Assembly (NCBI GenBank): GCA_031292625.1
Contig: JARLGU010000005.1
Location: 1 to 34,109 of the forward strand
DNA: 34,109 bases
Origin: Capsulimonadaceae bacterium
Lineage (GTDB): Bacteria; Armatimonadota; Armatimonadia; Armatimonadales; Capsulimonadaceae
Reading direction: 5' to 3'
Both the position numbers and the translations under genes were made by a program. Below, one piece after another: positions 1-34,109 of this stretch. The notes below the pieces were generated by a model, which was not told where the DNA came from, ran no database searches, and worked only from the letters and a program-made list of their open reading frames with translations. Within the stretch, counting starts at the first letter, position 1, and every line of letters starts with the position of its first letter.

Positions 1-5
1 CATTG

Positions 6-119
6 CCCCTCGACTCGCTGACGCTCGCTCGGGACACCATTCGCCCCGCTAAGCTTCGAGCTCACGCGGAAGGCTGAATGGAACACACGGTCGAAGACCA
101 TGAGCGAAGCGCCGAGGGG
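6..119. repeat. Imperfect inverted repeat downstream of ssrA
   Basis: The arm at 6-30 begins CCCCTCG and ends GCTCGCTC. The arm at 102-119 reads GAGCGAAGCGCCGAGGGG, whose complement is CCCCTCGGCGCTTCGCTC. The arms therefore match with a small insertion and face each other across about 70 bp. The sequence resembles short dispersed intergenic repeats, but only this pair is visible here. Confidence 0.4.
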
Positions 120-129
120 AACTCGGCGC
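109..129 (-). terminator. Hairpin just downstream of tmRNA, possible terminator
   Basis: A perfect 8-bp stem (GCGCCGAG at 109-116 with CTCGGCGC at 122-129) encloses a 5-nt loop. It lies 9 nt beyond the mature 3' end of the tmRNA. No real U-tract follows, so termination is inferred from position only. The hairpin overlaps one arm of the inverted repeat. Confidence 0.4.
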
Positions 130-137
130 GAGTCGAA

Positions 138-535
138 TGGTGGAGGCGGAGGGAATTGAACCCTCGTCCTGAGTAGCGGATACCAAGGCATCTACAAGCT
201 TAGTTCCTGATTTGTATTGAACGCCTTTGGCCCCCAGGAACAGGGTTCGCCGGCGCGGGAGAACCAGGGAGTCCCTTCCGGCCGATTCTCGGTCTCCGGA
301 AAGCAAGCCAGCGTAATTACGCCCGGGTCTCCTCGGCAGGCGAGAGGAGTCGGACGGGCCGCCTAAAAGGCGACGCTATCCGGTAACTTTTTTAGGGTTA
401 CGCGGCCAGCGCATAGCTGCGCTGGGTCACGAAGTTTGTATTCGCGTTTGTGTTTTTTGCCGCTTTTTACGAGGCCAACGGCTCCTCGGCTTGCAACCCA
501 GGCAACCAGTCTCCCAGTCGAAACCTGTCGCCCCC
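138..535 (-). ncRNA. ssrA: Transfer-messenger RNA (tmRNA)
   Basis: The tmRNA rescues ribosomes stalled on broken mRNAs and adds a degradation tag to the unfinished protein. On the minus strand the 5' end GGGGGCG (535-529) pairs with CGCCTCC just before the encoded ACCA end (3' end at 138), forming a 7-bp tRNA-like acceptor stem with one G-U pair. The 3' part has a T-arm-like GGTTCAATTCC. The 5' part has the typical tmRNA string after the acceptor (GACAGGTTTCGACTGG) and a GTAAAAAGCGGCAAAAAA run before the resume codon, close to the E. coli sequence. The length of about 398 nt is somewhat longer than the 363 nt of E. coli. It is a single-piece molecule, not the permuted two-piece form. The acceptor pairing fixes both ends. 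Confidence 0.95.
398..445 (-). other. tmRNA tag reading frame (ANTNFVTQRSYALAA)
   Basis: Alignment to E. coli ssrA places the resume codon at GCG (443-445). The frame then encodes ANTNFVTQRSYALAA and ends at TAA (398-400). The ending YALAA is the classical ClpXP-type degron. The resume codon is set by homology to the bases upstream of the E. coli GCA resume codon. A start two or more codons earlier (AKNT...) is possible but less likely. Confidence 0.85.
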
Positions 536-549
536 GTGATTGTGTACGG

Positions 550-555
550 ATTATA
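550..555 (-). promoter_or_regulatory. -10 element of the ssrA promoter
   Basis: A perfect TATAAT on the minus strand, preceded by GGG, lies 14 nt upstream of the mature 5' end. Transcription would start near 542, leaving a short 5' leader for RNase P to remove. No good -35 hexamer is seen at 16-18 nt; the nearest TTAACT is 21 nt away. Confidence 0.55.
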
Positions 556-732
556 CCCGTTTCCACATCGTCCATGAGTTAAACGCTTAGTGGCGCGGGT
601 TTGTTCCACAAGCCCAAACTGCTCCGGTTGCGCTTATGTGCGGGCGCAGACGGAGCAGAAAGGACGAAGGAAAAGACCCACCGTAGAGGCCGCGAGCCTC
701 GTGCGACTTTCCGGGAATTGCGAACGTATGGG

Positions 733-1506
733 TTACGATCCGAGGATGTGGACGCCCGCGTCGACCAGGAGGATCTCTCCCGTGATTCCACGCGCGTAAT
801 CCGAGGCCATGAACGCAACGGTGTCGCCGACTTCTTCGATATTGGTATTACGCCGAAGGGGCGCCTTTTCGGTAACGAGCTTATGCAGTTCCACGAATCC
901 GGAGATTCCGCGAGCCGACAAGGTCATCGTCGGACCAGGGCTGACCGCGTTAACGCGGATGTTCTGCGGCCCGAGATCGTTCGCCAGATAGCGCACGGAC
1001 GCTTCAAGAGCCGCCTTGGCGACGCCCATCAGGTTGTAGTTGGGAACGACACGCTGGCTGCCCTGATATGTGAGCGTCAATAAGCTTCCGCCGTTCGTCA
1101 TCAGAGGAACGGCGTGCTTGCACGCGGTTACGAACGAAAAGGCCGAAACCTCCAAAGCGAGCAGGAAACCATCGCGCGATGTATCAAGATAATGGCCGTC
1201 TAGATCTTCCTTCTTCGCGAAAGCGACTGCATGAAGCATCGCGTCCAACGTGCCGAACTCTTCCTTGATCCGCTCGTGGAGGGAAGTGACCTGCTCCGGT
1301 ACGGTCAGGTCGCACGGCACAATGAGAACGGACTCGCTGTTGGGCAACTCCTGTACGAGCTTGCGAACATCATCGCCTTCTCGCTCGCTCAAATAAGTCA
1401 GACACAAACGCGCTCCCTCGCGCGCCACCGACTGAGCCGCTCCCCAGGCCAGTGACCGTTTGTTCCGAACCCCATAAATTAGAACATTCTTGTTCTCGAG
1501 TAACAT
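733..1506 (-). CDS. fabI: Enoyl-[acyl-carrier-protein] reductase (NADH), FabI
   Basis: It catalyses the last reduction of each fatty acid elongation cycle, turning trans-2-enoyl-ACP into acyl-ACP in the cytoplasm. The 257-residue protein has the FabI form of the SDR fold. It has the altered N-terminal nucleotide site (LIYGVRNKRSLAWG), the catalytic pair Tyr157 and Lys164 spaced Y-x6-K (YNLMGVAK), and a second Tyr147 in LTYQG. HAVAFAKKEDL at 92-102 is closer to Gram-positive FabI than to E. coli FabI. The start at 1506 is chosen because GGAGGAG lies a few bases upstream; the longer open frame to 1581 has no ribosome site. It is divergent from glnA. A TTGACA at 1548-1553 (minus strand) may be the -35, with a poor -10. 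No strong terminator is seen; a GAGGC/GCCTC hairpin at 686-700 lacks a U-tract. Confidence 0.95.
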   Translation of the reverse strand: MLLENKNVLIYGVRNKRSLAWGAAQSVAREGARLCLTYLSEREGDDVRKLVQELPNSESVLIVPCDLTVPEQVTSLHERIKEEFGTLDAMLHAVAFAKKEDLDGHYLDTSRDGFLLALEVSAFSFVTACKHAVPLMTNGGSLLTLTYQGSQRVVPNYNLMGVAKAALEASVRYLANDLGPQNIRVNAVSPGPTMTLSARGISGFVELHKLVTEKAPLRRNTNIEEVGDTVAFMASDYARGITGEILLVDAGVHILGS

Positions 1507-1594
1507 AGGTCTCCTCCGTGTGTAGTTTGACGAAATGAGCGCCGGTTTGTCAAGGCACGAAACAGCGTATCTTGCTGCCAAACCGTATATTAGC

Positions 1595-1607
1595 TGACAT
1601 TATGTCA
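1595..1607. promoter_or_regulatory. Palindrome TGACATTATGTCA in the fabI/glnA divergent region
   Basis: This is a perfect 6-1-6 palindrome about 90 bp before the fabI start and 50 bp upstream of the glnA -35. It has the form of a dimeric regulator site. It does not match the GlnR/TnrA box (TGTNAN7TNACA) or the NtcA site (GTAN8TAC). Confidence 0.35.
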
Positions 1608-1657
1608 CGTACCCCCGCGATCGGCCAATTTCGTTCCATCCAGGACCGCGCAAGGGA

Positions 1658-1687
1658 TTGACATTTCGCATGACGCATGCGTATACT
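1658..1687 (+). promoter_or_regulatory. glnA promoter
   Basis: TTGACA (1658-1663, perfect) and TATACT (1682-1687) are 18 nt apart. Transcription would start near 1694, giving a leader of about 175 nt before glnA. Confidence 0.75.
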
Positions 1688-1707
1688 AGATATTAGAGCT
1701 TGCCTCA

Positions 1708-1784
1708 AGGAACACCGACGTTCTTAAGCGCGGCCGCTGAGTCCGGGTAACACCGGACAAGAGCCTGCTTAGGAACGTTTTTTT
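1708..1784 (+). promoter_or_regulatory. glnA leader with candidate terminator/antiterminator switch
   Basis: Two exclusive foldings are visible. In the first, AGGAAC (1708-1713) pairs with GTTCTT (1720-1725) around the loop ACCGAC. In the second, CGTTCTTAAGC (1719-1729) pairs over 11 bp (one G-U) with GCTTAGGAACG (1767-1777), followed at once by seven Ts (1778-1784), as in an intrinsic terminator. Both use GTTCTT, so they compete. A third hairpin (GTCCGG 1741-1746 with CCGGAC 1753-1758, loop GTAACA) sits inside the terminator helix. The first loop has the A1/G4 pattern of ANTAR-target hexaloops but the inner loop does not. It does not match the glutamine riboswitch consensus I recall. The function is inferred from structure and position. 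Confidence 0.6.
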
Positions 1785-1868
1785 GCGTTCGAGCGCTCCC
1801 AGCTTCGCGTCTTATTCACAAACCAAAACCACGATCGCTTCTTAAACTCAAAGGAGACACCAACCCTA

Positions 1869-3293
1869 ATGGCCGGTACTCAAACCCCAGCGGATGTCAT
1901 TAACCTTATTAAGGAAAATGATGTCAAAATCGTCGATATCAAGTTCACGGACCTTCCGGGATCTTGGCAACACTTTTCTGTTCCCGCAGTCTATTTTGAA
2001 GAGCAAATCTTCACTGATGGCATTGCGTTCGACGGTTCGTCGATCCGCGGGTTCCAGAAGATCAACGAATCGGATATGATGCTTGCGCTCGATCCGACCA
2101 CCGCGGTCATCGATCCCTTCACCGAAGTGCCTACGATATCCGTTTTAGCCGACGTGCGCACCCCGATCACCAACGAGACCTACTCGCGTGACCCGCGCAA
2201 CGTCGCGAAAAAGGCCGAAGCCTATATCAAGAGCACTGGCATCGCGGACACCGCGTTCTTTGGACCTGAAGCTGAGTTCTACATCTTTAACGATGTTCGC
2301 TACGATCAGACCATGAACTCCGGCTACTACTACATTGACTCCGATGAGGCAGTGTGGAACAGCGGCCGCGACGAGAAGCCGAACCTTGGCTACAAGATGC
2401 GCACAAAGGAAGGCTACTATCCCGTCCCGCCTGCCGATACCCTCCAGGATCTGCGCAGCGAGATGGTGCTCACGCTCATCGAAGCCGGCATCGAAACCGA
2501 GGTTCATCACCACGAAGTTGGCAACGCAGGACAGGCTGAGATCGACATCAAGTACGATACGCTCCTCCGCGTCGCCGACAAGATCCAGCTTTACAAGTAT
2601 ATCGTTAAGAACGTCGCTGCCCAAAACGGCTACACGGTGACCTTCATGCCCAAGCCCCTCTTTCAGGACAACGGCTCCGGCATGCACACCCATGCTTCCT
2701 TCTGGAAGAATGGCAAGAACCTGTTCTACGATGAGAAGGGCTACGCCGGTCTTTCCGAGATGGCGCTGCACTACATCGGCGGTATCCTCAAGCATGCCCC
2801 CGCGCTGCTCGGCTTCTGCGCTCCGTCGACCAACAGCTACAAGCGTCTGGTCCCCGGCTACGAAGCCCCGATCAACCTGGTCTATTCGGCCCGCAACCGC
2901 TCGGCGGCTGTCCGCATCCCGATCGTCAACAACCCGAAGGCTACCCGCGTCGAGTTCCGCGCGCCGGATCCGACCGCGAACCCGTACCTCGCGTTCTCCG
3001 CGATCATGATGGCTGGCCTCGACGGCATCCAGAACAAGATCAAGCCGCTCGGACCGTTTGACAAGGACCTCTACGAGTTGGAAGGCGAAGAGAAAGCCGC
3101 CATCCCGCAGACTCCCGGATCCCTCGGCGAAGTTCTCGCGGCGCTTAAGGCTGACCACGAGTTCCTTCTGAAGGGCGACGTGTTCACGAAGGATCTTATC
3201 GAGACCTGGATCGACTACAAGCAGGTCCGCGAAGTCGAAGGCATTGCCCTTCGCCCGCATCCGTACGAGTTTGCTCTCTACTACGATTGCTAA
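1869..3293 (+). CDS. glnA: Glutamine synthetase type I (GlnA)
   Basis: It makes glutamine from glutamate, ammonia and ATP in the cytoplasm; GSI enzymes work as dodecamers. The 474-residue length is normal for GSI. Visible signatures are FDGSSIRGF near residues 54-62, GPEAEFYIF near 133-141 (metal-binding Glu), the ATP-binding block [18 protein letters not shown] near 262-279, and the NRSAAVRIP region near 345-353. Tyr402 in [10 protein letters not shown] sits where beta-type GSI enzymes are adenylylated by GlnE, so such control is possible, but no glnE or glnB is in this window. The ATG is preceded by AAGGAGA with an 11-nt spacer. It has its own promoter and a structured leader and ends at a terminator, so it is probably monocistronic. 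The next gene is a second, unrelated class of glutamine synthetase. Confidence 0.97.
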
Positions 3294-3311
3294 TCTCGAT
3301 ACGCTCTCGTC

Positions 3312-3346
3312 AAAGGCCCGCCGCTGCAAAGCGACGGGCCTTTGTT
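3312..3346 (+). terminator. Intrinsic terminator of glnA
   Basis: AAAGGCCCG (3312-3320) pairs with CGGGCCTTT (3335-3343), extended inside by CGCT/AGCG, and ends in a T-rich stretch. The string ACGGGCCTTT is repeated once at 3354-3363. Confidence 0.8.
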
Positions 3347-3388
3347 ACGGGAGACGGGCCTTTAAAGGAATCATTTTCCGTTAACACA

Positions 3389-3418
3389 TTGACTTTACAA
3401 GTTCTTCTGAGCTAAAAT
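3389..3418 (+). promoter_or_regulatory. glnN promoter
   Basis: TTGACT (3389-3394) and TAAAAT (3413-3418) are spaced by 18 nt, the same spacing as the glnA promoter. The predicted start near 3425 gives a leader of about 195 nt. Confidence 0.7.
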
Positions 3419-3422
3419 CTCA

Positions 3423-3516
3423 CCAACCCCGACGCTGATGTTGGAACCCGGCTTAGACGCCACGCGCAACTCATGAACGGCAACTGTATGCCTTCATCGA
3501 ATGCGCGGGGCTTTTT
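3423..3516 (+). promoter_or_regulatory. glnN leader with candidate attenuator
   Basis: GCCACGCGCA (3459-3468) pairs with TGCGCGGGGC (3502-3511) with one A-G mismatch. Inside it ATGAA (3473-3477) pairs with TTCAT (3493-3497), and GGC (3479-3481) with GCC (3490-3492). TTTTT (3512-3516) follows directly. This is a terminator-like structure about 105 nt before the glnN start codon. Upstream, CCAAC/GTTGG (3423-3427/3440-3444) and GGC-TTAGAC-GCC (3450-3461) could form competing hairpins, but the first lies at the predicted transcription start. Its control role is inference. Confidence 0.5.
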
Positions 3517-3620
3517 GTTTGCGCGCCGCATCTTGAAGCTCGCTTGAGACCGGCGCGTAAGCTCGCTACGGGCTCGCCAACAAAATCTAACCGGCAAGCT
3601 CGCGAAGGAGGATCTCATCC

Positions 3621-5801
3621 GTGAAGTCGACCACTGGCCGGCAGGAAGCCATCTCGGCAGTCATCAACTACAAGCCCCTCGTCAACGCAATCGACCTCGA
3701 AGGCGAATCGACGGGCGCGCTCTATGGGACAAACGTCTTCAACGACAAGGTCCAGCGGCAGCTGCTTTCCAAGCCCGTCTACAAGGCCCTGCAGCGAACG
3801 ATTGCCCGCGGAGAGCCGCTCGATGCGTCGATAGCCAACGAAGTGGCCTCCGCGCTGAAAAGCTGGGCGCTTGAAAAGGGCGCGACACACTTTACGCACG
3901 TGTTTTACCCATTGACCAGCCTGACGGCCGAAAAGCATGACAGCTTCTTCGATCCCGACGGCGAAGGCGGAATGATCGCGCAGTTCTCCGGCAGCGCGCT
4001 GATCCAGGGCGAACCCGATGCATCCAGCTTCCCTTCCGGCGGCATTCGATCCACCTTCGAGGCCCGCGGCTACACGGCATGGGATGTGACGAGTCCGGCG
4101 TATATCTACGAAAACCCCAACGGCAACACGCTCTGCATCCCGACCGCGTTCGTCTCCTGGACCGGCGAGGCGCTGGACCATAAAACTCCTCTGCTCCGCT
4201 CCATGCAGGCGCTCAACGAGCAGGCGCAGCGCGTCCTTAAGCTGTTCGGCTACGACGATCCGGGGATGGTCACCGCCACTGCCGGCCCCGAACAGGAGTA
4301 TTTCCTGATCGACCGCAACTTCTTCTTCGCTCGTCCCGACCTGCTCAACGCCGGACGAACATTGTTCGGCGCAAAGCCTCCTAAGGGCCAGGAGTTCGAG
4401 GACCATTACTTCGGCGCAATTCCCGAGCGCGTCCTATCGTTTATGATGGAAGCCGAGCACGAGTTTTACAAGTTGGGCATCCCAATCAAAACACGTCACA
4501 ACGAGGTCGCTCCCGGTCAGTTCGAAGTCGCGCCGGTGTACGAAAGCGCCAATCTGGGACACGACCACCAGCACATCGTAATGCTCGAACTCCAGCGAGT
4601 CGCGGCGAAGTATGGCATGTCGTGCCTGCTGCACGAAAAGCCCTTCGCCGGGATTAACGGCTCTGGCAAGCACTTGAACTGGTCGCTGGGCTGCAAGCTG
4701 GGCAACTTACTCGACCCCGGCGCAAGCCCGCACGAAAATACGCGGTTCCTGGTCTTTTGCTTCGCGACAATCCGAGCCGTCCATAAATACGCCGCGTTAC
4801 TGCGCTCGACGGTCGCATCGGCCGGCAACGATCATCGCCTCGGCGCAAACGAAGCCCCGCCTGCGATCATCTCGATCTTCCTGGGCGAACAGCTCGAAGA
4901 TATCTTTGAGCAGATTAAGGAAGGGAATCTTTCCAGCTCCAAGGCATCAGGTACCCTCAAGGTCGGCGTCGACACGCTGCCCACCTTGCCCCGCCATGCC
5001 GGCGATCGCAACCGGACAAGTCCGTTCGCGTTCACGGGCAACCGTTTCGAGTTCCGGGCGGTGGGCTCCAATCAGTCGATCGCCTGGTCATCGACGGTAC
5101 TCAATACGATTGTCGCAGAATCGCTCGACTATATCGCGACGGAAATCGAGGCGCTGACGGGAGGCGATTCGACAAAGCTCAACGAGGCAGTCGGCAAGAT
5201 CCTGCAGACGATCGCCGTCGAACACGACGCGATCATCTTCGGCGGGAACGGCTATTCCGAGGAGTGGCATCAGGAAGCCGCAAAGCGGGGCCTGCCGAAC
5301 CTGCGCAATACGGTCGACGCCCTACCGGCGCTAACGGAGGCCTCGTCGATCGAGCTTCTCTCGAAGTACAATGTGCTCTCCGAGCGCGAAGTGCTCAGCC
5401 GCTACGAAATCAGCCTGGAACGATACTGCCGCGATGTAAACACGGAAGGGTTGCTTGCGCTTGAGATCGCGAAGACGAAGATCCTTCCGGCGGCTCTCGC
5501 CTACCAATCGCAGCTCACGTCGCTTGCAGCCGGGCTGAAATCGATCGGCAAATCGCCCAGCACGAAACTGCTAGACGAGATAATATCCCTAACCGGAGAC
5601 CTGGAGGCGGAGATAGAGAGTATTGAGGAGGCGCTGGCCCACGAGGGAGGCGACGATCTGCACGAGCACGCACTGCACTATCGCGATGCCGTGCTAGCCA
5701 ATATGCTCAGCCTGCGCAAAACGGTCGATGCCCTCGAAGAGATCGTATCCGACGAGCTATGGCCGCTTCCGACATACCAGGAGATGCTGTTCATTAAGTA
5801 G
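3621..5801 (+). CDS. glnN: Glutamine synthetase type III (GlnN)
   Basis: This is a second, structurally distinct glutamine synthetase. At 726 residues it has the size of GSIII, which acts as a double-ring dodecamer and is not controlled by adenylylation. It carries the GSIII N-terminal region (residues 1-160), the shared catalytic core blocks [10 protein letters not shown] near 228-237, [15 protein letters not shown] near 294-308 and [11 protein letters not shown] near 346-356, and a long helical C-terminal region. The start is GTG at 3621, with GGAGGA about 8 nt upstream. The gene follows glnA on the same strand but has its own promoter and leader. In other bacteria GSIII is often induced by nitrogen shortage; whether that holds here is not shown by sequence. 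Confidence 0.96.
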
Positions 5802-5814
5802 AACCGCATGCCAA

Positions 5815-5851
5815 AAACCCGCCTTCCCAGACGCACCGGGAAGGCGGGTTT
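5815..5851. terminator. Bidirectional terminator between glnN and the GH123-like gene
   Basis: AAACCCGCCTTCCC (5815-5828) pairs perfectly with GGGAAGGCGGGTTT (5838-5851). On the minus strand the stem ends in TTTTT, on the plus strand in GTTTGGTT. It serves two converging genes. Confidence 0.85.
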
Positions 5852-5858
5852 GGTTATT

Positions 5859-8153
5859 CTATGCGCCGCCGCCGTGCTTGGCGTAATACGCATCGAGCGC
5901 CTTACGGAGCTTTACGGTGTAGTTCGCGATCATAAAACGACCTTCTTGCATCGTTTCATCGCTCATCGCCGAGATCGGCTTCAACAAGAACTTACCGATC
6001 GCCGCCTCCGCTTCCGAAGCCGTATCTTTGGCAACGTGATTGTCCTTGCACTCGCGAAGCGCCGCGTAAAACGTCGTTAGATAACGCACGTCCGTAACGC
6101 CTTCCCGAATCGCTTCCCACTGCACGGTGCTCAAAACGCCGCCCTGCACCGGGTACGTCAGCATCTGCGGACGGAAAGCCGCGTTCGGACCGGAAACGGC
6201 CGCGCTATCGTCGAACGGATCCGCGCCGAAGCTCGTTTCGTAATCGCTTGCAAACGCCCCGTAGAGGTTCGCACGCCACAGAAGGAAGCCCGCGTAAAGC
6301 CGGTTCGTCGCCGCGTCGGGTTGCGCGGATGTCCAATAGAGCCAATCACGCTTGGAGCTCTGGCGGTCGCCTCCGCTGACCAGCAGCTTGTGGATATACG
6401 GATGGTCCGCCCGGTAGATCACCAGGTCGAGGTTGTCGCCAACCTTCGTCAGCGTGTCCTCATCCGGAACGATCGTCGCCGTTTTCATGCCGCGTCCCTT
6501 GAAGGACGTCAGATCCGACGCGAGCGTGTCAGGATTGGTCGGCAGATAGTAGAACGGATTCCCCTTTGCCTTATCTTTCTGGTCTTCGATCGCTTCGGCA
6601 TCGGCCTCCGTGGAAAATCCCGAAACCAGGAATGGCGTGCCCAGGCCAGCCGCGTTATATAGGTCCATCGCGCGCCAGAGATCATCGCCGCGATCCGTTA
6701 GCGTGACGTACCGGAAACCATGGGCGGAAATGTCCTTGAGCTCCGCCGCGAACTGAGCCTCCGGCATTGAATCGGTCAAGCTTGACGACCCGCTCGCCGG
6801 AGCGCCGACCTTCCCGTGGAAGCCAATTGCATACTGTTTCGACGGCGACATCAGGTGCAGCGGCAACACGTGAACGGCCAAAGTGATGGGAAACGGCTTG
6901 AACTGCTCCCCGCTCACGACCAGGGTCGCCATGTAAGCGCCGGCGGGAGCGTTTGACGGCACGCTGATCTTGATCCAAAACTGCTTCTGCGTGTGCGCCG
7001 GAATGTCCGTCACGGCATCGCCGCTCATCCGGACGGTAATCGGCGTTGCGGTGGTTTGAGATAGGGCTACGCGATCATCCTTGACCAGAATGCTCGGAAC
7101 GACCGAGGTCGAATCCGCGTCTCGCAAGGGCCCCGCGCCGTGTTCCTTGACGAACTTTACGACGCTGAGATCGACGGCTGAGCGATCGAAACGGAACGTG
7201 TTCGATTCCAGCGGCACCTTTTCCGCGACCGTGACGTTGCTGAGCTCCTTGGTCGCATAGAGGGTGAAGGAGGCTGACTGCACCTGATCGGGAGACGCGA
7301 ACGTATCGATGCGCAACGAAGCTTCGCCTTCGGACGGGAGCGCGTCTGCGGTCTCGCGCTTGAGGGGCGAATTGGGAACGAATACGACGTAGGGACGCTC
7401 TGCCGCCGCGATCATGCGTGATAAGTAGGTAAGACTGTGTTCGACACTCGCGTCGTGCTCGGCAAAGTCGAGCTTCAGCGCGCCAGCGCCGTTCCGGCCG
7501 TCGCCGCTCGTAATCGATAGGACGGCAGCCGCCAGAGCATCGGCGCTGCCATATCTTCGCCACGTTCCGGAGTTCTTTGCGAAGTCATCGATGACCGTTC
7601 CATTGTCCGACGCATCATCCCCGCCCCACGCTATGTCGTCGACCAGCAAGCTGCCGGTTCGGCGATTCGTATCGAAGCCGATTGTATCGGCCGTTGAGAA
7701 GCTGGGCGCGGCCGCATCCGCCGCCGCATTGGCCGGAGGACGGTACGTGAAGTCGGCGGCGGCGATATGGATCTTCTTCCAGCCGTCAAAATCAAGGATG
7801 ACCGGTTTGGATAACCAGGTTGGCCAGAGCGGCTCGCTAGTCGAGCCGACCGCGGCAAGCGGCGACGGCAGCGATGCGTCCCCGCCGGATGCCATAACAC
7901 GGACACGAAGCGCGCCCCCACTCCCGCCGTTGCACTTGACCCAAAGGGTCACGCCGTTAGCGCCAGTCGCTGGCTGCGCTGCAAGCCGGTAAACGAGAAC
8001 CGGAGCGGGCGAATAGGCGGGTCGCGGCGGCGATGCGGCCCCGGCAGCGCCGGGGACGGCGCAAAGCGTCCATCCTGCCAGCGCGACGGCAAATAACGAT
8101 CGCGTTATCGCCAGTCGAGCGATCCGATTGATTGTAGCGTATGTGTTCCGCAA
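5859..8153 (-). CDS. Secreted DUF4091 / glycoside hydrolase 123-like protein
   Basis: The 764-residue protein begins with a signal peptide (hydrophobic core about 19-35, cleavage near AGA-A at 37-39). A first region of about 40-230 looks like a carbohydrate-binding beta-sandwich (IGFDTNRRTGSLLVDDIAWGG). A second beta region covers about 280-450, and a catalytic-like alpha/beta domain follows. WEAIREGVTDVRYL near 690 is typical of the DUF4091/GH123 C-terminal region (usual form WEALREGIxDxxYL). Related enzymes act on N-acetylgalactosaminides, but I cannot assign the substrate here. The start is TTG at 8151-8153, with GGAGGA 7 nt upstream. It is expected outside the cytoplasmic membrane. The gene ends at the bidirectional terminator. 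Confidence 0.75.
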   Translation of the reverse strand: MRNTYATINRIARLAITRSLFAVALAGWTLCAVPGAAGAASPPRPAYSPAPVLVYRLAAQPATGANGVTLWVKCNGGSGGALRVRVMASGGDASLPSPLAAVGSTSEPLWPTWLSKPVILDFDGWKKIHIAAADFTYRPPANAAADAAAPSFSTADTIGFDTNRRTGSLLVDDIAWGGDDASDNGTVIDDFAKNSGTWRRYGSADALAAAVLSITSGDGRNGAGALKLDFAEHDASVEHSLTYLSRMIAAAERPYVVFVPNSPLKRETADALPSEGEASLRIDTFASPDQVQSASFTLYATKELSNVTVAEKVPLESNTFRFDRSAVDLSVVKFVKEHGAGPLRDADSTSVVPSILVKDDRVALSQTTATPITVRMSGDAVTDIPAHTQKQFWIKISVPSNAPAGAYMATLVVSGEQFKPFPITLAVHVLPLHLMSPSKQYAIGFHGKVGAPASGSSSLTDSMPEAQFAAELKDISAHGFRYVTLTDRGDDLWRAMDLYNAAGLGTPFLVSGFSTEADAEAIEDQKDKAKGNPFYYLPTNPDTLASDLTSFKGRGMKTATIVPDEDTLTKVGDNLDLVIYRADHPYIHKLLVSGGDRQSSKRDWLYWTSAQPDAATNRLYAGFLLWRANLYGAFASDYETSFGADPFDDSAAVSGPNAAFRPQMLTYPVQGGVLSTVQWEAIREGVTDVRYLTTFYAALRECKDNHVAKDTASEAEAAIGKFLLKPISAMSDETMQEGRFMIANYTVKLRKALDAYYAKHGGGA

Positions 8154-8261
8154 GGCGAACTCCTCCGGGTGACATGGGGCGGGCCGTCATGCAGACGGCA
8201 ACGGCCTCGGTATTGTGAAAAGTGAGCGGGATAGCCGGGCAAAAGCGCCCGGAACGAACAC

Positions 8262-8277
8262 GGCAGTCGGGACTGCC
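8262..8277. promoter_or_regulatory. Inverted repeat GGCAGTC-GG-GACTGCC upstream of the GH123-like gene
   Basis: Perfect 7-bp arms with a 2-nt centre lie about 110 bp before the TTG start. A second small stem CCGGGC/GCCCGG lies at 8236-8253, closer to the start. These could be operator or leader hairpins. No convincing promoter hexamers were found nearby. Confidence 0.3.
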
Positions 8278-8323
8278 ACCTCCTATTGTGCCACACGATC
8301 AAGCATGCACGCGCCGGTAGATG

Positions 8324-8350
8324 GAAATTCACGGCCGGCGTGTGAATTTC
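8324..8350. terminator. 9-bp inverted repeat GAAATTCAC/GTGAATTTC
   Basis: Perfect arms at 8324-8332 and 8342-8350 lie 27 bp past the stop codon of the 8377-9447 minus gene. The position suits a terminator, but there is only a short T run (TTTCC). It could equally be an operator for the downstream GH123-like gene. Confidence 0.4.
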
Positions 8351-8376
8351 TTCACACTGCAACGACGCCTCCCAAC

Positions 8377-9447
8377 CTACTTTGCGACGGTCGAAGTTAA
8401 GCTTCCCGTCCCGCTCTGGGGCTCGACCAGGGGTGTCGGAGCGGAATCGGTCGAGACGATGACCCAGCGACCAGCGCGTTTGCCAAGCGTATATTCGACG
8501 AACATCACTTTCTCGCCGTCGCGATCATCCGAGATGCGAAGGTTGTAAACCTGCTTCCCATAAGCTCGAACGTCGCCGTTCTGAAGTGGCTGAATCGTAT
8601 CAAACGTAAACGCCCTGGTCACGATCTGATCGTATGTATCATCGGTCATCGAGGCGAGCTTGGCGGAATCGATCGAGTTTTCGTAGACGCCCTTTGCATA
8701 AACGTCCACTTTCACGTCGCTGCTCAAGTACGTCTTCAGGAAACCGACATCGCCGCGCAACCAGGAGCGCGCAATATCGTGCAACGCCTGGGCAAACGCC
8801 GTAGAATCTACGCCGGACAAGCCGGCTACCGGCGATGGCGAACCCGCGAACTGCCCAGGAGGGTTCCCGTCGGACGATTGTGACGCCGTGCTCGACTGAA
8901 GCGGCGCACCGCCGTAATAATAGTTATTCGTCGTGTATTGGTTGTAAATGTTCGTCACGGCTGGAACAGGCGCCGCCCCCGAATAGGACGGAGCCGCTAC
9001 AGCCGGTTGCTGCGCAGGAGCGGTTATCGTCGCGCCCGCCGGAAGGGTGTAAAGGTTCGGCGCGAAGCCCGTGTACCCCATCGAAGTCGGATAGACGCTC
9101 AAGTTGGCTGGCGCTGAACCGAGGTTGGTAATACTCGACGGTCCTCCGAACGTCAGTACGGAATCGCTGTCGTCGCCAAGGTAAATATAGGTTGAACTAA
9201 CGGGAAGGTATGGAAACGAAGCGGGAGGAGCCTGGAAGTTCGGCGGAGGGGCCGGCCTGGCGGACTGACTTGCCGCAGCCTGCACCTGGAAGGCGGTAAT
9301 CGGCCCCACCACGTGCGCCCCCTGCATATTCTGATTGTTCGGTTGTGTCACCGGCCCGACCGAGACGATGTGCTGCGCGAACGCGCCTGCCGACGCAAGC
9401 GTTGCAAACGAGATCGCTGCGGCAATCCGATTCATGAGCGGCATCAT
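8377..9447 (-). CDS. Secreted protein with low-complexity linker and NTF2-like C-terminal domain
   Basis: I do not recognise a named family. The 356-residue protein has a signal peptide (cleavage near AFA-Q at 22-25). A Pro/Ala/Gln/Asn/Tyr-rich stretch follows from about 40 to 215, with the pattern NIYNQYTTNNYYYGG. From about 220 to 340 there is a compact domain (TAFAQALHDIARSWLRGDVGFLKTYL, then VFVEYTLGKRAGRWVIVSTD-like strands). Its helix-then-sheet order resembles NTF2/SnoaL-like folds. Two adjacent ATGs (9445-9447 and 9442-9444) follow GAGGGGG; either could be the start. It probably works outside the membrane. A large hairpin lies in its upstream region. Confidence 0.6.
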   Translation of the reverse strand: MMPLMNRIAAAISFATLASAGAFAQHIVSVGPVTQPNNQNMQGAHVVGPITAFQVQAAASQSARPAPPPNFQAPPASFPYLPVSSTYIYLGDDSDSVLTFGGPSSITNLGSAPANLSVYPTSMGYTGFAPNLYTLPAGATITAPAQQPAVAAPSYSGAAPVPAVTNIYNQYTTNNYYYGGAPLQSSTASQSSDGNPPGQFAGSPSPVAGLSGVDSTAFAQALHDIARSWLRGDVGFLKTYLSSDVKVDVYAKGVYENSIDSAKLASMTDDTYDQIVTRAFTFDTIQPLQNGDVRAYGKQVYNLRISDDRDGEKVMFVEYTLGKRAGRWVIVSTDSAPTPLVEPQSGTGSLTSTVAK

Positions 9448-9505
9448 GTTGCCCCCTCTTTAACCTACCTATATCATAGCACCAATCGTTCCCGCGCCGG
9501 GGACT

Positions 9506-9540
9506 TGCGCCCCGATTCTTGCCTCGCAAATCAGGGCGCA
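9506..9540 (-). repeat. Strong hairpin upstream of the NTF2-like gene
   Basis: TGCGCCCCGATT (9506-9517) pairs with AATCAGGGCGCA (9529-9540) over 12 bp, with one A/C mismatch on this strand that becomes a G-U pair in minus-strand RNA. The loop has 11 nt and there is no U-tract. It sits between the BsuPI-domain gene and the next gene in the direction of transcription and may be a terminator or a leader structure. Confidence 0.45.
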
Positions 9541-9599
9541 ACGATGCGATCGATCGATACCCGACGCACATTCCGTATAAATCGCTCACTTGGGAGCGC

Positions 9600-10289
9600 T
9601 TATGGCAACGATGAGGCCGCAGGGGTAAGGCTAGGCGGCATGTCGTACGGCGGCATAATCGTAAACGACGTGCGCGCGCTGATGTTCGGGGTGACGTTGG
9701 TAGCCACGGTTGCCCCCGTTTCCACGTCGGATTTTGTCGGCATGCCAGTGTTCGCTGGGTCCGTATTGACGTCGACGATAAATCCGGAAGTCAGGAGGAG
9801 GCGCGACATGGGAATAAGAATGGCGTTGGCCTGGTAGGCGCCTGGAGGCACCGGCGCACCCGAATCGTCGCACTGAAGCCATCCGATGCTAAAAGAATGC
9901 GTTTCACCTGGGCGCAACGTCAGCTTGCTAACGAGGGGATCGAATTTCTTTCCGTGCGAATAATGCCAGACCGCTTTTCTAGTCGTAACGTTCGTTATCA
10001 CGACCTCGTAGTTTTGCGCCGAGTTGAACGAATACGAGATTGGCCGCGATCCGGTGTTCGTGATCTCAAACGTAAAATCGACAACGGCGGCGCTTGCGTA
10101 AACAGCTCTCGCCATGGTCAGTCGCGCCGCGGCGGAAACAGGCATCGTGGCGTGGGGCAGCGAGACGAGAAGAGGAGATGGCGATTGAGAGGGCGCCGGC
10201 AATACCGGCTCGGCAGCAAGGAAGATAGCGGCAATAAGAAGCGTACCCAGTATAAGCTCGAACATGAACTCGCGCATTCGACTAGTCAT
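9600..10289 (-). CDS. Membrane-anchored BsuPI-domain protein
   Basis: The 229-residue protein has an N-terminal membrane segment (about 9-28) that anchors it or acts as an uncleaved signal. Residues about 60-160 match the BsuPI (intracellular proteinase inhibitor-type) beta-sandwich. They contain FEITNTGSRPISYSF, then NYEVVITN, then VWHYSHGKKFDPLVSKLTLRPGETHSFSIGW, which is the family's tryptophan/GK-F/PGE pattern. The C-terminal 50 residues are Thr/Pro/Ala-rich and probably disordered. An inhibitor function is not certain, because many exported BsuPI proteins have none known. GAGGG precedes the ATG by about 7 nt. It lies between mazG and the NTF2-like gene on the same strand. Confidence 0.65.
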   Translation of the reverse strand: MTSRMREFMFELILGTLLIAAIFLAAEPVLPAPSQSPSPLLVSLPHATMPVSAAARLTMARAVYASAAVVDFTFEITNTGSRPISYSFNSAQNYEVVITNVTTRKAVWHYSHGKKFDPLVSKLTLRPGETHSFSIGWLQCDDSGAPVPPGAYQANAILIPMSRLLLTSGFIVDVNTDPANTGMPTKSDVETGATVATNVTPNISARTSFTIMPPYDMPPSLTPAASSLP

Positions 10290-10402
10290 ACAACTACCCT
10301 CGTTTCAGCTAGCAAATGACCGCCGCTACACTCGCGTACACGCCTACATTATTCCCATTACGCCTCGCAACAAATCGCGAAATAAATGCCCGCAACACCC
10401 GA

Positions 10403-11908
10403 TCAGGAAAGTTTGCCTCCGTCCTGCAATTTCGCCTGCTGCCAGATCGCCTCCATTTCAGTCTGCGTTAGGTGGTCGACCGAGACGCCGCGAGACTCCG
10501 CGACCTGCTCGATTCGCTTGAACCGCGCGATAAACCGATTCACCATTCGCTGAAGGGCATCTTCCGCGTCGACCTTGTCAAATCTCGCGAGGTTTACCGC
10601 CGTGAACAGCAAGTCGCCGATCTCTTCGGCAATTCGCTCGCGGTCGCCGCCTTCGCGAGCCTCGCGGAGTTCCGCGACTTCCTCGGATAGCTTATCGAAT
10701 ACACCCTCTATGCTATCCCACTCGAACCCGGCCTTCGCCGCGCGCTTGGAAATTTCCTGGGCGCGCATAAGGCCCGGCAGGTTGCGCACGACGCCATCGA
10801 GAATGCTTTTGCGGTCCTCGTAACCCTTTTCGCCGCGCTTGATGACCTCCCAGTTGCGAAGCACCTCGTCCGCATCGGCGACATCCACGTTGCCGAACAC
10901 GTGCGGATGGCGGCGAATCAGCTTCGCCACGATGTGACCGATCACGTCATCGATCGTAAACAGGGAGTCTTCGCGCGCGAGTTGCGAATGAAAGACCACC
11001 TGCAGCAGAAGGTCGCCGAGCTCCTCGGCATATTTATCAGGATCGCCGCTATCGATCGCATCGAGCACTTCGTACGTTTCCTCCACCAGGTACCTGCGCA
11101 GCTTTTCCGGCGTCTGCTCGCGATCCCAAGGACAGCCAAGGTCCGGCTCGCGCAATCTTGCCATGATATTTAACAAGGCTGCAAAATCGTGCGGATGAAA
11201 TTCGCGGTCGAGGGGCCCCACCAGAACAGAGGTGAGGTGATCGAAATGCTGTGCGGGCCAATCGAGCTCTGAAAGGGGTACGACACGCGTTCCGGACTCG
11301 CCGGCAATGCGCACCTCGTGTTTGGGCGGATAGAACTCGAGCAGCGCGAGCTTCACTCGCGATGCGACTTCGCGATCGTACACTTGATAGATCAGGTTTG
11401 CTTTGTGAAGCGCGAACGGCGCGGCATAGGCCCGATAAGGATTCTGCAAATCCGGAACATCGAGCGCGTCAATCACATCGATCTGGGAAACCTCCACGGC
11501 GGCCGACGCGAGCACGGTCTCGATAAACGAAACCGCCGCGACGATTTCCACGGCAATGCCCTTTGCTTTGGCGCGCTCCAACAAGAGCGCTACGGACTTC
11601 TCGCCAACAAGCGGATGCCCGGGCAAGGCGTAAATCACGGCGCCGTTTGCGGTTGCGACTTCGACAAGCCGCTTCGCAATCGATGCGTACACTTCCTCGA
11701 ACGTCGCCGCCGTTTCGTAACGATCGTCAAACGAGGCATGAAAGCGAATACCCTCTTCGCGCTCCAGCCACTCGACCGTGGGATGTATCCGCGTTCGCAA
11801 ATAGATGGGGATATTCCCGGCATCGCGCAACGTCCGCAGAGCGCCAACCGTCAACGCGTCGGGACTGCCAGGACCGAGACCGACCAGAATAATTCGTGTT
11901 TGAGCCAT
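10403..11908 (-). CDS. mazG: MazG nucleoside triphosphate pyrophosphohydrolase with N-terminal tetrapyrrole-methylase-like domain
   Basis: The 501-residue protein joins a SAM-dependent tetrapyrrole methylase-like domain (about 1-215; VGLGPGSPDALT at the N-terminus and YALPGHPLVGE near 93-103) to a MazG pair (about 240-500), the architecture of Bacillus YabN. Both MazG halves keep the metal-binding pattern: EETYEVLDAI then EELGDLLLQV in the first, EEVAELREA then EEIGDLLFTAV in the second. MazG hydrolyses NTPs to NMP and pyrophosphate, cleaning non-canonical nucleotides or lowering ppGpp. The substrate of the methylase-like half is unknown. The ATG lies at 11906-11908. A TATTAT about 65 nt upstream is a weak -10 candidate. 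Confidence 0.92.
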   Translation of the reverse strand: MAQTRIILVGLGPGSPDALTVGALRTLRDAGNIPIYLRTRIHPTVEWLEREEGIRFHASFDDRYETAATFEEVYASIAKRLVEVATANGAVIYALPGHPLVGEKSVALLLERAKAKGIAVEIVAAVSFIETVLASAAVEVSQIDVIDALDVPDLQNPYRAYAAPFALHKANLIYQVYDREVASRVKLALLEFYPPKHEVRIAGESGTRVVPLSELDWPAQHFDHLTSVLVGPLDREFHPHDFAALLNIMARLREPDLGCPWDREQTPEKLRRYLVEETYEVLDAIDSGDPDKYAEELGDLLLQVVFHSQLAREDSLFTIDDVIGHIVAKLIRRHPHVFGNVDVADADEVLRNWEVIKRGEKGYEDRKSILDGVVRNLPGLMRAQEISKRAAKAGFEWDSIEGVFDKLSEEVAELREAREGGDRERIAEEIGDLLFTAVNLARFDKVDAEDALQRMVNRFIARFKRIEQVAESRGVSVDHLTQTEMEAIWQQAKLQDGGKLS

Positions 11909-12028
11909 TACATTGCCATCCGCCTGGAAGATGCCGACGGCAGGTTACCGTCTCACGCGCCCAAGCCGCGCGTATAATACCCGATCGCCGCATTCGCGCC
12001 ACGGCAACACGAAGGCGGCACAACGCAT

Positions 12029-12065
12029 AAAAACAAGCCGCTAACCATCGTAGGATAGCGGCTTG
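12029..12065 (-). terminator. Terminator of the Lys/Ala-rich protein gene
   Basis: On the minus strand CAAGCCGCTA pairs with TAGCGGCTTG (12056-12065 with 12034-12043), extended by CC/GG, and TTTTTATG follows. It is a good intrinsic terminator 29 bp past the stop. Confidence 0.85.
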
Positions 12066-12093
12066 CCTTGTATAATCTCGAACGACCGGAAGA

Positions 12094-12369
12094 CTACTTG
12101 GCAGTCGTCGCGGACGTGGCGGTCGTCTTCGCAGCGGCCTTCTTGGCGGCAACCTTCTTGGCGGTCTTCTTGGCAGCCTTCTTGGTAGCAGCCTTCTTGA
12201 CGGCGGCCTTCTTGACAGTGGCCTTCTTGGTTACCTTCTTGACGGCGGCCGTCTTGGCGGGAACCTTGGTCGTCGCGGAAGTCGCGGACGTTGCGGCAGG
12301 CGCAGCGAATGCGGTCGATGCAAACGCGGCGAGGACTACGGAAGCTAGGATCAGTCTTTTAATGGACAC
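12094..12369 (-). CDS. Exported Lys/Ala-rich histone H1-like small protein
   Basis: The product has 91 residues. Residues 1-22 form a clear Sec signal peptide ending AFA-A. The mature 68 residues are almost only Ala, Lys, Thr and Val and hold 20 lysines, mainly as KK pairs every 4-6 residues (KKVTKKATVKKAAVKKAATKK). That composition resembles the C-terminal tail of bacterial histone H1-like proteins, which bind DNA, but the signal peptide predicts export. It may bind anionic surface polymers or extracellular DNA; this is inference. The start is GTG (12367-12369), with AAGGAG 7 nt upstream. It lies 106 bp behind gyrA on the same strand and has its own terminator. Confidence 0.75.
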   Translation of the reverse strand: MSIKRLILASVVLAAFASTAFAAPAATSATSATTKVPAKTAAVKKVTKKATVKKAAVKKAATKKAAKKTAKKVAAKKAAAKTTATSATTAK

Positions 12370-12407
12370 TTTTGAACTCCTTCAGCTGGATGTGTGCTAC
12401 TTGTCGA

Positions 12408-12441
12408 AGCGATCCGGACTTCGTAAAAGTTCCGGATCGCT
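12408..12441 (-). repeat. 11-bp hairpin between gyrA and the Lys/Ala-rich gene
   Basis: AGCGATCCGGA (12408-12418) pairs perfectly with TCCGGATCGCT (12431-12441). No U-tract follows. It may terminate or process the gyrA transcript, or separate it from the small gene. Confidence 0.5.
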
Positions 12442-12475
12442 AGGATATTTCATGATTTTTTTACTGACGTAGGGA

Positions 12476-15025
12476 TCAATCGTCGATTGAGGACTCGCCG
12501 ACCTGTTCGACGCTTGCGACAGAATCGCCGTCATCGAGGTTAATCAAGCGAACGCCCTGCGTACTGCGGCCAGTCGAACGGATATCGCGCACTTCAAACT
12601 GGATCGTAATTGCGTTGCGCGTCATGATCAGCAGGCGCGATTCATCCGTGACGACGGCGGCATCGACGATGTCTCCCGTCTTTGCCGAGAGCGACATCGT
12701 TCGTATGCCCTGGCCGCCACGCCCCTGCGCTCGATAGTCCTTGAGCGGCGTGCGCTTGCCGACGCCGTATTCGCCAATAACCAGCAGGTCGTTCGCCTCG
12801 TCGACGACGCCCATGCCGACCACTCGATCGCTCTTGGCCGCCGATAGGCGAATGCCGCGAACGCCGCCCGCGGCTCGTCCGCGCACCGGAACGTCGGTTT
12901 CGGGGAAGCGGATCGACATTCCCTTGGCGGTGACCAGGACGATCTCGTTCTCGCCATTCGTGTGGGCGACCCAGTTGAGCGAGTCGTTCTCCTCGATGTC
13001 GAAGCAGATCAGGCCGCTCGCGCGAAGGTTCGCGAAATCGTCCATCGCGGTTCGTTTGACTTCGCCCATTGACGTGATGAACAGAAGGTAGCCTGGCTGT
13101 CCCTTGATATCCTTCATCGGGATGCTCGCGGTAATCTTCTCGCCCGGCAGAATATTGATCAGGTTGATGACCGCCGTTCCCATCGCTTGACGCGATGTCT
13201 GCGGCACCTCGTACGCCTTCAGCCGGTAAACGCGCCCCCGGTCGGTGAAGAACAGGATGTAATGGTGGGTCGTCGCAATGAAGAGGTGCTCAATCGTATC
13301 CTCTTCCTTGGTCGATGCTCCAATCCTTCCCCGGCCGCCGCGACGCTGCGTCGGATACGTATCCTTGGGCACTCGCTTGATGTAGCCATCGCGAGTGATC
13401 GAGATGATCATGTCCTCTTCCGGGATCATGTCCTCTTCGCCGATCTGATCGGCCTCGATCGGGAGAATACGCGTCCGGCGGTCATCGCCAAACCTGTCGC
13501 GCAGAGCCTTCAGTTCCTGCTTGACGATCTGGTCAAGGCGAACCGCCGACGCCAGGATATCCTCATAGAATGCGATCTGCTTGAGCAAGTCCTTATACTC
13601 ACCCTCGAGGCGCTCGCGCTCCAAAGCGGCGAGTTGCCTGAGCTGCATCGCCAAAATCGCGTCGGCCTGGATCTGCGTGAAGCCCCAACGATCCATCATC
13701 GCGGTTCGCGCGACTTCGGCCGTTCGCGATCCACGGATCAAAGTAATGATCTCGTCGATTACGTCAAGGGCGATGATCAAACCTTCCAGACGATGGGCGC
13801 GGCTCTTGCACTGGTTGAGCTCGTGGATCGTCCGTCGCCGGATCACTTCGCGGCGGTGCGTGATATAATGCCCGAGCGCGTCCTTGAGGGTCAAGATGCG
13901 CGGTTGGTTGTTGACCAGGGCGAGCATATTGACGCCAAAGGTCGAGCGCATCGGCGTATGCTTGAGAAGCGTGTTGAGCACCTTCTTGGGATATGCGTCG
14001 CGCCGCAGCGTGATCACGACCCGGATGCCGTGCCGGTCGGTATAGTCGTTGATATCGACGATACCGTCAACCTTCTTTTGCTTGTGCAGGTCGGCGATTT
14101 GCTCAATCAGGCGAGCCTTGTTGACCTGATATGGAAGCTCGGTTACGACGATCAAGTTCTTGCCGCCGCCGCCATCCTCGAAATTGGTCTTCGCCTGCAT
14201 CGTAATCGAACCGCGGCCCGTTTCGTACGCCTGTCGAATCCCCTTCGTCCCCAGGATCAGACCGTTCGTCGGGAAATCCGGTCCCTTAACGAAGTTCATT
14301 AACTCGTCAAGGTTGCACTCCGGGTTGTCGATTTGGTAAATGATCGCGTCGATAATCTCGCGCAGGTTGTGCGGAGGGATCTTCGTGGCCATGCCGACCG
14401 CGATGCCCTCAACGCCGTTGCAGAGAAGGTTCGGGAACGCGGCGGGGAGCACGATAGGTTCCTGGCGGGTTTGGTCGTAGTTGTCGGTCCAGTCGACCGT
14501 ATCGCGGTCGAGGTCATTGAGGAGCTGCACGGCAAACGCCGACATGCGGGCTTCCGTGTATCGCATCGCCGCAGGCGGGTCGCCGTCGATGCTGCCGAAG
14601 TTGCCTTGTCCATCGACAAGCGGGTAACGCAGCGAGAATTTTTGCGCCATGCGGACCATCGTCGGATAAACGACCGCCTCGCCGTGAGGATGGTAGTTGC
14701 CGCTGGTGTCGCCCGCGATTTTCGCGGACTTCCTATGTTGGGAGTTCGGCGTCAGGTTCAGGTCGTGCATCGCCATCAAGATGCGGCGCTGGACCGGCTT
14801 GAGGCCATCACGCGCATCGGGAAGCGCGCGCGCAATGATAACCGACATCGCGTAGTTGAGATACGACGTGCGCATCTCATCCTCGACTTGAGTCTCGATC
14901 GGCGGATGGCCAATCACGACGCCGTCGTCGCCGTCGCCTTCGGTATCAGTTCCTACCACGGCGTCGTCGCCGTCGCCCGGAACTGGCTCTTCTACGGAAT
15001 CATTGGTCGTTTCGTCGTCTGCCAT
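12476..15025 (-). CDS. gyrA: DNA gyrase subunit A
   Basis: GyrA cuts and rejoins DNA in the gyrase complex that introduces negative supercoils; gyrB is not in the window. The 849 residues include an acidic N-terminal extension (about 1-45, rich in Asp/Glu/Gly), the winged-helix and tower domains with catalytic Tyr156 in AAMRYTEAR, and the C-terminal beta-pinwheel. The GyrA box QRRGGRG starts at Gln560, which marks gyrase rather than ParC. The quinolone-determining loop reads [17 protein letters not shown], so Ala117 and Pro121 occupy the positions of E. coli Ser83 and Asp87. The ATG start at 15025 follows GTAAGGATTCC. A strong promoter lies about 155 bp upstream. Confidence 0.97.
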
Positions 15026-15079
15026 GGAATCCTTACACCCTCATTGCGCATGCCGTGGTGATCGCCTTTTCAGCAAGAG

Positions 15080-15170
15080 GGCGTCACCCGAACGGGCGAC
15101 GCCGAAGGCCATTAGCAGCGCTTATCGAATAAAGTTGCAAATACGGCTTCTTCCGAGTATGCACTCGGAA
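15080..15170 (-). repeat. Two hairpins in the gyrA leader
   Basis: TTCCGAGT (15151-15158) pairs with ACTCGGAA (15163-15170). GGCGTC-A-CCC (15080-15089) pairs with GGG-C-GACGCC (15094-15103). Both lie in the approximately 150-nt untranslated leader. Neither is followed by a U-tract. A role in mRNA stability or control is possible. Confidence 0.4.
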
Positions 15171-15180
15171 AGACGGTTAT

Positions 15181-15209
15181 ATTTTACACTATTTAGCAGC
15201 AACTGTCAA
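15181..15209 (-). promoter_or_regulatory. gyrA promoter
   Basis: On the minus strand TTGACA (15204-15209) and TAAAAT (15181-15186) are separated by 17 nt. This is one of the best sigma-70-type promoters in the window. Confidence 0.8.
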
Positions 15210-15528
15210 GTCAGCCGCAAAATCGAATGTTTAGAATCGATACGCGCAACTCTCAGATTACGCGCCTCGACGTACGACCATACCAGCAATCAAGTCCCCA
15301 GCCGGTCCTGAGCAGCCGCATCTCGCTCTTAACGGCGGTTCGTTCGCAAATAGTTCACGCCCCCTATCTTTCCTCGTAGATTTGCGAGTATAATTTAGTT
15401 GGTTGGAATCTAAGCCAAGCGAGCTGCGAGGCTCACCACGACGCAATGGAGAGCTGGACTCGGAAACGATTCCGCTCAGTTGCTCGATCCTCGCACGGCG
15501 CCCAATATGGCAGCGACGGCATTGACGG
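15210..15528. other. Intergenic stretch without a convincing gene
   Basis: No open frame here looks coding. A TATAAT on the plus strand at 15389-15394 lacks a matching -35, but it could start a transcript toward the HD-GYP genes. Confidence 0.4.
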
Positions 15529-15531
15529 TGA

Positions 15532-15753
15532 GAACGAAAAGCCAGTCGCCAGCAGGTCCCGGGAGAGAATCATGCGCACTCCGAACCAGCACCAGCCACC
15601 GTTGGACCCTCTTGGGCCGATCGTCTCGACCGCGCGTTGCGCAAGCTTGACGACGACCCGATAGGAGACCACGCACTCAATCCAATGAGACGCGCGGTCA
15701 GCACTCTGGCGCACGTCATGCGCCGCAGCGCCATGCTGCGAATGAGCCAATGA
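15532..15753 (+). pseudogene. Cryptic ORF with coding-like sequence but no ATG/GTG start
   Basis: The frame is open from after a TGA at 15529-15531 to a TGA at 15751-15753. Its last 50 codons have G/C-rich third positions and a helical, charged sequence (WADRLDRALRKLDDDP, then MRRAVSTLAHVMRRSAM). It ends 13 bp before the HD-GYP gene, as an upstream operon member would. The first in-frame ATG is at 15685, and a TTG lies at 15637, neither with a clear ribosome site. It may be a truncated gene, a frameshifted gene or a small protein with an unusual start. I recognise no family. Confidence 0.3.
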
Positions 15754-15766
15754 TGGAAACCTATTT

Positions 15767-17155
15767 ATGACCGGCCACGACGAACGGAATCCGTCGCTGT
15801 TAGCTCGGCCTTTCCTGCTGCCCGACCTTGACGGCAAAAGGTACAGCCTTTATGTCGCAATCGCGGGGCTGCCGGTTATCGCGGCGAGCCTGGCGATCGC
15901 GGCAAACCATCCCATTGCTTGGATGCCCTTCTGGCTCTTCGCACTCGTCGCTGTCGCCATCAGCTTCTTTCCCGTCCCCGTGTCGTGCGGCGATGTTTTC
16001 CTGTCGCCCATATTGCCTGTCGCGGCCGCGATGGTCTATCGCGGCGGACCACTGCTCGCCATCATCGTGGCCGCTCTTGCGGTCGCCGCGCAGGTGGTCT
16101 TCATCCGCCGCGCGCGCCTGCTGACTGATCCGATCGGCGTTCTGTGGGACTTGATGTATAATATCGCCCCGCAGGTTATCGCGATCGGCGCGGCAGGAAC
16201 CGTCTACTGGACGCTTTTGGACTGCGGCGCATTCCGGCGCGAAAGTCTGACATCAGCGATCGTGCTCTCGGTTCTGGCGTTTGCGGCGTTCTACGTGAAC
16301 GCTTTTTTCATGACGACCATCGCGTCCAAGGAACACGGCATTCGCTGGGACATCGTCTGGTTTGAAAACTACCGATGGACATTGCGGGGAGCGCTTCTGA
16401 TGGCGCCTCTGGGATTCTTCGCGGGCGCATTGAGCGTTCAGCACCTCGGATACGGCGCGGCGATGATCGCAATGCCGATGATCGCCGCGCAGCGAGGCTT
16501 TACGCTTCATGTCCGCAAGCGAGGCATTTACCGGCAGGGTGTCGACCTTCTCGGCCGGCTGATGCAAGAGGCGCATCCCTACACGCACGGTCACCTCCAT
16601 CGCGTCGCCGAATGGTCGAGCAAGATCGGCTCCCGCATGGGCCTGAGCGCGCAGTCGATGACGATGATCGAGGACGCCGCCATCCTGCATGACATTGGGA
16701 AGGTTGCGATCGACGATCGCATCCTTAATAAGCCAGGACGTCTCAATGACCACGACTGGCGCATTATCAAAGAGCATCCCGTGATCGGCGCGGAAATCGT
16801 CGGCAAAATGCGCTATTTCGAGCGCGCCGCCTACTGGATCCGTCACCACCACGAGCGATTTGACGGCATGGGGTATCCGTCGAGCCTCCTCCGTGACCGC
16901 ATCCCGATCGAGTCCCGCATCATCGCCGTCGTCGACGCGTACGATGCCATGGTTGGGGGACCGTCGATCGAAGCAAACCGGACTTATCGCCCTCCAAAGA
17001 GTCAGAAAGCCGCCTGCGATGAACTTCGCCGATGCGCGGGCAGCCAATTCGATCCCGAAATCGTCCGCGTCTTTATCGAGGTGCTCGACGACGAAGAAAT
17101 GCTCTCGTCCCGTTTCGCGGGCGAGCAGCGCTCAAGAGCGCTCTCATCCATATAG
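15767..17155 (+). CDS. Membrane-bound HD-GYP domain protein (likely c-di-GMP phosphodiesterase)
   Basis: The 462-residue protein has an N-terminal membrane sensor-like region of about six or seven helices (25-245) and a cytoplasmic HD-GYP domain (about 255-440). The catalytic residues are intact: HLHRVAEW near 276-283, HDIGK at 308-312, EHPVIGAEI near 336-344, HHHERFDGMGYP at 360-371 and VVDAYDAM at 388-395. HD-GYP proteins degrade cyclic di-GMP (some also cGAMP), linking an envelope signal to motility or biofilm choices. The membrane region is not a family I can name. The ATG follows GGAA with a 9-nt gap. The next gene starts 14 bp downstream and encodes a degenerate relative, so the two probably share an operon. 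Confidence 0.9.
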   Translation: MTGHDERNPSLLARPFLLPDLDGKRYSLYVAIAGLPVIAASLAIAANHPIAWMPFWLFALVAVAISFFPVPVSCGDVFLSPILPVAAAMVYRGGPLLAIIVAALAVAAQVVFIRRARLLTDPIGVLWDLMYNIAPQVIAIGAAGTVYWTLLDCGAFRRESLTSAIVLSVLAFAAFYVNAFFMTTIASKEHGIRWDIVWFENYRWTLRGALLMAPLGFFAGALSVQHLGYGAAMIAMPMIAAQRGFTLHVRKRGIYRQGVDLLGRLMQEAHPYTHGHLHRVAEWSSKIGSRMGLSAQSMTMIEDAAILHDIGKVAIDDRILNKPGRLNDHDWRIIKEHPVIGAEIVGKMRYFERAAYWIRHHHERFDGMGYPSSLLRDRIPIESRIIAVVDAYDAMVGGPSIEANRTYRPPKSQKAACDELRRCAGSQFDPEIVRVFIEVLDDEEMLSSRFAGEQRSRALSSI

Positions 17156-17169
17156 TTCATCAAAATGCC

Positions 17170-17895
17170 ATGACGATCACTTTTGAACAAGCAGTCGATA
17201 TCGCCGCCATCGCCATTGTCGTGTTGGCCTTTTTCGTGGCATTCATTTATCCCCCGCTCATGATGCGCCGCGCGATTAAGCAGAGCTGTATCGCCCTTGC
17301 GCGAGCAGTCGAGTCGCGCGAACCGTATCAGCTCGGGCATTCCGAACGCACGGCGGAACTCGTCGTCGCGATGGCGCGCCGATCGGTTCGTTTCGCTCCG
17401 TGGCAAATATGGGACCTGGAAATCGCCGCATTGCTGCACATGATCGGCAAGGTGGGAGTCGCGCATGGCACGCTCAATAGCGAACTGCCTCCCGCCGGTC
17501 GAGAATTGTTCGCACTTCACGAATACGTGCGGATCGGCGCGGAGATCCTTGCCGCCGTTCCTCCGCTCAGCGGCGCCGCCGTCACCGTGGCCTATCACCG
17601 GGAATATCTTGACGGCGCTGGATACCCATTCGGACGATACGGCGACGGGATTCCATTCGGCGCTCGGTTGCTCTGCGTCGCAACCGAGTTCGTCGCGATG
17701 ACCAGCCCGCGCGTATATAGGGCCGACGGAGCGGTGATGGACACGGCGGACGCCCTGGAATATTTCTCGCAGCGCGCTGGGCAAGTTTACGACGCGGAGG
17801 CGGTCGAGCTTTTGGCCAGGATTTGCCAGACGCCGCGACGGCCCGCCAAGAAAGTCTTCTCGCCGCTAGCCGACAGGCTCAGGACGACGAGCTAG
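17170..17895 (+). CDS. Degenerate HD-GYP domain protein with one membrane helix
   Basis: The 241-residue protein has a single N-terminal membrane helix (about 8-30) followed by an HD-GYP fold (about 38-215). It keeps LGHSERTAEL (55-64), LHEYVRIGAEI (116-126) and the GYP loop (YLDGAGYP, 146-153). The HD motif is HMIGK (Met91 in place of the metal-binding Asp). The usual first His of the HHExxDGxGYP motif is Tyr142, and the later VDAYDAM motif is VATEFVAM. With these ligands missing, catalysis is unlikely; a sensor or partner role for the intact HD-GYP protein upstream is inferred. The start at 17170 is chosen because it precedes the membrane helix; the longer frame from 17032 overlaps the upstream gene. 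Confidence 0.85.
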   Translation: MTITFEQAVDIAAIAIVVLAFFVAFIYPPLMMRRAIKQSCIALARAVESREPYQLGHSERTAELVVAMARRSVRFAPWQIWDLEIAALLHMIGKVGVAHGTLNSELPPAGRELFALHEYVRIGAEILAAVPPLSGAAVTVAYHREYLDGAGYPFGRYGDGIPFGARLLCVATEFVAMTSPRVYRADGAVMDTADALEYFSQRAGQVYDAEAVELLARICQTPRRPAKKVFSPLADRLRTTS

Positions 17896-17926
17896 CGGTC
17901 AAGGCTGGACAGAGGCTACCATTGAA

Positions 17927-18505
17927 ATGACCCACGGAGCAATTCTCTTAACAATCGGATGTGTCGTCGTCCTCGGCGGCTACTGGCTCGCGGCCGTGTG
18001 GCTGACGATGCGCGAACTTGTCGAAAGGGCGCGGAACGAATGGCAGGCGATCCTTGAAAGCGTCGACCAGCGCGACACGGTATTCAGCCGCCTCTGCGAG
18101 GAATCGCGCACGTTATTTCAGCACGACCCGATTATCGCACGCTACATCGCGGACTACGATACAGCGAACCCGGCATCCGAAACGCCCACGCAGCGCCTGC
18201 GCGATACGATTGAGCGCAGCGCCGCGGCCCATGGGATAATCGCTCAGATCCATACTTACCCATCGCTTTTCCACTCCCCAGAGATCATCGCGATTTCAGT
18301 CGAGCTTGACGAAATTGACGCCCGCATTAAGACAAACGCCCAACTTTACGACCATAGCGCAAGCACCTTTAATGCACGCCGGCACGACTTCGCGGCCAGT
18401 ATGATGGCCCGATTCTGGACGGACACGGACCTCCCGGCAATTGGAACCCTCCCGCTAAACGAAGTACGCGCGCTTAGAATTGACGAAGCAGTCCTTACGG
18501 TCTGA
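17927..18505 (+). CDS. LemA-like membrane protein
   Basis: The 192-residue protein has one N-terminal membrane helix (about 5-27) followed by a long helical domain. The start of that domain, ERARNEWQAILESVDQRDTVFSRL (33-56), and the later LYDHSASTFNARRHDFAASMMARFW (about 140-164) follow the pattern of LemA proteins, a four-helix bundle facing outward. The second block corresponds to the YNxxVxxFNxxxxxFPxxLxAxxxGF signature but is divergent. The function of LemA proteins is unknown. It follows the degenerate HD-GYP gene by 31 bp on the same strand and may be its operon partner. Confidence 0.65.
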   Translation: MTHGAILLTIGCVVVLGGYWLAAVWLTMRELVERARNEWQAILESVDQRDTVFSRLCEESRTLFQHDPIIARYIADYDTANPASETPTQRLRDTIERSAAAHGIIAQIHTYPSLFHSPEIIAISVELDEIDARIKTNAQLYDHSASTFNARRHDFAASMMARFWTDTDLPAIGTLPLNEVRALRIDEAVLTV

Positions 18506-18627
18506 CGAACGCCACGCTTCGCGCTCTCTTTCGCCCGGCATTTGGATGGTATCGGCGACGGAAGTATATAGGCCGCTCGCCGCAAAGGCATCCTCATCGC
18601 TCGTCTTTCCAAAACGTCAAAAAGGTA

Positions 18628-18650
18628 GAATGAGCGCTATCAGCTCATTC
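18628..18650. promoter_or_regulatory. Operator-like inverted repeat before the GH42 gene
   Basis: GAATGAGC (18628-18635) and GCTCATTC (18643-18650) form perfect 8-bp arms with a 7-nt spacer. The left arm overlaps a possible -10 (TAGAAT, 18626-18631), with no clear -35. The site ends 19 bp before the ATG, so a bound repressor could block transcription. Confidence 0.45.
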
Positions 18651-18669
18651 ACTTGTTAGGATCCTCAAA

Positions 18670-20652
18670 ATGAAGATTGGCACGTCCTACTATCCCGAAC
18701 TTATCGACGAAGCCGAATGGGAACAAGATCTCGACAATATGCGCGCGGCGAATTTGTCCGTCATACGCATGCTGGAGTTTGCGTGGACCGCGATCGAGCC
18801 TCGCGAAGGCTGCCATGACTGGGCATGGCTGGACCGTTTCGCCGCGCTTGCGCACTCGCGGCAGATTGAACTCATCCTCTGCACCCCGACAGCCACGCCG
18901 CCGCCGTGGCTGACGACGCAATACCCGGAAGTGCTTATCGAGTCTCGCGACGGCGAACGGCGCGCGCCAGGCGGGCGCCGAGATGCGGACGTAGACAATC
19001 CGATCCTGCGCCATTATGCCGTCGAAATCGCAACAAAGCTCGGCGAGCGCTACGGAAATCACCCTGCCGTCATCGGCTGGCAAATCGACAACGAACTGCT
19101 TGGTCCTGAAGGCATGGGGACGCCGCCAGAATCGCACTCGATCGCGTCAACTTTTCGTTTTCGCCAGTACCTCAAACAAGTCCATGGTACGCTCGCAACA
19201 TTGAACTCGCGCTGGGGTACGCGGTTTTGGAGCCAGGAGTACAGCGATTGGGGCGAAATCGGCACGCCGCGCAATCCACGAAGCACCATGGGCCAGGTGC
19301 TCGATTACTCCCGGCGATTCAGTCAAAGTCAGGTCGAGTTTCTAAAGCTGCAATACGACGCTCTGCGTGCCGTCATCTCGCCTCGCCAATGGGTTACGCA
19401 CAACTCAACCGCCGTATTTGGACGCGGCCTGGACCATACGGATTACCACGCCGTGCTCGATGTCGCGGGCTGGGATGCCTATCCTGGCGCGGCCGGACAA
19501 CCGCACATGGAAGCGTCCACCTCGCTGGCCCACGATCTGTTTCGATCGGCCAAGCAGAAGCCATTCTGGGTCATGGAGACGACTGCGGCTGTCTCGACGG
19601 ACGGCCGCAAGGGAAACGGCACGCTCGCGTTCTTCGCCGAGATGCGCGCACACGGAGCCGACGCCATTCTCGTGTGGCATTGGCGCAACCATCGGGCAAA
19701 CGCCGAGAATCTCAACGATAGCATATGCGACTATGCGGGGCGTCCCTACGCGCACCGGGTGGCGTTCTTGCAGGCGCTTGCGGCCCGAAGGGAGCTGCAA
19801 GCGCCCCTCCCCGCCGATATTCCTAAGCGGCGCGCGGCGATCCTGTTTTGCCGCGATAGCGAACGAACCGCCCTCACGCCCGATCCTTATTTGGCCCGTC
19901 ACAAGGTCGTATCGTACCGGACCGTCGTCGCCGAAACGTACAAAGCGCTGTGGCAGCTCGGCGTCGCCGTCGACATGGTTCGTCCGGGCGACTCGCTCGA
20001 CGGTTACGACTTTGTCGCGATGCCCTCCGCCAGATTGCTCTCGCGCGATGCCGCGCAGCCAATTCGCGATTTCGTAGCGCGCGGCGGGATCTTATTAGGC
20101 GTTGCGAAAACGGCGCACCAGGATGAATGGGGTGCGTTCTATCCGACCCTCGGCGAGCCGTTGACGGACCTTCTAGGGTTTACCGTGCGGCGGGACGAAA
20201 TGTACAGTGAGCCGCTGACCGTCCGCCTGGAAAGTGGCGCGACCGTCCCGTGCGAACCACACGTCGAGCGCATCGAGCCTGTTAGCGCACATCCAGTTGC
20301 GTGGTTCGCGGGCGGACCGCTCGATGGCTGCGTCGCTGGGGCAATCAACGATTGCGGCGAAGGACGCGTCTATTACGCCGCCGGCTGCGCACCGGCGCTG
20401 ATCGAGCGCCTTACGCGGCTTGCCGTTCAACAGGCAGGCATACCCTGCGTTCCGGGCTCGCTTCCTGACGGCGTCTCCGTTCTGCCGCACCTGCTCGACG
20501 GCGGCGGCGTATGGGTATTCAACCACGGCGATCAACGACTGCGCGTCGCCAATCGATCGATTGCGCCGCATGACTTCGCTCTGCTTACGGAAATTTCGAC
20601 ACCAGCCGAGCTTCAACGCTTCGAGGTTGATTTGGCCAACGTGCCAGGTTAA
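18670..20652 (+). CDS. Beta-galactosidase, glycoside hydrolase family 42
   Basis: GH42 enzymes hydrolyse beta-galactosides, often plant-derived galacto-oligosaccharides, with retention. The 660-residue protein has the GH42 layout: a TIM barrel (about 1-370), a Rossmann-like trimerisation domain (about 385-590) and a small beta domain. The N-terminus GTSYYPEL, then RMLEFAWTAIEP (33-44) and TPTATPPPWL (72-81), is diagnostic. The acid/base is Glu142 in WQIDNELLG, and the nucleophile is Glu303 in FWVMETTA. There is no signal peptide, so it is cytoplasmic and imported substrate is expected. TAGGA precedes the ATG. The SGNH hydrolase follows by 54 bp and a LacI-family gene lies opposite. Confidence 0.92.
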   Translation: MKIGTSYYPELIDEAEWEQDLDNMRAANLSVIRMLEFAWTAIEPREGCHDWAWLDRFAALAHSRQIELILCTPTATPPPWLTTQYPEVLIESRDGERRAPGGRRDADVDNPILRHYAVEIATKLGERYGNHPAVIGWQIDNELLGPEGMGTPPESHSIASTFRFRQYLKQVHGTLATLNSRWGTRFWSQEYSDWGEIGTPRNPRSTMGQVLDYSRRFSQSQVEFLKLQYDALRAVISPRQWVTHNSTAVFGRGLDHTDYHAVLDVAGWDAYPGAAGQPHMEASTSLAHDLFRSAKQKPFWVMETTAAVSTDGRKGNGTLAFFAEMRAHGADAILVWHWRNHRANAENLNDSICDYAGRPYAHRVAFLQALAARRELQAPLPADIPKRRAAILFCRDSERTALTPDPYLARHKVVSYRTVVAETYKALWQLGVAVDMVRPGDSLDGYDFVAMPSARLLSRDAAQPIRDFVARGGILLGVAKTAHQDEWGAFYPTLGEPLTDLLGFTVRRDEMYSEPLTVRLESGATVPCEPHVERIEPVSAHPVAWFAGGPLDGCVAGAINDCGEGRVYYAAGCAPALIERLTRLAVQQAGIPCVPGSLPDGVSVLPHLLDGGGVWVFNHGDQRLRVANRSIAPHDFALLTEISTPAELQRFEVDLANVPG

Positions 20653-20706
20653 GACAACTCGACGCAAGGGCACAACGCGAAAAGCTGGACTACAAGGAAC
20701 ATCAAG

Positions 20707-21414
20707 ATGAACGGTTGGCTAAGAAGAGAGTTTCTTCACGATGCTGCGACAGTATCGGCAGCTGACTCCGCCCTATCGGCGTCGGAACCGAACGATACGC
20801 GGCGGATCCTGCGCGAAGACATCGAGTGGTGCGACATTTGGCAGCCTCACACCAATGAGGCCGCCTTGCCCCGAGTGATCTTGATCGGCGATTCGATCAC
20901 GCGAGGCTACTGCGCGGATGTAGACAAGCTATTAGCAGGCAAGGCGTACGTCAGCCGCATCGCAACATCCAGCTCGATCGGCGATCCGGCGCTCATCAAG
21001 CAAGTTGAACTTGTGATGTCCGCGCAAAAGTTCGATATCGTCCACTTCAACAACGGCATGCATGGCTGGGACTATACCGAAGAGGAGTACAAGCGCTACT
21101 TCCCCGAACTTCTCGCGGTCATCCGGAAAAACGCTCCGGCAGCAAAGCTCATCTGGGGAACGATCACCCCCGTGCGCGCTGCGAATAATGTCGCGGTAAT
21201 TGAAGCCCGTACCGGGCGCGTCAAGGCCCGCAACGCAATCGCCGCAGTCTACGCGGCCGCCGATGGCATTCCGATTGACGATCTCTATCGAATTGGCGAA
21301 CAGCACCCCGAGTTCTATTCGGACGATGGCGTTCACTTCAACGCCGAGGGCTACCGTGCGTTGGCCGCATCCGTCGCGGAATCGATCGGGCGTAACCTTC
21401 CTGCCGCGAGGTGA
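20707..21414 (+). CDS. SGNH/GDSL-family hydrolase
   Basis: The 235-residue protein belongs to the SGNH esterase fold. Block I is ILIGDSITRG with nucleophile Ser63, the asparagine block is HFNNGMHGW, and the final block DDGVHFNAEGY holds Asp207 and His210. Related enzymes remove acetyl or other acyl groups from sugars, so it may deacylate a glycan processed with the GH42 enzyme; this is inferred from the neighbourhood. The N-terminus (RREFLHDAA) looks like a Tat signal, but the following stretch is not hydrophobic enough, so export is doubtful. AAGGA lies about 9 nt before the ATG. No terminator is seen before the convergent lacI-type gene. Confidence 0.82.
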   Translation: MNGWLRREFLHDAATVSAADSALSASEPNDTRRILREDIEWCDIWQPHTNEAALPRVILIGDSITRGYCADVDKLLAGKAYVSRIATSSSIGDPALIKQVELVMSAQKFDIVHFNNGMHGWDYTEEEYKRYFPELLAVIRKNAPAAKLIWGTITPVRAANNVAVIEARTGRVKARNAIAAVYAAADGIPIDDLYRIGEQHPEFYSDDGVHFNAEGYRALAASVAESIGRNLPAAR

Positions 21415-21563
21415 CAAAGCCGGGGAAACCGCGGCACGAGAAGATGGACAAGGCATTGTCGCAGGCGTTCGCGCAATACAGCGGCAACTAGCCGGACCAA
21501 ACGTCGTTGCCGTCTCGACCGGCGTGCAGCGCAATCGAGACGGACAGATCACCCATCTCCGCA

Positions 21564-22586
21564 TCAGGTGGTCGCGCCAACGATCAGACGCGTCGGGATC
21601 GCGATCTGCGTGTGCTGCTCAAGCATCGGGTTCTCGATTCTTTCGATGAGCATCTCGATGCCCGCGCCGCAGACGAGATCGGCCGGGACCATCGCGGTAG
21701 TCAGAGGATTATCGAGGCATTGCCCCTCTTCGATCCCGTCGAAGCCGGTCAGCGAGATATCGCCAGGAACGGACAGGCCCGCGGCACGCAAGCCGTGGTA
21801 GACGCCAATGGCGACGTTATCGTTGTAGCAGACGAGCGCATCGGGACGCACCCTGGCGGAAAGCGCTCCGACCTCCAAGCCAATCCTGCGGCCGTTTGCC
21901 ATCTCATGATCGTCAGCATACCGAAGGATCTGGATCTCGCCGCCGAGCGACTTAACCGCATCGAAATACGCCTCGCGCCGCCGGTCCGAGCTCGGTTTAT
22001 TCGCAACCGTCTCCGGGACGACGAAGGCGAGGTTTCGGCGTCCGCGCTGGATCAAGTGATTCAGAACGCGCGTCATCCCCGTATAGAAATCCACCTGGAC
22101 ACCGCTGCAATAGGCATCGTTCATCAATCCCAGGTAAACGATCGGCATCCGGCTCGCCTGCGCCCCGAATATCTCGTTGGTGGGCTGCGAGGTAAACGTC
22201 CACATCAGGATGCCGTCCACCGGCCAGTAGCCAAGCCTCCGGTGGTCGATCACGGCCCACTCCTGCGCAAAGATCGGATCGAGCACCATCTCATAGCCAA
22301 GGTCCAGGATCCTGCGCTGAGCGACGACCGCGACGCTGATAAAAAATGGGTTGTTCAGTGTCGGGATCATCAGGCCGATCGACCGGACATGCTTGCCGGC
22401 GAGGGAGCGCGCAAAGCGGTTCGGACGGTAGCCAAGCTCGTCAGCCGCGCGCCGGATGCGCTCCTGCGTCGCCTGCGCGATACGCGCCTTGGGATTGCCG
22501 TTAAGCACGTGCGATACGGTTCCAACGGAAACCGAGGCCTTCGCCGCAACATCGGCGAGCGATGGTCGTAAAGCATTGTTTGACAT
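21564..22586 (-). CDS. LacI-family transcriptional regulator
   Basis: The 340-residue protein has a LacI-type helix-turn-helix and hinge at the N-terminus (LADVAAKASVSVGTVSHVLNG, then YRPNRFARSLAG) and a periplasmic-binding-protein-like effector domain (about 62-335). The effector domain includes IGLMIPTLNNPFF, PDALVCYNDNVAIGV and ISLTGFDG. Such proteins bind a sugar-like ligand and usually repress sugar-use genes. The ATG at 22584-22586 follows GGGGA; the longer open frame to 22733 covers the promoter and is not used. Convergent position to GH42 and the SGNH hydrolase suggests it controls them. An operator-like palindrome at its own promoter suggests autoregulation. Confidence 0.93.
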   Translation of the reverse strand: MSNNALRPSLADVAAKASVSVGTVSHVLNGNPKARIAQATQERIRRAADELGYRPNRFARSLAGKHVRSIGLMIPTLNNPFFISVAVVAQRRILDLGYEMVLDPIFAQEWAVIDHRRLGYWPVDGILMWTFTSQPTNEIFGAQASRMPIVYLGLMNDAYCSGVQVDFYTGMTRVLNHLIQRGRRNLAFVVPETVANKPSSDRRREAYFDAVKSLGGEIQILRYADDHEMANGRRIGLEVGALSARVRPDALVCYNDNVAIGVYHGLRAAGLSVPGDISLTGFDGIEEGQCLDNPLTTAMVPADLVCGAGIEMLIERIENPMLEQHTQIAIPTRLIVGATT

Positions 22587-22599
22587 AGATCCCCGGACA

Positions 22600-22645
22600 T
22601 GCACAAGCGTTGCGCAATCGTAGCACGACGGATCGGTTTTGTCAA
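22600..22645 (-). promoter_or_regulatory. Promoter and candidate operator of the LacI-family gene
   Basis: On the minus strand TTGACA (22640-22645) and TACGAT (22617-22622) are 17 nt apart. Directly downstream of the -10, at 22600-22616, lies the 17-bp pseudo-palindrome TGCACAAGCGTTGCGCA, in which TGCxCAA is mirrored by TTGxGCA. Its position over the start site suits autorepression. Confidence 0.65.
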
Positions 22646-22819
22646 TCGGCGTTGCGGAGAGCCAGCCGCACGCTAACAGTAATAATTGATAATTAATATA
22701 TTTAAAATTCATATAACAGCACATTGAAATCATTGATCCTTCCAGGCCCTCTGCACAAGCGCTATTTCGCGCCGTGCGCGGCGGCGATCGAACATGCGGG
22801 AATTTAACGGCGACGCCCC

Positions 22820-22875
22820 TTGACTTATTTAAGATCGTTGGAGTAAGATCAATTCAACAATCATTTAATTGTTGA
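22820..22875 (+). promoter_or_regulatory. ars operon promoter and ArsR-type operator
   Basis: TTGACT (22820-22825) and TAAGAT (22844-22849) are 18 nt apart. The perfect inverted repeat TCAACAAT-CATTTA-ATTGTTGA (22854-22875) follows 4 nt later, covering the start site. Size and position fit an ArsR-family operator. The surrounding 22680-22730 stretch is unusually A+T-rich. Confidence 0.75.
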
Positions 22876-22887
22876 GGCATTGAACCA

Positions 22888-23232
22888 ATGGATCATGAGG
22901 GAATCGCAACGATGTTCAAGGCGCTTGGAGACCCGACGCGCCTGCGCATCTACACATTTCTGGCCGACTGCCCCTATCCCGTCGCGGTCGAGGACGGCGG
23001 CGACGTTCGACCCGTCGACGGTCCCACGGTGGGCGAGATCTGCTGCCACGTGCTCGGCTCGCCTCAGTCGTCGCCCAACATTTCGTTTCACCTCAAGGAA
23101 TTGCGAAACGCGGGGTTGATCACGACGGAGAAGCGCGGCAAACACGTCGTCTGCGGAGTCGACAACGCCGCACAGGAGACCTTGCGGGGATTTTTTCTGA
23201 ACCTGCGAAAAGACGCGCCCGACTGCTGTTAG
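22888..23232 (+). CDS. arsR: ArsR-family metalloregulatory repressor
   Basis: The 114-residue winged-helix repressor begins the arsenic operon. FKALGDPTRLRIYTFL (10-25) is the typical ArsR N-terminal helix pair. The recognition region is NISFHLKELRNAGLITTEKRGKHVVCGV (about 64-91). Cysteines suited to As(III) binding occur at ICCHV in the fold, Cys at 28 and 89, and a terminal DCC. The canonical ELCVCDL site is absent, so the metal site differs from the plasmid R773 type. A Pro/Gly/Asp-rich insertion (about 30-46) before the recognition region is unusual. It probably binds the inverted repeat just upstream and releases it on arsenite binding. Confidence 0.9.
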   Translation: MDHEGIATMFKALGDPTRLRIYTFLADCPYPVAVEDGGDVRPVDGPTVGEICCHVLGSPQSSPNISFHLKELRNAGLITTEKRGKHVVCGVDNAAQETLRGFFLNLRKDAPDCC

Positions 23233-23280
23233 GCGATTACGCAAACATGACGCGGCCGCGTCGAGCGGCGAGGAGAAAGC

Positions 23281-23688
23281 ATGAAAACGATTCTCTATGT
23301 GTGTGTCCACAATGCAGGACGCTCCCAAATGGCGGAGGCGATCACCAATAAGCTTGCCGGCGAGCGCGGCCTGCAAGTGCGCGCGGAGTCGGCTGGCACC
23401 GTGGCGGGAACGGAAATTAACCCCGCCGCCGCCCGGGTTATGGACGAGATCGGCATCTCGATGAATGGACAGACGCCGAAGCAAATGACGCGCGAGATGG
23501 TGGCTCGTGCCCAGCAAGTCATCACGATGGGGTGCGGCGTCGACGCCGAAGCCTGCCCCGCCAAGTTTATCCTCACCGACGATTGGGGCTTGGACGATCC
23601 CAAGGGAGCGCCGATCGAGAAGGTGCGCGAGATTCGGGATGAGATACGCCGCCGCGTTGAGAAACTGCTCGATGAGTTGGCGGCTTAA
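23281..23688 (+). CDS. arsC: Arsenate reductase, LMW phosphatase-fold (thioredoxin-coupled type)
   Basis: It reduces arsenate to arsenite, using an intramolecular cysteine relay resolved by thioredoxin. The 135-residue protein has the P-loop CVHNAGRS (CX5R) with nucleophile Cys8, and the relay cysteines Cys85 and Cys92 (MGCGVDAEACPA). This matches S. aureus ArsC Cys10-Cys82-Cys89. The general acid loop DDWGLDDPKG lies near 100-109. GAGGAGA precedes the ATG. It follows arsR by 48 bp and is followed by arsM after 22 bp, all on one strand. Confidence 0.94.
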   Translation: MKTILYVCVHNAGRSQMAEAITNKLAGERGLQVRAESAGTVAGTEINPAAARVMDEIGISMNGQTPKQMTREMVARAQQVITMGCGVDAEACPAKFILTDDWGLDDPKGAPIEKVREIRDEIRRRVEKLLDELAA

Positions 23689-23710
23689 CGGTTAAGGAAA
23701 GGGCAATGAA

Positions 23711-24556
23711 ATGCTTACTGATCGATCCGATGTGCGAGAACTCGTTCGCCGAAAATACGGCGCTGCCGCGCTGACGGTGCTCAACGGCCAAGGCGCAGCC
23801 TGTTGCGGCGGCGTCGGCAACGGCGGCAAGAGTTCCGCCTGCGGCGGCGACGTCATTACGGGCGGCTTATACGATAACGCCGAAGCCAGCGCAATTCCCG
23901 AGGCGGCTTTGCTCGCGTCGCTCGGATGCGGCAACCCCACGGCGCTGGCGTCCCTGAGCGAAGGCGAAGTGGTGCTGGATCTTGGCAGCGGAGGCGGGAT
24001 CGATGTGCTTCTCTCCGCGAAACGCGTCGGGTTAACGGGGTTTGCGTACGGCCTCGACATGACCGACGAGATGCTCGCCCTGGCAGAACAAAACAAACGG
24101 GACGCAGGGGTGGAAAATGTCCAATTTCTGAAAGGCCACATCGAGTCGATCCCGTTGCCGGACAGTTCCGTAGACGTCATTATCTCGAACTGCGTGATTA
24201 ACCTTTCCGCCGACAAGGATCAGGTTCTGCGCGAGGCCTTCCGAGTGCTCCGTCCAGGCGGCCGCTTCGCGGTATCGGACGTGATCACCGACGGGCCGCT
24301 GCCGCCCGCGGTGCGCGCGGACATGGAGTCTTATGTCGGCTGCGTTGCCGGGGCATTGGACAGGACCGACTATATCGCGAGGTTAGAGCGTGCAGGATTT
24401 ACGGGCGCGTCCATCGAACCGACACGCGTCTATAGATTCGTGGACCTTGAGTCGACCGCATGCGCAGCGGAGGCAATCCGGGCGCTGTCGGATGACGAGA
24501 AAACGGCGCTCGACGGGCGCATCATGAGCGCGTTCATTCGGGCATACAAACGCTAG
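23711..24556 (+). CDS. arsM: Arsenite S-adenosylmethionine methyltransferase
   Basis: ArsM adds methyl groups to As(III) from SAM, giving methylated and finally volatile arsenicals. The 281-residue protein has the SAM-binding motif VLDLGSGGGID (88-98) and the three conserved arsenic-binding cysteines, Cys73 (LGCGNP), Cys161 (ISNCVINL) and Cys211 (YVGCVAG). The post-motif RVLRPGGRFAVSD (178-190) is typical. The N-terminus has an extra Cys/Gly-rich segment (ACCGGVGNGGKSSACGG, 30-46). The ATG follows AAGGAAAGGG. Its stop codon directly abuts the next start codon, so translation is probably coupled to the aquaporin. Confidence 0.93.
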   Translation: MLTDRSDVRELVRRKYGAAALTVLNGQGAACCGGVGNGGKSSACGGDVITGGLYDNAEASAIPEAALLASLGCGNPTALASLSEGEVVLDLGSGGGIDVLLSAKRVGLTGFAYGLDMTDEMLALAEQNKRDAGVENVQFLKGHIESIPLPDSSVDVIISNCVINLSADKDQVLREAFRVLRPGGRFAVSDVITDGPLPPAVRADMESYVGCVAGALDRTDYIARLERAGFTGASIEPTRVYRFVDLESTACAAEAIRALSDDEKTALDGRIMSAFIRAYKR

Positions 24557-25333
24557 ATGAGCCATCCATTATCAGATAACTCCATGCGGCAGCGATACGC
24601 CGCCGAGGCAATTGGCACATTCGGCATCGTATTCGCGCCCGTGGCGCTCTCGGGGGCGCACTCGCTAACCGGAGCCGACGGCAGCTTGATGGCTGCGGCA
24701 TGGGTGTCTGGACTTGCTGTCCTTGCGATGATCTATGCGCTGGGGCACATATCGGCGGCCCACTTCAACCCGGCGGTATCGATCGGCTTCGCGGTCGCGC
24801 GGCGCTTTCCCTGGCGCTATGTCGGCCCGTATATCCTGTCGCAGCTTGCCGGGGCGATCGTAGCAGCCGCTCTGGCGGCGTGTCTGTTCGGCCCCGGTCA
24901 CGGAGTGCATATCCCGAGAGTTTCCGCGCTTCACGCGGTGCTTATGGAAGCCACGCTGACGTTCCTGCTGATGCTTGTGATCATTGCAGTCGCGACGGAC
25001 CGGCGCGCAAACGGAGCGATACCCGGCCTTGCGATTGGGCTGACGGTCGTGTTCGATGTTATGATCGGCGGTCCGGCAACCGGCGGCTCGATGAATCCCG
25101 CGCGCACCCTTGGCCCGGCGCTCTTCGGCGGAGCAACGGCGCTATCGCATGTGTGGATCTATATCGCGGCCCCCATCGCCGGCGCGGTCATCGCCGCGAC
25201 GCTGTACGAATCCATCCGAGGCGGCGAGGAACACGCCAAAGGCGCGCCGAACGACTTGTACGAAGCGCTGATGGAAATTCAGGAAAGCGCGCTAAAAGAA
25301 CAAAATGCCCTCGCAGGCCGGGATATTCGATAA
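24557..25333 (+). CDS. Aquaporin (MIP family), arsenic-operon type
   Basis: The 258-residue protein is a six-helix MIP channel with both NPA motifs: HFNPAVS (71-73) and SMNPART (180-182). By ungapped alignment of the NPA-flanking segments to E. coli AqpZ, the selectivity-filter residues Phe43/His174/Thr183/Arg189 become Ser51/Val168/Gly177/Arg183. The pore mouth should therefore be wider and less polar than a water channel, closer to metalloid-permeable plant NIPs. This suits passive exit of arsenite made by ArsC, as described for the aqpS-arsC pairing in Sinorhizobium. It has a hydrophilic helical C-terminal tail (about 222-258). The gene is the last of the operon. The permeation role is inferred. 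Confidence 0.9.
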   Translation: MSHPLSDNSMRQRYAAEAIGTFGIVFAPVALSGAHSLTGADGSLMAAAWVSGLAVLAMIYALGHISAAHFNPAVSIGFAVARRFPWRYVGPYILSQLAGAIVAAALAACLFGPGHGVHIPRVSALHAVLMEATLTFLLMLVIIAVATDRRANGAIPGLAIGLTVVFDVMIGGPATGGSMNPARTLGPALFGGATALSHVWIYIAAPIAGAVIAATLYESIRGGEEHAKGAPNDLYEALMEIQESALKEQNALAGRDIR

Positions 25334-25409
25334 ACTCACAGCCTTCCAGCGGACCAATTCCCTCCCAGCGCCCCGCATGTTGCCCCGCGCCCATCGCTCT
25401 TGCCAAAGG

Positions 25410-25415
25410 TATAAT
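25410..25415 (+). promoter_or_regulatory. -10 element before the M29 aminopeptidase gene
   Basis: A perfect TATAAT lies 29 bp before the start codon. No convincing -35 is present. Confidence 0.45.
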
Positions 25416-25444
25416 AGCCTCAAATCTCTTTGAAAGGCGTTCCC

Positions 25445-26572
25445 ATGAAAGATCCGCGTCATGCAAAGCTCGCTGATATCCTCGTCGGCTATTCGTGCCA
25501 TGTAGAGCCCGGCGAAAACGTTCTCATTGAGGCATACGATGTGCCCGATGAAATTGTCGAGGCGCTTGTTGCGCGGATTTCGGCGGCGGGCGCGAATCCG
25601 TTTGTGACGATCAAGCATAACGCCGTGTTGCGCTCTCTGTATAAGCACGCCACCGAAGAGCAAATGACGGCAATCGGGGAGCTTGAAGCGGCGCGCATGG
25701 CCCGGATGCAATCGTACATCGGCGTTCGCGGCGCACTCAATAGCAGCGAACACGCCGATGTCCCCGACGAGAAGATGCAGCTTTACCGCAAGCTCTGGTG
25801 GAACCCGGTTCACTCCGAGTTGCGCGTCAAGAAGACGAAATGGGTCGTCCTGCGGTGGCCGACGCCGTCGTTTGCACAACAGGCCGGCAAATCGACGGAG
25901 GCGTTCGAGGACTTCTACTTCGACGTCTGCACATTCAATTACGCCCTCTTGGAGCACGCGGTTGAGCCGTTGCGCAAGCTGATGAACGCGACCGACAAGG
26001 TGCACATCACCGGTCCCGGTACCGATCTGCGCTTCTCGATCAAGGACATCCCCGCGATCCCATGCACCGGCGAGCGCAATATTCCCGACGGCGAGTGTTT
26101 CACCGCGCCGGTCCGCGACAGCGTTAACGGCCCGATTCAGTTCAACGCGCCGACGATCTACCAGGGCGCGGTGTTTGAGAATGTCCACCTTGTGTACAAG
26201 AACGGCAAAATCGTCGAGGCGACGGCAGGCGATATGACCGGCAAACTCAATCAGATTTTGGACAGCGACGAGGGCGCGCGCTATGTGGGCGAGTTCTCGC
26301 TCGGCCTCAACCCGTTCATTCTGGAGCCGATGAAAGACATTCTTTTCGACGAAAAGATCGCCGGTTCGTTCCACTTTACGCCGGGACAGGCGTACGACGA
26401 GGCGGACAACGGCAACCGCAGCGTGGTCCACTGGGATATGGTGATGCTGCAGCGCGCGGAGCAAGGCGGCGGAGAGATCTCGTTCGACGGCAAGCTGATC
26501 CGCAAGGACGGGCTCTTCGTGATCGAGGAACTCAAACAGCTGAATCCGGAGAACCTGATAAAACTGGCGTAG
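25445..26572 (+). CDS. M29-family aminopeptidase
   Basis: M29 (AmpS/AmpT/PepS) enzymes are cytoplasmic, dimetal aminopeptidases that release N-terminal residues from peptides. The 375-residue length is slightly shorter than the usual 400-410. The metal ligands appear in order: Glu217 in NIPDGECF, Glu283 in VGEFSLG, His310 and Tyr317 in HFTPGQAY, His329 and Asp331 in HWDMVM. The spacing from Glu217 to Glu283 (66) equals that in the Thermus enzyme. The start at 25445 has AAAGG 7 nt upstream; an in-frame TTG at 25430 would include the ribosome site and is rejected. It follows the ars operon by 111 bp but has its own -10 and no link to arsenic. Confidence 0.9.
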   Translation: MKDPRHAKLADILVGYSCHVEPGENVLIEAYDVPDEIVEALVARISAAGANPFVTIKHNAVLRSLYKHATEEQMTAIGELEAARMARMQSYIGVRGALNSSEHADVPDEKMQLYRKLWWNPVHSELRVKKTKWVVLRWPTPSFAQQAGKSTEAFEDFYFDVCTFNYALLEHAVEPLRKLMNATDKVHITGPGTDLRFSIKDIPAIPCTGERNIPDGECFTAPVRDSVNGPIQFNAPTIYQGAVFENVHLVYKNGKIVEATAGDMTGKLNQILDSDEGARYVGEFSLGLNPFILEPMKDILFDEKIAGSFHFTPGQAYDEADNGNRSVVHWDMVMLQRAEQGGGEISFDGKLIRKDGLFVIEELKQLNPENLIKLA

Positions 26573-26599
26573 AAGCGATCTTAATCTAGAGAGGACTTC

Positions 26600-26654
26600 C
26601 TCTTTAGCTGAGCGGTAAAGAGTTAGGACGGCTCAGGCCGCCGGGGCCTTTTTT
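26600..26654 (+). terminator. Terminator with alternative stem after the M29 gene
   Basis: AGGCC (26635-26639) pairs with GGCCT (26645-26649), followed by five further Ts to 26654. An overlapping stem CGGC/GCCG (26629-26632 with 26637-26640, loop TCAG) competes with it. A separate 7-bp hairpin CTCTTTA/TAAAGAG (26600-26606/26616-26622) lies upstream. The ACGGCTC...GCCGCCG core resembles the element at 33913-33941. Confidence 0.7.
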
Positions 26655-26976
26655 CGCAAAGGGTCGTCGTTAAGCGATGGTGACTTGGTCATGCGCTTGA
26701 AAATTGTGCCAGGGCAAATGCGGTGACCGGCGGACTTATCTATCTTGCGTGCAACGGCCTCGCGCTAGGGTCATGGCTTTCCTTCCTGCCAATGTTCGTG
26801 ATATACGAAGATCGAGGACGACACGCTTCCTGGGGGAACTTCCCGGCTACGCCAGCTATGCGGCTACGGTGCGTTGCAGGTTGCTTCCAGGTGTTTGGTG
26901 AACTCAGCGCGGACGACGTCGTCATTAAGCGTGAAGCCGCGTTCCTTTGCGGTGCAACAATGGAGGCCAGATCACT
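26655..26976. other. Intergenic stretch without a supported gene
   Basis: An open frame from GTG at 26723 (92 codons, hydrophobic N-terminus GLIYLACNGLALGSWLSFLPMF) overlaps the next gene out of frame and has no family resemblance or good ribosome site. I do not call it. No promoter with two good hexamers was seen for the downstream gene. Confidence 0.35.
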
Positions 26977-27402
26977 ATGTCACGACTTAAGCTTTTCTTA
27001 GCTATGGGGCTTGTCGCAACGTTCGCATGCGTAGCAGCCGCTCCGGCAGCGTGGTCGGAAACGGCGACAACCAAGCGTCCCCTGCATTCCAAGGTAACGC
27101 CGGCGGAAAAGTCGGCGTCGGATGCGCTCATCAACCAGGGGCTTACTCAGCTTACGGCCGCGCAAACGGCCGACAACGGCGGCAATTTGGCGCTCGCCGT
27201 GTCCGATCTCCAATCGGCGGTGGCCACGATGAAGCAGGCCCTTCCAATCTACCAGGGATACCGCGTCAAAGCGATGCGCCAGGCAGACCGCGCGATCCGG
27301 CAGTTGTCGCACCCGAAAGCGGCGTCCAAGGCACCCGCCGCAATCGCGGACGCAAATACCGCGCTGCAGAAATCAGCCAGCGAGGTGACCGAGACAGAGT
27401 AG
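26977..27402 (+). CDS. Small secreted helical protein of unknown function
   Basis: I recognise no named family. The 141-residue product has a signal peptide (about 1-28, hydrophobic [19 protein letters not shown], cleavage near AWS-E). The mature part is mostly helical: [62 protein letters not shown] can be read as two or three amphipathic helices, like single TPR-type or bundle proteins. There are no cysteines in the mature part. The start at 26977 has GGAGG 10 nt upstream; the in-frame TTG at 26947 is less likely. It ends at a strong terminator and sits just before sodA. Confidence 0.65.
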
Positions 27403-27418
27403 CTCTCGCACCGTTGCA

Positions 27419-27449
27419 GCCCCTGTCCGCGAGTACGGACAGGGGCTTT
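27419..27449 (+). terminator. Intrinsic terminator after the small secreted protein gene
   Basis: GCCCCTGTCCG (27419-27429) pairs perfectly with CGGACAGGGGC (27436-27446), followed by TTT. Confidence 0.85.
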
Positions 27450-27650
27450 CGCGTGTTCGGGGCCTCATTACTACCCCTGACCCCAATACATCCAATTCGA
27501 TTTTCTCGCGATCTTGCGCCGCGGAGTGGATATCTCAGGAACTTAAATTACGCGCCGCGCATTCCAAAAGTGGGAAACGGGTATATCCGAGTAAAACTGC
27601 GGGCAACCCAATTCCGACAATATCACGCAGCTATTCAAAGGAGACGCTCA

Positions 27651-28262
27651 ATGGCACATTTGCTCCCTGCCCTACCGTACGATTACGCCGCTCTCGAATC
27701 GACGATCGATGAAACGACGATGCGCATCCACCATGACAAGCACCACGCTGCCTATGTCAACAACCTCAATGCCGCGATCGAGAAGCATCCGGAGCTCGGC
27801 GACAAGAGCGCGGATGAACTGCTCGCCACGCTGAGCTCGGTTCCGGAAGATATTCGGACGGCGGTTCGTAACAACGGCGGCGGGCATGTCAACCATACCC
27901 TCTTCTGGGAAATCATGACCCCAGGCGGCAGCGCAGTTCCAACTGGCCAGCTCGCCAAGGACATCGATGCGACGTTCGGCGGCTTCGAGGATTTCAAGAC
28001 CAAGTTCAACGCCGCCGGCGTCGGACGCTTTGGCTCCGGATGGGTTTGGCTCGTTGTCGACGCGGCCGGCAAGCTGCAGATCGTCAGCACGCCCAACCAG
28101 GACAACCCTGTCCTCGATGGCCTAAAGCCGGTGTTCGGCAATGATGTCTGGGAGCACGCGTACTACCTGAAGTATCAGAATCGCCGCCCAGACTACCTCG
28201 CCGCCTGGTGGGCAGTCGTCAACTGGGATATCATCGGCAAGCGCTACGAAGCAATTAAGTAG
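27651..28262 (+). CDS. sodA: Superoxide dismutase, Mn type
   Basis: It converts superoxide to hydrogen peroxide and oxygen in the cytoplasm. The 203-residue protein has all metal ligands: His27 (IHHDKHH), His82 (HVNHTLFW), Asp165 and His169 (DVWEHAYYL), plus gateway residues His31 and Tyr35. Gln150 in STPNQDNP together with GGGH at 76-79 (no Gln there) indicates a manganese rather than iron enzyme. AAAGGAGA precedes the ATG by 7 nt. A much longer open frame in register begins at 27027, but it runs through the previous gene and terminator and is rejected. A divergent exported SOD follows downstream. Confidence 0.96.
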
Positions 28263-28281
28263 CACTCGACACTTGTCATGG

Positions 28282-28307
28282 AACGCCCGCGATTCATGCG
28301 GGCGTTT
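28282..28307 (+). terminator. Terminator between sodA and the exported SOD-like gene
   Basis: AACGCCCGC (28282-28290) pairs with GCGGGCGTT (28298-28306) around a 7-nt loop, followed by a short T run. Confidence 0.7.
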
Positions 28308-28413
28308 CTGCCTACCCGGCCTGCCCCATATCTTGCACCGTCTCGACCGTTCCGTCTTCGCCAAGTGATCGATAGCTCGAAACCGGGCTCCCTGTTCGAA
28401 AGGAAGTACGACA

Positions 28414-29163
28414 ATGGACTCCGAAGTAACCCGCCGCCAGTTGCTCACCCAGTTGACCGCCGCAGGCGCCGCGTTAGCGGTGCTGCCAGCCGGCGCGTCC
28501 GCCGCCCGCCTCGTTGCCGACACGCCGGCGACGCCATCCATGATCCCCATGCTCACCGCAAAGCCGCTTCCGGAGAAGCTGCACTGGACCGAGGCTAACG
28601 GCATCACGTTCAAAACGCATCAGGCGCATTACGGCTTGTACAAAGGTTACGTGACGAAGGCCAACGAGATCGCGCAGGCCCTGGCCGCAATCGGCAAGCC
28701 CGATCCTGCGGCGGCGAACCAGACTTACAGCCCCATCCGCGAGCTAAAAGTGGAATACTCATTCGCGATTGGCGGCGTCAAAAACCACGAACTGTACTTC
28801 GATATCCTCGGAGGCCAGGGCGGCGTGCCGACTGGCGATCTGGCGGCCGCGATCAACGCGAGCTTCGGAAGTTTCGAGAACTACACGGCGGATTTGACCG
28901 CGACGGGTATCGCGTCGCGCGGATGGGCCTGGACCGCGCTCGACCTCGACTACGGAACTCTGTTCAACTACGCGGGAGACGCGCAGAACACGTTCCCGGT
29001 CTGGTCGGCGATCCCAATCGCCGGCCTCGATGTCTATGAGCACGCCTACTACGGCGACTTCTCCACCGCCCGCGCCAAATACATCGCCGCCTTCCTTGCG
29101 TCGCTCGACTGGAAGGCAATCGAAGCGCGGTACGATGCCGCAGTGAGGAAACTCAAGGCCTAG
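28414..29163 (+). CDS. Tat-exported divergent Fe/Mn superoxide dismutase-family protein
   Basis: The 249-residue protein starts with a Tat signal (TRRQLLTQLTAAGAALAVLPAGASA, 6-30), so it is exported folded, with its metal loaded in the cytoplasm. By alignment to the neighbouring SodA, the ligands are His72 (in HYGLYKGYV), His125 (VKNHELYF), Asp206 and His210 (GLDVYEHAYYG). Gln191 stands where Mn-SOD has its second-sphere Gln. The N-terminal helix has a one-residue deletion, and the gateway His31 of SodA is replaced by Tyr76, so activity may differ from a classical SOD. It would act on superoxide outside the membrane. It has its own leader after a terminator. AAAGG precedes the ATG at about 11 nt. 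Confidence 0.85.
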   Translation: MDSEVTRRQLLTQLTAAGAALAVLPAGASAARLVADTPATPSMIPMLTAKPLPEKLHWTEANGITFKTHQAHYGLYKGYVTKANEIAQALAAIGKPDPAAANQTYSPIRELKVEYSFAIGGVKNHELYFDILGGQGGVPTGDLAAAINASFGSFENYTADLTATGIASRGWAWTALDLDYGTLFNYAGDAQNTFPVWSAIPIAGLDVYEHAYYGDFSTARAKYIAAFLASLDWKAIEARYDAAVRKLKA

Positions 29164-29334
29164 GAAAGCGCACTCAGACGAGGCTAGGGTATGCGCGCGG
29201 CGAAACAGCAGCGATATCCAGCGCCGTGCCGCGCGGAAGCGCGCCAATGGTCGAACGGGTCGGCGAGCCCCATTTTGTTTCTATGTCGTTGTGCCCTGCG
29301 CTTCAAGCGCGGGGTTGCACGAAAGGATACCAAT

Positions 29335-29829
29335 ATGTCAGAAAACGAAGCTGCACAGTTGTCGGTTGGCGATGCCGCCCCCGAGTTTACGCTGAGCGCC
29401 TTGACCCGCGACGGCGAGAAGACGATCTCGCTCGCGGACTACAAAGGCAAGAAGGCAGTCGTGCTCTATTTTTACCCCAAGGACGATACCCCTGGCTGCA
29501 CTAAGGAAGCTTGCGCCTTCCGTGACCTGCGCGCGCAGTTCGACGAAGCTGGCGCGGAGATCCTCGGAATCAGCGCGGACTCTGTCGATTCGCACGACAA
29601 ATTCGCCGCGAAGTTTACCCTGCCTTTCCCGCTGCTGTCAGATCCCGACCACGCCGTCGCCGATAAGTTTGGGGCGTGGAAGGAGAAGACGAACTATGGA
29701 CGCACCTACTGGGGCATCCAGCGCTCCACCTTCGTAATCGACAAAACCGGCATCGTCCGCAAGATCTGGGCGAGCGTCAAGGTGGATGAGCATGCGGAGA
29801 AGGTTCTGGAGATTGTGAAGGGGCTGTAA
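29335..29829 (+). CDS. bcp: Thioredoxin-dependent peroxiredoxin, BCP type
   Basis: The 164-residue peroxiredoxin reduces hydrogen peroxide and alkyl peroxides with electrons from thioredoxin. It has the BCP signature YPKDDTPGCTKEACAFRD with peroxidatic Cys55 and resolving Cys60 five residues later (atypical 2-Cys form). The later Arg in RSTFVIDKTG is also typical. The start at 29335 has AAGGA 8 nt upstream; an in-frame start at 29191 is rejected because its extra 48 residues fit no peroxiredoxin. Following two SOD genes, it can remove the peroxide they produce, though it is cytoplasmic and not clearly in one operon with them. Confidence 0.94.
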   Translation: MSENEAAQLSVGDAAPEFTLSALTRDGEKTISLADYKGKKAVVLYFYPKDDTPGCTKEACAFRDLRAQFDEAGAEILGISADSVDSHDKFAAKFTLPFPLLSDPDHAVADKFGAWKEKTNYGRTYWGIQRSTFVIDKTGIVRKIWASVKVDEHAEKVLEIVKGL

Positions 29830-29875
29830 GCGAACCCTGGTAAAGATACCAGTCCTCTCTCCCGAAAATGACGGT

Positions 29876-31633
29876 ATGCGCGAGCAGACCGCATTCGACA
29901 AGCTCCTGCGAGACAACCATGCGCGAGTGGTGTTCTATCTGTTCACGCTCGCGCTTGTTTTGCGCGTCGTCTACCTGTGCCAATACGCCCGTTCGCCGTT
30001 CTTCTGGGTTCCCGCGCTCGACTCGCTGTACAACGACAACCAGGCGCTCGCGATCGTACACGGTCACGCCCCAAGCGCCGCTTTTTGGCGCGCGCCGCTC
30101 TACTCCTACTTTCTCGCTGGCATATACTCCGTATTCGGCCACAACCTGATCGCAGCGCGCGTGATCCAGGAGCTTCTCGGCTGCGCGAGTTGCTGCCTGA
30201 CATATGCGATAGGGCTTCGCGCGATGCGTCCCGTGGCCGCGTTGATCGGCGCTGCCGGGATGGCGTTCTACGGCCCGATGATCTTCAACGACGGCGAACT
30301 GCAGAGCCCGGCGCTTGAGGTGTTTCTCGATCTCCTGATGTTGCTCTGCACGGCTAATGCCCTGCACTCCGGCCGGACGCGCAGTTATGCGGCAGCGGGC
30401 CTGCTGCTCGGCCTGAGCGCGATCGTCCGGCCAACGATCCTGCTCATCCTCCCGCTCGTCGTCATCGCCCAATGGCGGGCTCGCGGCCCGCTCGCAGTCG
30501 CCGGAACGGCGTTCATCGCCTGTGCGCTCATCGCGCCCATTCTTGTCACGGCGCGCAATGCGATCGTCGCGCACGATCCCGTGTTTATCGCGTCTCAGGG
30601 CGGGATCAATCTCTTCGCCGGCAACCATGACGGCGCGGATGGGTTCACGCCGACCACGCCCGCCCACTACGACTACGACGGCCCCTACCAGGACGCCATC
30701 GAGCTGTACGGTCAACGGGCGGCTGAAGAGGCGTTGCGACGGCCGCTCAAGGCGTCCGAAGTGAACGCTTACTGGACGCGGCGAACGATCGCGTGGTGGA
30801 CACAGCGCCCGGCGACGGCGCTCAAGCTCGCTTGCAAGAAACTGATCCTGATGTGGACGCAGACCGAGTTGCGCGACAACGTCGCGTTCGACTACGTACG
30901 CAAGGAGTGGACGCCTATCCTGTGGGTGGCCACAATCGGCTTCTGGCTGGCGGGGCCTCTCGGGCTGGCCGGCATGGCCGCGTTTGCGGCGCGTCTGCGG
31001 ACATCAGGCGACGATCCTGATGAGCGGGTAGAACGCGCCATCATCTGGCTTCTCGCGGCGTTCGTTCTGGTAACGATGACCAGCTTTGTGCTCTTCTTCG
31101 CCGCCGAACGGTTTCGCCTCCCGGTCGTTCCGGCGCTGCTGCTCCTGGCGGGCCTTGCTTGTACGTCGCTGAAGGAGGCGATTTGGTCGCATGATCGACG
31201 AAGATCGTGGGGGCTTTACGCGACTCTCGCGGCCGGATGTTTGCTCGTGAACATCCCCTGGTACAGAACCGGGACGCCAGCAGTCAAGGCGCTCGACTAT
31301 TGGAGCTGCGGCAACCGCTACAAGGAGCTGAATCGCTTTGGCGAAGCCGCTTCGCAATACCGCCTGGCGCTCCGTATCGACCCTCGCAACGCGGACATCT
31401 GGCAAAACCTTGGTGCGGCCTACTACTATGCGGGCGACGCGGTCGACGCGCTAACCGTATGGCGGACGGCTAACCAGCTCGTCCCAAGCGCCAGCGGCTA
31501 TTACAACCTGGGAGAGTGCGAGGAGACCCTTGGAATGCACGAGGCCGCCAAGCGCGACCTGCGTAATGCGCTCCGGATCGATCCCGGTCATCGCAAGGCG
31601 CAAGAAGCGCTGGCGGCCTATCGCACGCCGTAG
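29876..31633 (+). CDS. GT-C (PMT_2/ArnT-like) membrane glycosyltransferase with C-terminal TPRs
   Basis: The 585-residue protein has about 9-11 membrane helices (17-35 to about 470). The first outer loop holds the acidic catalytic-type motif PALDSLYNDNQAL (Asp49), then APLYSYFLAGIYSVFG, as in polyprenyl-phosphate-sugar-dependent glycosyltransferases (GT39/GT83 superfamily). It would transfer a sugar from a lipid carrier outside the membrane; donor and acceptor are unknown. The C-terminal 110 residues are two or three TPRs (YKELNRFGEAASQYRLALRIDPRNADIWQNLGAAYYYAGD), which may bind a protein partner. The ATG at 29876 lacks a clear ribosome site. It follows bcp by 46 bp. It converges with two secreted proteins whose domains resemble the tail of other PMT_2 enzymes. 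Confidence 0.85.
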   Translation: MREQTAFDKLLRDNHARVVFYLFTLALVLRVVYLCQYARSPFFWVPALDSLYNDNQALAIVHGHAPSAAFWRAPLYSYFLAGIYSVFGHNLIAARVIQELLGCASCCLTYAIGLRAMRPVAALIGAAGMAFYGPMIFNDGELQSPALEVFLDLLMLLCTANALHSGRTRSYAAAGLLLGLSAIVRPTILLILPLVVIAQWRARGPLAVAGTAFIACALIAPILVTARNAIVAHDPVFIASQGGINLFAGNHDGADGFTPTTPAHYDYDGPYQDAIELYGQRAAEEALRRPLKASEVNAYWTRRTIAWWTQRPATALKLACKKLILMWTQTELRDNVAFDYVRKEWTPILWVATIGFWLAGPLGLAGMAAFAARLRTSGDDPDERVERAIIWLLAAFVLVTMTSFVLFFAAERFRLPVVPALLLLAGLACTSLKEAIWSHDRRRSWGLYATLAAGCLLVNIPWYRTGTPAVKALDYWSCGNRYKELNRFGEAASQYRLALRIDPRNADIWQNLGAAYYYAGDAVDALTVWRTANQLVPSASGYYNLGECEETLGMHEAAKRDLRNALRIDPGHRKAQEALAAYRTP

Positions 31634-31646
31634 CAAACGTCACGAG

Positions 31647-32609
31647 CTATTTTTGGAACTCTAGCTTAGCGCCGCCGCCCGATACCACGATGCTGCCCAC
31701 CGTGTAGCGAAGGCTTCCGTCGTCCGGGATCGCAAACTGCAAGCGCCCGCCGTCAGACGTCCGCCACAGGCCGACGCGTAGATTGTATGTGCCATCCTTG
31801 ACGGTGTCAGGAAGCGACGCGTTAATAACTGGCGTCACGTGCTTTTGTCCCGATGTCCAGGTTTCGGACCCCGTGTCGCCATCAGCGCCGTACGGAACAA
31901 TCAGGTCGTGGTCGTCCGGCTTAGTGGTCGTGAGGTGGACGAATACGATCCAACCGGCCTGAAGCTTTGTCTTCAGGTCAAACGCCGCTTGGAACGCAAA
32001 CGCCTTGTCGCCGGTTTGCTTAAAATTGACGATGCTCGGCACGACATTTACGCCAGTGTTCGCCGCAGCCGCCGGGGCGGGCGCGGGCGCCGGGGATGCG
32101 GCTTCCATTGCGGCAGTCACCGCTGGCGTGCCGGGGCTCGTGATCGTTGCTCCGCCGCCGGCGATGATGATCTTAGCGAGCACATAGCGGCCCTCGCCGT
32201 CGTCGTTGCCGCGAAGCTCCAACCGATCGCCGCCCGTGGGACTGTACATGCCCACCTTGTAGAAGTATGTGCCGTCCGCGATCTTGTTGCCCAAATCGAC
32301 GACGACGACTTTCGATACAAGAGTCGAACCGGCCTGCCATTTGTCTGTCGTATCGATTCCGGGATCCGGCTGCGTCAAAATATCCCCATTGTCGGTTGGC
32401 GTCGGGCTCGTAAAGTGCGTGAACACGACATATCCCTTTGGCGGCAACTCCACAATCTTCCAGCTAGTGACCACTTCGAACTTGCCTTGACCAAGCTGCT
32501 TAAAGCCAATCATCGAGGGCGTAATATTGACGGCTTTTGCAGGAGAGCCCGCGAGAACAAACAGCGCTGCCAAAGCGCTAACAAACGGCAATAAAATCAG
32601 TTTTCTCAT
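31647..32609 (-). CDS. Secreted protein with two beta-sandwich repeats (paralog 1)
   Basis: The 320-residue protein has a signal peptide (about 1-26, cleavage near AKA-V). Two related domains follow (about 28-150 and 188-315), joined by an Ala/Pro-rich linker (PAPAPAPAAAANT). Each repeat starts PSxxxFKQxG, has a GYVVFTH/GWIVFVH strand, and ends with KIADGTYFYKVGMYSPTGGDRLEL or TVKDGTYNLRVGLWRTSDGGRLQF, then a YVLAKIIIAG/YTVGSIVVSG strand. The closing G-x-Y-x-x-x-V-G-x-Y ... G-x-R-L pattern resembles the C-terminal domain of some PMT_2 glycosyltransferases. The function is unknown. It lies 26 bp behind its paralog on the same strand, so the pair is probably one operon. The CDS ends 13 bp from the convergent glycosyltransferase. 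Confidence 0.7.
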   Translation of the reverse strand: MRKLILLPFVSALAALFVLAGSPAKAVNITPSMIGFKQLGQGKFEVVTSWKIVELPPKGYVVFTHFTSPTPTDNGDILTQPDPGIDTTDKWQAGSTLVSKVVVVDLGNKIADGTYFYKVGMYSPTGGDRLELRGNDDGEGRYVLAKIIIAGGGATITSPGTPAVTAAMEAASPAPAPAPAAAANTGVNVVPSIVNFKQTGDKAFAFQAAFDLKTKLQAGWIVFVHLTTTKPDDHDLIVPYGADGDTGSETWTSGQKHVTPVINASLPDTVKDGTYNLRVGLWRTSDGGRLQFAIPDDGSLRYTVGSIVVSGGGAKLEFQK

Positions 32610-32635
32610 TTTAATCTCCTATGGAATGCACCAAT

Positions 32636-33565
32636 CTACTTCTTGAAATCGACCTTCGCGCCGTTGCCGGAAACGACAATGGAGCCGACGACGTAGCGTA
32701 AGCCGCCGTCGTCCGTGCCAGCCAGCTTCAAGCGGTGACCATCGGTCTTTGAGGCGTAGAGACCGACGCGAATATTGTATGTTCCGTCAGGCGTGGTGTC
32801 CGGCAAAGTGATGTTGATGACCGGCGTGACGTGCTTTTGACCCACTGGCCACTTGTCGGTTGCGATGTCGTCGGCAGGGCCCCCAGCGGCGATCGCGTCG
32901 TGCTTGGCGTCCGGGTTTAAGATCGTGACGTGTCCGAATGTCTCGAACCCGGCAGGAAACGGCGTTTTCACGTCGTATGACACCTGAAACGAGATCGACT
33001 TGTTCCCCGTCTGCAGGAAGTTTACGACAGTCGGCCAGGCATCGACCAACCCCTCCTGCAGAGGCGTCACAGTCGGAAGGCCTGGGCTGGCGAGCGTTGC
33101 TCCATGCCCCGACACAATGATCTTTCCAAGCACATAGCGGCTTGAGCCGTCATCGTTGCCGCGCAGTTCGAGCCGGTCGCCGCCGGTCGGGCTGAACATG
33201 CCGACGGTGTATAGATATGTTCCATCGGCTATTTTCGAGCCCATATCAACCACGATAGGCTTCGACGTGAGCGTTGAGCCGGCCTTCCAGGTCTCGGGGG
33301 CGTCGATACCGGAGTCGGCCTGCGTAAGGATATCGCCGTTGTCTGTAGGGACAGGGCTTACGATATGCGTAAACACAACGTAACCCTTAGGCGGCAACTC
33401 GACAATCTTCCAACTCGTGATGACCTCAAATGCGTGCGGGCCAATTTGCTTGAAGGCGACGAGCGACGGCGTGATATTCGCCGCATTCGTTGGTGCGACC
33501 GCCGTCAGACAAAGTGCTGCGCACATTGCCACGAACGGCAAAGCAAAGACGTTTCTGATTTTCAT
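32636..33565 (-). CDS. Secreted protein with two beta-sandwich repeats (paralog 2)
   Basis: The 309-residue product is a close paralog of the next gene and is transcribed first. It has a signal peptide (about 1-28, cleavage near TNA-A) and the same two-domain plan (about 30-150 and 175-305), with a shorter linker lacking the Pro/Ala tract. The first domains are nearly identical over WKIVELPPKGYVVFTH and SPTGGDRLELRGNDDG. The second domains are more diverged, though SGQKHVTPVIN/VGQKHVTPVIN is kept. This points to duplication of a gene that already had two domains. GAGG lies about 12 nt before the ATG. An 8378-type low-complexity region is absent here. Function unknown; it is probably extracytoplasmic. 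Confidence 0.7.
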   Translation of the reverse strand: MKIRNVFALPFVAMCAALCLTAVAPTNAANITPSLVAFKQIGPHAFEVITSWKIVELPPKGYVVFTHIVSPVPTDNGDILTQADSGIDAPETWKAGSTLTSKPIVVDMGSKIADGTYLYTVGMFSPTGGDRLELRGNDDGSSRYVLGKIIVSGHGATLASPGLPTVTPLQEGLVDAWPTVVNFLQTGNKSISFQVSYDVKTPFPAGFETFGHVTILNPDAKHDAIAAGGPADDIATDKWPVGQKHVTPVINITLPDTTPDGTYNIRVGLYASKTDGHRLKLAGTDDGGLRYVVGSIVVSGNGAKVDFKK

Positions 33566-33597
33566 TCTGCTAATAGCCTCACAGTGGTGATAATTTC

Positions 33598-33614
33598 CAT
33601 CCGGCCGTGGATGG
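33598..33614. repeat. Small hairpin CCATCC/GGATGG
   Basis: Perfect 6-bp arms lie about 33 bp before the start of paralog 2, on its untranslated leader side. No clear function. Confidence 0.3.
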
Positions 33615-33747
33615 CGATGAGAAGCAACAGCCTCGCCAGTTCTCGCTCACATGGTGCGTCACGGGGGGCATCTAGCGCGCCGGCCGGGTTGTGCCGAGAG
33701 TGGTCCAAGCCTCTGAGACTATTAGACAGAAGTAGCGGAAGTCCTGC

Positions 33748-33776
33748 TTGACAGGCGAAGAGCACTTATATAAATA
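33748..33776 (+). promoter_or_regulatory. Plus-strand promoter with no protein gene downstream
   Basis: TTGACA (33748-33753, perfect) and TAAATA (33771-33776) are 17 nt apart. No protein gene follows within the window. The transcript would run into the terminator at 33921-33941. Confidence 0.6.
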
Positions 33777-33782
33777 GCCAAG

Positions 33783-33941
33783 CTCAAGACGATTACCACG
33801 CCTTCGTCGAGCTCGCCAAGTTCGCTCACTGACGCTTCGCGGTGCAGGACGGTATTCTCGCCGGCGGGGTGCAATCTAATGGCGCGTGTAAAGAATCGAA
33901 AGGTCTTGTAAGACGGCTCTGCAGCCGCCGTGGCTGTTTTT
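33783..33941 (+). ncRNA. Candidate small RNA, about 160 nt
   Basis: The unit has a good promoter at 33748-33776 and a terminator at 33921-33941, with no plausible ORF between. I could not match it to 6S RNA, SRP RNA, RNase P RNA or a riboswitch class that I know by motif. Internal stems include GTCTT/AAGAC near 33903-33914. It could instead be the leader of a gene beyond the window if the terminator is conditional. Confidence 0.4.
33921..33941 (+). terminator. Intrinsic terminator with overlapping alternative stem
   Basis: GCAGCC (33921-33926) pairs with GGCTGT (33932-33937, one G-U) and TTTT follows. CGGCT (33914-33918) can instead pair with AGCCG (33923-33927), which excludes the terminator. 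The arrangement parallels that at 26629-26654. Confidence 0.65.
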
Positions 33942-33991
33942 GAAAAAGGGCCGGCACAGCGCTTTCACTGCTTCACGATGTGTGCTGCAAT

Positions 33992-34016
33992 CGGACGATG
34001 GCGGCAAAAGGCCGTA
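33992..34016 (+). repeat. 25-bp direct repeat, copy 1
   Basis: The 25-bp string begins CGGACGATGGCGG and ends AAAAGGCCGTA. It is identical to copy 2 at 34085-34109, with a period of 93 bp. It contains a small stem CGGC-AAAAG-GCCG. Confidence 0.85.
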
Positions 34017-34084
34017 CGCGTGTTGACGAAGCATCGTAAATCACCGCAGTGAACGAGGCGCGGGCGAGACCGGTCCGTGACCGG

Positions 34085-34109
34085 CGGACGATGGCGGCAA
34101 AAGGCCGTA
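34085..34109 (+). repeat. 25-bp direct repeat, copy 2, ending at the window edge
   Basis: It is identical to copy 1 and stops exactly at the last base of the window, so the repeat may continue beyond. The 68 bp between the copies contain no ORF. Confidence 0.85.

Follow-up and report, generated by a model that had tools for sequence, protein, structure and literature searches.

The leader of glnA, the type I glutamine synthetase gene, in the 34,109-nucleotide stretch of Capsulimonadaceae DNA analysed here (the window), is likely an ANTAR-type transcription attenuator that would be released by the sole REC-ANTAR regulator of the genome, with the type III glutamine synthetase (GSIII) gene switched alongside. 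A small hairpin carrying one hexaloop and an intrinsic terminator exclude each other in this leader, and the design is kept in the family. The sequence-only reading had proposed a new nitrogen-responsive RNA class; the comparison points instead to an ANTAR-type element, apparently reduced to one hexaloop.

Two exclusive hairpins upstream of glnA

The arms of the small hairpin, AGGAAC (1708-1713) and GTTCTT (1720-1725), form six pairs including one G-U, and the hexaloop ACCGAC (1714-1719) between them has A at position 1 (A1) and G at position 4 (G4) and is closed by AC/GU pairs. The outer helix of the terminator is formed by CGTTCTTAAGC (1719-1729) and GCTTAGGAACG (1767-1777), with 11 pairs, one of them G-U. 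GTTCTT is common to both structures and AGGAAC is present again at 1771-1776, in the 3' strand of the terminator, so the two hairpins are mutually exclusive. The promoter, described as strong in the sequence-only reading, the small hairpin, the 11-bp helix and the T7 run all lie exactly where that reading had placed them. Its account of two foldings competing for GTTCTT, with AGGAAC repeated in the 3' strand, also agrees with stepwise minimum free energy folds of the lengthening chain, in which the small hairpin forms first and is lost to the terminator by about 1775. The RNA of 1690-1800 folds better than 200 of 200 dinucleotide shuffles (z -4.06), and the terminator hairpin is predicted at about -33 to -35 kcal/mol, the small hairpin at about -4 kcal/mol. 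A simple terminator scanner overlooked the terminator solely because it allowed loops of at most 8 nt.

Table 1 Features of the two glutamine synthetase genes and their leaders in the window
Feature	Position	Strand	Basis
glnA promoter, sigma-70 type, TTGACA (1658-1663)-18 nt-TATACT (1682-1687)	1658..1687	+	11/12 consensus match; direct reading
Small antiterminator hairpin AGGAAC-ACCGAC-GTTCTT, proposed ANTAR site	1708..1725	+	Sequence, conservation, pair counts
glnA intrinsic terminator hairpin, inner helix 1741-1746/1753-1758	1719..1777	+	Sequence, folding, family leaders
U7 tract of the glnA terminator	1778..1784	+	Sequence; T6-T7 in all five element-bearing family leaders
glnA, type I glutamine synthetase, 474 aa	1869..3293	+	Pfam PF00120/PF03951; TIGR00653 above cut-off
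GSIII promoter-like sequence TTGACT-18-TAAAAT	3389..3418	+	Sequence
GSIII leader hairpin P1, CCGAC-GCTGAT-GTTGG, G4, closing AC/GU	3429..3444	+	Sequence; counterparts L127, L128, L130
GSIII leader hairpin P2, GGC-TTAGAC-GCC, G4, 3' arm within terminator	3450..3461	+	Counterparts L127, L128, L130
GSIII leader terminator, 3459-3468/3502-3511, then T5	3459..3516	+	Sequence
Type III glutamine synthetase gene, 726 aa	3621..5801	+	Pfam PF12437, PF18318, PF00120

In the proposed mechanism, transcription would start about 10-20 nt upstream of 1708. By default, the small hairpin would form and then yield to the far stabler terminator with its U7 tract, and since the terminator displaces the small hairpin, most transcripts would end near 1778-1785. 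The sole REC-ANTAR regulator, activated probably by phosphorylation and possibly via the genome's lone HisKA_2 kinase, would contact the hexaloop through G4 and stabilise the small hairpin. The hairpin held in this way would withhold GTTCTT from the terminator, leading to read-through into glnA. The signal for switching is presumably nitrogen status.

Conservation of the design in the family and the phylum

The promoter, the G4 hexaloop hairpin and the overlapping terminator are kept in five of six glnA leaders of the family (Capsulimonadaceae, Armatimonadota; L002-L005 and L007), in line with the attenuator of two exclusive hairpins proposed at the outset, and TTGACA/TATACT stands upstream of the element also in L003, L004, L005 and L007. 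The genome of the sixth leader (L006, genome G003) holds an ANTAR gene, yet its glnA leader is without the hexaloop-terminator design. The hexaloop reads ACCGAC in three of the five leaders, ATAGAT in another and ACAGAC in the remaining one, with positions 1, 4 and 5 invariant, and the stems vary in a paired fashion (GGAAC/GTTCC versus GAAAC/GTTTC). This design is not due to chance: a G4 hexaloop hairpin with a 3' arm that doubles as the terminator 5' arm occurs in 10 of 1500 shuffled leaders versus five of six real ones. Single G4 hexaloop-terminator overlaps do arise by chance in the genome, with six other matches in 800 kb, and the identification of a single site thus rests on conservation. 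In none of the five family leaders with the element does the segment between promoter and hexaloop contain another G4 hexaloop hairpin with at least three pairs.

Ninety glnA leaders were read across the phylum. Where the leaders of families f24, f9 and f28 have a terminator, a hairpin lies about 10-25 nt upstream of it, mostly of the form AC-NNNGNN-GT, with diverse loops (ATCGTG, ATCGTT, ATTGAC, GCTGAT, ACCGAA, AAGGAT, GTTGAG, AGTGTC, AGTGTT, GCAGAT and others). In several of them a second hexaloop overlaps the terminator (GAAC-GAAGAC-GTTC in L033; AGC-ACAGAC-GCT in L036 and L108). The f5 leaders carry AGGC-GAGGTA-GCCT plus a second hairpin, GAGG-GACGCT-CCTC, within the terminator arm. When the top-ranking hexaloop hairpin close to the terminator was chosen with the loop sequence unconstrained, G occupied position 4 in 25 of the 30 terminator-bearing glnA leaders of the element-bearing families. 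With near-identical f5 genomes counted once, the count was 18 of 23 (binomial about 2e-6 versus 0.3, relatedness ignored). Position 4 is kept as G in most of these loops while positions 2, 3 and 6 are variable.

Covariation among the glnA leaders of relatives, which the sequence-only reading had named as one test of its proposal, was found. Across 21 aligned phylum hairpins, 94% of cells pair and two-sided changes occur at all five pairs. The covariation is 0.88; it is 0.25 after shuffling, and slid controls reach no more than 0.23. The set was partly picked for pairing and G4, and the unconstrained 25/30 count is therefore the fairer test of G4. None of eight ANTAR-lacking genomes carries the element in the sampled glnA leaders. 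Many ANTAR-bearing genomes of the phylum have no terminator in the glnA leader, so the presence-absence correlation between element and ANTAR protein is weak and clade-bound. A phylum-wide DNA pattern search with gap settings that were too tight did not recover the known sites.

Two further leaders 5' of glnA were observed. L024 (G055), from a distant family, has two G4 hexaloops (GGGGC-AAGGGA-GCCCT and ACCCC-AAGGGT-GGGGT) and a terminator. L255 (G200) has AGAAC-AATGGAC-GTTCT, a hairpin that overlaps the terminator and has seven bases in its loop, and is perhaps an independent single-hairpin version.

The GSIII leader and the regulator

The GSIII gene begins 330 bases downstream of glnA. The inverted repeat AAAGGCCCGCCGCTGCAAAGCGACGGGCCTTT at 3312-3343, 3' of glnA, is a likely terminator, so the two genes are probably separate transcription units. 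A tmRNA gene lies elsewhere in the window, at 138-535 on the minus strand (Rfam RF00023, 171 bits). The leader of GSIII, absent from the sequence-only reading, has two stem-loops separated by a 5-nt linker, the second overlapping the terminator, and is the window's better example of a canonical ANTAR-type leader. Its loops, GCTGAT in P1 and TTAGAC in P2, both have G4, and A1 is missing from both, unlike in the glnA loop. The P1/P2 loops of homologous GSIII leaders are AATGCT/TAAGAA (L127), ATCGTT/TCTGCA (L128) and AACGTG/AATGAC (L130); A1 is thus seen in P1 of homologues (ATCGTT, AATGCT), and the second hexaloop overlaps the terminator in L127, L128, L130 and L131. Because GSIII has its own dual-hexaloop leader, both glutamine synthetases would switch together.

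The genome (65 contigs, 5.77 Mb assembly) encodes a single ANTAR protein, a REC-ANTAR response regulator of 191 aa. Its nearest solved structure is PDB 1s8n (putative antiterminator, 210 bits), which we take to be PdtaR, followed by EutV. The genome has a single HisKA_2 kinase (L281:208-2085), soluble and with the architecture GAF-GAF-HisKA_2-HATPase. ANTAR regulators often have kinases of the GAF-containing HisKA_2 type, which makes this kinase a plausible partner of the regulator. Its GAF domains match those of PtsP and NifA best, and it is possibly the sensor of a nitrogen signal. The arrangement resembles PdtaS-PdtaR of Mycobacterium tuberculosis in the 1s8n-like regulator and the soluble GAF-containing HisKA_2 kinase; it differs in that the kinase and regulator genes are not neighbours in the window genome, where the pairing is a plausible one. 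EutV contacts the hexaloop through R142, K149, E160, Y164 and M172 (PMC8934654). By alignment, the regulator has R, K, E, F and M at these positions, that is, four of the contacts are kept and Tyr164 is replaced by Phe.

An ANTAR gene lies at most about 3 kb from an ammonium transporter gene in six related genomes (G002, G006, G014, G015, G017 and G018). In G002 (L166:2913-6995), the genes for a REC-ANTAR regulator, a beta-barrel porin (BBP2) and an ammonium transporter stand in a row. A search for ANTAR elements at 27 ammonium transporter loci gave none bar one weak match. A terminator-like G4 hexaloop hairpin, GGCAG-GGTGAC-CTGCT, was observed at L175:13095-13140, just before the Shine-Dalgarno sequence of the second amt gene of the window genome, with no counterpart in family relatives. 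For further targets, 0.8 Mb of the genome's 5.8 Mb was searched. The match at L191:2768 was rejected as an element of gltB: it directly follows a tRNA-like gene, precedes the gltB promoter, and is most likely the terminator of the tRNA-like gene.

Alternative explanations and known systems

The sequence-only reading had left a riboswitch or a protein-controlled antiterminator as options, and the comparison favours the second, of ANTAR type. Glutamine riboswitches (the glnA RNA and downstream-peptide RNA of Rfam) are likewise found upstream of nitrogen-assimilation genes, whereas the window leader matches no Rfam family at gathering or up to E 5; the earlier judgement that the motif is not the glutamine riboswitch is therefore upheld. 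An attenuator worked by some other factor (another RNA-binding protein, a riboswitch ligand, or RNA polymerase pausing/NusA kinetics), with a coincidental likeness to ANTAR targets, would suit the shortness of the element and the family glnA form without a second hexaloop, and regulator binding to the glnA leader is deduced from sequence. We regard it as unlikely in view of the G4 preference, which appears without selection while loop positions 2, 3 and 6 vary, the dual-hexaloop homologues found upstream of glnA in other families and upstream of GSIII in the window itself, and the lack of a conserved aptamer-like core or any Rfam match.

Still less probable is a constitutive partial terminator that sets the glnA transcript level or frees a short leader RNA, with the small hairpin as a folding intermediate. 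The terminator is about 30 kcal/mol stabler, so the unaided small hairpin should lose, as this explanation requires; an A1/G4 hexaloop with compensatory stem changes upstream of the terminator 5' arm is unexpected for a pure terminator. Ribosome-coupled attenuation by a leader peptide, as in amino-acid operons, could draw on a TTG-start frame of 16 codons at 1700-1750 that spans the hairpin. This frame has neither a Shine-Dalgarno sequence nor a stretch of Gln or Glu codons, its start is only a few bases from the predicted transcript start, and no similar frame was noticed in an unsystematic reading of the other four family leaders, which leaves this explanation scarcely credible.

The ANTAR-type attenuator can be compared with known systems. 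The dual-hexaloop layout of ANTAR targets goes back to the definition given in Ramesh et al. 2012 (PMC3369931); the second hexaloop in canonical targets is the terminator-overlapping hairpin itself, and EutV antitermination in Enterococcus faecalis requires both hexaloops in vivo (PMC3369931). Walshe et al. 2022 defined one hexaloop as the minimal ANTAR site and left the role of single hexaloops as a question (PMC8934654). The EutV/eutP, NasR/nasF and AmiR/amiE attenuators share with the window a G4 hexaloop (at glnA also A1) and a REC-ANTAR regulator, and the window leaders match the closing AC/GU pairs and G4 of the EutV target (PMC3369931, PMC8934654). A hairpin 3' arm doubles as the 5' arm of the intrinsic terminator in both. 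The GSIII leader further shares the two hairpins and the 5-nt linker, and differs in its loops, which are without A1. The glnA leader differs in having one hexaloop, to which the regulator would bind and which starts about 10-20 nt downstream of the predicted start of transcription.

The glnA leader thus resembles an ANTAR target in its working, yet falls outside the original two-hairpin definition, which GSIII fits save for A1. It is without two stem-loops joined by a short linker; its hexaloop stem overlaps the terminator through the common GTTCTT, as in five family leaders, it has the one hexaloop of the minimal site (PMC8934654), and its loop has A1 and G4 (ACCGAC; ACCGAC, ATAGAT and ACAGAC in relatives). 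The sequence-only reading had recognised A1 and G4 in the first loop correctly, while its discounting of ANTAR over the inner terminator loop GTAACA did not hold, since the second ANTAR loop is not located there. As candidates for a second hexaloop, GTAACA was rejected for lacking G4, and AGC-GCGGCC-GCT (1727-1738) for not being conserved.

Glutamine synthetase genes are already known to be under ANTAR control in two cases, both described in citing articles. The ANTAR protein NitR of Clostridium saccharobutylicum induces a glnA/GOGAT cluster by antitermination at nitrogen limitation (Stutz 2007, as cited in PMC6316151); by that description, the regulator class at glutamine synthetase genes is alike, while NitR belongs to another phylum and an antisense RNA is also used there. 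ANTAR leaders beside glutamine synthetase and glutamate synthase genes are reported from Actinobacteria, Bacteroidetes, Firmicutes and Proteobacteria (Ramesh 2012, as cited in PMC3369936), with the same regulator class and pathway; Armatimonadota is not among the phyla named in that citation. New here are Armatimonadota as a phylum and the glnA form, in which a lone hexaloop overlaps the terminator and a conserved first hairpin is missing; no description of ANTAR attenuators in Armatimonadota or of this form was found in the open-access literature.

Through these comparisons, nitrogen assimilation in Armatimonadota is given a regulator class, where the open-access papers searched gave no earlier assignment. 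More tentatively, with chances that we place slightly short of even, a single terminator-overlapping hexaloop may suffice as an ANTAR antiterminator in vivo in Capsulimonadaceae-type bacteria; it would have arisen when an ancestral dual-hexaloop leader lost its first hairpin, with GSIII keeping the dual form under the same sole regulator. One genome appears to hold single and dual hexaloop forms under one regulator, which offers a natural test of the ANTAR question, that is, a single hexaloop as the minimal site (Walshe et al. 2022) versus the two required by E. faecalis genetics. If this is true, the glnA and GSIII leaders would be a natural pair for probing the role of the first hairpin.
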